64,000 nt of DNA from Pelagibacteraceae bacterium AG-404-N13 (lineage in GTDB: Bacteria > Pseudomonadota > Alphaproteobacteria > Pelagibacterales > Pelagibacteraceae): the NCBI GenBank assembly GCA_003216255.1, contig QCJD01000005.1, positions 16,315 through 80,314 on the forward strand, given 5' to 3'. Shown piece after piece: positions 1 through 64,000 of the stretch. The translations under genes and the position numbers were made by a program. Every line of letters starts with the position of its first letter. Position 1 is the stretch's first letter. The notes under the pieces were generated by a model. It was not told where the DNA came from. It saw only the letters and a program-made list of their open reading frames with translations, and ran no database searches.

Positions 1-330
1 AAAAGTGCTTTAGAAGCTCCTATCAGACAAATTACTACCAATGCTGGCGTTGATGGTTCAGTTATTGTTGGCAAACTCTTAGAAACAAAAAAACCTTCAC
101 AAGGATATGATGCTCAAACTGAGCAATACGTTGATATGTTCAAAGAAGGTATTATTGACCCTGTAAAAGTTGTAAGAACAGCTCTTCAGGATGCCGCTTC
201 AATTTCAGGTTTATTAGTAACAACTGAAGCTATGGTTGCTGACAAACCAGAAGAAAAAGACGCTGCTGGTGGCGGAATGCCTCCTGGTGGAATGGGTGGT
301 ATGGGAGGAATGGGTGGCATGGGAATGTAA
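1..330 (+). CDS. groEL: Chaperonin GroEL, C-terminal part (truncated by window start)
   Basis: Frame 1 is open from base 1 ([26 protein letters not shown]...) and ends in the typical GGM-rich tail [19 protein letters not shown]. Confidence 0.97.
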
Positions 331-356
331 TCCCCTTTCAACTATGTAAAAAATTT

Positions 357-388
357 AAAACCCCCGTTAATCGGGGGTTTTTTTTTGT
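357..388 (+). terminator. Rho-independent terminator after groEL
   Basis: CCCCCG-TTAA-CGGGGG hairpin followed by a T9 run. Confidence 0.93.
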
Positions 389-412
389 GCCTACAATTAT
401 AATATTAACTAT

Positions 413-1102
413 ATGAGATTATTATTACTTTGTTTTTTATTTTTTATTTTTAGCAAAGCATTTGCTCATCAACCAAAATTAATAAAATATTCCCCTTCTT
501 TAGAAAATCCACACGAAATAATTTATCCTGAAATTTCTAAAGCGTATTATGGAAAGTTAATTGGAAAATCTCATTATTACAAAATTACAAGTAATAAAGA
601 TTTTCTTTTTTATGCAGGAATATTGAGTCCAAAAGTTAATGAAAATTATAAGTGGCTATCTATAGATGTTTTAGATGAAAATAATAATATTTTATACCAA
701 GCTAATGGATCTAAATTTAATTGGGAACCTTGGTACGAACCATATGCAAGAGATTGGTATTGGAAAGGTCCAGAAATTGGTGGAAAAATAAATAAGGAAA
801 CAGGTTTTAAAAAAAGTTTTCTAATTCAATCAGGAACTTACATAATTAAAGTTTATAACAACGATAATATTGGAAATTATTCTTTAGCAGTTGGTGAAGC
901 TGAATATTTTGGTTCTAATACTTTTGAAAAAATTTTGACTTGGGCACCAATAATTTTTTATATTGGACCATATATGGATATAATTCACTGGAAGAAATTT
1001 GATGTTGCAGCTTATATTCCTCATATAATATTATTAGTTTTATTTTTTATATTTTACCTAATAATAAAAAAAATATTTTATAAAAATAAAAATTATGTTT
1101 AA
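413..1102 (+). CDS. Secreted/membrane protein of unknown function (signal peptide, extracytoplasmic domain, C-terminal TM)
   Basis: Intact ORF; hydrophobic N-terminus and C-terminal TM stretch; overlaps the HupE-like gene. Confidence 0.75.
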   Translation: MRLLLLCFLFFIFSKAFAHQPKLIKYSPSLENPHEIIYPEISKAYYGKLIGKSHYYKITSNKDFLFYAGILSPKVNENYKWLSIDVLDENNNILYQANGSKFNWEPWYEPYARDWYWKGPEIGGKINKETGFKKSFLIQSGTYIIKVYNNDNIGNYSLAVGEAEYFGSNTFEKILTWAPIIFYIGPYMDIIHWKKFDVAAYIPHIILLVLFFIFYLIIKKIFYKNKNYV

Positions 1103-1688
1103 TAAAAATTTTTTTATTTTTCTAATATGTTCAGTTATTTATCCATTACCAGTACTTGCACACGCATTTTTTGGAAAGATTGGATTTTATGATGGAATTT
1201 CTCATCCAGTATTAGGTTTGGATCACTTTCTTGCTATGATAAGTGTAGGAATATTATCTGCACAGATTGGTGGGAGAGCTATTTGGACAGTTCCTTCAAC
1301 TTTTGTAATCATCATGACTATTGGAGGTTTGTTTGGTTTTTTATTAATTATTGATGAGTTTTACTTTGTGGAAATAGGAATTATTCTATCAGTTATTCTT
1401 TTAGGATTTGGAATTAGTATTGAAAAAAAAATTCCACCAAAATTAATAATGGTTTTTGTTGGTATTTTTGGTTTATTTCACGGAATTGCCCATGGACTGG
1501 AAGTTCCTGCGGCAGCGAATCCAATTTTATTTGTTATTGGATTTATTTGTGGTACATCAGCTCTACATCTGTTTGGTGTAGCTATAGGTTACTTCTCAAT
1601 TAAAACTGCTATATCTTCAATTTTGTTGCGGCTTACTGGAGTAATTTTTGGTGTTTACGGAATTTATTTGCTAATTGGAATATTCTAA
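1095..1688 (+). CDS. HupE/UreJ family membrane protein (putative metal transport)
   Basis: LAHAFFGKIGFYDGISHPVLGLDHFLAMISVG...FHGIAHGLEVP: His-rich HupE/UreJ motifs, multi-TM. Confidence 0.85.
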   Translation: MFNKNFFIFLICSVIYPLPVLAHAFFGKIGFYDGISHPVLGLDHFLAMISVGILSAQIGGRAIWTVPSTFVIIMTIGGLFGFLLIIDEFYFVEIGIILSVILLGFGISIEKKIPPKLIMVFVGIFGLFHGIAHGLEVPAAANPILFVIGFICGTSALHLFGVAIGYFSIKTAISSILLRLTGVIFGVYGIYLLIGIF

Positions 1689-1765
1689 TAAATCATCACC
1701 CTATTCAGGGTGGTCTAATTGTTAATCTAACAAATTTATGCAGTCTTTTTCTAACAAACCACATT

Positions 1766-1807
1766 AAGTGATTCTATAAAATCTATATGGTTGTAGATAT
1801 CACTTTT
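1766..1807 (+). terminator. Structured hairpin in a convergent intergenic region (possible terminator)
   Basis: AAGTGAT...ATCTA...TAGAT..ATCACTT nested inverted repeat followed by TTTTT; a second hairpin ATCACCCTATTCAGGGTGGT lies about 70 nt upstream. Confidence 0.5.
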
Positions 1808-2454
1808 TAAGAGAATATTTTTCCTACTAAATATAATCCCAATGCAACTGCTGGCCCAATACCAAATGCAAATAATAGAGTGCCGGGGCCCACTGTGCCT
1901 CCTAAATACCAACCAATGCTAACGACTGAAATTTCAAGAAATGCCCTAACTGCTGCTATTGGGAGATTTGTTTTTTTTTGTAAACCAACCATTAATCCAT
2001 CTCGAGGACCAGCTCCTAAATTAGCTACTAAATAAATTCCACCACCTAGCCCAACTGTCAGAACTGCAATAAAAGCAAGTAATAATTGGGAATAATAGCT
2101 TTCCGGCGTAGGTACAAATTTAATGCAAATATCAATCATTGCAGCAATTATCAAAGCATTTAAAATTGTACCAATTCCTGGTTTTTGCCGCAGAGGAATC
2201 CAAAATAGCAAAACAGTAATACTAATTATTAGAGTAATTACACCTATAGATAAATTAACATTTAAAGAAATTCCTTGAGCAAGAACACTCCAGGGAGAAG
2301 CACCAGAATTAGAAACTATCAACAATCCTTCACCCAATCCAAAAAATGTTAAACCTAGACATAAAAAAAACATTGAAGAAAATTTAGGCTTAATATTAAA
2401 TGGATTTTTTGAGCTCCAAGAGACTTTTGGTATTTTTTTTATAGATAAAAACAT
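1807..2454 (-). CDS. YczE/YitT-like integral membrane protein
   Basis: Multi-TM protein with GLGEGLLIVSNSGASPWSVLAQGIS and VANLGAGPRDGLMVGLQ repeats typical of the family. Confidence 0.75.
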   Translation of the reverse strand: MFLSIKKIPKVSWSSKNPFNIKPKFSSMFFLCLGLTFFGLGEGLLIVSNSGASPWSVLAQGISLNVNLSIGVITLIISITVLLFWIPLRQKPGIGTILNALIIAAMIDICIKFVPTPESYYSQLLLAFIAVLTVGLGGGIYLVANLGAGPRDGLMVGLQKKTNLPIAAVRAFLEISVVSIGWYLGGTVGPGTLLFAFGIGPAVALGLYLVGKIFS

Positions 2455-2499
2455 TTTTTTTACTATTATTTATACATTCTTAAATTAAAATCCAATAAA

Positions 2500-3180
2500 A
2501 TGAGAAAATATATATATCCATTAGTAATATTTTTATTTGCCTCTAAAGCATTTTCACACACAAGTCATTATGAGGGTTTAAAAAAAATTGAAATGGATGT
2601 TGTTCGAAATGGAGAAGTAATTGGTTACACAAATTATTACTTCGAAAAGGAAAATGATATTATGACTGTAAAAAATTATACTAAGTTTAAAGTCAAATTA
2701 ATGGGTGTTACTGTCTTTTCGATTTTAAGTGAAGCAACAGAAAAATACGAAAATGATAATTTAATTTACTTTAAATCAAATACATTTCAAAATAATAAGG
2801 AAAAATATGTAAATTTGAATTACGATAAATCTTTGAAAAAATTTATAATTGACGGATCTTCATATAAAGGGGAAGCTAGCTTGGATTGCATTATTGGAAA
2901 TTGGTGGAATCATAAAATTTTTACATCATCTAAACAAATAAGTCCTCTTTCGGGAAGTATAAAAGAGCAAATTGTAACCTTTATTGGAAAAGAAAAAATT
3001 AATATAAATAATAAAGAATATTTAACTGAACACTATAAATTAAAATCAAAGAATCAAAATTTACCTGATGATAAAAAGTTAAATTTCGATATATGGTATA
3101 ATCCAGAAAATAATTTAATAATTAAGGTTTCTTATTCTAAGATGGGTAATTGGGAATATAGATTAAAAAATTTTGAATAA
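2500..3180 (+). CDS. Secreted protein of unknown function (DUF6134-like)
   Basis: Signal peptide; MDVVRNGEVIGYTNYYFEKENDIMTVKNYTKFKVKLMGVTVF pattern; family call tentative. Confidence 0.6.
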   Translation: MRKYIYPLVIFLFASKAFSHTSHYEGLKKIEMDVVRNGEVIGYTNYYFEKENDIMTVKNYTKFKVKLMGVTVFSILSEATEKYENDNLIYFKSNTFQNNKEKYVNLNYDKSLKKFIIDGSSYKGEASLDCIIGNWWNHKIFTSSKQISPLSGSIKEQIVTFIGKEKININNKEYLTEHYKLKSKNQNLPDDKKLNFDIWYNPENNLIIKVSYSKMGNWEYRLKNFE

Positions 3181-3905
3181 TGGCTATTTGGGGAAGTTTA
3201 ATTGGTGGAATGATAGGTTTATCTTTAGGAGGACCATTTGGAATGTTATTGGGTTCTTTAATAGGAGGAAAAATATCTAGAGCAAGATCTTCAAGTGGAT
3301 TTAAATCTTTTGCTCAACCTCAACAGATTTTTGCATTATCTCTAATAGTACTATCTGCTAAACTAAGCAAAGCTGATGGTCAAATAAGCAAAGAAGAACT
3401 TATAGCGGTAAAAGACAAACTTAAAATCCCAGAAAACGAAATAGATCAAGTGGGAAAAATATTTAATAAAGCTAAGGAAGAAAGTGCGGGATATGAACCA
3501 TACGCTCAACAAATTGCACAAATTTATAGAGGAAATATAAATGTATTAGAAGAAGTTATAAATATACTTTTTTACATAGCTGAGGCAGATGGAAATGTAA
3601 GTAATGCTGAGCTTAAAATGATTGAACATATTTCTCAAATATTTGGTTTAACAGAAGTTCAATTTAATAGCATTAAAGAAAGTAGAAAATCATCAGATAA
3701 GCTTAATCCTTATGTTGTATTAGAAAGTCATCCCGATGATACAATTGAAATAATAAGAAAAAGATACCTCAAATTAAGTAAAGAACACCACCCTGATTTA
3801 CTTATGAGTAAAGGAGTTCCTCAAGAAGTTATCGATGAAAGCAAAGCAAAAATGAGAGCTATTAATTCTGCATGGGATCAAGTTCAGAAATTGAAATCAA
3901 ACTAA
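3180..3905 (+). CDS. DjlA-like co-chaperone with TerB-like and C-terminal J domain
   Basis: Gly-rich N-terminal membrane segment, TerB-like acidic helices ([22 protein letters not shown]), C-terminal J domain with HHPD. Confidence 0.85.
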
Positions 3906-5176
3906 AATTGTTCTGATTCTGTTGAACCTTCCATTGCAGTAGTTGAACTTTTTCCTGAGCTTATTGTATTTGAAACTGCATCAAAATAAGATGTCCCAAC
4001 TTCTCTTTGGTGTTTTACACTAGTGTATCCATCTTTTTCTCTAGAAAATTCATGTTGTTGAATTTTTGAATAAGCAGTCATACCTTCAGTTTTATATTTT
4101 TCTGCTAATTCAAATATTGCAATGTTTTGTGTATGAAATCCTGCAAGTGTAATAAACTGAAACTTATAACCCATTTCTCCAATTTTTTTCTGGAATGATG
4201 CTATTTCGTCATCAGATAAATGTTTTTTCCAATTAAAAGAAGGTGAACAATTATAAGCTAATAATTTTCCTGGAAATTTTTCATGAATTGCATCTGCAAA
4301 CTTTTTCGCTTCTTCTAAATTTGGAGTAGCAGTTTCACACCATATTAAGTCTGCATAAGGTGCATAAGCAAGTCCTCTTGAGATTGCTTGTTCAATTCCA
4401 TCTTTTACATAAAAGAAACCCTCGGGTGATCTTTTGCCAGTTAAGAAAGGTTTATCGTTTTCATCAAAATCATTTGTGATTAACTTAGCTGCATTAGCAT
4501 CTGTTCTAGCGAGAATTATAAGAGGAACATCTGCAATATCAGCTGCTAATCTTGCAGCTTTAAGATTTCTTATCATAGTACCAGTCGGTACCAATACTTT
4601 ACCTCCCATATGACCACATTTTTTTTCACTAGCAAGTTGATCTTCAAAATGAACTCCGGCTGCTCCAGCTTTAATAAATTTCTTTGCTAATTCAAATACA
4701 TTTAAAGGTCCTCCAAAACCAGCTTCTCCATCAGCTATAATTGGCAACATATAGTCTACTCTTTTATTCTCTTTCATATCACCATCGATTAATTCCATAT
4801 GTTGTATTTGATCTGCTCTTATTAAAGAATTATTCATTGCTTCAACTAATTTTGGTGCACTATCATAAGGATATAATGATTGATCTGGATACATTTCACC
4901 AGCACTATTCGCATCTGCCGCTACTTGCCAACCACTAAGATATATTGCTTTTAATCCTGCTTTTGCATGTTGAACTGCGTGGTTTCCAGAAAGCGATCCA
5001 AGAGTATTTATATAGGGTTCTGTATTTAATAATTTCCACAATTTTTGTGATTGATGTTTGCACATTGAATACTCAATTTTAACCGATCCTCTCAATCTTT
5101 CTACTTCCTCTGGAGTATAATCTCTTTTTATTCCTGCAAATCTCTTTAGATCATAAGATACGTTTTCTGCTGACAT
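3902..5176 (-). CDS. aceA: Isocitrate lyase
   Basis: [14 protein letters not shown] signature; full-length 424 aa. Confidence 0.96.
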
Positions 5177-5227
5177 AATTACATTTCCCTCTATTGATGG
5201 TGGTTAGATTTAAGTTAAACTTATGAA

Positions 5228-5392
5228 CTAGTTATTTTGAGTAAATTCTTCTGTAAACTCGTTCATACCACTTGATCCCCAATCACAATGATCATCTCTT
5301 AGATAAACCCCTCTAGTTTGATGCTCAGATTGCTCTTGTTGACTAGTGATTTGTTGGTTGTTTTCAGTGCTTTTAATTTTGTTTTTTTCCAT
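5228..5392 (-). CDS. Small hypothetical protein upstream of aceA (about 54 aa from internal Met)
   Basis: ORF track gives 5228..5431; the ATG at 5392 (MEKNKIKSTENNQQ...) keeps the repeat cluster upstream; same strand as aceA. Confidence 0.5.
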   Translation of the reverse strand: MEKNKIKSTENNQQITSQQEQSEHQTRGVYLRDDHCDWGSSGMNEFTEEFTQNN

Positions 5393-5394
5393 TA

Positions 5395-5499
5395 TGTAAA
5401 TTTTATAATTTACATGATTTACAAAATCCACTTAATTATTGATTTTACTTGTAAATATGATAAATTTTTTGTAAAAATAAATTTACAAAATTTACAAAT
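5395..5499. promoter_or_regulatory. Cluster of TTTACAAA/TTTGTAAA repeats; candidate operator array for the adjacent regulator
   Basis: TGTAAA-N8-TTTACA (5395-5414); TTTACAAAAT (5418-5427); TTGTAAAT (5449-5456); TTTTGTAAAA (5467-5476); TTTACAAAAT (5482-5491); TTTACAAAT (5491-5499). Confidence 0.6.
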
Positions 5500-5505
5500 A
5501 GTAAA

Positions 5506-6930
5506 ATGAGTAAAATAGACAATAAAATAGGTCCAAAAATAAAGGCTTTTAGAAGACAATTAGGCATGCAAGCCAATAAACTTGCTGAAGAACTAAGTAT
5601 TTCTCCAAGTTATTTAAATCTAATTGAAAAAGGTGAAAGAAAAATAGATGGAGATTTATTATTAAAAGTCTGTGAAAAACTAAAAATTGAGCTTTCAGAT
5701 TTAACGAGCAAAACAGATTTAAATCTAGAAAATAATATTTCAGAATTACTATCAGATGAATTGTTTGAAGATTTAGATATTCTTGGTCCAGAAGTAAAAG
5801 ATTTAGTCAATACAAATCCAAAAATTGCAAAAGCTTTAATTAAATTAGGCGACAACTTTAAACAAAAAGATCATGAAATTGTAAATAAACTTGAAAATAT
5901 ATCTGGAAAAATAATTGATAGTAGAAAAGCTGCTTTTCCAGGAGAGGTAATTTCAGATTTTTTACAAGAAAATAAAAATTTTTTTCCAAAATTAGAAAAT
6001 TTTGCAAATAATATTTTTGAAAAAGTTAAACAACATAATAGAACAAGATATATTGCACTTTGTGAATTTTTAAATGATGAATATGGTATTGTTGTAAAAG
6101 ATGTAATTCCTGAAGAAGGAAAACCTTTTTCAAAAATTTATAAAGAAAAAGAAAAAAAATTATTTTTGTCAGATTATCTTTCAATAGAGACTAAAAAACT
6201 CCACGCTGCCGCACAAATTTCTCAGGAAGGTGCTTCAAATGAAATAGAGGAATATTTATCAACTTTTAATTTCCCTTCTGAAGAAGCAAAAAAACTAACT
6301 AGAGTTGCTTTATTAAATTATTGTGGTGCAGCAATTTTAATGCCTTACAAACTATTTCATAGGGAATGCAAAACATTAAAATATGATTTAGAACTTTTGC
6401 AGAATACATTTGCTACTTCATTCGAACAGGTTGCTCATAGAGTTACTTGTCTGCAAGATCCAGATCTTCCAGGAATTCCTTTTCATTTTTTAAGAGTTGA
6501 TGTTGCAGGCAATATTTCTAAAAGATTTTCGTTATCAGGAATAGAAATACCACGTTATGGTGGTGCGTGTCCTAGATGGAATGTTTACTCTGCCTTTTCT
6601 AGACCTGGAGTAATTCAGGCTGCAGTGAGTAAAATGACCAACGGAGAAAAATATGTTTGCATTGCAAGAACAGTAGAGAAAGGGGTCGGAAGATATGGGC
6701 AAAAAAAAAGTATGTTATCAATTGGTCTTGGGTGTGAAGCCAAATATGCTAAAGAATTTGTATATACTGAAAATTTAGATTTAAATGATAAAAAATCAGA
6801 ATTACCAATAGGTGTGTCTTGTAGAACTTGCGATAGATTGGATTGTTCTCAAAGAGCATTTCCTCCGTTACATAAAAAATTTGATATTGATATAAATTCT
6901 AGAGGTGTATCTGTTTATGTAAGTGAGTAA
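5506..6930 (+). CDS. XRE-family transcriptional regulator, RamB/ScfR (short-chain fatty acyl regulator) type
   Basis: N-terminal HTH (IKAFRRQLGMQANKLAEELSISPSYLNLIEKGERK) plus long C-terminal region with CRTCDRLDCSQRAFPPL, typical of RamB-like regulators. Confidence 0.88.
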   Translation: MSKIDNKIGPKIKAFRRQLGMQANKLAEELSISPSYLNLIEKGERKIDGDLLLKVCEKLKIELSDLTSKTDLNLENNISELLSDELFEDLDILGPEVKDLVNTNPKIAKALIKLGDNFKQKDHEIVNKLENISGKIIDSRKAAFPGEVISDFLQENKNFFPKLENFANNIFEKVKQHNRTRYIALCEFLNDEYGIVVKDVIPEEGKPFSKIYKEKEKKLFLSDYLSIETKKLHAAAQISQEGASNEIEEYLSTFNFPSEEAKKLTRVALLNYCGAAILMPYKLFHRECKTLKYDLELLQNTFATSFEQVAHRVTCLQDPDLPGIPFHFLRVDVAGNISKRFSLSGIEIPRYGGACPRWNVYSAFSRPGVIQAAVSKMTNGEKYVCIARTVEKGVGRYGQKKSMLSIGLGCEAKYAKEFVYTENLDLNDKKSELPIGVSCRTCDRLDCSQRAFPPLHKKFDIDINSRGVSVYVSE

Positions 6931-6951
6931 TAAAGTATTGCTTTTATTAAT

Positions 6952-8145
6952 TTATTGTTCTTTTTTATTTCTTTTTCTGGATATTAACTGTGTTAAAGCA
7001 TCAACCATCAAATCTGATGCTTTAAATATTTCACTTGGTTTAAATTCATGAGAAAAGCTTTTTTCTTCGTTTGATTTATCCTCTATTACAATACCTTTAT
7101 CTGGAGAATTATCTTTTATATAAATCAATATTAACCACTCCTCATCTATAGATTCATCCCATTTAATAAAAATTTCCCCTGTTTCAAATCTTCTGTCGAT
7201 ACACTTTAATATCGACATATGTCTGGTAATATATCTCTTGTTTAGTTGAAAAACTAAGCTGTTAGCACTTCTATAAAAACTTTCCAAAGCTAGTTCTATT
7301 TTTTGTCTTGATAAATAATATTCTCTTTCTTTTTTTAAAAGAGTTTCTCTATCATCACCTTCTATTATTTTAACACCAAGAGCTTCTACTCTTTCTTTGA
7401 TTTTTTGATCTCTAATTAGACGATATTTATTTTTTAATTTTTCTATTCTCTCTTGAAGTCCTGAATAATCTTCTCTTTTTTCTTTTAATGATATTTTTTC
7501 TAATTTTTCTAACTCTTTTACTTCTCTAACTCTGAATTTCTCAATTTGCTTATCAAGTTTAAGTTCTTCTAAAAATTTTCTCTGTCTTTCTGCTTGTTCT
7601 TTCCTTAAAATTGCCTGCTCTTTTCGTAAAAACAATTTTATATCTTTATTTCTTTCTCTTTCTAATCTCTGCTCATCTTTTAACTGTTTTTCTTTGATTT
7701 TTAGTTGTAGTTCCTCTTCTTCCTTCTTTTCTTTCTCAATTTTTAATTTTTCTATTTCAGCTTTTTCAATTGCTTCTAATTTTAATCTTCTTTTTTCTTC
7801 AAATCTTAATATTTTAAATTTATTTATTTTTTCTTCGATTTTTTGAAAAAATTTTGAGATAAATCTATCTATAGCCAAAAGGTCAAATTTAAACTTAAAA
7901 CTTAAATTTGACTTTAGGCTTTCTTCTAATCTTACAGATTTAGAAATTAAACTATCTGACTTTTTTTTTGAAATTTTTTTATTTTTTGTTTTTGTTATTT
8001 TTTTTTTGGATTTTTTATTTTTATAAATTTTTTTATTTTTTATACTTTTTTTTGTTTTTTTATTTCTTTTTTTAATATTTTTTTTTGATTTTCTTGAAGT
8101 GGTTTTTTTTTTATTTTTATTTATTTTTTTTCTTTTTTTTTTCAT
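6952..8145 (-). CDS. Lysine-rich coiled-coil protein of unknown function
   Basis: About 65 aa poly-Lys/Arg N-terminus, long E/K/R coiled coil, distinct C-terminal domain (EIFIKWDESIDEEWLILIYIKDNSPDKGIVIEDKS). Confidence 0.75.
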   Translation of the reverse strand: MKKKRKKINKNKKKTTSRKSKKNIKKRNKKTKKSIKNKKIYKNKKSKKKITKTKNKKISKKKSDSLISKSVRLEESLKSNLSFKFKFDLLAIDRFISKFFQKIEEKINKFKILRFEEKRRLKLEAIEKAEIEKLKIEKEKKEEEELQLKIKEKQLKDEQRLERERNKDIKLFLRKEQAILRKEQAERQRKFLEELKLDKQIEKFRVREVKELEKLEKISLKEKREDYSGLQERIEKLKNKYRLIRDQKIKERVEALGVKIIEGDDRETLLKKEREYYLSRQKIELALESFYRSANSLVFQLNKRYITRHMSILKCIDRRFETGEIFIKWDESIDEEWLILIYIKDNSPDKGIVIEDKSNEEKSFSHEFKPSEIFKASDLMVDALTQLISRKRNKKEQ

Positions 8146-8176
8146 TGATTCAATTTACTGATTTACCAGTAATATA

Positions 8177-9364
8177 TTAATAAATATAGTCTCTAGTAGT
8201 AGGAGCAGATATATTGTCCTTTGTTAACTGCAACTGAAATACAACCTGATCTCCCCATTTGAACGCCATTTCACAACTAGCAAGGTAAAATTCCCACATT
8301 CTGAAAAATTTTTCATCAAACATTTCTAAAACAGTAGTTTTCTTTGACAAAAATCTTTCTTTCCAATTTCTTAATGTGTGAGCATAATGCATCCTTAAAA
8401 CTTCCATATCAGAAATAATTAGACCAGAGTCCTCAATTGGTCTAGCTATTTGACTTAAACTTGGCGTATAACCTCCGGGAAATATATATTTAGTGATCCA
8501 TGGTTGAGGATTTCTTGGTGGATTACTAGAGCCAATTGTATGAATTAGCGCAATACCTTGGTCATTTAGAAGTTTCGATACTGTATTAAAGTATTTTCTA
8601 TAAAATTTTCTTCCTACATGCTCAAACATTCCAACACTAACTATTCTATCAAATTTTTCATTTAATTCTCTATAGTCTGCTAATTTAAATTCAACTTGAT
8701 TTCCCAAATTCAACTCTTTTGCTTTTTTTTTACTATATTCCAATTGATTCTCAGAAAGAGTAATACCGGTCACCGATGCATTAGTTTTTTGAGCTATGTG
8801 TATTGCCAAAGTTCCCCATCCTGAGCCTATATCTAAAACTTTTTGATTTGCCTGAATATTAAGTTTTTTTGTTATATGATTCATCTTATTTTCTTGTGCT
8901 TGCTCCAATGTATCATTTTCATTTTTAAAATACGCACAAGAATATTGTCTATTTGCATCTAAAAATAGATCATAAAGACTTTCTGAAATATCATAATGAT
9001 GACTTACATTATTTTTTGAGACCAAACCTTTATTAAATTTTGTTAAGTATCTAAAGGTTCCTTTTATTGTATTTAGTATTTTTCCATAAATATTAATATC
9101 ACTTCTACCAATATTTCTTAAAGCTATTTCTAAAAACTCTGAAAGAGTTCCATTTTCAATTATCAAAGATCCATTCATATAAGCTTCACCAAAATATAAA
9201 TCTGGATTCCAGAGTAGTTTATAATTTAAATTTTTATCAAGTAACTTTACAATTATTGGATTTTCTTTAATCGGTTTTCCTATTACATATTTTTTCGAAC
9301 TAGAATCAATTAAAACAAATCCATCATATTTAAACAAATTATTTAAAAAATTTATTAAATTCAT
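8177..9364 (-). CDS. cfa: Cyclopropane-fatty-acyl-phospholipid synthase family protein
   Basis: VLDIGSGWGTLAIHIAQKTNASVTGITLSENQ, FDRIVSVGMFEHVGRKFY, YIFPGGYTPSL. Confidence 0.92.
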   Translation of the reverse strand: MNLINFLNNLFKYDGFVLIDSSSKKYVIGKPIKENPIIVKLLDKNLNYKLLWNPDLYFGEAYMNGSLIIENGTLSEFLEIALRNIGRSDINIYGKILNTIKGTFRYLTKFNKGLVSKNNVSHHYDISESLYDLFLDANRQYSCAYFKNENDTLEQAQENKMNHITKKLNIQANQKVLDIGSGWGTLAIHIAQKTNASVTGITLSENQLEYSKKKAKELNLGNQVEFKLADYRELNEKFDRIVSVGMFEHVGRKFYRKYFNTVSKLLNDQGIALIHTIGSSNPPRNPQPWITKYIFPGGYTPSLSQIARPIEDSGLIISDMEVLRMHYAHTLRNWKERFLSKKTTVLEMFDEKFFRMWEFYLASCEMAFKWGDQVVFQLQLTKDNISAPTTRDYIY

Positions 9365-9365
9365 A

Positions 9366-10244
9366 TTAAGCAGCTTTTAAATTTTTAATATTAAAGTCTA
9401 ATTTTTTTAAATTTGAAAGCATTTCTTTTTTCTCTATTTCCGACAATAATTTTAATGGAGGAAGAACATTTTTATATATTGCATCTTTCTCAGACATAAA
9501 AGAATGAAGCCCAGATATTAAATTATATTTATCAAAAACTGCTCTTACGTCACATAATTTTTTATTTGAATCTTGTTGAGATTTATTAAAAAAATTGTCA
9601 TAAACTTTTCTAGCTAATAAAGATGTTACATTGGCAGTTGCAGTTATTATTCCTGTACAACCTAATTCAAGTCCTTTTAATAATTTTGTTTCAGAACCGG
9701 GTAAGACCGAGAAATTTTCTATTTGTAAATCTTCATACAAATTATATGTACTATCTTTAACTCCAACAATTTGCTCTGGAAATTTATCTACTAATTCATT
9801 TATACAGTCTTTACTAAATCTATATCCTGAAAGTTTTTCAAAATTATACAATATAATTTTACATTCATTAACTTGCTCAATCAACTTTGAATAAAAATTG
9901 ATTACATCTTTATCTCCATAACTATAGTAGGCAGGAGGCATTATTAAAAATTTATCAAAATTTAAAGTTTTAGATATTTTCATCAAATGTATTGTGTCAG
10001 ATAAAGAATTCAAACCAGTTCCAATAATAAATTTTTCTTTAAATTTGCTGTTAGGAAGATGATTAATTAATTGTATTTTTTCTCCTAGAGATATCAATTG
10101 AGACTGTCCAGTACTTCCAAAAAATACTACGCCGTGGCACCCATTATCAATTAATTGTTCTGCATGAAAAGTGGTCTTTTTATAATCAAGTTCTAAATCC
10201 TCATTTAGTATAGATAATGAAGCCGCATATATTCCATTTATCAT
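9366..10244 (-). CDS. Dihydrodipicolinate synthase (DapA) family aldolase/lyase
   Basis: GCHGVVFFGSTGQSQLIS, catalytic-Lys motif GVKDST, catalytic-Tyr motif ILYNF. Confidence 0.85.
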   Translation of the reverse strand: MINGIYAASLSILNEDLELDYKKTTFHAEQLIDNGCHGVVFFGSTGQSQLISLGEKIQLINHLPNSKFKEKFIIGTGLNSLSDTIHLMKISKTLNFDKFLIMPPAYYSYGDKDVINFYSKLIEQVNECKIILYNFEKLSGYRFSKDCINELVDKFPEQIVGVKDSTYNLYEDLQIENFSVLPGSETKLLKGLELGCTGIITATANVTSLLARKVYDNFFNKSQQDSNKKLCDVRAVFDKYNLISGLHSFMSEKDAIYKNVLPPLKLLSEIEKKEMLSNLKKLDFNIKNLKAA

Positions 10245-10307
10245 AATTGTTAATTCCTTATATAAATATAGATTAATTCTATAAAAAAATTAATAGTAAA
10301 TTTAAAA

Positions 10308-11243
10308 ATGAATGTAGGTGTTTTTTTAAACTATGTAGGCTTGGGTTCAAATATATTACACTTAACTTATTGTCATGAGATAGCTAAAAAGTATGGGCCA
10401 GTAACAATTATAACTTTATGCAAAAATCTTAGTCAAGCACTTGAAGATGATCCATGTATTAAAGAGGTAATTCTAATAAAAAAAAATAAGAAAATAACTG
10501 ATATCCCTAACATATCAATTTTACTAAAAAAAATTTCATTAAATAAAATATTTATTTTTTATCCAAGTCCAAGATTATATATTGCTGCTAAATTAGCAGG
10601 AATAAAAAATGTTTATAGTTATCCCTTATTTAGAAAAAAAAATTTACATCTAGTTAATGCAGCAAATAAATTTACCTGCGAAAGTCTTAATATAGATTCT
10701 TGTCCTACAGAGACTAAATTTTTTATAGATCATAAAAAAACAGATCATGCAAAAAAATATTTTACAAAAGATAATTATAATATTGTAATTGGCGCTGGAT
10801 CTTCTGGTCCAGATACAAGATGGGGAGAAAAAAATTTTATATCTCTAATTAATAAGTTAAATGCTATAGGCAATTATTATTTTTATATTCAATGTGGACC
10901 AGAGCAAAATGAAATATCAAAGAATATTATTAATAAAATTGAAAAAAAAAATTGTATGGATTTAAGCAAAATGAATATTTCAGAAATAATACCAATTTTA
11001 TCTTTATGCGACATGTATGTTGGTAATGATTCTTTTTCACACCACATAACTTCTCAGTGTAATAAGCCCTCGATAGTATTGCTATTAAACTCTCCTAAAG
11101 CTTATTCTGATTACAGTAAAAATCATCATAGAATAATTCCAGAAAATGCTAAATTAGAAGAATTAGATCATTCATCGAATTATAGTGCAAGCTCAATAGG
11201 TATTGAAAAAGTTTTAAATAAAGTTTTAGAGTTAAAGAACTAA
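10308..11243 (+). CDS. Glycosyltransferase family 9 (heptosyltransferase-like)
   Basis: Fold-typical IGAGSSGPDTRWGEKNFISLINKL and CDMYVGNDSFSHHITSQCNKPSI. Confidence 0.8.
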   Translation: MNVGVFLNYVGLGSNILHLTYCHEIAKKYGPVTIITLCKNLSQALEDDPCIKEVILIKKNKKITDIPNISILLKKISLNKIFIFYPSPRLYIAAKLAGIKNVYSYPLFRKKNLHLVNAANKFTCESLNIDSCPTETKFFIDHKKTDHAKKYFTKDNYNIVIGAGSSGPDTRWGEKNFISLINKLNAIGNYYFYIQCGPEQNEISKNIINKIEKKNCMDLSKMNISEIIPILSLCDMYVGNDSFSHHITSQCNKPSIVLLLNSPKAYSDYSKNHHRIIPENAKLEELDHSSNYSASSIGIEKVLNKVLELKN

Positions 11244-11749
11244 GTATATTGATTTAAAATAACATCTTTAGCTTCATTAACTATAGTTGCAAGTCTATTT
11301 AATTCAGGACTAACATCAGGATGTATTTTTTTCATTATTTTTTTATACGATCTTAGAACATCATCTTTTGAATATTTCTTATTTGGATTTAAGTTAAGTA
11401 TTCTATAGGCCTCATCAATTGACATACTTCTTTTATCAAAATTTTGATTAACATTATTAAAATTAAATCTTCCAGAATTTTTTAAGACTCTAAACAGACC
11501 CCAAAGTCTTAGAATTTGAAATAAAGATATACCTGCCTTTGTTTTAATTAAAGGCAAAATTGCTAAAACAAACGGTAAAGAAAATATAAACCTACCGGCA
11601 TAGGCCATAATTATAGCTAAAAAAACTGAGGAAATTATTATTAAAAACCTAATCATTTTAGAAATTTTTTTGGAAGAAGTTTTTGCAAACCAATTAAGAA
11701 AAATATAAATAACTATAAAAATTATAACTGTAATAAAAAAAATATTCAT
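11240..11749 (-). CDS. Membrane-anchored DnaJ-domain protein
   Basis: N-terminal TMs; C-terminal MSIDEAYRILNLNPNKKYSKDDVLRSYKKIMKKIHPDVSPELNRLATIVNEA. Confidence 0.85.
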   Translation of the reverse strand: MNIFFITVIIFIVIYIFLNWFAKTSSKKISKMIRFLIIISSVFLAIIMAYAGRFIFSLPFVLAILPLIKTKAGISLFQILRLWGLFRVLKNSGRFNFNNVNQNFDKRSMSIDEAYRILNLNPNKKYSKDDVLRSYKKIMKKIHPDVSPELNRLATIVNEAKDVILNQYT

Positions 11750-11767
11750 ATATTAAATTTTGTATAA

Positions 11768-13843
11768 ATGAAAATACCACAACTTCAAAAAAAACCAGAA
11801 GTAAAATCTTGTCACAACAAAACATGGCAAGACGATTATAGCTGGATACATCAAAAAAATATTTTAGAGGTATTAAAAGATAGTTCAAAATTACTAGGGG
11901 AAGTTAGAGAATATTTAGAAGAAGAAAATAATTATTTTGAACACAATATGAATGACACAAAGGAAATACAAAAAAAAATTTTTGATGAAATTAAAGGAAG
12001 AATAAAACTAGATGATGAATCACTTCCTTTTAAAGATAAAAAATATGAATATTGGACTAAAACAACTACAAAAGGAAACTATTCTATTAAACTAAGAAAA
12101 AAAATTGGCTCCAAAGATGTTGAAGAAATATGGAATGGAGATTTAGAAAAAAACAAATTAAAAACTGAATATTTTGGAGTTGGCGATCTTGAAGTAAGCT
12201 ATAATGATAAATTTCTCGGATACTCATTAGATTTAAAAGGATCTGAGTATTACACTATCTATATTAGAGATATTGAGTCTAATAAGCTCATTACCGAAAA
12301 AATTGAAGAAACAAGTGGAAGTATAACATTTAGTTTGGATGATAAATTTATTTATTATTCGAAACTGGATGAAAATCATAGACCAAGAAAAATATATAGA
12401 CATAAATTAGGAGCGCCAACAAAGAATGATCAACTTATTTTTGAAGAAAAAAGTAAAGCTTTCACAGTCGGCATAGGTATAAGTTCAGATGAAAAGTATT
12501 ATTTTATTAACACATCAGATCATAATACATCTGAACAGTATTATTTTGGAAAAGATGAAGAAAATCCAAAACCTAAACTTATTAAAAAAAGAAAAAAGGG
12601 AGTAATATATTCAGTAAATTCTTGGGGTGGATATTTCTATAATCATACAAACGATGGCGCAGAAGATTTTAAGATTGACGTTTGCCAAGACTTGTCGAAT
12701 CAAAATTGGAAATCTTTTATTCCAGCTAAAGATGAAGTTTTAATTGGAGGTCTTGCGTTTTTAAATGATTGGATCATTAGATCAGAAACTTCAAATGCCC
12801 TAGGTAAATTAATTATAAGAAATCCCAAAACAGGTGAGGAAAATGATTTAAATTTTGTAGATGAAAAAGTAATTGTTCCTTCAATATCACTAAAGCAAAG
12901 AGATAGAAATACTGACGAGGTCTATCTTTCTTATTCTTCTCCAAAAACTCCTGGTAGAACTTATTTATATAATTTTAAAACACATAATAAAAAATTAGTT
13001 AAAGAACAAGAAATTCCATCTGGACATAATCCTGAAGATTACATTGTTGAAAGATTAGAATGCCCTTCACATGACGGAAGAATGGTTCCTCTAACAATTA
13101 CTAGGCATAAAAAAACAAAAATTGATGGTAATGCAAATTTGCTCTTATATGGCTATGGATCATATGGAAGTTCAATGTCTCCTGGATTTTCATCAACTAG
13201 ATTAAGCTTAATAAACAGAGATGTTATTTGGGTAACTGCTCATATAAGAGGTGGTATGGAAAGAGGCATGAAGTGGTGGAAAGAAGGAAAATTATTAAAT
13301 AAAAAAAATACTTTTGCAGACTATATCGCTGTTGGAAAATATTTAATTGAAAAAAAATACACTTCTTTAGGAAAAATAATAGGAATGGGTGGTTCAGCTG
13401 GGGGTTTGCTTATGGGCGCAGTTGTTAATAAAGCTCCTGAATTATTTTTAGGTATAGTTATGGCAGTTCCTTTTGTAGATTCTTTAACAACAAATTTAGA
13501 TCATTCATTACCTTTGACTGTTGGAGAGTTTGATGAATTTGGAAATGCAAAAGATAATAAAGAACATTTTGATTACATTTATTCTTATGCTCCATACAAT
13601 AATATAAAAAAGATGGATTATCCTAATATGCTAATTACAACTAGTTTAAGTGATAATAGAGTATTATTTGACGAACCTGCAAAATTTACAGCAAAACTTA
13701 GAGATTATAAAACTGACAATAATTTATTATTATTAAAAACAGAAATGAATGCAGGCCATGGAGGTAAATCTGGAAGAGATGGGGCCATCGAAGAAATAGC
13801 GATTGATTATGCATTTATTTTAAAAATTACAAAAAAAATATAA
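11768..13843 (+). CDS. ptrB: Oligopeptidase B (S9 prolyl oligopeptidase family)
   Basis: GGSAGGLLMGAVVN serine motif, YGYGSYGSSMSPGFSSTRLSLINRDVIWVTAHIRGG, 691 aa. Confidence 0.92.
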   Translation: MKIPQLQKKPEVKSCHNKTWQDDYSWIHQKNILEVLKDSSKLLGEVREYLEEENNYFEHNMNDTKEIQKKIFDEIKGRIKLDDESLPFKDKKYEYWTKTTTKGNYSIKLRKKIGSKDVEEIWNGDLEKNKLKTEYFGVGDLEVSYNDKFLGYSLDLKGSEYYTIYIRDIESNKLITEKIEETSGSITFSLDDKFIYYSKLDENHRPRKIYRHKLGAPTKNDQLIFEEKSKAFTVGIGISSDEKYYFINTSDHNTSEQYYFGKDEENPKPKLIKKRKKGVIYSVNSWGGYFYNHTNDGAEDFKIDVCQDLSNQNWKSFIPAKDEVLIGGLAFLNDWIIRSETSNALGKLIIRNPKTGEENDLNFVDEKVIVPSISLKQRDRNTDEVYLSYSSPKTPGRTYLYNFKTHNKKLVKEQEIPSGHNPEDYIVERLECPSHDGRMVPLTITRHKKTKIDGNANLLLYGYGSYGSSMSPGFSSTRLSLINRDVIWVTAHIRGGMERGMKWWKEGKLLNKKNTFADYIAVGKYLIEKKYTSLGKIIGMGGSAGGLLMGAVVNKAPELFLGIVMAVPFVDSLTTNLDHSLPLTVGEFDEFGNAKDNKEHFDYIYSYAPYNNIKKMDYPNMLITTSLSDNRVLFDEPAKFTAKLRDYKTDNNLLLLKTEMNAGHGGKSGRDGAIEEIAIDYAFILKITKKI

Positions 13844-13851
13844 TTCTGTTT

Positions 13852-13879
13852 CTTGAAAAAAAAATAATAGTATCCATAT
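13852..13879 (+). promoter_or_regulatory. Sigma-32-like heat-shock promoter upstream of hsp20
   Basis: CTTGAAA (13852-13858), 14 nt spacer, TCCATAT (13873-13879), close to CTTGAAA-N11-16-CCCATnT. Confidence 0.6.
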
Positions 13880-13942
13880 AAATCATATAGGTCGCCTAAT
13901 GGGGCTTATAAAAAATAAACTTGCTAAATAAAGGAGGTTATT

Positions 13943-14389
13943 ATGACAAGTAAGGATCTATCAATTTTCAATTCACTTCGACCTTTTTCTATTGGTTTTG
14001 ACGATATGTTTGACCAATTTGAAAGTATGTTGGGCAATGGAGGTTTGAGCATGCAATCAAATTATCCACCTTACAACATAAGAAAAACTGGTAAAGATGC
14101 ATATTCAATAGAAGTTGCTCTTGCTGGTTTTAACAAGAAAGATGTTGAAGTTGAGTTTGAAGACAATTTATTAACTGTAAGAACAAAACAGATTAATAAA
14201 TCTGAAGATAAAAATGGAGATGGTGAGATTATTCATAAAGGTATTTCTCAAAGACAATTTGCAAGATCATTTACTATTGCAGATGATGTAAAAGTAGGTG
14301 GTGCTGAGCTTAAGGATGGTCTTTTAACAATAGCTTGTGAAAGAATATTGCCAGATCATAAGAAAAAAAGACTTATTGAAATTAAATAA
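13943..14389 (+). CDS. ibpA: Small heat-shock protein Hsp20/IbpA family
   Basis: SNYPPYNIRKTGKDAYSIEVALAGFNKKDVEVEFEDNLLTV...FARSFTIADDVKVGGAELKDGLLTI; strong AAAGGAGG RBS. Confidence 0.94.
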   Translation: MTSKDLSIFNSLRPFSIGFDDMFDQFESMLGNGGLSMQSNYPPYNIRKTGKDAYSIEVALAGFNKKDVEVEFEDNLLTVRTKQINKSEDKNGDGEIIHKGISQRQFARSFTIADDVKVGGAELKDGLLTIACERILPDHKKKRLIEIK

Positions 14390-14401
14390 GTATTAACCTT
14401 G

Positions 14402-14425
14402 CTTGTGGGGATTTATCCCCACAAG
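14402..14425. terminator. Strong hairpin after hsp20 (possible bidirectional terminator)
   Basis: CTTGTGGGGATTTATCCCCACAAG perfect inverted repeat, without a strong poly-T tail. Confidence 0.6.
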
Positions 14426-14469
14426 TATTAATATTATATACCTCTTGGGTTTTATCTATATTTTGGAAA

Positions 14470-14775
14470 TTAAATACATCCACTTGAAGAAAAGCCAACT
14501 ATTATACCATTTGAATTAACTTCAAATTTTCTTTCACATGGAATACCATATTTTTTTGTTTTATAGACTAGAATTTCATTACCATTCTCTCCAATAAAAT
14601 CTTCTTTTGGAGATCCAAGCTCCATTCGCATTTCATTTACATCTTTGCCAACAAACAATCCAAACTTTTCGTTTTCTCTTTCTGCTACTTCATCAGATTT
14701 GTTTTTAATTGTTTGGCAGCCAGAAAATAAAATTAGAATAAGTAAAATTGTAAATATACTTTTAAATTTTTTCAT
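14470..14775 (-). CDS. Small lipoprotein of unknown function
   Basis: Lipobox LILFSGC; 101 aa. Confidence 0.7.
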   Translation of the reverse strand: MKKFKSIFTILLILILFSGCQTIKNKSDEVAERENEKFGLFVGKDVNEMRMELGSPKEDFIGENGNEILVYKTKKYGIPCERKFEVNSNGIIVGFSSSGCI

Positions 14776-14904
14776 TAATTAATCATACCATCTATTATAA
14801 ACATCAAATATTAACTTTTAAGTTGTATATTTTAATTATTAAACAAATCATTATTAAGTTTTATTATACTAACAAATGTGGTCTTAATTTGATAATTCAA
14901 ATAA

Positions 14905-15495
14905 ATGAGCGAAATTCTATTACATAAATTTTCAGATATATTTAAAAATAATATTTTGCCTCTAACGGCTAAAGGCGTTGACATCGGTAATAAAATTTTT
15001 GGTGCAGCTATCTTAAATAAAAATGACTATTCATTAATAGTAGCAGAAACTAATAATGAAACTGAAAATCCAATTTGGCATGGAGAAATCCACACATTAA
15101 AAAAGTTTTACGAATTAGATAGTAAATTAAGACCTAGCGAAAAAAATTGTATATTTCTGAGTTCTCACGAACCTTGCAGTCTTTGTTTAAGTGCAATTAC
15201 ATTCTCTGGGTTTAACAATTTTTATTATTTGTTCCCTTATGAATCTACTTCAAACAAATTTAATATACCTCATGATTTAAATATACTTAAGGAAGTATTT
15301 AATATTGAGGATGGAAAATATATTAAAGAAAACTCTTATTGGAAAAGTTATAATATTAATACATTAATCGATGAATTAAAAAGTAATGATAAAAATAAAT
15401 TAACTGTTTCATTTAATGAAATTAAAGAAAAATATATTGACCTATCAAAAAAATATCAATCATCAAAAGAAAAAAGCTCTATACCTTTAAAATAA
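14905..15495 (+). CDS. Cytidine/deoxycytidylate deaminase-fold protein, divergent
   Basis: Zinc motifs WHGEIHTLKKF and SSHEPCSLCLSAITF; immediately upstream of the ABC transporter operon. Confidence 0.8.
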   Translation: MSEILLHKFSDIFKNNILPLTAKGVDIGNKIFGAAILNKNDYSLIVAETNNETENPIWHGEIHTLKKFYELDSKLRPSEKNCIFLSSHEPCSLCLSAITFSGFNNFYYLFPYESTSNKFNIPHDLNILKEVFNIEDGKYIKENSYWKSYNINTLIDELKSNDKNKLTVSFNEIKEKYIDLSKKYQSSKEKSSIPLK

Positions 15496-15498
15496 AAT

Positions 15499-16998
15499 AT
15501 GAATACAAATCTTAAAATATCAAATGTAACAAAAATTTATCCTGGCTGTATTGCTAATGATAACATTTCTTTGGAATTTGAAAGTGGAAAAATATATGCA
15601 CTGCTTGGAGAAAATGGAGCTGGAAAATCCACATTGGTAAAAATTTTATCGGGTGTAATTATACCGGACGAAGGTGAAATTTTTTTAAATAAAAATATTT
15701 TAAAATTAAACTCTCCAATTGATGCAAAAAAAAATGACATTGGTATGGTTTTTCAGCACTTCAACCTTTTTGAAACTTTATCCGTGTTTGAAAATTTAAT
15801 TATTGATTCAGAAGAAACTCCAGAAAATCTAAAAGAAAAAATTCAATTAATTATGAAAAAATATAATTTTTCAATTAATCTTGATGTTCCAGTTTTAAAT
15901 CTATCGGCAGGACAAAAGCAAAAGGTTGAAATAATTAGATGTTTAATAAGAAATCCCAAAGTGCTTATTATGGACGAGCCTACATCGGTGTTAACTGAAC
16001 AGGAAACAAGTGAATTATTTTTATCTTTAAAAAAATTTTCTGAAGAAAAAATTTTAATAATTTACATAACTCATAAACTTAAGGAAGTAATGAAACTTTG
16101 TGATGAAGTTGCAGTCATGAGAAGAGGAAAGCTTGTTTCTGTTAGCAAAATAAAAGATGAAAATATTGAATCACTTGCTACTAAAATGGTAGGTCAAAAT
16201 TTAAAAACAATTAAGAAAAAAAAATCATCTATATCTTCTTCAGAACAATTAATCAAAGTTACCGATCTAAATTTCACTAGTGAAGACCCTTTTGAAACCA
16301 ATTTAGAAAATATTAATTTTTCTGTTAATAGAGGTGAATGCCTGGGCATAGCTGGAATATCTGGAAATGGTCAAAGCGAACTATTTCAAATTTTAAGTGG
16401 AGAAATAATTTCAGACAAGAATTCAATAAAATTTAGTAATAATTTTATTGGAGATCTTAATCCACAAGAAAGAAGAGAATATTTAATGGCATTTTCTCCA
16501 GAAGATAGACTTGAGCAAGCAGCAATTCCACAAATGAAAATTTTTGAAAATGTTGCTTTAAATAATTTTAAATCATCAAATTTTTTTAATAATGGCTTGA
16601 TTAATGAGAATAGAATTAAAGAGCACTCAAAAAAAATTATTTCTGACTTTAATGTTAATACAGATAATATTGAACTTAAGAGTCAATTTCTATCAGGGGG
16701 AAATCTACAGAAACTGATTATTGGAAGGGAACTAATAACATCACCTGATCTATTGATTTGTTTTAATCCCACATGGGGACTTGATGTTGGAGCGATAAAT
16801 TATATCCATGAAACTCTAATTAAAATAAATGATCAAAATAAATCGATAATATTAATTTCTACAGACACTGATGAGTTATTAAAATTAAGTGACAAAATTT
16901 CAGTAATACATAAAGGAAAATTATCTAAAATAATGAGCGCTGATGAGGTTACCTCAGAGAAACTTGGAATACTAATGGGAGGAGGAGAAATTGATTAA
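15499..16998 (+). CDS. ABC transporter ATP-binding protein, BMP/nucleoside-type (two ABC domains)
   Basis: GENGAGKSTLVKILSGV, VLNLSAGQKQKVEIIRCLIRNPKVLIMDEPTSVL, second domain FLSGGNLQKLIIGREL. Confidence 0.93.
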   Translation: MNTNLKISNVTKIYPGCIANDNISLEFESGKIYALLGENGAGKSTLVKILSGVIIPDEGEIFLNKNILKLNSPIDAKKNDIGMVFQHFNLFETLSVFENLIIDSEETPENLKEKIQLIMKKYNFSINLDVPVLNLSAGQKQKVEIIRCLIRNPKVLIMDEPTSVLTEQETSELFLSLKKFSEEKILIIYITHKLKEVMKLCDEVAVMRRGKLVSVSKIKDENIESLATKMVGQNLKTIKKKKSSISSSEQLIKVTDLNFTSEDPFETNLENINFSVNRGECLGIAGISGNGQSELFQILSGEIISDKNSIKFSNNFIGDLNPQERREYLMAFSPEDRLEQAAIPQMKIFENVALNNFKSSNFFNNGLINENRIKEHSKKIISDFNVNTDNIELKSQFLSGGNLQKLIIGRELITSPDLLICFNPTWGLDVGAINYIHETLIKINDQNKSIILISTDTDELLKLSDKISVIHKGKLSKIMSADEVTSEKLGILMGGGEID

Positions 16999-18055
16999 GA
17001 TTGTAAAAAGAGATCAGCCTTCAAGAGCCATTTTTTTTCTCACACCTGTTTTAGCAATTTTTCTTACATTGGTTGCCGGAGGTTTAATTTTTTATATTTT
17101 AGGATTTAAACCTTTTGAAGCTCTAAAGTTTTTTTTCATAGTTCCAATTGCAGATAAATATGGTTTCAGTGAATTACTCTTAAAAGCTACACCACTTTGC
17201 CTGATAGCAATTGGTTTATCATTTTGTTTTAAAAGTAATAATTGGAATATTGGAGCTGAAGGTCAATTAACTTTTGGAGCTATAGTTTCGGGAGGAGTTG
17301 CTTTATTATTTTACGATCAAGAGGGATTTTATATTCTTCCAATAGTAATATTAGCTGGTGCAATAGGTGGTATGCTTTATGCATCAATTCCTGCAATCTT
17401 AAAAACTTATTTTAATACAAACGAAATATTAGTTAGTCTTATGTTGGTATATGTTTCAAAATTAATTTTAGACTATCTTGTTGTTGGACCTTGGAGTAAT
17501 CCAGAGGGATTTAATTTTCCAGAAACTAGACAATTTAGTGAATCTGCAAGGCTTCCTTTGTTGTTTGAGGGTTTAAGAATCCATGCTGGAATATTTTTAG
17601 CTTTAGCTGCAGTAGTTATAAGTTGGTTTATTTTTTATAAAACATATTTAGGATTTCAAATGAAAGTTTCGGGTTTCAGTTTGAAAACAGCAAAATATGC
17701 TGGATACAAAGGTAAAAAAATGATTATCCTAGTTTTTTTAATAAGTGGTGCTTGCGCAGGTCTTGCGGGTGTTGGGGAAATAACTGGACCTATAGGGCAA
17801 CTTCATAGAGAAATATCTCCAGATTATGGATTTACTGCAATAATTGTAGCATTTTTAGGTCGTCTAAATCCTGTTGGAATAATTTTTGCATCATTAGTCG
17901 TTGCAATAACTTATTTAGGTGCAGAAACAGCTCAAATATTTATGCAAATACCAAAATATACAGGTCAAGTTTTTCAAGGGATGATTTTATTTTTTCTTCT
18001 TGCATCTGACTATTTATTATTTTTCAAAATTAAATTTATAGGTTCAAAAAAATGA
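16991..18055 (+). CDS. ABC transporter permease, BMP/nucleoside-type
   Basis: Multi-TM; SNNWNIGAEGQLTFGAI, FNTNEILVSLMLVYVS; TTG start overlapping the ATPase gene. Confidence 0.93.
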   Translation: MIKIVKRDQPSRAIFFLTPVLAIFLTLVAGGLIFYILGFKPFEALKFFFIVPIADKYGFSELLLKATPLCLIAIGLSFCFKSNNWNIGAEGQLTFGAIVSGGVALLFYDQEGFYILPIVILAGAIGGMLYASIPAILKTYFNTNEILVSLMLVYVSKLILDYLVVGPWSNPEGFNFPETRQFSESARLPLLFEGLRIHAGIFLALAAVVISWFIFYKTYLGFQMKVSGFSLKTAKYAGYKGKKMIILVFLISGACAGLAGVGEITGPIGQLHREISPDYGFTAIIVAFLGRLNPVGIIFASLVVAITYLGAETAQIFMQIPKYTGQVFQGMILFFLLASDYLLFFKIKFIGSKK

Positions 18056-18984
18056 TCGTAGATATAAATTTTATTGGACTAATAATTACATCCATAATGG
18101 CATCTGCAGTGCCTTTAATTTTAGCTTCTTGTGGAGAACTTATTACAGAAAGATCAGGAGTCCTAAATCTTGGTGTTGAAGGAATGATGATCATTGGAGC
18201 TATTTCGGGCTTCGCACTAATGATTGTTACTGGAAGTTTGGTTATAGCAGTCTTTGGTGCAATGTTAGCAGGGGTTTTAATTTCCACAATTTTTGCATTT
18301 CTTACACAAACATTAATTACAAATCACGTAGCTACCGGTTTAGCACTTACTATATTTGGGATTGGAATATCTGCGATGATTGGAAAAAACTTTGTTGGTA
18401 TTCCTGGAAAAGATTTTCCTATTTTATTTGAAAGCTTTAAGGATGCTATACCTTTTTTAAGCCCGATATTATTTGGACATTCAATTGTATTTTATTTTGC
18501 TTTTGCTTTGCCTTTTTTAACAAACTATTTTTTAAAAAAAACAAAAATAGGATTGATTGTAAGAGCTGTTGGGGACTCGCCTGACTCAGCGTCAAACCAA
18601 GGAATAAATGTTAGATTGGTTCGTTACTTATGTATTCTTTATGGAGGTGCAATGTGTGGTCTTGCCGGTGCATATTTATCAATGATATATACACCACAAT
18701 GGATTGAAAATATGACTGGTGGAAGAGGTTGGATTGCATTAGCCCTAGTAGTATTCTCCACATGGAACCCAATAAAAATTTTAGTTGGTGCAATGATATT
18801 TGGGGGTTTAACAATAATTCAATTCCACATGCAAGCAGTTGGCGTAAGAATACCGGTACAATTTTTAACAGCACTTCCTTATATTGTTACAATAATAGTA
18901 TTAGTTGTAATTTCTCGTGACAGTAGAAAAATAAGACTAAGCACTCCCAGTTCCTTAGGTAAATCATTTTATAAAGACAATTAA
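18052..18984 (+). CDS. ABC transporter permease, BMP/nucleoside-type
   Basis: GELITERSGVLNLGVEGMMIIGAISGF; ATGA overlap with upstream permease. Confidence 0.93.
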   Translation: MIVDINFIGLIITSIMASAVPLILASCGELITERSGVLNLGVEGMMIIGAISGFALMIVTGSLVIAVFGAMLAGVLISTIFAFLTQTLITNHVATGLALTIFGIGISAMIGKNFVGIPGKDFPILFESFKDAIPFLSPILFGHSIVFYFAFALPFLTNYFLKKTKIGLIVRAVGDSPDSASNQGINVRLVRYLCILYGGAMCGLAGAYLSMIYTPQWIENMTGGRGWIALALVVFSTWNPIKILVGAMIFGGLTIIQFHMQAVGVRIPVQFLTALPYIVTIIVLVVISRDSRKIRLSTPSSLGKSFYKDN

Positions 18985-19061
18985 TTAAAAAATAATTATT
19001 TTTTTTTAAATAATTTACTTTAGATTTGATTTTTAAAATAATTAGAAGGGAATATAAATTT

Positions 19062-20132
19062 ATGCATAAAATATTTATTCGTTCTTTGGTCTCTTCTTTA
19101 GTTTTCTTGTTTACATTAACTGTGTCTGCTGTTGCAAAAGATGTAAAAGCAGCATTTGTTTACATTGGTCCAACTGGTGACCATGGATGGACATATCAGC
19201 ATGATGTAGGAAGAAAAGCTGTTGAAGATGCCGGATTTAAAACAACCTATGTAGAAGGTGTTCCAGAAAGTGCTGATGCTGAAAGAGTTCTTAGACAATT
19301 AGCAAATTCTGGTCATGACATTATTTTTACAACTAGCTTTGGATATATGAATCCAACAAACAAAGTTGCAAAAGAGTTTCCTAATGTAAAATTTGAACAC
19401 GCTACTGGATATAAAAGAGAACATGCAAATGTTTCAACATATGCAGCTAGATTCTACGAAGGTAGAACAATCTTAGGTACGATAGCTGGTTCTATGACAA
19501 AGTCTAATGTAATTGGATATGTAGCTTCTTTTCCAATTCCAGAAGTGATTAGAGGTATCAATTCATTTACTTTAGCGGCACAAAAAGTAAATCCAAACAT
19601 CAAAACAAAAATTGTTTGGGCTTTTACATGGTATGATCCAGGTAAGGAAGCTGAAGCAGCTAAAGCATTAATTGATCAAGGTGCAGATATTATTGCTCAA
19701 CATACCGATAGTACTGCCATAGTTCAAATTGCTGAAAAAGCAGGAATTTTTGCTTTTGGACAAGCTAGCGATATGGACAAATTTGCTCCTAAAGCTGTAT
19801 TGACTTCAGTCGAAAACAATTGGGGTCCTTATTATGTTGATCGGGTTAAAGCTGTAGCAAATGGAACATGGGATCAAAAAGATACTTGGCATGGTATAGG
19901 TGATGGTATGGTAGTTATTTCAGATCTAGATAATTCTATCCCAGCTGACGTAAGAGCTAAAGTTAATCAACTCGAGAAAGATTTAGCATCAGGTAAAGTT
20001 CATTCTTTCACTGGACCAATTTATGACCAACAAGGTAATTTAATGGTAGCTGAAGGTCAAACTGCTGACGATGGAATGTTAGCAGGAATGATGACTTATG
20101 TAAAAGGTGTTGAGGGAGATATACCTAAATAA
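19062..20132 (+). CDS. BMP-family (Med/TmpC-type) substrate-binding protein
   Basis: Signal peptide MHKIFIRSLVSSLVFLFTLTVSAVAKD; VKAAFVYIGPTGDHGWTYQHDVGRKAVED; start chosen at second Met. Confidence 0.94.
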   Translation: MHKIFIRSLVSSLVFLFTLTVSAVAKDVKAAFVYIGPTGDHGWTYQHDVGRKAVEDAGFKTTYVEGVPESADAERVLRQLANSGHDIIFTTSFGYMNPTNKVAKEFPNVKFEHATGYKREHANVSTYAARFYEGRTILGTIAGSMTKSNVIGYVASFPIPEVIRGINSFTLAAQKVNPNIKTKIVWAFTWYDPGKEAEAAKALIDQGADIIAQHTDSTAIVQIAEKAGIFAFGQASDMDKFAPKAVLTSVENNWGPYYVDRVKAVANGTWDQKDTWHGIGDGMVVISDLDNSIPADVRAKVNQLEKDLASGKVHSFTGPIYDQQGNLMVAEGQTADDGMLAGMMTYVKGVEGDIPK

Positions 20133-20160
20133 TTTTTACAAAATAAATCTAAAATTTAAA

Positions 20161-20190
20161 AGGCCGGTTTAAAAACTGGCCTTTTTTATT
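20161..20190 (+). terminator. Rho-independent terminator at the end of the BMP transporter operon
   Basis: GGCCGGTTTAAAAACTGGCC then TTTTTT; overlaps the stop of the converging PRTase gene. Confidence 0.85.
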
Positions 20191-20710
20191 TCTGATGTCT
20201 TTTTTTTATTTCTTCAACTCTTAATTCTTCGTAAATTTCAAAAGGCTGGACAATCCAAGGATTATCTGGAAGCCTATTGGCACAAAAGTCTGGCTCAAAA
20301 GTTGATTTCTTTTTTTTAAATAAAGTTGCAGTCTTAATTTCTTCTATCTTATCTTTAATTGGTTCATATTTTTTTAACCAGTCTATACTTTTATTAAATG
20401 TAATTCCTGTATCTGATAAATCATCACATAAAAGTATTTTTCCTCCCATATTAGGTGCGATTGAGCTCATTTCTCTAGAGAATACAATGTCACCCTGTTC
20501 ATCTTCTACTCCTTTTCCGCTATAAGATTCAACTGCAAGGTATGCGCATTTTAATTTAAAAATTCTACTTAGGACATCAATCATTGGTGCCGCTCCTCGC
20601 ATAATGCCAATTAATATTGTGGGCTTATAACCACTATCATGAATTTGAATTGCTAGTTTTTCAACTGTCTTATTATATTCATCCCAGCTGAGAATTAATT
20701 TTTCAGACAT
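20186..20710 (-). CDS. Purine phosphoribosyltransferase (xanthine/hypoxanthine-type)
   Basis: PRPP motif ILLCDDLSDTGITFNKSIDWL; GIMRGAAPMIDVLSR. Confidence 0.85.
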   Translation of the reverse strand: MSEKLILSWDEYNKTVEKLAIQIHDSGYKPTILIGIMRGAAPMIDVLSRIFKLKCAYLAVESYSGKGVEDEQGDIVFSREMSSIAPNMGGKILLCDDLSDTGITFNKSIDWLKKYEPIKDKIEEIKTATLFKKKKSTFEPDFCANRLPDNPWIVQPFEIYEELRVEEIKKRHQK

Positions 20711-20725
20711 AATTTTTTTTATTAA

Positions 20726-21634
20726 TTATTTAAATAATAAAACTAAAACTGCAAGAACGATAAGTGCTATTATTGAAGAAATTAAAATATACAACCTATG
20801 AATGTTTCTTCCTCTTAAATTAAAATAATGTCTCGCTACCCCAGAAATTACAGCTATTGCACATAATATTAACCAATTATATTGGTGATAAACTAAAAAG
20901 CTAGAATGCCCAGAAAGCATTATAAACAATACTAAAAAAGTTGAATAATTATTATGAATTGATCTTTGTTTAGCTGCTAGGGATAGACTCATATCGAATT
21001 TTTCACCTCTTTCGCTACTACTAATTATATTCATTTGATTAGGTATAATTATCGTAAAAACATTACCAAACATATTGGTGCCTATAATTAATCCAACACT
21101 TAAAATTGCAAATTTTGGTCCAAATAATTTAGTCAGACCAAAAGAAACCAGTGCCAGTAAAATGATTGCTGTGGAAATAAATAATATATTATTTTCAATT
21201 AATTTAGATTTACACAAAAGATCATAAACAAACCAAGAAACAATTAATGATAAAAGCGAGATAATAATGGCATAACTAGGAGGTATTAACAAAACGCGTT
21301 TATCAACCATTAATACACCAGCGTTATAATAATAAATTACAACTAAGAGCAACATTCCAGTTATAAAAGTTAAGTAACTTTGCCACTTAAAGATTACTAA
21401 TCTGTTTAAATAATCCTGAGGTGGTGATGTTTTTAACCTTGATAATTTATAAAAAAAACCAGAATGCATCAGATATCCTTCACCATCGATATCTTCGCTT
21501 GTTATATTTTTATTTAAATTGTTGTCTAAGTAATTAAATAAAAAGCTATTACCTACCCACAATATTGCAAATAATACATGGCCCCATCTTAAAATAACTT
21601 CTAGCCATTTGATTGTATAAGGTAAAAATTCCAT
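20726..21634 (-). CDS. puuD: PuuD-like urate hydroxylase membrane domain, lacking a fused cytochrome c domain
   Basis: EFLPYTIKWLEVILRWGHVLFAILWVGNSFLFNYLDN; multi-TM; no CxxCH in 302 aa; flanked by purine catabolism genes. Confidence 0.85.
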   Translation of the reverse strand: MEFLPYTIKWLEVILRWGHVLFAILWVGNSFLFNYLDNNLNKNITSEDIDGEGYLMHSGFFYKLSRLKTSPPQDYLNRLVIFKWQSYLTFITGMLLLVVIYYYNAGVLMVDKRVLLIPPSYAIIISLLSLIVSWFVYDLLCKSKLIENNILFISTAIILLALVSFGLTKLFGPKFAILSVGLIIGTNMFGNVFTIIIPNQMNIISSSERGEKFDMSLSLAAKQRSIHNNYSTFLVLFIMLSGHSSFLVYHQYNWLILCAIAVISGVARHYFNLRGRNIHRLYILISSIIALIVLAVLVLLFK

Positions 21635-22105
21635 TTAATATTTTATTTTGTCTACTTTTTTATCCCAAATCTCAAATGCTTTTAAAGCTTCATCTCTAAG
21701 CATTTGTGTCATTTTAATTTTTCTATCATCTATTTTTTTTGGAATCTCTAAATAAATAAATGAGTCATCAAAGTCTATCTTTTTTGCATCTTCTCTAGTA
21801 TTTGCGTAATATATTTTGTCTAATCTTGACCAATAAATTGCAGAAAGACACATTGGACAAGGTTCACAAGAAGTATAAATCTCACAACCCGATAGATCAA
21901 AAGTGTTTAGTTTTTTACAAGCTTCCCGAATTGCTACAATTTCTCCATGAGCAGTTGGATCATTTGAAGAAGTCACTTTATTTGAACCTTCTGCAATAAT
22001 CTTGCTATCCTTAACTATGACGCTTCCAAAGGGTCCACCAATAGTGTTTGCACTATTTATGGACAGTTCAATGGCTTTTGCCATAAATTTATTTTTATCT
22101 TCCAT
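21635..22105 (-). CDS. guaD: Guanine deaminase / nucleoside deaminase (CDA fold)
   Basis: PTAHGEIVAIREACKKLNTFDLSGCEIYTSCEPCPMCLSAIYW; 156 aa; location next to xdh. Confidence 0.85.
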   Translation of the reverse strand: MEDKNKFMAKAIELSINSANTIGGPFGSVIVKDSKIIAEGSNKVTSSNDPTAHGEIVAIREACKKLNTFDLSGCEIYTSCEPCPMCLSAIYWSRLDKIYYANTREDAKKIDFDDSFIYLEIPKKIDDRKIKMTQMLRDEALKAFEIWDKKVDKIKY

Positions 22106-24410
22106 TTTGATTTTTTATTTTATTTTTAATTTTATTAATACTCATTAAAATTCTTTCAGCAGTTGCTGGTGCATTCAGTTCTGGTACAATCTGATAATTT
22201 CCAATTGAAGCGACTGCATCTTTAATTGCATAAAAAACACTCATAGCTAGCATTAAAGGAGGTTCACCAGTTGTCTTTGCTTTATTAACAACTTTTTCTT
22301 TATTAAATCCTTTCTTAAAAATTTCTACATTAAATTTTTTTGGGATATCGCTTACTGCAGGTATTTTATATGTTGATGGAGAAAAAGTTGTAATTTGCCC
22401 ATTTGATTTCCAATTAAGTTCCTCAATAGTCAACCAACCTTGTCCTTGTACAAAACCACCTTCTATTTGACCTAATTCAAGTGCTGGATTTATTGGTTTT
22501 CCAGCATCATGTAAAATATCTACTCTTTCTAAAACATTTTCGCCAGTCAAAGTATCTACAGTTACTTCTGATACGGCTGCGCCATAACAAAAATAATAAA
22601 AGGGTCTTCCTCTAAATTTTTTTTTATCAAAATTAATTTTTGGTGTTGAATAAAAACCTGAAGAAGAAAGTGAAATTCTATTTAAATATGCCTCTTGGAT
22701 TATACTTTTAAATTCAAATTGCCTATTTCCAAATATTATATGTTGATCTTTATACACTGCTTCTTGGTTGTAGATTTTATATTTTTTCTTGATAAATTTT
22801 TCTAAATTTAATTTAATTTTTTTTACTGCGTTTAATGCTGCGGCTCCATTAAGATCTGTAGTTGATGAAGCAGCGCTAGCTGAAGTATTTGGAACTTTAG
22901 ATGTGTTCGTTGAAGAAATGTGAACTAAATTATAAGGTAATCCAAAAGAATTTGCTACTAATTGGGCTATTTTTGTGTGAGTTCCTTGGCCCATTTCTAT
23001 ACCCCCATGGTTCAAATACACACTTCCGTCTGTGTAAATGTGGACCAAAGCTCCGGCTTGGTTTAAATGAATTGTTGTAAATGAAATACCAAATTTTACT
23101 GGTGTAATTGCTATACCTTTTTTTTTAAATTTATTTTTTTCATTAAATTTTCTAATATCTAAATATCTTTTCTTATAATTAGATTTATTTTCTAAATTTT
23201 TAAATATTTCATTAATAACATTATCCTCAATAGTCATCCCATAATGGGTTACGTTTTTTTTTTCTTTTTGATAAAAATTATTTTTTCTAATCTCCATTGG
23301 ATCTTTTTTTAAGTACCTTGAAATGTTATCTATAATATTTTCAATAGCCATCATTCCTTGATTTCCTCCAAATCCTCTAAATGCGGTTGAAGTTGGAATA
23401 TTTGTCCTACATAGATTGTTTATTACTTCAATATCTGAAATATAATATGCGTTATCTATATGAAGCAAAGCTCTTTCATTTATTGCTGCTGATAAATCTG
23501 GTGACATTCCACAATTTGAAGATAGGTTTATTTTTAATCCTTCAATAATTCCATCGTCATTAAATCCAACTTCATACTGAGATAAAAATTCATGCCTTTT
23601 ACCAGTTAGTATTATATCATCATCTCTATCTAATCTTAATTTGACAGGCTTACCTGATTTTTTGGCTAAGAGCGCACAAATACAAGCTGTCATAAAATTT
23701 GTTTCTTTTCCTCCAAACCCGCCTCCAATTCTTCTTACCTCAACACTAATTGAATTACTTTTTTGACCAAACATTTTAGCAATTAATTGTTGTGTCTCTG
23801 AAGGATGTTGAGTTGAGCTATAAACCAAAAAATTATCATCCTCTTTAGGAATAACAAAAGCTGCCTGACCCTCTAAATAAAAGTGCTCTTGGCTTCCTGT
23901 TGTAAAATTTCCTTTTATATAATTTTTTGAATTTTTTATTTTTTTTGAGGGGTTTCCTTTTTTAATTTTTCTAGGTTTAAACAAAAACTGTTTTTTATTT
24001 AAAGCATCTTTTATTGTAATCACCGGTTTTAAATCTTTATAAGTGACTTTAGCTTTTAAAACTGCTTTTCTAGCAAGTTCAGTAGTTGTAGCGGCTACAG
24101 CAAATAATGGTTGGCCGTAAAATTCAACTTTTTTTTTTGGAAATATAGGGTCGCCATCAAAGACTGGGCCTACATCATTCCTACCAGGGATGTCACTTTG
24201 AGTAACTATTGATATAACACCTTCGCTTTTTTGGACTTCAGTTAAGTCTATTTTTTTAATTATTGCATGGGCTTTTTTGCTTAAACCAATAGCTCCATGG
24301 ATTGTATTTTTAGGCTCATTTATATCATCAGTATACTCTGCATATCCACTTACATGTTTGTAAGCACTATCGTGGGGTCTTATTTCCTCAACATATGTCT
24401 CTTTACTCAT
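22095..24410 (-). CDS. xdhB: Xanthine dehydrogenase molybdopterin-binding subunit
   Basis: EVRRIGGGFGGKETNFMTACICALLAKKSGKPVKLRLDRDDDI; GGIEMGQGTHTKIAQ; GEPPLMLAMSVFYAIKDAV. Confidence 0.95.
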   Translation of the reverse strand: MSKETYVEEIRPHDSAYKHVSGYAEYTDDINEPKNTIHGAIGLSKKAHAIIKKIDLTEVQKSEGVISIVTQSDIPGRNDVGPVFDGDPIFPKKKVEFYGQPLFAVAATTTELARKAVLKAKVTYKDLKPVITIKDALNKKQFLFKPRKIKKGNPSKKIKNSKNYIKGNFTTGSQEHFYLEGQAAFVIPKEDDNFLVYSSTQHPSETQQLIAKMFGQKSNSISVEVRRIGGGFGGKETNFMTACICALLAKKSGKPVKLRLDRDDDIILTGKRHEFLSQYEVGFNDDGIIEGLKINLSSNCGMSPDLSAAINERALLHIDNAYYISDIEVINNLCRTNIPTSTAFRGFGGNQGMMAIENIIDNISRYLKKDPMEIRKNNFYQKEKKNVTHYGMTIEDNVINEIFKNLENKSNYKKRYLDIRKFNEKNKFKKKGIAITPVKFGISFTTIHLNQAGALVHIYTDGSVYLNHGGIEMGQGTHTKIAQLVANSFGLPYNLVHISSTNTSKVPNTSASAASSTTDLNGAAALNAVKKIKLNLEKFIKKKYKIYNQEAVYKDQHIIFGNRQFEFKSIIQEAYLNRISLSSSGFYSTPKINFDKKKFRGRPFYYFCYGAAVSEVTVDTLTGENVLERVDILHDAGKPINPALELGQIEGGFVQGQGWLTIEELNWKSNGQITTFSPSTYKIPAVSDIPKKFNVEIFKKGFNKEKVVNKAKTTGEPPLMLAMSVFYAIKDAVASIGNYQIVPELNAPATAERILMSINKIKNKIKNQNGR

Positions 24411-25847
24411 TTAATTAACTCTTGTTAACTTATTTGAATTTATTTCTATAAAACACTTCATCAATAAGTTTTTTGCTATCTCTAACCTGTACTCTTTACT
24501 TGCTCTCATATCCCCAATAGGACTTAGATCTTTCTCTAGATAATTTTTGGCTTTATCAAAAGTATTGATTGTAAGGGGCTTATTTTTAAGAATTTTCTCA
24601 CAGGCTTTAGCTCTTTTTGGCACAGCCGCCATCCCACCAAAAGCAATAAATGCCTCTTTAATTTTATTTTTATTAATTTCAAAATTAAAAGATCCACAAA
24701 CAGACGAGATATCATCATCAAACCTTTTTGATACCTTAAATGCTTTAAAAATATTTTTTTTAAATAATGGTATTTTTATTGAACGTATAAATTCATTCTT
24801 TTTTAACTTAGTTTTTCTATAATCAATAAAAAAATTGTTTATTGGTAGAACTTTTTTTTGATTAAAGCTCTCAATTAAAACTTCTGCATTTAAAGATAAT
24901 AAGATTGGTAATGTATCACCTATGGGTGATGCAGTTGCAATATTGCCACCTATAGTCCCTACATTTCTAATCTGAACAGAACCATATCTCTTAAGAACTG
25001 AATAAAAATCTGGATAGTATTTTTTAATCTCATCTTCAAATTTTATTAATGGAGTGGCAGCTCCAATCTCCATATAGTTTTTATTTACCTTTATAAAATC
25101 TAATTCTTTTATTTCTTTTAAGTCAATTATTGATAGAATATCTTTTCTTTCTTTTGTGACCTTTAAAGATAAGTCTGTACCACCAGCAAGAAAATTGAAT
25201 TTTGAATTATTTTTAATTATATTTTTTAAGTCTTTTATATTTTTAGGTGAAAAGTAAACTTTATCATCTTTTTTAATGTAAATATTTTTTGATTTTATTT
25301 TTTTTAATAATTTTATAATTTTATTTTCATTTTTACTAAATTCATCTTTCCTATTTATCTTATTTAAACTTTTTGCAGCATCAATAATAGGTCTATACCC
25401 TGTGCAACGACATAAGTTTCCAGATATTGATTCTGTTATTAATTCATTATTAAAAGATTTGTTGTTTTTAAACATTGAAAATAAAGACATCACAAATCCT
25501 GGTGTACAAAAACCACATTGTGAACCATGAAATCTTACCATCGCATCTTGAACTGGATGAAGCTTTCCATCTTTAGAAACCAAATCCTCTACAATCAAAA
25601 GTTGTTTTCCATTCAAAGATGGTACAAAAGAAATACAGGAGTTAATTGAATTATATTTAATTTTATTATTAATCAATTCACCCAATACAATAGTACATGC
25701 ACCACATCCACCTTCTGAGCAGCCCTCTTTAGTTCCAGTTTTTTTTAATTCAGTTCTTATATAATTTAGAATTGTTTGATTTGGATCTGGGTTTTTAATT
25801 TCTAAAATCTTATCATTTAATAAAAATTTTACTGAATTTGATATCAC
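24411..25847 (-). CDS. xdhA: Xanthine dehydrogenase small subunit (2Fe-2S plus FAD)
   Basis: GCSEGGCGACTIVLGE, GSQCGFCTPGFVMSLFS, LCRCTGYRPIIDAAKS, FLAGGTDLSLKV. Confidence 0.95.
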   Translation of the reverse strand: MISNSVKFLLNDKILEIKNPDPNQTILNYIRTELKKTGTKEGCSEGGCGACTIVLGELINNKIKYNSINSCISFVPSLNGKQLLIVEDLVSKDGKLHPVQDAMVRFHGSQCGFCTPGFVMSLFSMFKNNKSFNNELITESISGNLCRCTGYRPIIDAAKSLNKINRKDEFSKNENKIIKLLKKIKSKNIYIKKDDKVYFSPKNIKDLKNIIKNNSKFNFLAGGTDLSLKVTKERKDILSIIDLKEIKELDFIKVNKNYMEIGAATPLIKFEDEIKKYYPDFYSVLKRYGSVQIRNVGTIGGNIATASPIGDTLPILLSLNAEVLIESFNQKKVLPINNFFIDYRKTKLKKNEFIRSIKIPLFKKNIFKAFKVSKRFDDDISSVCGSFNFEINKNKIKEAFIAFGGMAAVPKRAKACEKILKNKPLTINTFDKAKNYLEKDLSPIGDMRASKEYRLEIAKNLLMKCFIEINSNKLTRVN

Positions 25848-26198
25848 TTAACTTCCTCTATAAGTAGAATAACTCCATGGAGAAACTAATAAAGGTACAT
25901 GATAGTGCTGCGTGGGATCTGAAATACCAAATCTTATAATTACATCATCTAAGAATGGTACATCACTAGCTGATGATATATTTTTAAAATAATCGCCAAT
26001 ATAAAAAATTAATTCATATTTGCCCTTAACAAACTTCTCTCCCTCTATTAATGGTGAGTTTGCTCTTCCATCATCATTAAGTTTTATTGAATTTATTTTT
26101 TTTCTTTCAGAATTATTTATATGAAATAATTCAACTAAAATACCCTTGCCAGGTTTACCAGAATATACATCTAAAACATGAGTTGTGAGCTTTGTCAT
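25848..26198 (-). CDS. uraH: 5-hydroxyisourate hydrolase
   Basis: LTTHVLDVYSGKPGKGILVELFHI...HYHVPLLVSPWSYSTYRGS C-terminal YRGS. Confidence 0.96.
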   Translation of the reverse strand: MTKLTTHVLDVYSGKPGKGILVELFHINNSERKKINSIKLNDDGRANSPLIEGEKFVKGKYELIFYIGDYFKNISSASDVPFLDDVIIRFGISDPTQHYHVPLLVSPWSYSTYRGS

Positions 26199-26246
26199 AA
26201 AATTATAGTATCATTTAAATTTCAAACTTAAATTATTTAAAGTTAT

Positions 26247-26744
26247 ATGAGAACAATAGATAACATTAACGGTCTAAACAAGTCTGAATTTTTGTCAATA
26301 TTCGGCAATGTTTTTGAAAAAACCGAGTCTGTAGCTTTAAAAGTTTTTGAATTAAAACCATTCAAGGACTCGGATGATATTGTCTCAAAAATGCTAAAAA
26401 TATATGAAGAATATGATAGAGATAAAATATTACAAATTTTGAACTCTCATCCTGAGTTAGCTATAGAAAAAAAATTGACCAGTGAATCTAAATTAGAGCA
26501 AACTTCTGCTAATTTAAATGAATGTTCTGAAGAAGAGTTTGAAGAATTTAAAAAATTAAATCTTGAATATAAAACTAAGTTTGGTTTTCCATTTATTATT
26601 GCAGTTAAAGGAAAAAATAAAAATGAAATTTTAGTAAATTTTAGAGAAAGAATACAAAATGATTTAAATAAAGAATTTTTAGAAGCAAAAAATCAAGTTA
26701 AAAAAATTGCTTCTTTTAGATTAAAAGATATTTTATCATTTTAA
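26247..26744 (+). CDS. uraD: 2-oxo-4-hydroxy-4-carboxy-5-ureidoimidazoline decarboxylase
   Basis: LNSHPELA...EFEEFKKLNLEYKTKFGFPFIIAVKGKNKNEIL. Confidence 0.94.
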   Translation: MRTIDNINGLNKSEFLSIFGNVFEKTESVALKVFELKPFKDSDDIVSKMLKIYEEYDRDKILQILNSHPELAIEKKLTSESKLEQTSANLNECSEEEFEEFKKLNLEYKTKFGFPFIIAVKGKNKNEILVNFRERIQNDLNKEFLEAKNQVKKIASFRLKDILSF

Positions 26745-26771
26745 GTTAATTATTTTAAGATAAGTTATTTA

Positions 26772-27116
26772 TTACTCAGTAGCTTTATATACATAGTGGG
26801 AAACAGCATTTATTTCCTCCTCTGATAACATTCCATCAAAAGCAGGCATAACACCAATTCCATTTTTAACAGCCATTATTATTCGATTTAAGTCTGGTCT
26901 TATTTCATCCAAATTAGGACCAATATTTGCTTCTGAACCTGCATCACTAAGAGCATGACAAGAAGCACATGTTCCTTGTTCTAAAAAAATTTCTTTTCCT
27001 TTTTGAAAAATCTCATCAGCTAATAATTTTTGAGTATTTATTGTTAAAACGAACAAAAATATTAAATTTATAAAAAATATAAATTGTAATTTTTTTTTCA
27101 TAAAATTTGGTATCAT
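26772..27116 (-). CDS. Secreted c-type cytochrome (single heme)
   Basis: Signal peptide; heme motif CASCH; MPAFDGMLSEEEINAVSHYVY. Confidence 0.9.
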   Translation of the reverse strand: MIPNFMKKKLQFIFFINLIFLFVLTINTQKLLADEIFQKGKEIFLEQGTCASCHALSDAGSEANIGPNLDEIRPDLNRIIMAVKNGIGVMPAFDGMLSEEEINAVSHYVYKATE

Positions 27117-27147
27117 AAATAGAAAAAATTAAAAAGGAGATTTTATA

Positions 27148-27444
27148 ATGAAAGGTTATTGGGTAAGTCTTTATACAAAGATAGAAAATCAAGATAATTT
27201 AAAAAAATATGCCGAAACAGTAACTCCTATAATAAAAAGTTATGGTGGGGTTCCTTTAGTTAGAGGTGGAAAAAATATAGCTTTTGAGGGTGAAGGTTTT
27301 TTACGAACAGTAATTTGGGAATTTCCTAGCTATGAAAAAGCTTTAGAGTGTCACAATTCTAGTGAGTACAAGTCTGGTTGGGATTTGGCAAAAAAAACAA
27401 CTAAGAGGCATATGCAAGTTATAGAGGGATTTAGTATTGAATAG
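27148..27444 (+). CDS. DUF1330 family protein
   Basis: KGYWVSLYTKI...YGGVPLVRGGKNIAFEGEGFLRTVIWEFPSYEKALECHNSSEY. Confidence 0.85.
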   Translation: MKGYWVSLYTKIENQDNLKKYAETVTPIIKSYGGVPLVRGGKNIAFEGEGFLRTVIWEFPSYEKALECHNSSEYKSGWDLAKKTTKRHMQVIEGFSIE

Positions 27445-28057
27445 GTTCATTATCAATTGATCTCCATAAATACCAAGTTGCAACTGAACAATAAGGAGAA
27501 AACTTTTTATTAAGTTTGTTTACGAAATTTTTAGGAGGAAAATATTTTTTTTTATAGTTATTAGAAATTGCCCTTAATAATCCAATATCCTGAACTGGCC
27601 AGATATTTGGTCTATTATAAGTAAACAATAATATCATTTCAGCAGACCATCTTCCTATTTGGCGTAATTCTGATAAATACTGTATAGCTTCTTCATCATT
27701 CATTTTGTCTATTAATTTTGGGTTAAATTTTTTATTAACATATTTTTTTGCCAATTCTTTTATTCCCCTAATTTTTTGTCTGCTAAGACCACATTTTTTT
27801 AATTTTGATGATGGAATTGAATTAACTACTTTTGGATTTATTTTATTCTTACAAACTAAATTAAATTTTAAAAAGACTGAATTAGCGGCGGCAACACTTA
27901 TTTGTTGACCAATAATGCTCTTGCAAAGAGAATAAAATACATCCTTTCTAGTTGTTAAATTGTTATCTGAATATTTATTAATTAGTTTTTTCATTATTTT
28001 ATCTTTTTTTTTTAGATAAAGTTTTGCGCTATTCCAGTATTTGGGACTTTTACTCAT
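27431..28057 (-). CDS. alkA: DNA-3-methyladenine glycosylase (AlkA/HhH-GPD)
   Basis: LCKSIIGQQISVAAANSVFLKF, LRQIGRWSAEMILLFTYNRPNIWPVQDIGL. Confidence 0.9.
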   Translation of the reverse strand: MSKSPKYWNSAKLYLKKKDKIMKKLINKYSDNNLTTRKDVFYSLCKSIIGQQISVAAANSVFLKFNLVCKNKINPKVVNSIPSSKLKKCGLSRQKIRGIKELAKKYVNKKFNPKLIDKMNDEEAIQYLSELRQIGRWSAEMILLFTYNRPNIWPVQDIGLLRAISNNYKKKYFPPKNFVNKLNKKFSPYCSVATWYLWRSIDNEPIQY

Positions 28058-28934
28058 GGCGAGGTGTTGACACTAAACGTTTAAGATAAATTTCTCTTCT
28101 AAAAATAATAATTGATGAAATAATTACTAATGCTGCTCCAAATAGTGTTTTGATTGTTGGAATTTCATCCCAAAATATATAGCCAAAAATTATTGCAAAA
28201 ACTAATGCTAGGTACTTTAGTGGCGTAACTAGTGAAACTTCCGAGTATTTATAAGATTGTGTTAGCCATAAATTAGCCAAACCTCCTAAAATTCCAACCA
28301 TTGATAACAAAAATAAGTCTTTTAAATTTGGAGATACCCATCCTTGTATTGCAAAACTAAAAATACTTATAATTAAGATTGAAATTGAAAAGAATAGTCC
28401 AATTAGCCATACTGGCTCTGTCGTTGATAATTGTCTTATTGTAATTGCAACATAAGAAAGTCCTAAACAAAATATAATTGGATATATATAAAATAAATTC
28501 AAAGAACTGTATCCTGGCTCAGAAATTATAATTATTCCAATAAAGCCAACTAAAACTGCCATCCATCGATAAATCCCAACTATTTCCTTTAAAAAAAATA
28601 TTGAAAAGATTGTTGTAAATATTGGGGCTGCAAATGTAATGCTGACTACGGTTGCTAATGGAAGATTTCTCAAAGCAATAAAAATTGAAACTATTGCAAT
28701 CAATCCAGCAAAACATCTTTTAAAATGAAGAAATGGTCTTTCAGTCTTATAAAAATTTAAATATCTATCTTTAGGAATTAGAAAAAGAATTGGTATAATT
28801 CCACATAAACCTCTAAAAAATAAAACTTGGCCGACTGGATAAGAATCTGACCATTTGACAATTAGATCCATTATAGAAAATGCACAAATAGAGATAAACA
28901 TGTACAAAAAGCCTAATTGATTTTTGGAAAGCAT
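28050..28934 (-). CDS. EamA/DMT-family transporter
   Basis: About 10 TM; VSITFAAPIFTTIFSIFFLKEIVGIYRWMAVLVGFIGIIII. Confidence 0.88.
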   Translation of the reverse strand: MLSKNQLGFLYMFISICAFSIMDLIVKWSDSYPVGQVLFFRGLCGIIPILFLIPKDRYLNFYKTERPFLHFKRCFAGLIAIVSIFIALRNLPLATVVSITFAAPIFTTIFSIFFLKEIVGIYRWMAVLVGFIGIIIISEPGYSSLNLFYIYPIIFCLGLSYVAITIRQLSTTEPVWLIGLFFSISILIISIFSFAIQGWVSPNLKDLFLLSMVGILGGLANLWLTQSYKYSEVSLVTPLKYLALVFAIIFGYIFWDEIPTIKTLFGAALVIISSIIIFRREIYLKRLVSTPRHE

Positions 28935-28967
28935 AATATAACTTTAAATTAATTAAATTATTATTCA

Positions 28968-29411
28968 ATGGAAATAGCAGTCTTAGGCTTGGGATGTTTC
29001 TGGGGACCAGAAATTAAATTTAGTAAAATAGATGGAATAATCAGAACAGAAGTTGGATACTGTGGAGGAAACACTACACAAACTAGCTACAGAGAAGTTT
29101 GTACTGGTAACACTAACCATGCAGAAGTAGTAAAATTAGAATTTGATCCAAAAATAATTTCTTATAATAAAGTTTTAGAATTTTTTTTTGAATTTCACGA
29201 TCCAACAACGTTGAATTCTCAAGGACCAGATTTTGGTACACAATATAGAAGTGAAATTTTTTATTTAAATGAAAAACAAAAAAATATTGCTGAGGAAATT
29301 ATTGAAAAAGAAAATAAAAAACTTTCTGGGAAAGTTGTAACAAAATTATCATTATTAAAGAATTATTGTCCCGCAGAGGAATATCATCAAAGATATCTAG
29401 AAAAAAGATAA
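28968..29411 (+). CDS. msrA: Peptide methionine sulfoxide reductase MsrA
   Basis: GLGCFWGPEIKFSKIDGIIRTEVGYCGGNT; EFDPKIISYNKVLEFFFEFHDPTT. Confidence 0.95.
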   Translation: MEIAVLGLGCFWGPEIKFSKIDGIIRTEVGYCGGNTTQTSYREVCTGNTNHAEVVKLEFDPKIISYNKVLEFFFEFHDPTTLNSQGPDFGTQYRSEIFYLNEKQKNIAEEIIEKENKKLSGKVVTKLSLLKNYCPAEEYHQRYLEKR

Positions 29412-29412
29412 A

Positions 29413-30225
29413 ATGTCTTTGGTCAGCACAGTTTGGTTAGAAAATAATATTAATAAAGTTAAATTAATAGATTGTTCTTGGCATATGCCAAACGTTAAAA
29501 GAAATGCTTACGAGGAATATTTAAAAGAACATATCCCAGGTGCTATTTTTTTTGATTTAGATAAATACTCAGCAACAAATACTGATCTACCTCACATGTT
29601 GCCTAGTTTAAACAATTGGGAAAAAATTGTATCTAACCTAGGGATAACTAATAATGATAAAATAATTATTTACGACAACTCTGATGTATTAAGTGCTTGT
29701 AGATGTTGGTATAATTTTATTTATTTTGGGCATGATCCACAACTTATAAGTGTTCTAGATGGAGGATTAAAAAAATGGAAGGCAGAAAATAAAGAAGTAA
29801 ACAATAATATTTCAAAAATTAATAAGTCTAACTATGTAGGTAAAGAAGATAAAAAATTAGTTAAAAATATAAATCAAATTAATTCTAACATTAAACTAAA
29901 TGAATTTTTTCTTATAGATGCAAGAAGTAAAGAAAGATTTGATGGAATAGTTCCAGACCCAAGAAAAAATGTTAGGAGTGGTTCAATTCCTAACTCGTTG
30001 TGCTTACCTTTTAAAGAAATTATTAATGAAGATAACTCATTTAAAAAAAAAGATGAAATTTCAAAAATATTTAATCAAATTGTTGATCTTAAACATAGCA
30101 ATATAGTATTTTCTTGTGGTTCAGGGGTTACTGCGTGTGTTTTAGCTCTTGCATATTCTCTAGTAAATAATACATATTCTCCTACAATTTATGATGGATC
30201 TTGGGCTGAGTATGGAAAGATATAA
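29413..30225 (+). CDS. sseA: Thiosulfate/3-mercaptopyruvate sulfurtransferase
   Basis: Two rhodanese domains, active-site CGSGVTACVLALA. Confidence 0.92.
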   Translation: MSLVSTVWLENNINKVKLIDCSWHMPNVKRNAYEEYLKEHIPGAIFFDLDKYSATNTDLPHMLPSLNNWEKIVSNLGITNNDKIIIYDNSDVLSACRCWYNFIYFGHDPQLISVLDGGLKKWKAENKEVNNNISKINKSNYVGKEDKKLVKNINQINSNIKLNEFFLIDARSKERFDGIVPDPRKNVRSGSIPNSLCLPFKEIINEDNSFKKKDEISKIFNQIVDLKHSNIVFSCGSGVTACVLALAYSLVNNTYSPTIYDGSWAEYGKI

Positions 30226-30228
30226 ATT

Positions 30229-31239
30229 ATGAAAAGATCAACAAAAGTTACAACTGTTATAATTTTATTTTTCATAATAATCACTGTAGTGGTTGTTGGA
30301 AGAACAATGATAGGGAATCATTTTAAGAAAAAATTTAGTAAAAGACCTCCTCCTGGAATAATAGTAAAAACAGTAGAACAAAGAGAATTCCAAAATAAAA
30401 TTGAAACCTTTGGAACAGCAATTCCAATTAAAGTTCAGTCCTATAATATAGAAAAATATGAAATTTTAGAACCTATTCAATTTAATAAAAAAGTTGAAGC
30501 AGGTGATGTAATTGTAAAATTAAAAAATAGAAATATTATTGCACCTTTTGAAGGAGTAATTGGGAAAAGAAATTTTTCAGATGACATAAAAGTTTCAGAA
30601 AGTTCTCTGGTAATAAATCTAGAAGATGCGTCTACATTGTTTGTAGATGTAGATATACCTGAAGTGTTTTCATCTAATGTAAATAAAGGATTAAGAGTCG
30701 ATATAAAATTTTCAGGAAATAAGGATAAAAGTTTTGAAGGGATAGTCGAGTCTCTTGCTAGCAGAATAAATACAGACACAAGATCTCTTGCTGCAAGAAT
30801 TAAGTTGGATAACTCAAATTTAGAGATATTGCCTGGAGCACTTCTTGAGGTAACTATAAAATATAATGAAAGAAATTCTTTGGGTATTCCAGATACAAGC
30901 GTCATATTAGAAGGTAATAAAGTTTATATATATAGAGTGGATGATAAAAATATTGCGAATAAAACAGAAATTCAAATTGGTAACAGGAGCCAAGGTTACC
31001 TTGAAGTTAAGTCTGGTTTAAAACAAGGTGATGTAGTTGTTGCAGAAGGTTTAAAAAAAGTAAGACCATTCGGTAAAATTAAACCCCTTAAAGATGGGGT
31101 AAAACAAAACAAAGGCGATTGGAAAAAAAAAGCTAAATCTAATAACACTGAAACAAAAAAAAGTAAGTTTGACTGGATAAAAAAATTGAACATTTTTAAA
31201 AAGTCTGAGTCTCAAAAAAAAGAAGAAAAAAATAAATAA
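30229..31239 (+). CDS. RND efflux periplasmic adaptor (HlyD/MFP)
   Basis: N-terminal TM; IIAPFEGVIGKRNF; GLKQGDVVVAEGLKKVRPFGKI. Confidence 0.9.
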   Translation: MKRSTKVTTVIILFFIIITVVVVGRTMIGNHFKKKFSKRPPPGIIVKTVEQREFQNKIETFGTAIPIKVQSYNIEKYEILEPIQFNKKVEAGDVIVKLKNRNIIAPFEGVIGKRNFSDDIKVSESSLVINLEDASTLFVDVDIPEVFSSNVNKGLRVDIKFSGNKDKSFEGIVESLASRINTDTRSLAARIKLDNSNLEILPGALLEVTIKYNERNSLGIPDTSVILEGNKVYIYRVDDKNIANKTEIQIGNRSQGYLEVKSGLKQGDVVVAEGLKKVRPFGKIKPLKDGVKQNKGDWKKKAKSNNTETKKSKFDWIKKLNIFKKSESQKKEEKNK

Positions 31240-31243
31240 TTAA

Positions 31244-34200
31244 ATGTACTTAACTGATCTTAGCATTAGAAGACCAGCTTTTTCTTGGGTTTTATCATTA
31301 ATACTAGTTGTGTTTGGTGCTTTCGTATTCTGGAAATTGCCAGTAAGAGAACTTCCATCCGGTTTGCAGCCACCTGTAGTTCAGGTTCAAGTAGAATATG
31401 CTTCTGCGTCTGCTCCTATTGTTGACGAGTCAGTGACTCAAGTACTTGAGGATGTGATTGGAGGAGCAGAGGGAATTAAAAACATAGACTCAAAATCTGA
31501 AAATGGAAAAAGCACTATAAATATTGAATTTGATACTAAAATTGATCTAGATGATGCAGCAAATGATATCAGGGAGAGAGTTGCTAGAGTAGTAAGCCGA
31601 CTTCCTTCTGAGTCCGATCCACCAAGAATTCTTAAACAATCAGCAGGTTTTTCAACAACAATGTGGATAGCTTTAACTTCTGCCACATGGAGTGACTTAG
31701 AGCTCGGAGATTATGCTGAAAGATATTTAGTTGATAAATTTTCAAGCATAAGAAACGTTGGTAGAATTAGAACTGGAGGTTTAAGAGAGTTAAGTATTAG
31801 AGTTTGGATTGATCCAATTAAGCTTGCTGCCAATAACATAACTGTTCAAGAAGTGGAATCTGCACTTCGAGATGAAAATGTTCGTTTACCCGCAGGAACA
31901 CTTGAAGCAAACAATATTGATTTGACTATAAATATTGACAAATCATATAATGATTTAGACAAACTCAAGCAATTACCTATTAAAAAAGGAAAAGACAATT
32001 TAGTTAGACTTTCTGATGTAGCAGAATTAGAGTTTGGACCAGTAACTTCAAAAGTTCTATTTAGTGCTCAAAGTAAAAAAGCTTTGAATTTAAAAACTGT
32101 TGGAATTGGGATTTATGCTAGAAGTGGTGCATCTACAGTAGAACTATCTAAAGATATAAAAAAGAAAATTGAAGAGGTTAATAAGAACCTTCCTGGTGAT
32201 TTAAATCTAGAGATAGCTTTTAACAGAGCTACTTATATCTCAGAAGCAATTAATGAAGTTTATAAAACGTTACTAATAGCATTTATTTTGGTTGTAATAA
32301 TTATCTATCTATTTTTAGGAAATCTTAAAGCTGTGATTGTTCCAGCAATTGCTCTACCGGTAAGTCTTGTTGCAACTTTCTTAGGAATATATTTGTTTGA
32401 TTTATCAATTAATATTTTTGTTCTTCTCAGTTTTATTTTGGCAATAGGAATTATTACGGATGACTCGGTTATTATGACCGACGCAATTTATAGACGAATA
32501 GAAAATGGAGAAACTCCACTAGTTGCTGCATATAAAGGATCTAAACAAATTACATTTGCTATAGTTGCCACAACACTAATTTTAGTAGCTGTATTTTTGC
32601 CTCTCATATTCATTGAAGGTATAGCGGGAACTCTATTTAGAGAGACAGCTATTGCGCTTTCTTTTGCTATAGTTGTATCATCATTTGTTGCACTGACTCT
32701 ATCACCAATGTTGGGAAGTAAATTTTTAGATAAACAAAAAAAATCAAATTTTCTAGTCAGATGGTTCGGCAAGTTCTTTAATGGTTTTTCAAATTTTTAT
32801 TCTGAAACATTAAGTTTTTGGCTAAACAAAAAGAAAACGATAATAACTTTTATAATCATAATGATTGTAGGTTCAGGAGCTCTATATAATTATACAAAAA
32901 AAGAACTTCTTCCTATGGAGGATAGAGGTGCATATTTAGTTATCGGATTTACCGATGAAGGTAGTTCTTTCGAATATACAAAAAATAGAGCTATTGATGT
33001 TGAACAAAGACTAATTCCTTTATTAAAGTCTGATGATAGCCCTTACAATAGATTTTTAATGATAGTTCCTGGTTTTGGATCAGATAATAGTTTTTTAATT
33101 ATTGCCTTACTAGATAATTGGAAAAATAGAGATCAAAATTCACAAACTGTTATGAGACAGGCTATAGGGAAAATAGTAACTGTTCCTCAAGCTTTGGCTT
33201 TTCCAATTTCTCCACAATCAATAAGAGTATCAAGTTATAATAAGCCTGTTCAAATGGTTATTTATGGAAATACGTATGAAGAACTAAAGGATATACAATC
33301 TAAAGTTATCAGAAATTTAAGAAAAAATAGAAATTTATCTAGAATAGAATCTGATTACAGCACTAATAAACCTGAGGTTAAATTAGAAATAAATAAAAAT
33401 AAGGCTAAAGATTTAGGTATATCTGCTCAAGCAATTGGTCAGACTTTAGAAACATTATATGGCGGTAAAACTGTTACAAAATTTAATAAACTTGGAAAAG
33501 AATACCCTATAATTCTGCAACAATATCTAGAAGATAGAAAAGATAAGGAAAGTTTAAGTAAAATTTTTGTTAGATCTCAAAAATCTGGAAGCTTAATTTC
33601 TCTTTCAAATTTAGTTGATTTTAAAGAGGAAGGTTCAGCAAGTAAACTATCAAGATATAACAGACAGAGAGCAGTTACAATTTCAGCAAATATAAGTGAA
33701 AACTACACATTAACTGAAGCAATTAAATATTTAGAAAATACAATGGCTGAAGTTGCCCCTGATAAGCAAATTACTTGGAAGGGAAAGTCTGAAGAATTGA
33801 AAGAGACAAGCAATGAATTATACATAATATTTGCTTTGGCTTTACTAACGGCTTACTTGGTAATGTCTGCAACATTTAATTCATTTATTCATCCATTTAT
33901 AATTATATTAACTGTACCGCTTGCGGTATTTGGTGGAATAGTCTTTATATTATTTTTAAATTCTTCAATTAATATTTTTTCTCAAATTGCACTAGTAATA
34001 CTAATTGGTATCTCCACTAAAAATAGTATTCTTATAGTTGATTATGCCAATCAATTAAGAACAACTGGGAAAAAAATTGAAGTAGCAGTTAGAGAAGCAT
34101 GCAATTTAAGATTTAGACCAATTATTATGACATCTTTAAGTACTATGATAGCGATGATACCTTTGGTTGTTGGAAATATTGGACCAGGAGCTGGTGAAGG

Positions 34201-34354
34201 TTCTAGACTTGCTGTAGGCGCAACCATATTAGGCGGAATGATTATATCTACATTTTTTACATTATATGTAACTCCAACGATGTATTTAACTTTAGCAAAA
34301 AATACAAAAAGAATTGATGCTGTAGATATTGAGTTAAAAAAACAATTAAATTAA
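31244..34354 (+). CDS. RND efflux permease (AcrB/MdtB-like)
   Basis: 1036 aa; AFSWVLSLILVVFGAFVFWKLPVRELP; AIGIITDDSVIMTDAIYRR; GISTKNSILIVDYANQLR. Confidence 0.94.
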   Translation: MYLTDLSIRRPAFSWVLSLILVVFGAFVFWKLPVRELPSGLQPPVVQVQVEYASASAPIVDESVTQVLEDVIGGAEGIKNIDSKSENGKSTINIEFDTKIDLDDAANDIRERVARVVSRLPSESDPPRILKQSAGFSTTMWIALTSATWSDLELGDYAERYLVDKFSSIRNVGRIRTGGLRELSIRVWIDPIKLAANNITVQEVESALRDENVRLPAGTLEANNIDLTINIDKSYNDLDKLKQLPIKKGKDNLVRLSDVAELEFGPVTSKVLFSAQSKKALNLKTVGIGIYARSGASTVELSKDIKKKIEEVNKNLPGDLNLEIAFNRATYISEAINEVYKTLLIAFILVVIIIYLFLGNLKAVIVPAIALPVSLVATFLGIYLFDLSINIFVLLSFILAIGIITDDSVIMTDAIYRRIENGETPLVAAYKGSKQITFAIVATTLILVAVFLPLIFIEGIAGTLFRETAIALSFAIVVSSFVALTLSPMLGSKFLDKQKKSNFLVRWFGKFFNGFSNFYSETLSFWLNKKKTIITFIIIMIVGSGALYNYTKKELLPMEDRGAYLVIGFTDEGSSFEYTKNRAIDVEQRLIPLLKSDDSPYNRFLMIVPGFGSDNSFLIIALLDNWKNRDQNSQTVMRQAIGKIVTVPQALAFPISPQSIRVSSYNKPVQMVIYGNTYEELKDIQSKVIRNLRKNRNLSRIESDYSTNKPEVKLEINKNKAKDLGISAQAIGQTLETLYGGKTVTKFNKLGKEYPIILQQYLEDRKDKESLSKIFVRSQKSGSLISLSNLVDFKEEGSASKLSRYNRQRAVTISANISENYTLTEAIKYLENTMAEVAPDKQITWKGKSEELKETSNELYIIFALALLTAYLVMSATFNSFIHPFIIILTVPLAVFGGIVFILFLNSSINIFSQIALVILIGISTKNSILIVDYANQLRTTGKKIEVAVREACNLRFRPIIMTSLSTMIAMIPLVVGNIGPGAGEGSRLAVGATILGGMIISTFFTLYVTPTMYLTLAKNTKRIDAVDIELKKQLN

Positions 34355-34938
34355 AAAATAATATATTTTCTGGTTGTTAAAGATTTACTACATTTAGCAA
34401 GTTGACTTTTATATTTGTTAGATTGATTTTCAACTTTTTTTGCAAGCAACATAATTTTTTGATTTTTTTTATAATTTTTATAATTTCCCCAACCTTCATG
34501 GTAAGCAATGTATTGTTTAAAGGCATCTTTTTTAGAAATTTTAAGAATTTTCTCAGTTTTATTTGTATACCAACCAATAAAATCGACACTATCTTTAAAT
34601 CTTGTTCTAGTAGCATATTTATTTCCAGTTTCTTCTTTATATTGTTTCCATGTTCCTTTTACTGCCTGAGAATAACCAAAAGAACTTGATGGCCTCTTAT
34701 ATGGAACAATTTTAAATAATTTTTGTCTTGGAGGTTTTGCTAGCCAATCAAAATCGGATTCCATTTTTATAATCGCTAATTGGAGATAAATTGGGGTTCC
34801 CCATTTTTTTTCTGTTTTTACTGCATGTTTATACCAAAGATATCTTTCAGAAAATATTGAACAACCATCTGCAGTATTTTGAGGAATAGATGAGCAGGCA
34901 GTAATTAAAAACAAAATAAGTAATAACAATTTTTTCAT
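34351..34938 (-). CDS. Lytic transglycosylase-like lipoprotein
   Basis: Lipobox LITAC; AIIKMESDFDWLAKPPR...SSSFGYSQAVKGTWKQYKEETG. Confidence 0.82.
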   Translation of the reverse strand: MKKLLLLILFLITACSSIPQNTADGCSIFSERYLWYKHAVKTEKKWGTPIYLQLAIIKMESDFDWLAKPPRQKLFKIVPYKRPSSSFGYSQAVKGTWKQYKEETGNKYATRTRFKDSVDFIGWYTNKTEKILKISKKDAFKQYIAYHEGWGNYKNYKKNQKIMLLAKKVENQSNKYKSQLAKCSKSLTTRKYIIF

Positions 34939-35456
34939 TTATTTTTTCTAATTTTTTCTTTCCATTTCCATGGGTATTCAAACTTCATTTTCCAAAAACC
35001 TAATTTGTTAATCTTTGCATGTTCTTGATTTTTAGCAAATTTACCTTTTGAATAGCGAGGCCAATCAAAAGCGTAACCATTTCTAACCATAAAAACAGAT
35101 AGACTTTCATCTTTTATAAAACACTCACCAATTAACCTTTTATATTTATCCTTATTTTTTTCAATTTTACAGTTTAAAGAATTACTACCAATTTTTTTTA
35201 TCAATTTATTTTTAGAGATTTGTCCACAAAAAACTTCTTTATTGTCTTCAATACAAGTTTGTTTTTTACCTTTGAAATAGCTTTCTGGAGCATCTATTCC
35301 ACCAAAACGAATTTTATTTCCATTAATCTTTATAGTATCTCCATCAACGACAATGGCATTTCCTTTGATGATATTCTTTTCATCACTATAAGAAAAAGAG
35401 AAAGAAAATAAAATTACTAAAGCAAGACTACTTAAAGTCAGACTTAGCTTTTTCAT
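34935..35456 (-). CDS. Secreted thermonuclease-family (SNase-like) nuclease
   Basis: IVVDGDTIKINGNKIRFGGIDAPES; MVRNGYAFDWPRYS; start at internal Met after the overlap. Confidence 0.87.
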   Translation of the reverse strand: MKKLSLTLSSLALVILFSFSFSYSDEKNIIKGNAIVVDGDTIKINGNKIRFGGIDAPESYFKGKKQTCIEDNKEVFCGQISKNKLIKKIGSNSLNCKIEKNKDKYKRLIGECFIKDESLSVFMVRNGYAFDWPRYSKGKFAKNQEHAKINKLGFWKMKFEYPWKWKEKIRKNK

Positions 35457-35736
35457 TAAGCTCGTCCATTTTTTTTCGAATGTCTTCATCTGATATATTA
35501 TGATCTTTTAAGTCTTCTTTAACCTTTCTAAAAACATCATCATCTCCTGCTTCAGCAAAATCTGCTTTGATTACTGATTGTATATATTCTTTTTCCTGAT
35601 CTGGGTTATAACCTAAAATTTTTGAAGCCCACTTGCCAATGTATTTATTTCTACGAGCACTGACTTTAAATTGCAATTCCTCATCATGAGCGAATTTTTT
35701 TTCAAAACCTTTTTCTCTTTCATCGAATGAACTCAT
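35428..35736 (-). CDS. DUF1476 protein (ATP synthase inhibitor zeta subunit family)
   Basis: FDEREKGFEKKFAHDEELQFKVSARRNKYIGKWASKILG. Confidence 0.9.
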   Translation of the reverse strand: MSSFDEREKGFEKKFAHDEELQFKVSARRNKYIGKWASKILGYNPDQEKEYIQSVIKADFAEAGDDDVFRKVKEDLKDHNISDEDIRKKMDELNEKAKSDFK

Positions 35737-36107
35737 TTTGATCTCCTAAAAGTAAATAATTTATATAAAATTAAAGATAATATTACCCCTAATGCATTTC
35801 CAAGTAAATCTGCTACTTCGAAACTTCTATTTGGAATAATAATGTGCATTAATTCTAAGAATATTGATACTAAAAATAAATAGTATGAAATTTTTTTTAA
35901 ATCTTTTTTGAAAGAGAAAATACCTAATAGTGAGAAAATTAAAAAAGCATACAAATGATTTGAAGAAAAAATTATAAAATCCCTGGTCAATTGTGGTTGG
36001 ATAGTACAATCATTATATAAAAAGCAGCCCAAAATACTTCCTGGATAAAGATAAAAAATAAATAAAAATAAATTTGAAATATAAAATGATATCTTTAAGA
36101 ATCTCAT
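35733..36107 (-). CDS. VanZ-like membrane protein
   Basis: Four TM; ELMHIIIPNRSFEVADLLGNALGVILSL. Confidence 0.8.
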   Translation of the reverse strand: MRFLKISFYISNLFLFIFYLYPGSILGCFLYNDCTIQPQLTRDFIIFSSNHLYAFLIFSLLGIFSFKKDLKKISYYLFLVSIFLELMHIIIPNRSFEVADLLGNALGVILSLILYKLFTFRRSK

Positions 36108-36133
36108 AATTACTCTATATTAAAAAAAAAATC

Positions 36134-36850
36134 ATGAGTCACTTAATACTAGTTAGACACGGTCAAAGCGAATGGAATTTAGAAAATAGATTTACAGGCT
36201 GGGTAGATGTAGATTTGGCTCCAAAAGGAAAGCTAGAAGCTTGTAAAGCTGGTGAGTTAATAAAAGAACTCAATTTAGAAATTAATCATTTTTTCTCATC
36301 CTATCAAAAAAGAGCAATCGAAACTTTAAAATTAATGTTGGTCACAATGAGAATTAAGAATGATAAAGTAATTAAAGCCTGGGAACTAAATGAACGACAC
36401 TATGGTTCTTTAACTGGTTTAAATAAAGATGAAATGAAAAAAAAACTAGGAGAAGATAAAATTCATATTTTTAGAAGATCTTGGGATAAACCACCTGAAC
36501 CATTAAATAAAAATAACCCTTATCATCCTTTAAATATTGAAATTTATAAAGATATACCAAAAGATAAAATACCTGATACTGAATCTTTGAAAGATACTTA
36601 TGATAGAGTAATTCCATATTTTAAAAAAAATATAGAAAAAAAAATAAGTGAAAATGTAATGATTTCTGCTCATGGAAATTCTATCAGATCTCTTTGTAAA
36701 TATTTATTTGATATTAGTAATGATGAAATTTCAAAATTGGAAATTCCTACAGGAAATCCTTTAATTTTGGAATTTGATAGTAATATTAAGTTGCTTAACG
36801 CAAAGTATTTAGATAAAGAAAGAGCTAAAGACTTACTTAAGTTTGGTTAA
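36134..36850 (+). CDS. gpmA: 2,3-bisphosphoglycerate-dependent phosphoglycerate mutase
   Basis: LILVRHGQSEWNLENRFTGWVDVDLAPKG; LNERHYGSLTGLNK. Confidence 0.96.
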   Translation: MSHLILVRHGQSEWNLENRFTGWVDVDLAPKGKLEACKAGELIKELNLEINHFFSSYQKRAIETLKLMLVTMRIKNDKVIKAWELNERHYGSLTGLNKDEMKKKLGEDKIHIFRRSWDKPPEPLNKNNPYHPLNIEIYKDIPKDKIPDTESLKDTYDRVIPYFKKNIEKKISENVMISAHGNSIRSLCKYLFDISNDEISKLEIPTGNPLILEFDSNIKLLNAKYLDKERAKDLLKFG

Positions 36851-37530
36851 TTTAATTTATTAAAAATCTCAATATCTGTTAAATGAATAAATTCATTAAA
36901 ACTTTCATATCCATATAATTCTTTATTATCAATTAAATCATTCCAAATTTCAGAAATTGAAAAAATATTACTATTTATATTTTGAAATACTTTTTTGTTT
37001 AATATTTGACAGCCTGTGTAAATAAAATCATTATCAACCTCTTTGGTTAATTTATTTTTGTTAAGACTAAAATCACCTTTAAATCTAGTATCAAAACTTT
37101 TATCTTTGTTAACTACCATTAATAAATTTTTTACTTTATATTTAAAATAATATTTTTCCATTTCATTAAATGTATTTTCATAGTTTGAATTCCATAAAGT
37201 ATCTGGATTTAAAATTAAAAAATCTTCATCTTCAGAATTCTTCATTAAATTAAATATTCCACCTCCAGTATCTAATATTTTTTCACCATCACTTAATACT
37301 TCAATATTTAAAGGATAGTTTTTATTTTCAATAAAATTTCTTATTTTTTCACCTAAATAAAATGTATTAATTTTAATATTATTTATTCCAATGGACTTAA
37401 CAAAATTCAAAGTATTATCTAACAAATTAATATTTTTTATTTTTAGCAAAGATTTAGGGGTATCATTTGTTATTGGTTGTAATCTTTTTCCATAACCTGC
37501 ACAAAGTATTAAAGCTGATTTAACTTTCAT
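36847..37530 (-). CDS. murU: Nucleotidyltransferase, MurU-like (MurNAc-1-P uridylyltransferase)
   Basis: ALILCAGYGKRLQPITNDTPKSLLKI; adjacent to AmgK-like kinase and TsaE. Confidence 0.8.
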   Translation of the reverse strand: MKVKSALILCAGYGKRLQPITNDTPKSLLKIKNINLLDNTLNFVKSIGINNIKINTFYLGEKIRNFIENKNYPLNIEVLSDGEKILDTGGGIFNLMKNSEDEDFLILNPDTLWNSNYENTFNEMEKYYFKYKVKNLLMVVNKDKSFDTRFKGDFSLNKNKLTKEVDNDFIYTGCQILNKKVFQNINSNIFSISEIWNDLIDNKELYGYESFNEFIHLTDIEIFNKLN

Positions 37531-38480
37531 TTTTTTCTAATCTTTTTTGGAAAATTTTTATCTACAATGTTTTTTAAATGATTAAACTTAATATTATTAT
37601 TAATTCTACCTTCTATCAATTTCCAAGCATAAGGGATAAGTTTTAAATATCTATGTTTTTTATCTCTTTTAGAAAGTCTAGAAAATATACCAATTATTTT
37701 AAAATTTCTTAACACTGACAATATTTCAAAATCATTTTGAAATTTATTTCTATCTAAAGATTTATTTTTTTTGATAAATTGATTAAAAATTTTATCTTTA
37801 AATTTTTTATCAGTTTTAAAACGAACATCATCAATTAATGATGCAAGATCATAAGCTATATTACCAAAAACTGCATCCTGACTGTCAATTAATCCAAGTC
37901 CTTGTTTAGTAATCATCATATTTGATATGTGAAAGTCGCGGTGAATAAATATTTTTTTTTTATAGATCAGTCTATTTAATAAATCCTTAAAAATTTTTGA
38001 AATTTTTTTTTTTTCAGAATTTTTTGTCCTTCCTTTTACATACTTTGGAAAATACCATTTTAAAAATAAATTTGCCTCATTAAATAGTTTTGCTTTAGAA
38101 TAATTTGGAATTCTATATTCAGTATTTTTAAATGTTTTTACTTTTTTTGTTTTTATTTTTTGAATTTTATTAAGTAATAAAATAATTTTTTTATAATAAA
38201 ATAATCTTTTTTTTTTATTTTTTTTTAATAGTTGCAAAACTGTTTGATTTCCAAAGTCTTGAATTTCAATATAATTTTTATAGTAGTTATTCTCTATCAT
38301 TTTCGGAGCTAACAACTTTTTTTTATTTAAAAGATTATTTATAGCTTCATAATTGATTAAATTACTTTTTTTTTGTTTTTTACAAAATACTAAGATTGAA
38401 GTTTGTTTATTATTTTTTTTTCTATAAAAAGATCTAAAGGAAGCGTCCCCTGATAACTTTTTAAGATTATTTAATTTCAT
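37527..38480 (-). CDS. amgK: Aminoglycoside phosphotransferase-fold sugar kinase, AmgK-like
   Basis: FIHRDFHISNMMITKQGLGLIDSQDAVFGNIAYDLASLIDD; between tsaE and murU. Confidence 0.8.
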   Translation of the reverse strand: MKLNNLKKLSGDASFRSFYRKKNNKQTSILVFCKKQKKSNLINYEAINNLLNKKKLLAPKMIENNYYKNYIEIQDFGNQTVLQLLKKNKKKRLFYYKKIILLLNKIQKIKTKKVKTFKNTEYRIPNYSKAKLFNEANLFLKWYFPKYVKGRTKNSEKKKISKIFKDLLNRLIYKKKIFIHRDFHISNMMITKQGLGLIDSQDAVFGNIAYDLASLIDDVRFKTDKKFKDKIFNQFIKKNKSLDRNKFQNDFEILSVLRNFKIIGIFSRLSKRDKKHRYLKLIPYAWKLIEGRINNNIKFNHLKNIVDKNFPKKIRKK

Positions 38481-38979
38481 CTAAAAAACTAACTTTCTTC
38501 TTTGAAGAAATGGTAAGAAATCTCTTTTTGTATTCATCGCCATATTCAAAATTTAGATCTAGTATATTATTAGTTTTATATTTTTTCATTTTTTCTGGCC
38601 ATTCAATTAATGTTATTTCATCAGGATTGTCTTCATAAATTCCAATATTGGCTAATTCTTTTTCATCATTTATTCTATATAAGTCGTAATGCTTGATGAC
38701 CATAGATCCTAATTGATATTCATGAACCAAATTAAAAGTTGGGCTTGATATCTCTGTTATTGATTGATTGTTTTGTCTTTGTAAAAAATTTATTAGATAC
38801 CTGATAAAAGTTGTTTTACCAACTCCCAGCTCTCCTCTTAAAAAAATAGCATCTCCAACCTTAATATTTTTAGAAAATATTTCTGCTATAGATTTAGTTT
38901 TAATTTCTTCTGAAATATTTATTCTGCTACTTTTAGTAGCGGTAAGCATCTGGTTTATAAGGTCCTTCCGTTGTAACAC
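38467..38979 (-). CDS. tsaE: tRNA threonylcarbamoyladenosine biosynthesis ATPase TsaE
   Basis: [39 protein letters not shown]. Confidence 0.93.
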
Positions 38980-40219
38980 TAATATAATCAGCTTGTTCTT
39001 TTGATAATTTAGTTAATTTTGCTCCAACTTTTTCTAAATGTAACCTTGCAACTTTCTCATCAAGATGTTTTGGTAATACATATACCTTATTTTCATACTT
39101 ATCAGAATTATTCCATAATTCTATTTGCGCTGTAACTTGATTAGTAAATGATGCACTCATAACAAAACTTGGATGACCAGTTGCACACCCTAAATTTACA
39201 AGTCTTCCTTCCGCTAATAAAATAAGTCTTTTATTATCTGGAAAAGTAATTTCGTGAACTTGGGGTTTAATTTCATCCCACTTATAATTTTTTAACGCTT
39301 CTACTTGTATTTCGTTATCAAAGTGTCCAATATTACATAAGATTGATCTATCTTTCATAGCTCTCATATGATCTGCGGTAACTATATCTTTATTTCCAGT
39401 AGCAGTAACAACAATATCTGCCTGTCCAATCATCTCATCCATCAAAACAACTTCGTAACCTTCCATCGCTGCTTGAAGTGCACATATTGGATCTGTTTCG
39501 GTAACCATTACTCTAGCACCGCTTTGACGTAATGAAGCAGCACTCCCTTTTCCAACATCACCAAAACCAGCAACTATTGCAACTTTACCTGACATCATAA
39601 CATCAGTTGCTCTTTTAATTCCATCTACTAAACTTTCTCTGCAACCATATAAATTATCAAATTTAGATTTTGTTACTGAGTCGTTTACGTTAATTGCAGG
39701 AACTAATAATGTTCCCTGCTCTTCCATTTTTTTCAAAGCCAAAACTCCAGTTGTTGTTTCTTCGCTTAAGCCTTTTATATCTTTTAATAAATCTTTATAA
39801 TCTTTATGCATAAGAGCAGTCAAATCGCCACCATCGTCTAAAATCATATTTGGCTTCCAATCTTTTTTACCCTCTATTGTTTGTCTTACACACCACCAAT
39901 ATTCTTCTTCGGTCTCTCCCTTCCATGCAAACACAGGTATACCTGCTTTTGCTATTGCTGCTGCAGCATGATCTTGAGTAGAAAATATATTACATGAAGA
40001 CCACCTTACCTCTGCACCAAGGTCGACTAGTGTTTCAATTAAAACTGCTGTTTGAATTGTCATGTGCAAACAACCTAAAATTCTTGCTCCTTTAAGAGGA
40101 TGTTTTCCCTTATATTCTTTTCTTAAAGCCATTAATCCTGGCATTTCAGTCTCTGCTAAAGAGATTTCTTTTCTTCCAAATTCTGCTTCATTTATATCTT
40201 TTACTTTATAATCACTCAT
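38933..40219 (-). CDS. ahcY: Adenosylhomocysteinase
   Basis: [52 protein letters not shown]-like [24 protein letters not shown]-terminus; start at internal Met. Confidence 0.97.
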
Positions 40220-40284
40220 TTTTGATAATCCTTTCAAATAAAGCCGGGTTTCTAACAATAATATAAAAAATAATCAACTTATCA

Positions 40285-41817
40285 TTAAATCGCGGGGAGA
40301 ATTATTTCAACTTTTGCTCCCTTATTTATATTATTAGTCGCTATTATTTCACCATTGTGAAGCTCAACTAGGTTTTTAACTATATTTAAACCTAAACCAG
40401 AATGTTCTCCAAATTTTTCAGGTCTATTACTATAAAATCTATTAAAAATTTTGTCAGTATTTTTTTCACTAAATCCAATTCCCTCATCAATTACAATCAA
40501 TGACAATTTACCATTCTCTTTTTTTGATATCTCAACAATTATTTCTTTATTGTTTTCACTAAAAGAAATTGAATTTTCTAAAAGATTAGCAATAATTTGC
40601 TCTATTCTATTTTCAATACCAAGAATATTAAATTGATTATTATTATCAATTTTTAGTTTAATTCTAATTGATCTTTTTGATTCATAAATACTATTAAAAT
40701 CATCTACTACAGATTTAGCAATATGACTTAAATTAATTTTTTTCATTCTTTCTGATGAAATAGCAGCCTCATCTTTAAGCATCTGAGAATAATCTGTGAT
40801 TAATCTTTCAATTCTTTCTACATCATGAGAGACAATTCCAACTAATTTGCTTCTAAGTTCTTTGTTCTCTGTTTCTGAGATTATATCTGAAGCACTCTTT
40901 AATGATGCTAAAGGATTTCTAATTTCATGAAGCAAATCTGTAGAGTAGTTTTCTGCAGTTGCTATTCTTTTATTTAGCTCATTTGTCATTTCATCAAGTG
41001 AATTAGAAAGCACACCCAGTTCATCATGTCTTTTTTTTATATTTTCTATATTCGTTTTTTCATCACTTTTATCTTTTATTATTTTTGTATAAGCAACAAG
41101 GTTTCTTATTGGTTTCAAAAAATATCTATTTAAAACAAAAGAGAATATTAGAATAACTATGACTACTAAAATTGCAGTTCTAATAATAAAATTTTTTCTT
41201 TCGGCAATTGCAACTTTTACATCATTGGCATTCTCGATAATTGCCAAGTAGCCCACATTATTATTATCAATTAACACATTTTTAATAGTTATTAAGAGAA
41301 ACTGATCGTAAGTTTCTTCAGTAAAAGAATAAGCTTTTCCAAAATTGCTGGATTTTGAATAATTTTTTAATTCAAAATCAATAAATGAGTTTTTTTTACT
41401 AGTTGTATCATTTTTTTCTGTTTTTTTTTGAATTTGACCCTCATTAAGATTGTTCATTTCAATTACTTCGAGCTTTTGGGAAAATGATCGAGGATCTAAG
41501 TCTAAAGTATCAGTATCTCCGATCAATTCAAAATTGTTATCAAAAATTTGAACTCTATCTAAATTCTGAAAAAGAAATCGAGTTGAAAATAAAAATTTTT
41601 TTATATCGTTTTGATTAAATTTTATTCCTAATCTGTTTAAATTTTCAATTGTATTATTTAATACATTAACATGATTGGAGGTTTTGTTTTTTATAATTGT
41701 AGGTTTAATACTGTTTAAATAAAAAATAGTTAAAATTCCAATAACTAAAAAAACAAGAAAATTGATAAATAGAAATTTTTTTAAAATAGATAAATTTTTT
41801 AAAAAGTGACTTAACAT
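40285..41817 (-). CDS. chvG: Sensor histidine kinase, ChvG-like
   Basis: Two TM, HAMP, DLLHEIRNPLASLKSASDII, IDEGIGFSEKNTDKIFNRFYSNRP, SGLGLNIVKNLVELHNGEI; paired with ChvI-like regulator. Confidence 0.88.
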   Translation of the reverse strand: MLSHFLKNLSILKKFLFINFLVFLVIGILTIFYLNSIKPTIIKNKTSNHVNVLNNTIENLNRLGIKFNQNDIKKFLFSTRFLFQNLDRVQIFDNNFELIGDTDTLDLDPRSFSQKLEVIEMNNLNEGQIQKKTEKNDTTSKKNSFIDFELKNYSKSSNFGKAYSFTEETYDQFLLITIKNVLIDNNNVGYLAIIENANDVKVAIAERKNFIIRTAILVVIVILIFSFVLNRYFLKPIRNLVAYTKIIKDKSDEKTNIENIKKRHDELGVLSNSLDEMTNELNKRIATAENYSTDLLHEIRNPLASLKSASDIISETENKELRSKLVGIVSHDVERIERLITDYSQMLKDEAAISSERMKKINLSHIAKSVVDDFNSIYESKRSIRIKLKIDNNNQFNILGIENRIEQIIANLLENSISFSENNKEIIVEISKKENGKLSLIVIDEGIGFSEKNTDKIFNRFYSNRPEKFGEHSGLGLNIVKNLVELHNGEIIATNNINKGAKVEIILPAI

Positions 41818-42515
41818 TATTTAACATTCCAACGATACCCACTTCCATATCTTGTTTCGATCGCTGAAAAGTCATTATCTACTTTTTTAAATTTTTTTCT
41901 AATCCTTTTTACATGACTATCTATAGTCCTATCTTCAATATCCGTGTCTTCTCTGTAGGCAACGTCCATCAATTGTGATCTTTCTTTGATATTTCCAGGT
42001 CTTTTAGCTAATTCTTGAACTATTAAAAACTCAGTAGTAGTTAATTTATCTGGAAGAGGTTTTCCATCCCATTCACATTCTAATTGGGTTGGATCTAATC
42101 TAAGTTTGCCATGATTAATAATATTTTTATTATCTTCAAGATTTGAATCTTTTTTACGCAACTGTACTTTAATTCTTTCTATCAAAACTTTCGTTGAGAA
42201 GCCTCCAGATTTTTTTACAAAATCATCTGCACCCAATTTAAGACCTAATAATTCATCAACCTCTTCGTCTTTAGATGTTAAAAATATTACTGGCAAAGAA
42301 GTTTTCTTTCTTAGTTTTGTCAATAATTCTGTTCCTTCCATTCTTGGCATTTTAATATCTACTACAGCTAGATCAGGTGGTGTCCTTGATAAACCAATTA
42401 GCGCACTCTCACCATCAAGGTATGTTTGTATATTAAATCCTTCTTTTTCGAGAGCTATGCTCAAACTTGTGAGAATATTTCTATCATCGTCTATAAGTGC
42501 AATTGTATGTTTCAT
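41817..42515 (-). CDS. chvI: OmpR-family response regulator, ChvI-like
   Basis: IALIDDDRNILTSLSIALEKEGF; winged-helix LTTTEFLIVQELAKRPGNIKERSQLMDVAY. Confidence 0.9.
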   Translation of the reverse strand: MKHTIALIDDDRNILTSLSIALEKEGFNIQTYLDGESALIGLSRTPPDLAVVDIKMPRMEGTELLTKLRKKTSLPVIFLTSKDEEVDELLGLKLGADDFVKKSGGFSTKVLIERIKVQLRKKDSNLEDNKNIINHGKLRLDPTQLECEWDGKPLPDKLTTTEFLIVQELAKRPGNIKERSQLMDVAYREDTDIEDRTIDSHVKRIRKKFKKVDNDFSAIETRYGSGYRWNVK

Positions 42516-42564
42516 TGATATTTATAAAAATACTAAATTGTTTAAATTTGGGCAATTTAAAATT

Positions 42565-45336
42565 TTAATGAAGTTCTCCCCAATTTTTACCTGAATTAAC
42601 ATCTACTAATAAAGGTATTGAAAAAGAATGTTGTTCACTATTCTTAACACTCATCATAATATCACTAATTAACTTTGATGATTTTTTAAGATCATTAATA
42701 TTTGTCTCAAAAATCAATTCATCATGAATTTGAAGTAACATTTTTAAATTTTCATTTTTTGGTAAATTCAATTCACCATTCAACCTTATCATTGCTAATC
42801 TCATTATTTCTGATGCTGAACCTTGAATTGGAGCGTTGATTGCAGCTCTTTCTTGAAAATTTCTTACATTAAAATTTTTATCATTTATTCCAATGATATG
42901 AGTTTTTCTTCCAAATATATTTTTTACATATCCACTTTTTCTACAAAATTTAATAGTTGAATTCATATATTCTTTTATTTCAGGAAATTTTTGAAAATAA
43001 GAATTTAAAAATTCTTCTGCTTCAATATTAGAAACCCCAATTTGCTTTGCCAATCCGTATTGTGATATTCCATAAATTATTCCAAAGTTAATAGCTTTTG
43101 CTTTTCTTCTCATTTCTGAATTAACTTTTTTTATCTCAACACCAAATACTTGGCTGGCTGTCAAAGAATGAATATCCTCACTATTTAAAAATGCTTTTTT
43201 TAGAGCTTTTACATCTGCTAAATCTGCTAAAATTCTCATTTCTATTTGATTATAATCTGCAGATATTAATTTCTTATCTTTTTCAGAAATAAATGCTTTT
43301 CTGATATCTCTACCATCTTCTGATTTTATAGGAATATTTTGCAAATTTGGGTCACTTGAAGCCAGTCTTCCAGTAGTAGTTGCTGCTAATAAAAAAGAAG
43401 TGTGAACGCGATTTGTCTTAAAATTTAGATGTTCGGGTAAGGAATCAGAATATGTATTTTTAAGTTTACTAGTTTGTCGCCAATCTAAAACTAATTTGGG
43501 TAATTCATGTCCTTTGAATGCTAGATCTTCTAATACTGAAGCGTTTGTTGCAAAACTACCTTTTTTTGTTTTTTTTAGTGAAGAAATTTTAAGATCATTG
43601 TACATTATTTCACCAAGTTGCTTAGTAGAAGCAATATTAAACTTTTTATTTGAAATTTTATAAATTTTTTTTTCAAATTGTTCAATTTTATTTGAGAATT
43701 TAGAAGATAGTTTTTTTAGAAAACCTTTATCTAATCCAATTCCATTTATTTCCATCATTGCTAAAATTTTTATTAATGGTTTTTCAAAAATTTCGTAAAT
43801 ATTAATTAAATTTTCTGATTTTAAAGATTTTAAAAATATCTTATATAATCGATAAGTAATATCAGCATCTTCAGAAGCATAATTTTTAGCAACTTCCAAA
43901 TCTACTTCGCTGAAGTTTATCTGTTTCTTTCCTGTTCCAACTATATCCTTAAATTTTATTGTCTTGTGATCTAAATGAATTTCAGACAAAGTATCCATAT
44001 TATGACGATTTTTTCCTGCATCTAAGACATATGACATAAGCATTGTATCCTCCATAGAATTAATATCAATTCCTCGATGGTAAAATATTATGTAATCAAA
44101 CTTAATATTTTGACCGATTTTTTTAATACTTTTATCTTCTAAATAAGGTTTAAAAATTGATAAAATTTTTTTTTCATCAAAATTTTTTGTATTTAAGTGA
44201 TTTAAAGGAATGTAAAAGGCATAACCAATGCTACTTGATATTGAAATTCCTACTAAGCTGGCCTGATGTGGATCAAGCGAGTTGGTCTCGGTATCAATTG
44301 AAAATTCACCAATTTCTTCAGCATTTTTTAAAAATTTTCTTAGCTCATCTTCATTTTTGATAATTTCATAATTTTTTTTTGTAATCTCTAAAGAATATTT
44401 TTCTTTTATATTAGGCTCATTATTTTCAAATTCTGACTCCCCATATTTAGATATAGCTGAACTTAAAAGTCTATTAAATTCCATTTCTCTTAGAAAATTA
44501 TATAACTTTTTTTTATCAATTTGCTTTAGTTCAAATTCACTAATCGAATTTTTTACTGGCACATCATTTTTTAATTCAACAAGCTTTTTACTAATTATTG
44601 CTTTATCACTGTTTTGAATTAATGTTTCTCTTCTCTTATTTTGTCTAATTTTTTTAGCATTTTTTAATAAATTCTCTAAATTTCCATATTCGTTAATTAA
44701 TTCAGCTGCAGTTTTTACCCCAATGCCAGGAACTCCTGGAACATTATCTGTAGTGTCTCCTGCCAATGCTTGAACATCAACTACTTTTTCTGGTTTAACT
44801 CCAAATTTATTATTTACATCTTCTTCATTAATAAATTTATTTTTCATTGGATCATAAATTCTTACGTTTTTTCTATACAGTTGCATTAGATCTTTATCGG
44901 AAGAAACTATAGTAGCCTTGGCACCTTTTGATAAAATTTGTTCTACATAAGTTGCGATTAAATCATCAGCTTCATAATTAATTAATTCAATGGATGGTAA
45001 ATTGAATGCTAAAACAGATTTTCTTATAAATTCAAATTGAGGTATAAGATCATCTGGAGCGTCTGATCTATTACCTTTGTATTCAGAATAAATATCATTT
45101 CTAAAATTTTTTCTCGCAGAATCAAAAATCACTGCAAAATGAGTTGGTTTTTCAGAATTTTCATTAGATTTTGAGTCTTCAAGCAATTTGAAAAGCATAT
45201 TGCAAAATCCACTAACTGCACCAACTGGTAATCCGTCACTTTTTCTTGTTAGCGGTGGCAAGGCATAGTACGCTCTAAAAATATATCCTGATCCATCGAC
45301 TAAGTAAAAATGATCAGATTTTTTTATTTTATTCAT
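42565..45336 (-). CDS. polA: DNA polymerase I (5'-3' exo, 3'-5' exo and pol domains)
   Basis: FYLVDGSGYIFRAYYALPPL; FSIDTETNSLDPHQASLVGIS; SADYNQIEMRILADL; RRKAKAINFGIIYGIS. Confidence 0.97.
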   Translation of the reverse strand: MNKIKKSDHFYLVDGSGYIFRAYYALPPLTRKSDGLPVGAVSGFCNMLFKLLEDSKSNENSEKPTHFAVIFDSARKNFRNDIYSEYKGNRSDAPDDLIPQFEFIRKSVLAFNLPSIELINYEADDLIATYVEQILSKGAKATIVSSDKDLMQLYRKNVRIYDPMKNKFINEEDVNNKFGVKPEKVVDVQALAGDTTDNVPGVPGIGVKTAAELINEYGNLENLLKNAKKIRQNKRRETLIQNSDKAIISKKLVELKNDVPVKNSISEFELKQIDKKKLYNFLREMEFNRLLSSAISKYGESEFENNEPNIKEKYSLEITKKNYEIIKNEDELRKFLKNAEEIGEFSIDTETNSLDPHQASLVGISISSSIGYAFYIPLNHLNTKNFDEKKILSIFKPYLEDKSIKKIGQNIKFDYIIFYHRGIDINSMEDTMLMSYVLDAGKNRHNMDTLSEIHLDHKTIKFKDIVGTGKKQINFSEVDLEVAKNYASEDADITYRLYKIFLKSLKSENLINIYEIFEKPLIKILAMMEINGIGLDKGFLKKLSSKFSNKIEQFEKKIYKISNKKFNIASTKQLGEIMYNDLKISSLKKTKKGSFATNASVLEDLAFKGHELPKLVLDWRQTSKLKNTYSDSLPEHLNFKTNRVHTSFLLAATTTGRLASSDPNLQNIPIKSEDGRDIRKAFISEKDKKLISADYNQIEMRILADLADVKALKKAFLNSEDIHSLTASQVFGVEIKKVNSEMRRKAKAINFGIIYGISQYGLAKQIGVSNIEAEEFLNSYFQKFPEIKEYMNSTIKFCRKSGYVKNIFGRKTHIIGINDKNFNVRNFQERAAINAPIQGSASEIMRLAMIRLNGELNLPKNENLKMLLQIHDELIFETNINDLKKSSKLISDIMMSVKNSEQHSFSIPLLVDVNSGKNWGELH

Positions 45337-45385
45337 ATAATAATGTTATCTTATTTCTCTTAATGTTATAAATGTATAACCATAT

Positions 45386-46315
45386 ATGGAAAAAAAAAAC
45401 GTTGTAGATGTTAAAAACTTAAAAAAAACTTATTCAAAAAAAGGCGCAAACCTAGTTGAAGCCTTAAAAAGTTTAAACTTAGAAGTGAAAGAAGGAGAAA
45501 TTTTTGGATTACTTGGACCAAATGGTGCTGGAAAAAGTACATTTATTAACATACTTGGAGGATCTGTTATAAAAAGTGAAGGCACAGTAAATGTTTGGGG
45601 TTTTGATTTAGATAAGAATCCTAGACAAGTTAGAGCATCTATTGGGATAGTTCCTCAAGAAGTAAATATAGACCCATTTTTTAGTCCTAAAAACTTACTA
45701 GAATTACAGGCTGGATTATATGGAGTCAAAAAAAAAGATAGGATAACTGATACAATTTTGAAATTAGTATCTTTAGAAAATCAAGCAAATAGTTATTCAA
45801 GAAGTTTATCTGGTGGAATGAAAAGAAGGTTAATGGTAGCAAAAGCTATGGTTCATCAACCGCCTATTGTAATTTTGGATGAACCAACAGCAGGGGTTGA
45901 CGTCGAACTAAGAAAAAAAATGTGGGATAATGTAAAATCATTAAATGAAAAAGGTGTAACTATTATACTTACAACTCATTATTTAGAAGAAGCTGAAAAA
46001 ATGTGTGATAGAATTGGAATTTTAAGCCATGGTGAATTAGTAGCTTTAGATACAACAAAAAATCTTTTAGATAAAATTCAAACAAAGATTGTCAATTTTA
46101 TTACAGATAAAAAAGCAAATATTGATGAAAATCAGTTAGAATCTTTAAAGGTTATTTCTAATGAAAACGGTAAATTAAGTATTTCTTATGAAAAAAGCAA
46201 AATTAATATTGACCAAATTATTAAATATTTATCTGCCCAAAATATAAAAATATTTGACATTTCAACTGATGATGGTGATCTAGAAGATGTATTTTTAAGG
46301 TTAACAAAAAACTAG
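45386..46315 (+). CDS. ABC transporter ATP-binding protein (YadG/ABC-2 type)
   Basis: GLLGPNGAGKSTFINILGG; RSLSGGMKRRLMVAKAMVHQPPIVILDEPTAGVD; no adjacent permease. Confidence 0.9.
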   Translation: MEKKNVVDVKNLKKTYSKKGANLVEALKSLNLEVKEGEIFGLLGPNGAGKSTFINILGGSVIKSEGTVNVWGFDLDKNPRQVRASIGIVPQEVNIDPFFSPKNLLELQAGLYGVKKKDRITDTILKLVSLENQANSYSRSLSGGMKRRLMVAKAMVHQPPIVILDEPTAGVDVELRKKMWDNVKSLNEKGVTIILTTHYLEEAEKMCDRIGILSHGELVALDTTKNLLDKIQTKIVNFITDKKANIDENQLESLKVISNENGKLSISYEKSKINIDQIIKYLSAQNIKIFDISTDDGDLEDVFLRLTKN

Positions 46316-46347
46316 ATTAATTATTTTTAAAGATGTAAAATAATCGT

Positions 46348-46899
46348 ATGGAACTTGTAAAAACTATATCAAACAACAAAATAATTAAAATTTTTTTGAT
46401 TTCTCTTTTAGGATCAATTTTATTAACGATTTCTGCAAAAATTAAAATTCCTTTTTATCCAGTACCTATGACTATGCAAACTTTTGTAGTAATATTCTTA
46501 GGTATTTCTTTTGGTTATAAAGTTGGGGTAACAACAATTTTATTATATTTACTTGAAGGTATTGCTGGTTTGCCAGTTTTTTCTAATTCACCAGAAAAAG
46601 GAATAGGTATTACTTACTTTGTTGGACCTACAATGGGCTATTTAATAGGATTCGTTTTCGCATGTTTCATTGCAGGTTACTTTAAATATAATTCAAACTA
46701 TTTGAATAATTTTTTAAAAATATTATTGTCAACGTCAATAATATATTTATTTGGAGTAATATGGTTAGGTACTTTAATAGGTTGGGATAAACCAATTTTA
46801 CAATTAGGTGTTTATCCATTTTTATTAGCAGAACTATTTAAAATTTTACTCTTAACTATACTGGCAAAAAAAGTTGGAAAATTTAGAAAATTTATCTAG
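46348..46899 (+). CDS. bioY: Biotin transporter BioY
   Basis: AKIKIPFYPVPMTMQTFVVIFLGISFGYKVGVTTILLYLLEGIAGLPVFSN; GPTMGYLIGF. Confidence 0.94.
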   Translation: MELVKTISNNKIIKIFLISLLGSILLTISAKIKIPFYPVPMTMQTFVVIFLGISFGYKVGVTTILLYLLEGIAGLPVFSNSPEKGIGITYFVGPTMGYLIGFVFACFIAGYFKYNSNYLNNFLKILLSTSIIYLFGVIWLGTLIGWDKPILQLGVYPFLLAELFKILLLTILAKKVGKFRKFI

Positions 46900-47455
46900 G
46901 AGATCTTTTAGATAATATTCTTTGTAAAGTTCTTCTATGCATTTTCAATCTTCTTGCAGTTTCTGAAACATTCCTATTGCACAGCTCAAACACTCTATGA
47001 ATATGCTCCCACTTAACTCTGTCTGCTGACATAGGGTTTTCTGGGGGTGAAGCTTTTGATTGTGGATCGGCTAAAAGAGCTTTTTCCACGTCATCTGCAT
47101 CAGCAGGTTTTGCAAGATAGTCAATTGCTCCCTCTTTGATAGCGGCAACTGCTGTTGGTATATTTCCGTAACCAGTTAACATAATTATTCTGCTACTAGG
47201 ATTATTAACCTGAATTTCTTTTACAACCTCAAGTCCATTTCCATCGTTCAGTCTTAAATCGACAACTGCAAAAGCTGGTTTTTTTGATTTTACAGACTCT
47301 ATCCCAAGTTTTACACTCTCTGCTTGTGAGACTTGAAAACCTTTTTTCTCCATTGCCCTAGATAATCTCTCTCTAAATGGATTATCATCATCAACGATCA
47401 GCAATGAATTATCTTTAAATTCGCTTATTTTTTTTAAGTTTTGTACATTTTTCAT
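46892..47455 (-). CDS. regA: RegA/ActR/PrrA-type redox response regulator
   Basis: LLIVDDDNPFRERLSRAMEKKGF; C-terminal Fis-type HTH HRVFELCNRNVSETARRLKMHRRTLQRILSKRSPR. Confidence 0.92.
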   Translation of the reverse strand: MKNVQNLKKISEFKDNSLLIVDDDNPFRERLSRAMEKKGFQVSQAESVKLGIESVKSKKPAFAVVDLRLNDGNGLEVVKEIQVNNPSSRIIMLTGYGNIPTAVAAIKEGAIDYLAKPADADDVEKALLADPQSKASPPENPMSADRVKWEHIHRVFELCNRNVSETARRLKMHRRTLQRILSKRSPR

Positions 47456-47551
47456 TAGTTCACATATGGAAACGATTTTCTATATTTCAATGATATTATT
47501 TACTTTACATTGCTTAACATATCCCATAAATGCTGGATTTATATAGAAATT

Positions 47552-47577
47552 GCATAGCAGATATGCGGTTTTTTTTG
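47552..47577 (+). promoter_or_regulatory. Short hairpin plus poly-T in the leader of the polyamine operon (possible attenuator)
   Basis: GCATA-GCAGA-TATGC followed by GGTTTTTTTT just upstream of the decarboxylase start at 47601. Confidence 0.35.
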
Positions 47578-47600
47578 TTAAATTTTTTTTGAGGTAATAA

Positions 47601-48779
47601 ATGGAAAAATTTAAATCAGTTGATGAACTAGTAAAACAACTGAGACCTACAGAGCCAGTTTATTGTATTAGAAGAAAATCAATACAATTATCTTCCAAAT
47701 ACTTTCAAAATAAATTTCCTGGAAAAATTCTTTACGCAGTTAAAACTAATCCAAATCCAGTTGTACTAAAAACAATTTTGGAAAGTGGAATTAATAATTT
47801 TGACATAGCCTCAATTAAAGAAATCGAAGCAATTAAAAAAATAAACCCAAAAGCTATTTGTTCTTACATGCATACTGTTAAAAGTAGAGAAAGTATAAAT
47901 GAAGCTTATTTTAAATATGGAATAAAGGCATACTCATTGGATACAAAAGATGAATTAATTAAAATTATTGAAAGCACAAATAATGCTAAAGATTTAGAAT
48001 TATTTATAAGAGTTGCAGTTTCTAATGAACACGCGGAAATAGACTTGTCAAAAAAATTTGGAGCAATTAATTCAGAAGCATCTGCATTGTTAAGATTGGC
48101 AAAACAATACGCAAAAAAAATAGGATTGAGTTTTCATGTTGGTTCTCAATGTATGCATCCTATATCTTATACCAAAGGTATTGGTGAAATAGGAAATATA
48201 ATAAAAAAAACAAAAATTATTCCAGATGTAATTAATATAGGAGGAGGTTTCCCAACTATATATCCTGATTTAATCCCACAATCACTTGATAATTATTTTA
48301 AAGAAATTAATGAAGCGTTATCAAATTTAAAATTAAAAAAACTTCCAGAAGTTATTTGTGAACCAGGAAGAGCTATTGTTGCCGAAAGTGGCTCAACAAT
48401 AGTAAGAGTTAATTTACGTAAAAAACAAAAATTATATATTAATGATGGGACATACGGAACTCTTTTTGATGCAGGTGTGCCAAATATAGTTTATCCTTCA
48501 AGAATTATTAAAAATGGTAAACTAATTTCTAAAAAGTTAACCGCATTTGATTTTTATGGACCAACTTGTGATAGCATGGATTATATGAAAGGTCCTTTCA
48601 TTTTACCAAACAACATAAAAGAAAATGACTATATTGAATTAGGACAATTAGGTGCATATGGCTTAACATTTAGAACTGAATTTAATGGTTTTTTTTCAGA
48701 CAATATATATGAAGTAGAAGACGATCCCATAATGACGATGTACGGCAAAGAAACTAACAAAGAGTTTCTTGTTGCTTAA
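47601..48779 (+). CDS. Type III PLP-dependent ornithine/diamino-acid decarboxylase
   Basis: KILYAVKTNPNPVVLKTI; GSQCMHPISYTKG; CEPGRAIVAESG; NDGTYGTLFDAGVPN; YGPTCDSMD. Confidence 0.92.
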   Translation: MEKFKSVDELVKQLRPTEPVYCIRRKSIQLSSKYFQNKFPGKILYAVKTNPNPVVLKTILESGINNFDIASIKEIEAIKKINPKAICSYMHTVKSRESINEAYFKYGIKAYSLDTKDELIKIIESTNNAKDLELFIRVAVSNEHAEIDLSKKFGAINSEASALLRLAKQYAKKIGLSFHVGSQCMHPISYTKGIGEIGNIIKKTKIIPDVINIGGGFPTIYPDLIPQSLDNYFKEINEALSNLKLKKLPEVICEPGRAIVAESGSTIVRVNLRKKQKLYINDGTYGTLFDAGVPNIVYPSRIIKNGKLISKKLTAFDFYGPTCDSMDYMKGPFILPNNIKENDYIELGQLGAYGLTFRTEFNGFFSDNIYEVEDDPIMTMYGKETNKEFLVA

Positions 48780-49822
48780 TGTCAGACAAAAAAAATTTAT
48801 TCCATAATAAAAAAAAAGATTTCTTGAGCAAGGAAGTTGAGCATATAGATATAACTTCCTTTGACGCAAGATCTATAATCTCATCAATGGAAAAAATGTC
48901 TTTTGTTTCAAGAGAAACTGCAAATGCAGCAAATATCTATAACGAAATGATTAAAGATAAGGATTGTACTATTTTTTTAACTTTAGCAGGTTCAACTTCT
49001 GCTGCTGGATGCATGCATATTTATAGAGATATGGTTAAATATAATATGATTGATGCAATTGTGGCTACAGGCGCATCTATAATTGATATGGACTTTTTTG
49101 AAGCCCTAGGTTTCAAACATTATCAAGGGTCTCAATTTCAAAATGATTCTGAGTTAAGAGAAAACTATATAGATAGAATTTACGATACTTATATTGACGA
49201 AAACGAATTACAGATGTGTGATAAAATAATTGGTGAAATTGCAGATAGTTTAGTGCCAAAAAGCTATACCTCTAGAGAATTTATTAAAGAGATAGGAAAA
49301 TATTTAAAATCAAATGCTAAAAAGAAAGGGTCATTAATTGAAATGGCATATGATAATAATGTACCAATATTTTGTCCAGCTTTTACTGACTCTAGTGCTG
49401 GGTTTGGATTAGTATTACATCAAGAAAGAAATCCAAAAAAACATATTACTATAGACTCGATTAGAGAATTTCGTGAACTAACTGAAATAAAAATAAAGTC
49501 TAAGGGATCAGGATTATTTATGATCGGAGGTGGTGTTCCAAAAAATTTTATTCAAGACACTGTTATCTGCGCAGAGTTGTTGGGGAAAGAAGTAGATATG
49601 CATAAGTATGCTATACAAATAACGGTTGCCGATTCAAGAGATGGGGCATGTAGTAGCTCAACCTTAAAAGAAGCAAGTTCTTGGGGAAAAGTTGATATTA
49701 CAAAAGAGCAGATGGTTTTTGCTGAAGCAACAAGCGTTCTTCCATTAATTATAAGTGATGCTTATCATAGAGCTGAATGGAAAAATAGAGAAAGAAAAAA
49801 CTTTTCAAATATATTTAAATAA
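48779..49822 (+). CDS. Deoxyhypusine-synthase-like protein (probable homospermidine-synthase-type enzyme)
   Basis: TLAGSTSAAGCMHIYRDMVKYNMIDAIVATGASIIDMDF; SGLFMIGGGVPKNF; candidate catalytic Lys in ASSWGKV; follows the decarboxylase. Confidence 0.82.
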   Translation: MSDKKNLFHNKKKDFLSKEVEHIDITSFDARSIISSMEKMSFVSRETANAANIYNEMIKDKDCTIFLTLAGSTSAAGCMHIYRDMVKYNMIDAIVATGASIIDMDFFEALGFKHYQGSQFQNDSELRENYIDRIYDTYIDENELQMCDKIIGEIADSLVPKSYTSREFIKEIGKYLKSNAKKKGSLIEMAYDNNVPIFCPAFTDSSAGFGLVLHQERNPKKHITIDSIREFRELTEIKIKSKGSGLFMIGGGVPKNFIQDTVICAELLGKEVDMHKYAIQITVADSRDGACSSSTLKEASSWGKVDITKEQMVFAEATSVLPLIISDAYHRAEWKNRERKNFSNIFK

Positions 49823-49843
49823 TAAGTGCAATAATTATTGATA

Positions 49844-50626
49844 ATGAAAATACCACTATATCAAGTTGATGCATTTACCTCCAAAATTTTTAATGGAAAC
49901 CCTGCAGCTGTGTGTCCTTTGGAAGATTGGATTGATGATGATATAATGCAAAAAATTGCTCAAGAAAATAATTTATCAGAAACAGCATTTTTCGTAAAAA
50001 ATAAAAGTGAATTTGAAATTCGTTGGTTTACACCATTATCTGAATTAGATTTAGCTGGGCATCCAACCCTTGCTACAGCCCATGTAATTTTACAAGAACT
50101 TAAATGTGATATTAATGAAGTAATTTTTCATACAAAAATAAAAGATATACTTAAGGTGACCTATAAAGAAAATTTATATATAATGGACTTTCCTTCTAGA
50201 AACCCTAAAATTGAAAATAATTTGGAAAAAGTTACAGATGCTCTTGGAAAAAGACCAAAAGAACTTTATCGGCATAGAGATGCTGTTGCAGTTTTTGAAA
50301 ATGAAGAGGATATAAAATTTATGTCTCCAAATATGGAAAAAATTAAAAAATTAGATTATCCGGCAGTAATTATTACAGCGCCTGGAAAAAAAGTTGATTT
50401 TGTATCAAGAAATTTTGCACCAAAATTAGGTATACCTGAAGACCCTGTCACTGGATCCGCACATTGTGAACTCATTCCTTATTGGTCAAAAAAATTAAAA
50501 AAAAAAGATCTTTTAGCTCGTCAAATTTCAGAGAGGGGTGGAGATCTTTATTGTACTGATAATGATGATAGGGTTACAATTGGAGGTAAAGCAGTTACAT
50601 TTTTAAGAGGTGAAATTGAAATATAA
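49844..50626 (+). CDS. PhzF family isomerase
   Basis: IPLYQVDAFTSKIFNGNPAAVCPLEDWIDDDIMQKIAQENNLSETAFFV; EDPVTGSAHCELIPYW. Confidence 0.93.
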   Translation: MKIPLYQVDAFTSKIFNGNPAAVCPLEDWIDDDIMQKIAQENNLSETAFFVKNKSEFEIRWFTPLSELDLAGHPTLATAHVILQELKCDINEVIFHTKIKDILKVTYKENLYIMDFPSRNPKIENNLEKVTDALGKRPKELYRHRDAVAVFENEEDIKFMSPNMEKIKKLDYPAVIITAPGKKVDFVSRNFAPKLGIPEDPVTGSAHCELIPYWSKKLKKKDLLARQISERGGDLYCTDNDDRVTIGGKAVTFLRGEIEI

Positions 50627-50627
50627 T

Positions 50628-51515
50628 ATGGATGGTAATTTAAAATTTTTATCAAATAAGAATGGATTTTTAGGAATTGATAATAAATTTAGCTTCAAAG
50701 AAAAAGCTATTGTAATACCTTTTGGACTTGAAAAAACCGTTAGTTACGGTGGAGGAACTAAAAATGGACCAAAAGAAATTATTAAAGCTTCGCATCAAGT
50801 TGAGCTTTACGACGAAGAATTGAATTGTGAACCGTTTAAGAAAATTGGTATTAAAACTCTTAAACCATTTAAGATTGATAAGAATATCAATAAAGCCTTG
50901 GGAAAAGTATCTAAAATCAATGAGAATATTTTAAAAAAAAATATATTTCCATTAACTTTAGGAGGAGAGCATTCAATTACACCAGGATGTATTTATCCAT
51001 TTACAAAAAAATATAAAAATCTTTGCATTTTACATTTTGATGCTCACGCTGATCTAAGAGATAGTTATAAAGGAGAAAAGTACTCACATGCTTCGGCTAT
51101 AAGAAGATGTTTAGATTATAAAAATGTATCATTGATATCTTTTGGAATAAGAAACATATCTAAGGGCGAGATACCATTTTTAAAGAAAAATTCATCTAGA
51201 ATTAAAATTTTTTGGGCAAAAGATAAAGAAAAATGGAATTTAACAATGTTTAAAAAATTTATAAAAAATAAAACTGTTTATCTAACATTTGATGTTGATG
51301 CTTTTGATAGTGGTATAATGCCCGCAACAGGAACACCTGAACCAGGAGGTTTACTTTGGGATGAGACTTTAAAAATTATAAAAATTGCAATGAAAAATTC
51401 GAAAGTTGTTGGCGCTGATGTAAATGAACTTGCTCCAATAAAAGGATTTAATTCATATAATTTTTTAGTAGCAAAATTAGTTTATAAAATTTTATCCTAT
51501 AAATTTTTTTATTGA
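50628..51515 (+). CDS. speB: Agmatinase/ureohydrolase family
   Basis: LGGEHSITPG; LHFDAHADLRD; YLTFDVDAFDSGIMPATGTPEPGGL; start at second Met after phzF stop. Confidence 0.9.
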   Translation: MDGNLKFLSNKNGFLGIDNKFSFKEKAIVIPFGLEKTVSYGGGTKNGPKEIIKASHQVELYDEELNCEPFKKIGIKTLKPFKIDKNINKALGKVSKINENILKKNIFPLTLGGEHSITPGCIYPFTKKYKNLCILHFDAHADLRDSYKGEKYSHASAIRRCLDYKNVSLISFGIRNISKGEIPFLKKNSSRIKIFWAKDKEKWNLTMFKKFIKNKTVYLTFDVDAFDSGIMPATGTPEPGGLLWDETLKIIKIAMKNSKVVGADVNELAPIKGFNSYNFLVAKLVYKILSYKFFY

Positions 51516-52063
51516 GTCGCAGGCTTAAAAGTACTCAATAATAATCTAAAAGGAATTAACATTATCAACGCTACGAAAAGTTTAACCCCTAAGTCTCCTA
51601 AAGATAATGTTACCCAAGGAATTCCAGTACCTGCAAAAGATATTGAAAAGAACAAAAAAGTATCAACTACAGAACCAAAAATAGATGATGCTAGGGGAGC
51701 AACAAACCATTTATTTCTTCTTAATCTATCAAATATTTGAATATCTAGTAATTGAGCTATTAAAAAAGCTGTTCCTGAACCTACGGCAATTCTTAATGAA
51801 ATCAAATCTGAGTAATTTGTTGAAAAAAATAATGTAAATGAAATACCTATAATAAAACCTAAATAAACAATTTTACGAGCTGCTATTTTTCCATATGATC
51901 TATTAGCTAAATCAGTAATTAAAAAAGCTATTGGATAGCTAAATGCTCCATAAGTTAAGATCTCATTTAAGCCATAATAATTTATAGGAAATTGAACCAA
52001 AAAATTTGAAGATAGAACAACTGCTCCCATAAAAAATGAGAGTATTAAAAATGATTTATTCAT
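51509..52063 (-). CDS. Queuosine precursor transporter (YhhQ/VUT family)
   Basis: Multi-TM; LNEILTYGAFSYPIAFLITDLANRSYGKIAARKIVYLG. Confidence 0.88.
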   Translation of the reverse strand: MNKSFLILSFFMGAVVLSSNFLVQFPINYYGLNEILTYGAFSYPIAFLITDLANRSYGKIAARKIVYLGFIIGISFTLFFSTNYSDLISLRIAVGSGTAFLIAQLLDIQIFDRLRRNKWFVAPLASSIFGSVVDTFLFFSISFAGTGIPWVTLSLGDLGVKLFVALIMLIPFRLLLSTFKPATQ

Positions 52064-52344
52064 TAAGCTGATTTGCTAATTAACGATTTTTTAAGTTTTT
52101 TTAACCTTGAAGATAAGTCTCTAGATTTTACTGATTTTAGAAATTCATCAAAACTACCCTTTTTATCCACAGACCTAACACCAGCATTTGAAACAGTGAG
52201 CTTTAAACTTTTTTTTAAAATATCACTTTTAAATTTTATTTTTTTAAGGTTTGGTAAAAATCTTCTTTTGGTTTTGTTGTTAGCATGACTAACGTTATGA
52301 CCTTTTAAAGGAATTTTTCCGGTAAGTTCGCATTTTTTAGACAT
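52063..52344 (-). CDS. rpmB: 50S ribosomal protein L28
   Basis: [30 protein letters not shown]. Confidence 0.96.
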
Positions 52345-52388
52345 TAAATTATGAGACTGTATAAGATCTATGATCTAGCTCGTCAAGA

Positions 52389-53429
52389 TCAATTTTTTGA
52401 TCCTATTATTTCTGAGATATTTTTTATTCCCTGATTTTTTAAAATATCATTTAATTCATTGCTAATTTTAGATGCTATATTAGGTCCATTATAAACCATT
52501 CCAGTATAAAGTTGAATTAAGCTAGCTCCATTCAATAATTTTTCTAAAACACCTTTTCCAGAGTCAACGCCCCCTACTCCGATAATTTTAATATTTTTTC
52601 CAAGTAATTTATAAAAAATTCTTATTAGATGATTAGATATATTTTCTATAGGTCTTCCTGATAAACCTCCTTTTTCTAATTTGTTTATATTATTTAAACT
52701 ACCTCTGTTCATATCAGAAGTATTTGAAATGATAGCAATATCTACTAAATATTTATTTAATATTTCAGCCACACTTTCAATTTTATTATTTTCAATATCT
52801 GGTGAAATCTTAACTGCTATTGGAATATTAGATTTTACTTTAATTTTTTCTTTATGAATAGCATCCAATAATTCTTCTAGTTCATTTTTATTATGAAAAT
52901 CTCTTAGATTTTCTGTATTTGGAGATGAAATATTTATTGTTATATAATCTCCAAGATTATAAAATTTTCTAAAACATTTTAAATAATCTTCTACTCTATT
53001 TTTTGTATCTTTGTTTGGTCCAATATTTATTCCTAATAAGCCATGAGCTGAATTTTTTTTTATTCTAGCACTAATTTCGTCCGATCCAGAGTTATTAAAA
53101 CCTAATCTATTTATTAATGCTTTATCTTCTTCTAATCTGAAAACTCTTGGTTTTGGGTTTCCATATTGCGGATTAGGAGTAATTGTTCCAACTTCTACAA
53201 AACCAAATCCTAAATTAAACAAAGGATTATAAACTTCTGCATTTTTATCAAATCCAGCAGCTACACCTATTGGATTTTTGATATTTTTACCAAATAGCTT
53301 AGTTTTCAAAATTTCAGAATCAATAGCTTTACTTGAAGATATTAAATTTAATTTTAATGTTTTGATCGCTAAAGAGTGAGCAACTTCTGGGCTAAATTTA
53401 AATATAAAAGGTCTTATTTTTTTAAACAT
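52389..53429 (-). CDS. pyrD: Dihydroorotate dehydrogenase (quinone, class 2)
   Basis: NPIGVAAGFDKNAEVYNPLFNLGFGFVEVGTITPNPQYGNPKPR; NISSPNTENLRDF; GGVDSGKGVLEKLLNGASLIQLYTGMVYNGP. Confidence 0.96.
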   Translation of the reverse strand: MFKKIRPFIFKFSPEVAHSLAIKTLKLNLISSSKAIDSEILKTKLFGKNIKNPIGVAAGFDKNAEVYNPLFNLGFGFVEVGTITPNPQYGNPKPRVFRLEEDKALINRLGFNNSGSDEISARIKKNSAHGLLGINIGPNKDTKNRVEDYLKCFRKFYNLGDYITINISSPNTENLRDFHNKNELEELLDAIHKEKIKVKSNIPIAVKISPDIENNKIESVAEILNKYLVDIAIISNTSDMNRGSLNNINKLEKGGLSGRPIENISNHLIRIFYKLLGKNIKIIGVGGVDSGKGVLEKLLNGASLIQLYTGMVYNGPNIASKISNELNDILKNQGIKNISEIIGSKN

Positions 53430-54990
53430 TATTTAATTTATTTTTTATAAGTTCTTTAGTTTCATTAACTCCAAAAAAACTAATAAAAAAACCCATTCTA
53501 GGCCCATTTTCTTCTCCAAATACAACTTCATAGATTAATTTAAACCATTCTCTCAAGTTTTCCTTATAACCATTTTCTTTTCCAACAGTATATATATTTG
53601 TCTGAATATCTTCTGGTTGCATGTTGTCGTTACAATTATCTAGAACTTTAATTAGCGCTTCCAGAGCATTTTTTTCTTCATTATTTGGTTTTTTGTATAT
53701 TTTTTTTAGTTTTATAACATCATTAAAATATTTAATTGCATATTCAATTAAGTTATCAAATATAGGATAATCTTTTTCAGAAATATTTTTTTTATATTTT
53801 CTTACAAATTTCCATAACAGTTCCTTTGTGTCTGCATTGCTTGTCTCAACAAGATTTAATAACATAGAAAAAGGCATAACAGACTTTTCATTAGGCATTT
53901 TTCCATTATGAACGTGCCAAACTGGATTTAATAATAATTGTAATTCATTTTGGTTTTTTCCTTTTTCGATAAGGTCAAGATATTCATCCACTGCTTTTGG
54001 CACTATTTCCTTATAAAGTTTTTTCGCTCGTTTAGGGTTTTGATACATAAAAAGTGATAAGCTTTCTGGCGAAGCATATTCTAACCACTCATCAATTGTT
54101 ATACCATTTCCCTTAGATTTAGAAATTTTTTCACCTTTTTCATCTAGAAATAATTCATAAGCGAAACCTGAAGGATTTGATTTACCTAATAGTTTTATTA
54201 TCTTTGTTGATAATATAGCACTTTCAATTAGATCTTTACCATACATTTCAAAATCAACATCAAGAGCATACCATCTCATAGCCCAATCAACTTTCCACTG
54301 TAATTTACAATTTCCATCTAATATACTTTTTTCAAGTTCACTTCCCTTATTATCAAAAATAATTTTAGAATTTTTTTCATCTATATTTAAAATAGGTATT
54401 TCTAAGACAGTTCCCGTTTTTGGACAGATTGGTAAAAAAGGAGAATATGTCTTTTGCCTTTCTTTTCCAAGTGTTGGAAGAATTATATCCATTATACCCT
54501 GATAATTTTTTAATATGAGTTTTAAAGTAGAATTAAAATACCCAGAACTATAAAGATCTGTTGAGCTTTTAAAAATATATTTAAAATAAAATTTATTTAA
54601 AAATTTTTTTAACATTTCATTATTATGTTCTCCAAAACTATTATATTTTTCAAATGGATCTGGCACCTTGGTCAAGGGCTTGTGCAAGTTCTTTTCTAAC
54701 TTTTCTTGATTTGGAACGTTTCCAGGAACTTTTCTTAATCCATCCATATCATCAGAAAAAGTTATAATTTCTTTTGGAAGATCAGTAAGTTGATTAAGAG
54801 CATTAACAATCATTGATGTTCTTGCAACTTCACCAAAGGTTCCTATATGAGGTAAACCGCTTGGTCCATATCCAGTCTGAAGTGTTATTTTGCCTTTAGA
54901 TTCAATATATTTTTTTCTCTCTTTGAGAATTTTTTTTGCTTCTACAAAAGGCCAGGCATTTGTTTTTTCTATATTAGATTTATCTATCAC
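53422..54990 (-). CDS. lysS: Lysyl-tRNA synthetase, class I
   Basis: TGYGPSGLPHIGTFGEVARTSMIVNAL; KISKSKGNGITIDEWL (KMSKS-like). Confidence 0.94.
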   Translation of the reverse strand: MIDKSNIEKTNAWPFVEAKKILKERKKYIESKGKITLQTGYGPSGLPHIGTFGEVARTSMIVNALNQLTDLPKEIITFSDDMDGLRKVPGNVPNQEKLEKNLHKPLTKVPDPFEKYNSFGEHNNEMLKKFLNKFYFKYIFKSSTDLYSSGYFNSTLKLILKNYQGIMDIILPTLGKERQKTYSPFLPICPKTGTVLEIPILNIDEKNSKIIFDNKGSELEKSILDGNCKLQWKVDWAMRWYALDVDFEMYGKDLIESAILSTKIIKLLGKSNPSGFAYELFLDEKGEKISKSKGNGITIDEWLEYASPESLSLFMYQNPKRAKKLYKEIVPKAVDEYLDLIEKGKNQNELQLLLNPVWHVHNGKMPNEKSVMPFSMLLNLVETSNADTKELLWKFVRKYKKNISEKDYPIFDNLIEYAIKYFNDVIKLKKIYKKPNNEEKNALEALIKVLDNCNDNMQPEDIQTNIYTVGKENGYKENLREWFKLIYEVVFGEENGPRMGFFISFFGVNETKELIKNKLNNV

Positions 54991-55076
54991 AACAATGTAA
55001 ACAACTTATATATTAACGTTTTTTATAATTCTTATAGAGTTGAAATTTATTTACCATAAAATAATGTTCTTTTAAA

Positions 55077-56525
55077 ATGTCCAATTATAAAACTGTTTTT
55101 TTTACATTAGGGGTTTTGCAAATTATTTTAGGTCTATCAATGATAGTACCTATTTTGGCTCAATTTTTTTATGACCAAATGGACTCTGGTTTTGTAAGTT
55201 CTGGAGTGATTACAATAATATTTGGTGTACTATTTTTTTTATCTAATCTCGATCATAATAAAAAACTGAGTTTGCCCCAAGCTTTTCTTCTCACGGCATT
55301 ATCTTGGCTAAGTATTGCAATATTTGGATCTCTTCCTTTTGTATTTTCTAATATTGAATTAAGTCTCACTGACGCATTTTTTGAAAGTATGTCAGGTATA
55401 ACTACAACTGGATCAACAATATTAACTAATTTAAACGAAACCCCAAAAGCCATCTTGTTATGGCGTGCTATGCTTCAGTGGTTAGGTGGAATAGGAATAA
55501 TCGTAATGGCTATAACTTTAATGCCAATTATGAATATAGGTGGAATGCAATTATTTGTAATTTCTACAAGCAACACTCCAGAAAAAATACTACCAAAGTC
55601 TAAAGAAGTTTCTGTAAGACTAATTTTAGTTTACATAGCACTTACCATTGCATGTGCAGTGTTTTATAAAATTTTTGGAATGGGTTTTTTTGACAGTATT
55701 GTTCATTCTATGACAACCATAGCAACTGGTGGATTTTCAAATTATAACGAGTCAATTGGTTATTTTGATAGTGCATTAATTGAAACTACATCAATGATAT
55801 TTATTATTATGGGAAGTATACCATTTATTGCATATATTAAGTTTTTAAATGGAGACAAAAAAATATTTTTAAATGACACGCAAATAAAAACTTTTTTTAA
55901 AATAATTATATTCTCTGTACTTTTAATGTTTATTTATTTGTCAATAATAAATCAAAGTGTATTACAATTTAATTTTAGAGAAGTTGCTTTTAATGTAATT
56001 TCTATTCTAACTGGAACAGGATATGTTACACAAAATTTTAGTGAATGGGGATCATTTCCATTAATGTATTTTTTAATATTAATGTTTATTGGTGGATGTG
56101 CAGGATCAACTGCATGTGGAATTAAAATATTTAGAGTTCAAATTTTATATCAATTTTTAACTAATCAATTAAAAAAAATAATTTATCCGAGGGGTATATT
56201 TAATATTAAATACGAAAAAAATAATGTTGATGAAAAATTTATGTCTTCAATAATTTCATTTATTTTTTTATATATATTGATTTTTTTTATTGTTACCGCT
56301 TTATTGTCAATTAATGGTTTAGACTTTATTACAGCTATATCTGCGGCAGCTACATCAATATCAAACGTTGGTCCAGGTTTGGGTGAAATTATTGGACCAA
56401 ATGGAAATTTTTCACAATTAACAGATTTTTCTAAGTGGATTTTGAGTATTTCAATGATTTTAGGTAGATTAGAATTGTTTGCTGTATTAGTATTGTTTAT
56501 ACCTTCATTTTGGAGAAAATATTGA
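55077..56525 (+). CDS. trkH: Potassium uptake protein TrkH/KtrB family
   Basis: ESMSGITTTGSTILTNL; MTTIATGGFSNYN; ILTGTGYVTQNFS; SNVGPGLGEIIGPNG. Confidence 0.95.
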   Translation: MSNYKTVFFTLGVLQIILGLSMIVPILAQFFYDQMDSGFVSSGVITIIFGVLFFLSNLDHNKKLSLPQAFLLTALSWLSIAIFGSLPFVFSNIELSLTDAFFESMSGITTTGSTILTNLNETPKAILLWRAMLQWLGGIGIIVMAITLMPIMNIGGMQLFVISTSNTPEKILPKSKEVSVRLILVYIALTIACAVFYKIFGMGFFDSIVHSMTTIATGGFSNYNESIGYFDSALIETTSMIFIIMGSIPFIAYIKFLNGDKKIFLNDTQIKTFFKIIIFSVLLMFIYLSIINQSVLQFNFREVAFNVISILTGTGYVTQNFSEWGSFPLMYFLILMFIGGCAGSTACGIKIFRVQILYQFLTNQLKKIIYPRGIFNIKYEKNNVDEKFMSSIISFIFLYILIFFIVTALLSINGLDFITAISAAATSISNVGPGLGEIIGPNGNFSQLTDFSKWILSISMILGRLELFAVLVLFIPSFWRKY

Positions 56526-57898
56526 TAAATAAAAAAACACATAGTTGGGCAGAGTCTTTGTTGGTTTACAAAGATATAAGAATGCTTAGAATTTTGCTTC
56601 TTGGTTCAATAAGTGGTTTCCCATGGGTATTAATAGCAAGTAGTTTAAGCTTGTGGTTAAAAGAGGAAGGACTTAGTAGATCAACTATCGGTTGGGCAGG
56701 TTTAATTTTTGGAGTTTATGCATTTAATTACTTATGGGCACCAATAATAGATAGAATTCAAATACCATTTTTAACTAAAAAATTAGGTCATAGAAGAGGA
56801 TGGATTGTTTTAATGCAAATTACAATTCTGTTAAGCCTAGTAGTTTGGAGCTTCATAAACCCAACACAAAACTTAGCACTACTAATTACTGTTGGATTAA
56901 TTATTGCAATTGCTTCTGCTACACAAGATATAACTGTTGATGCTTTAAGAATTGAACAAATAAATGCAAATGAAGGAAAGTCTATGGCAGCTGGTGCAGC
57001 CATGGCTGTAGTTGGCTGGTGGACAGGTTATAAATTAGGAGGTGTAATCGCTTTATTTGTTGCAGAATACTTTGAAAATATTGGTATTTCTGATTATTGG
57101 CAAGCTACATTTCTAGTGTTGGGAGTTGTAATAATTCTAATGAATATAGGTTTAATGTTTGTTCATGAACCAATAAAAACAGATAGACAAAAAAGACAAC
57201 AGGAAACTGATAAACTTATACAAGGAAAACTTGGATCAAAAAATATTTTAACATCTTTCATTGCTTATATTACTGGAACTATTGGTGGACCTATAATTAG
57301 TTTTTTCAGAAAAAATGGATTTGCGATTGCTGTTGGTATTTTAGGTTTTGTTTTCTTGTTTAAAATTGGAGAAGCATTCCTTGGACGAATGTCTATTGTT
57401 TTTTATAAAGAAATAGGATTTTCAAAAGGTCAGATAGCTATTTACTCTAAGGGACTTGGATGGATTACAACAGTTGTTTTCACCTTATTAGGAGGTGTTA
57501 TGGCTATGAGGGCGGGAACAATTAAAACAATGTTCTTTGCTGGAGGATTAATGGCTCTAACAAATTTACTGTTTGCTATTTTAGCTTGGACGGGCAAATC
57601 TGAATTATTATTCGCAATTGCAGTAATAGCTGATGATATTACGGCAGCTTTTGCAACGGTTGCATTTGTAGCTTTTATATCATTGTTAGTCGATAGAACT
57701 TACACAGCTACACAATACGCATTACTTGCTTCAATTGGAACAGCTGGAAGAACAACACTTGCTTCATCTTCCGGTGCATTAGTTGATTGGCTAAATGGAG
57801 ACTGGGGAACTTTTTTTGTATTAACCACAATCATGGTTATACCGTCTCTAATTTGCTTGTGGTTTATAAGGAATAAAGTAAAAATTGGTGCAAAATAA
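56510..57898 (+). CDS. ampG: AmpG-like MFS transporter (muropeptide permease family)
   Basis: GSISGFPWVLIASSLSLWLKEEGLSRSTIGWAGLIFGVYAFNYLWAPIIDRI; ATQDITVDALRIE. Confidence 0.88.
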   Translation: MEKILINKKTHSWAESLLVYKDIRMLRILLLGSISGFPWVLIASSLSLWLKEEGLSRSTIGWAGLIFGVYAFNYLWAPIIDRIQIPFLTKKLGHRRGWIVLMQITILLSLVVWSFINPTQNLALLITVGLIIAIASATQDITVDALRIEQINANEGKSMAAGAAMAVVGWWTGYKLGGVIALFVAEYFENIGISDYWQATFLVLGVVIILMNIGLMFVHEPIKTDRQKRQQETDKLIQGKLGSKNILTSFIAYITGTIGGPIISFFRKNGFAIAVGILGFVFLFKIGEAFLGRMSIVFYKEIGFSKGQIAIYSKGLGWITTVVFTLLGGVMAMRAGTIKTMFFAGGLMALTNLLFAILAWTGKSELLFAIAVIADDITAAFATVAFVAFISLLVDRTYTATQYALLASIGTAGRTTLASSSGALVDWLNGDWGTFFVLTTIMVIPSLICLWFIRNKVKIGAK

Positions 57899-58610
57899 TT
57901 TTTTTTGTAATTATCCATATATCAATATATTCGAAAATCCTTCAAACAATTCAAAAATAAGTTCACAAATTATTTATGGTGAAAAATTTAAAGTTTTAAG
58001 AAAAGTAAAAAATTTTCTTAAAATAAGAACTTCTTACGATAGATATCAAGGTTTTATAAAAAACAAAAAATTCGAAAAAAAAATAAATGCCACTCATAAA
58101 GTAAAAGTTTTAAAAACTAAAATTTTAAAATCAAATAAATTTTTACCTTTCTCAAGTGAAATAGAGATTTTAAAAAAGAAAAAAAATTATGTAATGTTTA
58201 AAAAAGATAAATGGATAAAAGCAAAAGATATTAATCCGATTAATCAAAAAGATAATAATATACTTAAAATACTTAGAATATTTTTAAATTGTAAGTATAA
58301 ATGGGGAGGAAAAACCTATAACGGCATAGACTGCTCTGCATTAATACAATTATTTTACAAATTTAATAATAAGTTTTTTCCAAGAGATACGGTTGATCAA
58401 GTAAAATTTAAAAAAGGTATAAAAATAAAAAAATTTAAACTTGGAGATATTATTTATTGGAAAGGACATGTTGCAATTTGTATTAACTCAAATAAATTAA
58501 TACATGCTTATGGACCAAGAAAAAAAGTTTTGGTTATGGATATTAACAAAACTATTAGGCTTATTAAAAAAACTGCAAATTTAGAAGTAAAAAAAGTCTT
58601 TCGAATTTAG
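57885..58610 (+). CDS. NlpC/P60 family peptidase with N-terminal SH3b-like domain
   Basis: YNGIDCSALIQLFY (Cys), GDIIYWKGHVAICINSNKLIHA (His); TTG/GTG start overlapping ampG. Confidence 0.85.
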   Translation: MVQNNFFCNYPYINIFENPSNNSKISSQIIYGEKFKVLRKVKNFLKIRTSYDRYQGFIKNKKFEKKINATHKVKVLKTKILKSNKFLPFSSEIEILKKKKNYVMFKKDKWIKAKDINPINQKDNNILKILRIFLNCKYKWGGKTYNGIDCSALIQLFYKFNNKFFPRDTVDQVKFKKGIKIKKFKLGDIIYWKGHVAICINSNKLIHAYGPRKKVLVMDINKTIRLIKKTANLEVKKVFRI

Positions 58611-58612
58611 TC

Positions 58613-59506
58613 TTACTCTCTTCCAAAATCTGGTTTTGCGATATCCTGTTTTAAATTGATTATTTGACGTCTTACTTTTTTTGAATTTATAAGTTTTTTT
58701 ATTAAATTTTTATCTTCTAAATTCTTAATATTTTTTTTGAATGAATTTAAATTTTTAATAAATATGTTAATTGCATCAATCATATTTTTTTTATTATTAA
58801 AAAAAATATCTCTCCACATAATCTCATTTGAAGCAGCTATCCTAGAAAAATCTCTTAGCCCGCCAGCACTATATTTAATAATATTTTTTTTTTGTTTTTT
58901 TTGAAAATCTTGAGCAGTTTTTATTAAATTGTATGCAATTAAGTGTGGAAGATGGCTAGTTAATGCAAATATCTTATCATGATCTTTTGGATCCATTAAA
59001 ATTATTTTTGATCCAAGTTTTTTCCAAAACTGTATTATTTTTTTTTGTTTTTTAGAATTTTTGTCTTTAATAATAATACACCATTTATTAATAAATAAGC
59101 TCTTTGAACCGTGTTCAGGACCGCTTACCTCTGAACCAGATATAGGATGGCTTAATATCCAGTCTAAAGATTTATTTAATTTTTTATTTTTTAAATTTAA
59201 TACATTTTGCTTAGTTGAACCAACATCTGTAATTATACTTTTTTTTCCTAAATACTTATTTAAGTTTGGAATAATTTTGTCGTATTGGCTCATTGGAGTT
59301 GATATAATAACAATATCAATATCTGATATTTTTTTATCTAATTTTTTTAAAATAGTTATTTTTGAATTTATCTTTTTGATTTTAAAAATATTTTTTTTTG
59401 ATTTTTCATAAACAAATATTTTTTTTGAAATTTTTTTATTGATACATCCTCTTAAAATAGATGATCCAATTAATCCACACCCTATAATTAATAATTTTTT
59501 AAACAT
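58613..59506 (-). CDS. tyrA: Prephenate/arogenate dehydrogenase
   Basis: LLIIGCGLIGSSILRGC; IVIISTPMSQYDKIIPNL; LSHPISGSEVSGPEHGSKSLF. Confidence 0.92.
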   Translation of the reverse strand: MFKKLLIIGCGLIGSSILRGCINKKISKKIFVYEKSKKNIFKIKKINSKITILKKLDKKISDIDIVIISTPMSQYDKIIPNLNKYLGKKSIITDVGSTKQNVLNLKNKKLNKSLDWILSHPISGSEVSGPEHGSKSLFINKWCIIIKDKNSKKQKKIIQFWKKLGSKIILMDPKDHDKIFALTSHLPHLIAYNLIKTAQDFQKKQKKNIIKYSAGGLRDFSRIAASNEIMWRDIFFNNKKNMIDAINIFIKNLNSFKKNIKNLEDKNLIKKLINSKKVRRQIINLKQDIAKPDFGRE

Positions 59507-60587
59507 GTTTAAAAATAGATTTCATTTTATTTAATAAAAATATATTTTCCTTTTTGCTTCCGATTGTTAGTCTTAAACAATTTTTAATTCCATAAGATTT
59601 CATCTCTCTTAATATAATTCCATAGTTTTCAAGTTTTTTTTCAACTTTTTCAGCTGATAACTTGCATTTGCTAAAATTTAATAAAAAGAAATTTGGTCCA
59701 ATATCGTTGGTACTTATATTATACTTTTCAAATTCTTTTTTAATTCTTTTGCACCAAAAAATGTTGTGATTAACTGATTTTTGTAAAAATTTTCTATCCG
59801 TTAACGACTCTTTAGCGCAAATTTGGGCAATCTTATTTACATTGAAAGGTGGTTTTATTCTATATAGTTCTTTAATTATTTTTTTATCTCCATATCCCCA
59901 ACCCACTCTCAATGCTGCTAATCCATAAATCTTTGAGAAAGTTCTTAATATAAATACATTATTCTTATTTTTAAAGAGATCTAATCCTGATTTATAATCC
60001 TTATTTAGCATATATTCAAAGTATGCATCATCTACAACAAGCAAAATATTTTGCCTTAGTTTTTTTCTCAAATCTAATAACTCTTTTTTAGAAATATAAG
60101 TTCCTGTCGGATTATTTGGGTTGGCAAGAAAAACAATTTTAGTTTTTTTCGAAACTTTTTTTATAATTTCTTTTATTGAAACTTTGAAATTTAATTCTTT
60201 AGAATAAATTACTTTAGCACCAACTATTTTCGCATAAATTCTATACATTAGAAAGCTATATTGGGGCACTATTACTTCATCTCCTTTGTTTAAAAAAAGT
60301 TGGCATAACATTTGAATTATTTCATCAGAGCCTGATCCGCAAATTACTTTATTTAAATCACAATTATATTTTTTCGAAATTGTATTTATAAGCTCTTTAA
60401 ATTTTCCGTCAGGATATTTAGAAATATTCGAATTAAAAGACTTTAATACTTTTTTTGCTTTATCACTTATACCAAGAGCTGATTCATTAGCCGACAATTT
60501 TATAATTTTATTATTTTTTTTTGTTATTGATCTTCCTGGCTTATAAGCTTGTAAATTTATTTTTCTAAAAGATGGATTAATCATCAC
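59499..60587 (-). CDS. hisC: Histidinol-phosphate aminotransferase
   Basis: LSANESALGIS; FLANPNNPTGTYISKKEL; RTFSKIYGLAALRVGWGYG. Confidence 0.94.
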   Translation of the reverse strand: MMINPSFRKINLQAYKPGRSITKKNNKIIKLSANESALGISDKAKKVLKSFNSNISKYPDGKFKELINTISKKYNCDLNKVICGSGSDEIIQMLCQLFLNKGDEVIVPQYSFLMYRIYAKIVGAKVIYSKELNFKVSIKEIIKKVSKKTKIVFLANPNNPTGTYISKKELLDLRKKLRQNILLVVDDAYFEYMLNKDYKSGLDLFKNKNNVFILRTFSKIYGLAALRVGWGYGDKKIIKELYRIKPPFNVNKIAQICAKESLTDRKFLQKSVNHNIFWCKRIKKEFEKYNISTNDIGPNFFLLNFSKCKLSAEKVEKKLENYGIILREMKSYGIKNCLRLTIGSKKENIFLLNKMKSIFKHV

Positions 60588-60649
60588 TCTAATTTTTAGT
60601 AATAAATAGTCTTATAATTAAATAATACAATCAATTATTTCTTTATAAA

Positions 60650-60676
60650 TTGACATACAGTTATCTATCTTATAAA
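60650..60676 (+). promoter_or_regulatory. Sigma-70-like promoter for metX
   Basis: TTGACA (60650-60655), 15 nt spacer, TATAAA (60671-60676), immediately upstream of the aptamer. Confidence 0.55.
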
Positions 60677-60682
60677 ACGTTT

Positions 60683-60734
60683 ATGCGCTGATTTAAACTG
60701 AATTGCGAGCGCTTTAAAAAACCTGCTAAACAAG
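60683..60734 (+). promoter_or_regulatory. SAM-II-like riboswitch upstream of metX
   Basis: TGCGCTGATTTAAACTGAATTGCGAGCGCTTTAAAAAACCTGCTAAACAAG; matches recalled SAM-II core GCGCUGAUUUAA...UUGC.AGCGC...GCUAAA; GCGCT/AGCGC stem present; sits upstream of the expected target gene. Confidence 0.88.
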
Positions 60735-60766
60735 TTTTTTACCTCACAATTCAACAAAAAAAGTAT

Positions 60767-61882
60767 ATGAACGATTTAACTGAGATAAAAAAAATTATAG
60801 TAAAAAAACCACTAAAATTAGATTGTGGACAAGAAATTTCAAATTTTCCCTTGGCTTACGAAACCTATGGAAAATTAAACGAAAATAAAGACAATGCAAT
60901 TCTAGTTTTTCATGCGTTAACTGGTGATCAATTTGCATCGGGCATAAATCCAATTACAAAAAAAGATGGGTGGTGGAAGCATGCTTTAGGTCCAGGTAAA
61001 GCATTCGATACCGAAAAATTTTTTGTTATATCTGCAAATGTAATTGGTGGATGTATGGGATCATATGGACCAAGCACAATTAATGAAATTACTAATAAAC
61101 CTTTAGGAACAGATTTTCCAGTTATTACAATAAATGACATGGTAAATGCTCAATACAACCTTTTAGATTTTTTCAAAATAGAAACTTTATTTGCTGTTGC
61201 AGGAGGCTCAATGGGTGGAATGCAAGTTTTACAGTTTGTTTCAAACTTTCCATATAAAGCAAAAGTAGCAGTTCCAATCGCTTGTACATCAAGTCATTCT
61301 GCGCAAAACATTGCTTTAAATGAACTTGGAAGACAATCAATTATGGCTGATATAAATTGGCAAAATGGTTCATATAGAGAAAGAGAAAAAAGTCCTGATA
61401 AAGGTTTGGCTGTTGCAAGAATGGCAGCACACATTACTTATTTGTCAAAAAAAGGATTACAAGAGAAGTTTGGAAGAAAACTTCAAGAAAGAGATGACTT
61501 AAAATTTAGTTTTGATGCTGATTTTCAAATTGAAAGCTATTTAAGACATCAGGGAGCTGCTTTTGTAGATCGATTTGATGCCAACAGCTACCTATATATT
61601 ACAAGAGCTATGGACTATTTTGATTTAACTAAAAAATTTGATGGAAATTTATCAAAAGCTTTTGCTAACAGTAAAACAAAGTTTTTTGTTATATCGTTTA
61701 CATCAGACTGGTTATATCCAACTTCTGAAAGTAGAGATATCGTTATCGCATTAAATGCAATTGGTGCTAATGTTGGATTTGTAGAAATAAAGTCAGACAA
61801 AGGTCATGATTCTTTTTTATTAGATGTTCCAGATTTTCTTGGAACTTTAAAAAATTATTTAAGTAGCACTTATAAAAAATAA
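60767..61882 (+). CDS. metX: Homoserine O-acetyltransferase
   Basis: LAYETYGKLNENKDNAILVFHALTGDQFASG; AVAGGSMGGMQVLQFVSNFP; SDKGHDSFLLD. Confidence 0.96.
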   Translation: MNDLTEIKKIIVKKPLKLDCGQEISNFPLAYETYGKLNENKDNAILVFHALTGDQFASGINPITKKDGWWKHALGPGKAFDTEKFFVISANVIGGCMGSYGPSTINEITNKPLGTDFPVITINDMVNAQYNLLDFFKIETLFAVAGGSMGGMQVLQFVSNFPYKAKVAVPIACTSSHSAQNIALNELGRQSIMADINWQNGSYREREKSPDKGLAVARMAAHITYLSKKGLQEKFGRKLQERDDLKFSFDADFQIESYLRHQGAAFVDRFDANSYLYITRAMDYFDLTKKFDGNLSKAFANSKTKFFVISFTSDWLYPTSESRDIVIALNAIGANVGFVEIKSDKGHDSFLLDVPDFLGTLKNYLSSTYKK

Positions 61883-61883
61883 A

Positions 61884-62483
61884 ATGAAAAAAGAATTTAA
61901 AGTAATATCTGAATTAATTGAAAATAAATCAAAAGCACTAGATGTTGGATGTGGAGATGGAGAGCTATTGAAATATTTACTTGAAAATAAAACTAAAGAT
62001 ATAAGAGGTTTGGAAATTTCAAAAGAAAGTGTCCAAAATTGTCTATCAAAAGGCTTACCTGTTATCGAAGGTAATGCAGAAAATGATTTAATGCAGTTTC
62101 CTAATAAATCTTTTGATTATGTTATTCTAAGTCAAACTCTTCAAGCCTTTTTAAATCCAGATAAAGTAATTAAAGAACTATTAAGGGTAGGAAAAAAAGC
62201 AATAGTAACTATACCTAATTTTGGTCATTGGAAAATAAGGATTAAATTATTAGTTAACGGAACAATGCCATTGACAGAGAATTTACCTTACGAATGGCAC
62301 AGCACTCCAAATCTACATATGTGTACTATTAAAGATTTTTTTGTTTTTTGTGAAGAAAGAGATATCAAAATTTTTAAATCTTTAGCTTTAAATAAAGAAA
62401 AAATTTCAGAAATAAATAATAAAAACTTAAATTATAAAAACCTTATGTCAGATTTAGGTATATTTCTAATAGAGAATAAATGA
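61884..62483 (+). CDS. metW: MetW methyltransferase-like protein
   Basis: ALDVGCGDGELLKYLLENK...QTLQAFLNPDKVIKELLRVGKKAIVTIPNFGHWKIRIKLL. Confidence 0.94.
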   Translation: MKKEFKVISELIENKSKALDVGCGDGELLKYLLENKTKDIRGLEISKESVQNCLSKGLPVIEGNAENDLMQFPNKSFDYVILSQTLQAFLNPDKVIKELLRVGKKAIVTIPNFGHWKIRIKLLVNGTMPLTENLPYEWHSTPNLHMCTIKDFFVFCEERDIKIFKSLALNKEKISEINNKNLNYKNLMSDLGIFLIENK

Positions 62484-63199
62484 GAATCGAAATAATTAAG
62501 TGTTTGAAAGATAATTTTTCATATCTCATTATTGATGAACAAAATAATTATGCTTGCGTTATTGATCCAAGTGAGGCGAGTCCTATAATTGATCATGTTG
62601 AAAAATTAAAATTAAACTTAAAGTTTATACTAAATACACATCATCATTTTGATCATATCGGAGGAAATAAAGAGTTAAAAAAAAAATACAATTTAAAAGT
62701 AATTGGTTTTGAAAAAGATAAAGAAAGAATACCTGAGATAGATATTACATTAAAAGATAAAGAAATATGGAAGAGTAATAAATTTGAAACAAAAATTTAT
62801 CATATTCCTGGTCATACCTCTGGACATATTTGTTATCATTTTTTTAATCAAAATATATTATTTACAGGAGATACTTTATTTTCATTAGGATGTGGACGAA
62901 TTTTTGAAGGAACTTATGAACAAATGTTTTCATCACTACAATTAATTAAATCCTTTCCAGAAGATACTAAAATTTATTGTGGCCATGAGTATACTTTAAA
63001 AAATGCAGAATTTTGCATTAAGCATGATAAAGATAATTCCGCTCTTATTGAAAAAATTAAATCAATAAAAAAAAAATTAGATAGTGGTTTTCCAACAATA
63101 CCAACAACAATTAAGGAAGAATTAGAATGCAATATTTTTTTAAGATCAAAAGATGTAGGCTCATTTTCAAAATTGAGAGATTTAAAGGATAATTTCTAA
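62480..63199 (+). CDS. gloB: Hydroxyacylglutathione hydrolase (glyoxalase II)
   Basis: ILNTHHHFDHIGGNKELKKKY; HIPGHTSGHICYHFFNQNILFTGDTLFSLGCGRIFEGT. Confidence 0.95.
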   Translation: MRIEIIKCLKDNFSYLIIDEQNNYACVIDPSEASPIIDHVEKLKLNLKFILNTHHHFDHIGGNKELKKKYNLKVIGFEKDKERIPEIDITLKDKEIWKSNKFETKIYHIPGHTSGHICYHFFNQNILFTGDTLFSLGCGRIFEGTYEQMFSSLQLIKSFPEDTKIYCGHEYTLKNAEFCIKHDKDNSALIEKIKSIKKKLDSGFPTIPTTIKEELECNIFLRSKDVGSFSKLRDLKDNF

Positions 63200-63209
63200 T
63201 TTATTCAAC

Positions 63210-63237
63210 TTGACTAAAATAGACCTCTGACTATATT
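63210..63237 (+). promoter_or_regulatory. Sigma-70-like promoter for rplU-rpmA
   Basis: TTGACT (63210-63215), 16 nt spacer, TATATT (63232-63237). Confidence 0.6.
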
Positions 63238-63261
63238 GCTGTTTATAAAATTAAGGAAACA

Positions 63262-63660
63262 ATGTCATTTGCAGTAATAAAAACAGGTGGAAAGCAGTAT
63301 AAAGTAAAAGCCGGTGAAATAATTAAAGTAGAGAAATTATTAGACTCTAAGGCTGAAAGTAAAGTCGAATTTAAAGAAGTTTTAGCATATGGCGATGATA
63401 AGGCTATTGAATTAGGAGAGCCAACAATTTCAGGAGCTAAAGTAGAAGCAGACTTAATAAAAAACTCAAAGAACAGAACAGTTCTAATTTTTAAAAAAAG
63501 AAGAAGAAAAAACTCAAGAAGAAAAAATGGCCATAGACAACAATATTCATTAATTAGGATTAACAAAATTTTTTCTAAAGACGGAAAATTAATATCAGAG
63601 GCTGAAAAAATAAAAAAAGAAACTAAAGAAATTAAGAAAAAAAAAGAAAGCGCTAAGTAA
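63262..63660 (+). CDS. rplU: 50S ribosomal protein L21
   Basis: MSFAVIKTGGKQYKVKAGEIIKVEKL; KKRRRKNSRRKNGHRQQYSLIRI. Confidence 0.97.
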   Translation: MSFAVIKTGGKQYKVKAGEIIKVEKLLDSKAESKVEFKEVLAYGDDKAIELGEPTISGAKVEADLIKNSKNRTVLIFKKRRRKNSRRKNGHRQQYSLIRINKIFSKDGKLISEAEKIKKETKEIKKKKESAK

Positions 63661-63663
63661 ATT

Positions 63664-63918
63664 ATGGCAACAAAAAAAGCTGGTGGATCATCGCGAAATG
63701 GAAGAGATAGTGCGGGCCGAAGACTCGGGGTGAAAAAATATGGTGGTCAAATAGTGTCTCCAGGTAACATAATAGTTAGACAAAGAGGAACAAAAATTTT
63801 TCCTGGTGAAAATGTTGGGATGGGAAAAGATCATTCTATATTTTCTGTCGTGAAAGGAAAAGTAGAATTTAAAAAAAGTAGATCTGATAGAACTTACGTT
63901 TCAGTAAAGCCCAATTAA
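63664..63918 (+). CDS. rpmA: 50S ribosomal protein L27
   Basis: [59 protein letters not shown]. Confidence 0.98.
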
Positions 63919-63948
63919 TAAACACAACTAATTTAAAACAGTTGTATC

Positions 63949-64000
63949 ATGAAATTTCTCGATCAAGTTAAGATATTTGTAAAAGCCGGTGATGGTGGAT
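63949..64000 (+). CDS. obgE: GTPase Obg, N-terminus (truncated by window end)
   Basis: MKFLDQVKIFVKAGDGG; conserved rplU-rpmA-obgE order. Confidence 0.9.
   Translation, partial: MKFLDQVKIFVKAGDGG

Follow-up and report, generated by a model that had tools for sequence, protein, structure and literature searches.

Two conserved operator-like sites in a probable shared control region between the isocitrate lyase gene and an ScfR/RamB-like regulator gene of SAR11 bacteria

SAR11 bacteria have few transcription regulators. In a search of largely open-access literature we found no named regulator of SAR11 isocitrate lyase, and none of the best matches joins SAR11 with ScfR, RamB or PrpR. The stretch of DNA analysed here (64,000 nucleotides, hereafter the window), which comes from a 1.17 Mb SAR11 (Pelagibacterales) draft genome, raises the question of whether a repeat array between aceA and a divergent regulator gene serves to control both genes. 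A sequence-only reading had proposed that six repeats form binding sites for a RamB/ScfR-type regulator, giving autoregulation plus control of aceA. From the comparisons below, we consider it probable (about 0.87) that the array serves both genes as a shared control region, with two operators at which the neighbouring ScfR/RamB-like regulator acts. The function of this region is most likely regulator autoregulation plus control of aceA, with binding predicted from the form and conservation of the sites.

The presumed target, aceA (3902..5176, minus strand), encodes isocitrate lyase (NF011645, 725.5 bits against a cut-off of 562), and the regulator gene occupies 5506..6930 on the plus strand. 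The array had been located correctly, at 5395-5499 and with the right sequence, and it does lie between these two genes, but a conserved 54-aa ORF (5228..5392, minus strand), recognised from its translation and represented by 60 distinct versions, comes before aceA as the first gene on that side. About 110 bp separate this ORF from the regulator gene, and the GC content of the reported stretch is 13%.

The regulator contains an N-terminal XRE-type HTH domain (PF01381, 45.7 bits), an IrrE-like middle domain (PF06114, 37.9 bits) and a C-terminal ScfR domain (PF09856, 201.7 bits against a cut-off of 24, E 7.8e-60), which place it in the ScfR/IsaR family, and it is the only such protein that we found in the host genome. 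As a member of this family it would be expected to bind acyl-CoA and to form a tetramer. It aligns with the solved structures of MtPrpR over residues 68-467 (E 3e-64). The [4Fe-4S] cluster of MtPrpR is liganded by CX2CX4C plus a GAF-domain cysteine (PMC6765138), and each of the 172 full-length relatives examined carries the matching CX2CX4C and GGxCP cysteines. The ScfR part of the earlier assignment is thus upheld by PF09856. The RamB part is not, since the protein scores 369.1 bits against the NCBIfam RamB equivalog NF038139, which has a curated cut-off of 700, and ScfR or RamB-like is therefore the safe name.

The repeat itself is packed more densely in the array than the base composition would predict, although only its clustering is unusual. 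Exact copies of TTTACAAA on either strand occur four times within 5395-5499, at 5418(+), 5468(-), 5482(+) and 5491(+), and all of these also match TTTACAAA(A/T). The count of six was too high, as the three other relatives are partial (TGTAAA at 5395-5400, TTTACAT at 5409-5415 and TTGTAAAT at 5449-5456). No other 105-bp stretch of the window has four copies of TTTACAAA. When the suggested comparison with background was made, four copies were reached in one of 200,000 first-order Markov sequences modelled on the 13% GC array region, and two tandem sites in none of the 200,000. Over the whole window TTTACAAA is found 18 times against 17.95 expected, so that the single word is at chance frequency and unusual in its clustering only. 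The scan of the genome that had also been proposed was made with the tandem pattern TTTACANNNTTTACAAA, which occurs exactly twice in the 1.17 Mb draft genome, both times in this spacer, while the reversed control pattern is absent. Chance clustering of an AT-rich word, to which the window-wide frequency of TTTACAAA would lend itself, has a negligible probability in view of these simulations, and the array is real beyond what chance produces in AT-rich DNA.

Chance clustering is further refuted by the footprint across orthologous spacers, a check that had been set beforehand. From 105 loci in relatives we obtained 101 distinct spacers, 100 of which, all from one genus, were aligned; mean majority fractions were calculated from 17 representative spacers that are mutually less than 80% identical. 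In all 100 spacers two tandem sites are kept, whereas the intervening DNA drifts. The putative operator site A (TTTACATGATTTACAAA, 5409..5425) shows at most one mismatch to TTTACANNNTTTACAAA in 100/100 spacers and has a mean majority fraction of 0.94. The tandem reported just before the regulator start, at 5482-5499, is present as written, and the putative operator site B (TTTACAAAATTTACAAA, 5482..5498) shows 0-2 mismatches in all 100 spacers, with a mean majority fraction of 0.97. This fraction falls to 0.66 in each of the segments from site A to the centre, 5456-5466 and 5499-5505. The distance to the first start codon towards aceA, that of the 54-aa ORF, is 17-33 nt for site A, and site B stands 8-24 nt before the ATG of the regulator gene; both sites are upstream of the respective start, at opposite ends of the spacer and 73 bp apart from start to start. 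The conserved unit, present twice, consists of two near-palindromic 8-bp boxes in direct repeat with a 1-base gap, which is the form of a PrpR-type operator. A 20-bp inverted repeat at 5395-5414 had been singled out as well and does exist as described. Its right arm is part of site A, but its left arm has a mean majority fraction of 0.74 and is missing in several lineages, and the poor conservation of this arm rules out the inverted repeat as the binding unit.

Comparison was extended to three further genera of the same family (g5, g6 and g7), in which the regulator is 58-60% identical, isocitrate lyase is about 75-77% identical and the regulator gene and aceA are likewise divergent. In g5 and g6, site A persists as TTTACAATATTTACA, and in g7 the second box is weaker (TTTTCA). 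Directly before the ATG of the regulator gene, g5 carries TTTGTAAATTTTGTAAA, which is site B exactly reverse-complemented; the corresponding sequence in g7 is TTGTAAATTTTGTAAA, and in g6 one box is intact and one weaker. Site B is therefore retained in reverse orientation in the sister genera, as would be expected for protein binding to near-palindromic boxes and not for a promoter or ribosome signal.

This last point bears on the possibility that the repeats are promoter or leader elements of the two divergent genes (-35, -10 and initiation region), kept for polymerase and ribosome, in which case no dedicated regulator would bind them. Both the boxes and, to a high degree, the genome are AT-rich, so promoter or leader constraint could be responsible for part of the conservation, and the region contains plausible promoter elements in DNA of 13% GC. 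CTTGTAAA (5448..5455, plus strand), in which 8/8 columns are conserved at 0.9 or above in the 100 spacers, may be a -35-like element or an extra half-box of the regulator gene, and TGTAAA (5470..5475, plus strand), invariant in 100/100 spacers, may be its -10 region or an extra box; the latter lies 17 bp plus one after the -35-like TTGTAA, a fixed -35/-10-like spacing. A consensus promoter scan, however, gave no promoter above shuffles, so these positions are tentative. Promoter constraint accounts poorly for a 17-bp tandem at both ends of the spacer, for the reversal of site B in the sister genera, for the restriction of the strict pattern to this locus genome-wide, for the agreement in geometry with the MtPrpR footprint, or for the similar repeats that precede ScfR genes from other families, and as the sole explanation we regard it as improbable. 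It is very improbable that another regulator, for example one responding to iron or redox state, binds the sites and controls both genes. Such a regulator would suit the iron response of SAR11 isocitrate lyase in the field, where Southern Ocean water limited in iron is reported to show raised expression (PMC6618146, citing Beier et al. 2015), but the absence of the strict pattern elsewhere in the genome suits a local regulator, and both box and spacing fit ScfR precedents.

The closest precedent is MtPrpR of Mycobacterium tuberculosis, from the MccR group of ScfR/IsaR. Its footprint lies between prpDC and the divergent prpR gene and covers two 8-bp palindromes, TTTGCAAA and TTTGCgAA, with a 1-nucleotide gap (PMC3420887). 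The SAR11 locus shares with it the 8+1+8 boxes between divergent regulator and target and the [4Fe-4S] cysteine pattern (PMC6765138). It differs in that MtPrpR has the box TTTGCAAA in place of TTTACAAA, a methylcitrate operon as its main target, and one tandem site rather than two. The class 2 RamB of Paracoccus denitrificans has been shown to activate through two boxes that lie upstream of malate synthase at a distance of 18 bp from each other (PMC10370305); by our own reading of the wild-type and mutated oligonucleotides 46 and 48 in that study, these boxes, TGACAAACCTTACAG and TGACAATACTGACTG, repeat T[GT]ACA at 9 bp. The SAR11 regulator resembles this protein in being divergent from glyoxylate-cycle genes in every complete locus and in the similar 9-bp period of the adjacent sites. 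Paired boxes with an 18-bp distance ahead of an operon are not found, however, and the SAR11 tandem sites are instead 73 bp apart, one for each gene, and not at malate synthase. RamB of Mycobacterium, a repressor of icl1 and of its own gene (PMC3420887), belongs with that of Corynebacterium to class 1. Regulation of isocitrate lyase would be common to these and the SAR11 protein, which stands apart from them by its score against the NCBIfam RamB family. PccR is an alphaproteobacterial ScfR member whose box is TTTGCAAA, with a box spacing unlike that of the SAR11 sites. In Rhodobacter sphaeroides it activates propionyl-CoA assimilation (PMC10370305).

The geometry recurs among more distant homologs. 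The comparison set drawn from other alphaproteobacterial families numbers 26 ScfR genes (about 34-45% identity), and an isocitrate lyase gene of 57-64% identity is nearby in 18 cases. Among gaps of 0-6, the 8+1+8 arrangement gives the best mean match (12.5/16) and exceeds its own shuffles in most cases, with perfect repeats at L222 and L237. No clear 8+1+8 repeat is present at L225, L231, L245 or L246 of this set, some of the genes are fitted best by a gap of 0 or 2, and a few show little repeat. The geometry is hence common but not universal among distant ScfR genes. Together, the footprint, the sister genera and the MtPrpR-like 8+1+8 geometry support the proposal that these are sites of the adjacent regulator, which would govern both itself and aceA.

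In the shared control region that we favour, the regulator would bind both sites. Site A would fall within what is probably the core promoter for the transcription unit formed by the small ORF and aceA, and at site B, at the start of its own gene, the regulator would limit its own expression. Expression of aceA may then be switched via site A by a CoA thioester together with the state of the [4Fe-4S] cluster, ligand binding and cluster dependence being carried over from homology with MtPrpR and RamB. Either sign of control has a precedent, since among the characterised relatives P. denitrificans RamB activates and the mycobacterial RamB proteins repress. We give slightly better than even odds to aceA being repressed until ligand binding or loss of the cluster lifts the repression, as site A is just 17-33 nt from the first start codon; should the leaders be short, both sites would overlap core promoters, which would favour repression of both genes. 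Activation, for which the P. denitrificans protein is the precedent (PMC10370305), is given a little under even odds. A more speculative and rather unlikely extension is that the regulator is the iron link of the SAR11 glyoxylate shunt and the 54-aa protein an accessory of isocitrate lyase or of the switch. The [4Fe-4S]-loaded, CoA-bound form would repress aceA through site A, and loss of the cluster in iron-poor water would derepress it; a repressor of this kind would explain the reported higher expression of isocitrate lyase under iron limitation.

The two genes also behave as a unit in evolution, being present or absent together. Both are found in 27 of 37 congeneric genomes, one genome (G002) has aceA only and another (G017) the regulator only, the missing partner in each case falling beyond the contig end, and the remaining congeneric genomes are without both genes. 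A deletion scar in G015 (L029, 1486-1578), where the final eight codons of aceA run directly into the final 26 of the regulator gene, indicates that the aceA/regulator cassette was lost as one piece. Gene order is constant in every complete congeneric locus seen. Across the order, the ScfR domain is present in 167 of 297 genomes (100 of the 150 good ones), and neither gene was found in any of the 24 genomes of family f2.

A wider regulon was sought and rejected for the strict pattern, which in this genome is limited to the one spacer. Relaxed tandem searches of 13 genomes gave many matches, and the perfect ones away from the locus that were inspected are coding sequence. With one mismatch allowed, TTTRCANNNTTTRCAAA outnumbers its reversed control by a factor of about two to several in the 13 whole genomes; coding bias or further weak sites are possible sources of this excess. 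The malate synthase gene lies away from the aceA/regulator locus, and its short upstream gap contains no tandem pattern. No Rfam family, such as the glycine riboswitch, reached its gathering score in the window or at the malate synthase locus.

The control region is a new instance of a regulator type and an operator geometry that are already known. It nevertheless offers a specific candidate, in which a conserved operator is combined with a regulator family that has an iron-sulphur cluster and senses CoA esters, and hence a testable route by which very abundant ocean bacteria may adjust isocitrate lyase. The operator signature is suggested for annotating ScfR regulons in the Alphaproteobacteria.

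Less ordinary are the small protein specific to this family and the regulators with a duplicated HTH. The 54-aa ORF has no match in Pfam or NCBIfam and, save for one weak hit, is confined to this family in a class-wide search. Its product has a variable N-terminus and a near-invariant core, G[IV]YxRDDHCDWGSSGM, and the ORF is also found between regulator and aceA in L185 and L187. Another short ORF, sharing ESNCVS..D.C..ETN, lies before aceA, between it and the regulator gene, in g5 and g6 (L185 and L186).

A tandem-HTH variant of the regulator, with two intact HTH domains 88-89 aa apart in one open frame of about 566-594 aa, is encoded at L005, L010, L011, L013, L024, L041, L090-L094, L104, L137, L152, L156-L158, L166, L167, L169 and L171, and, by tblastn, at L009 and L168. 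The count is rough, at about 18 distinct relatives, and L009 and L168 were labelled as single on the tree. The variant is patchy on a tree built from the remainder of the protein and needs several changes, at least three of which are forced by well-supported branches, which points to repeated gain or loss of the tandem HTH.
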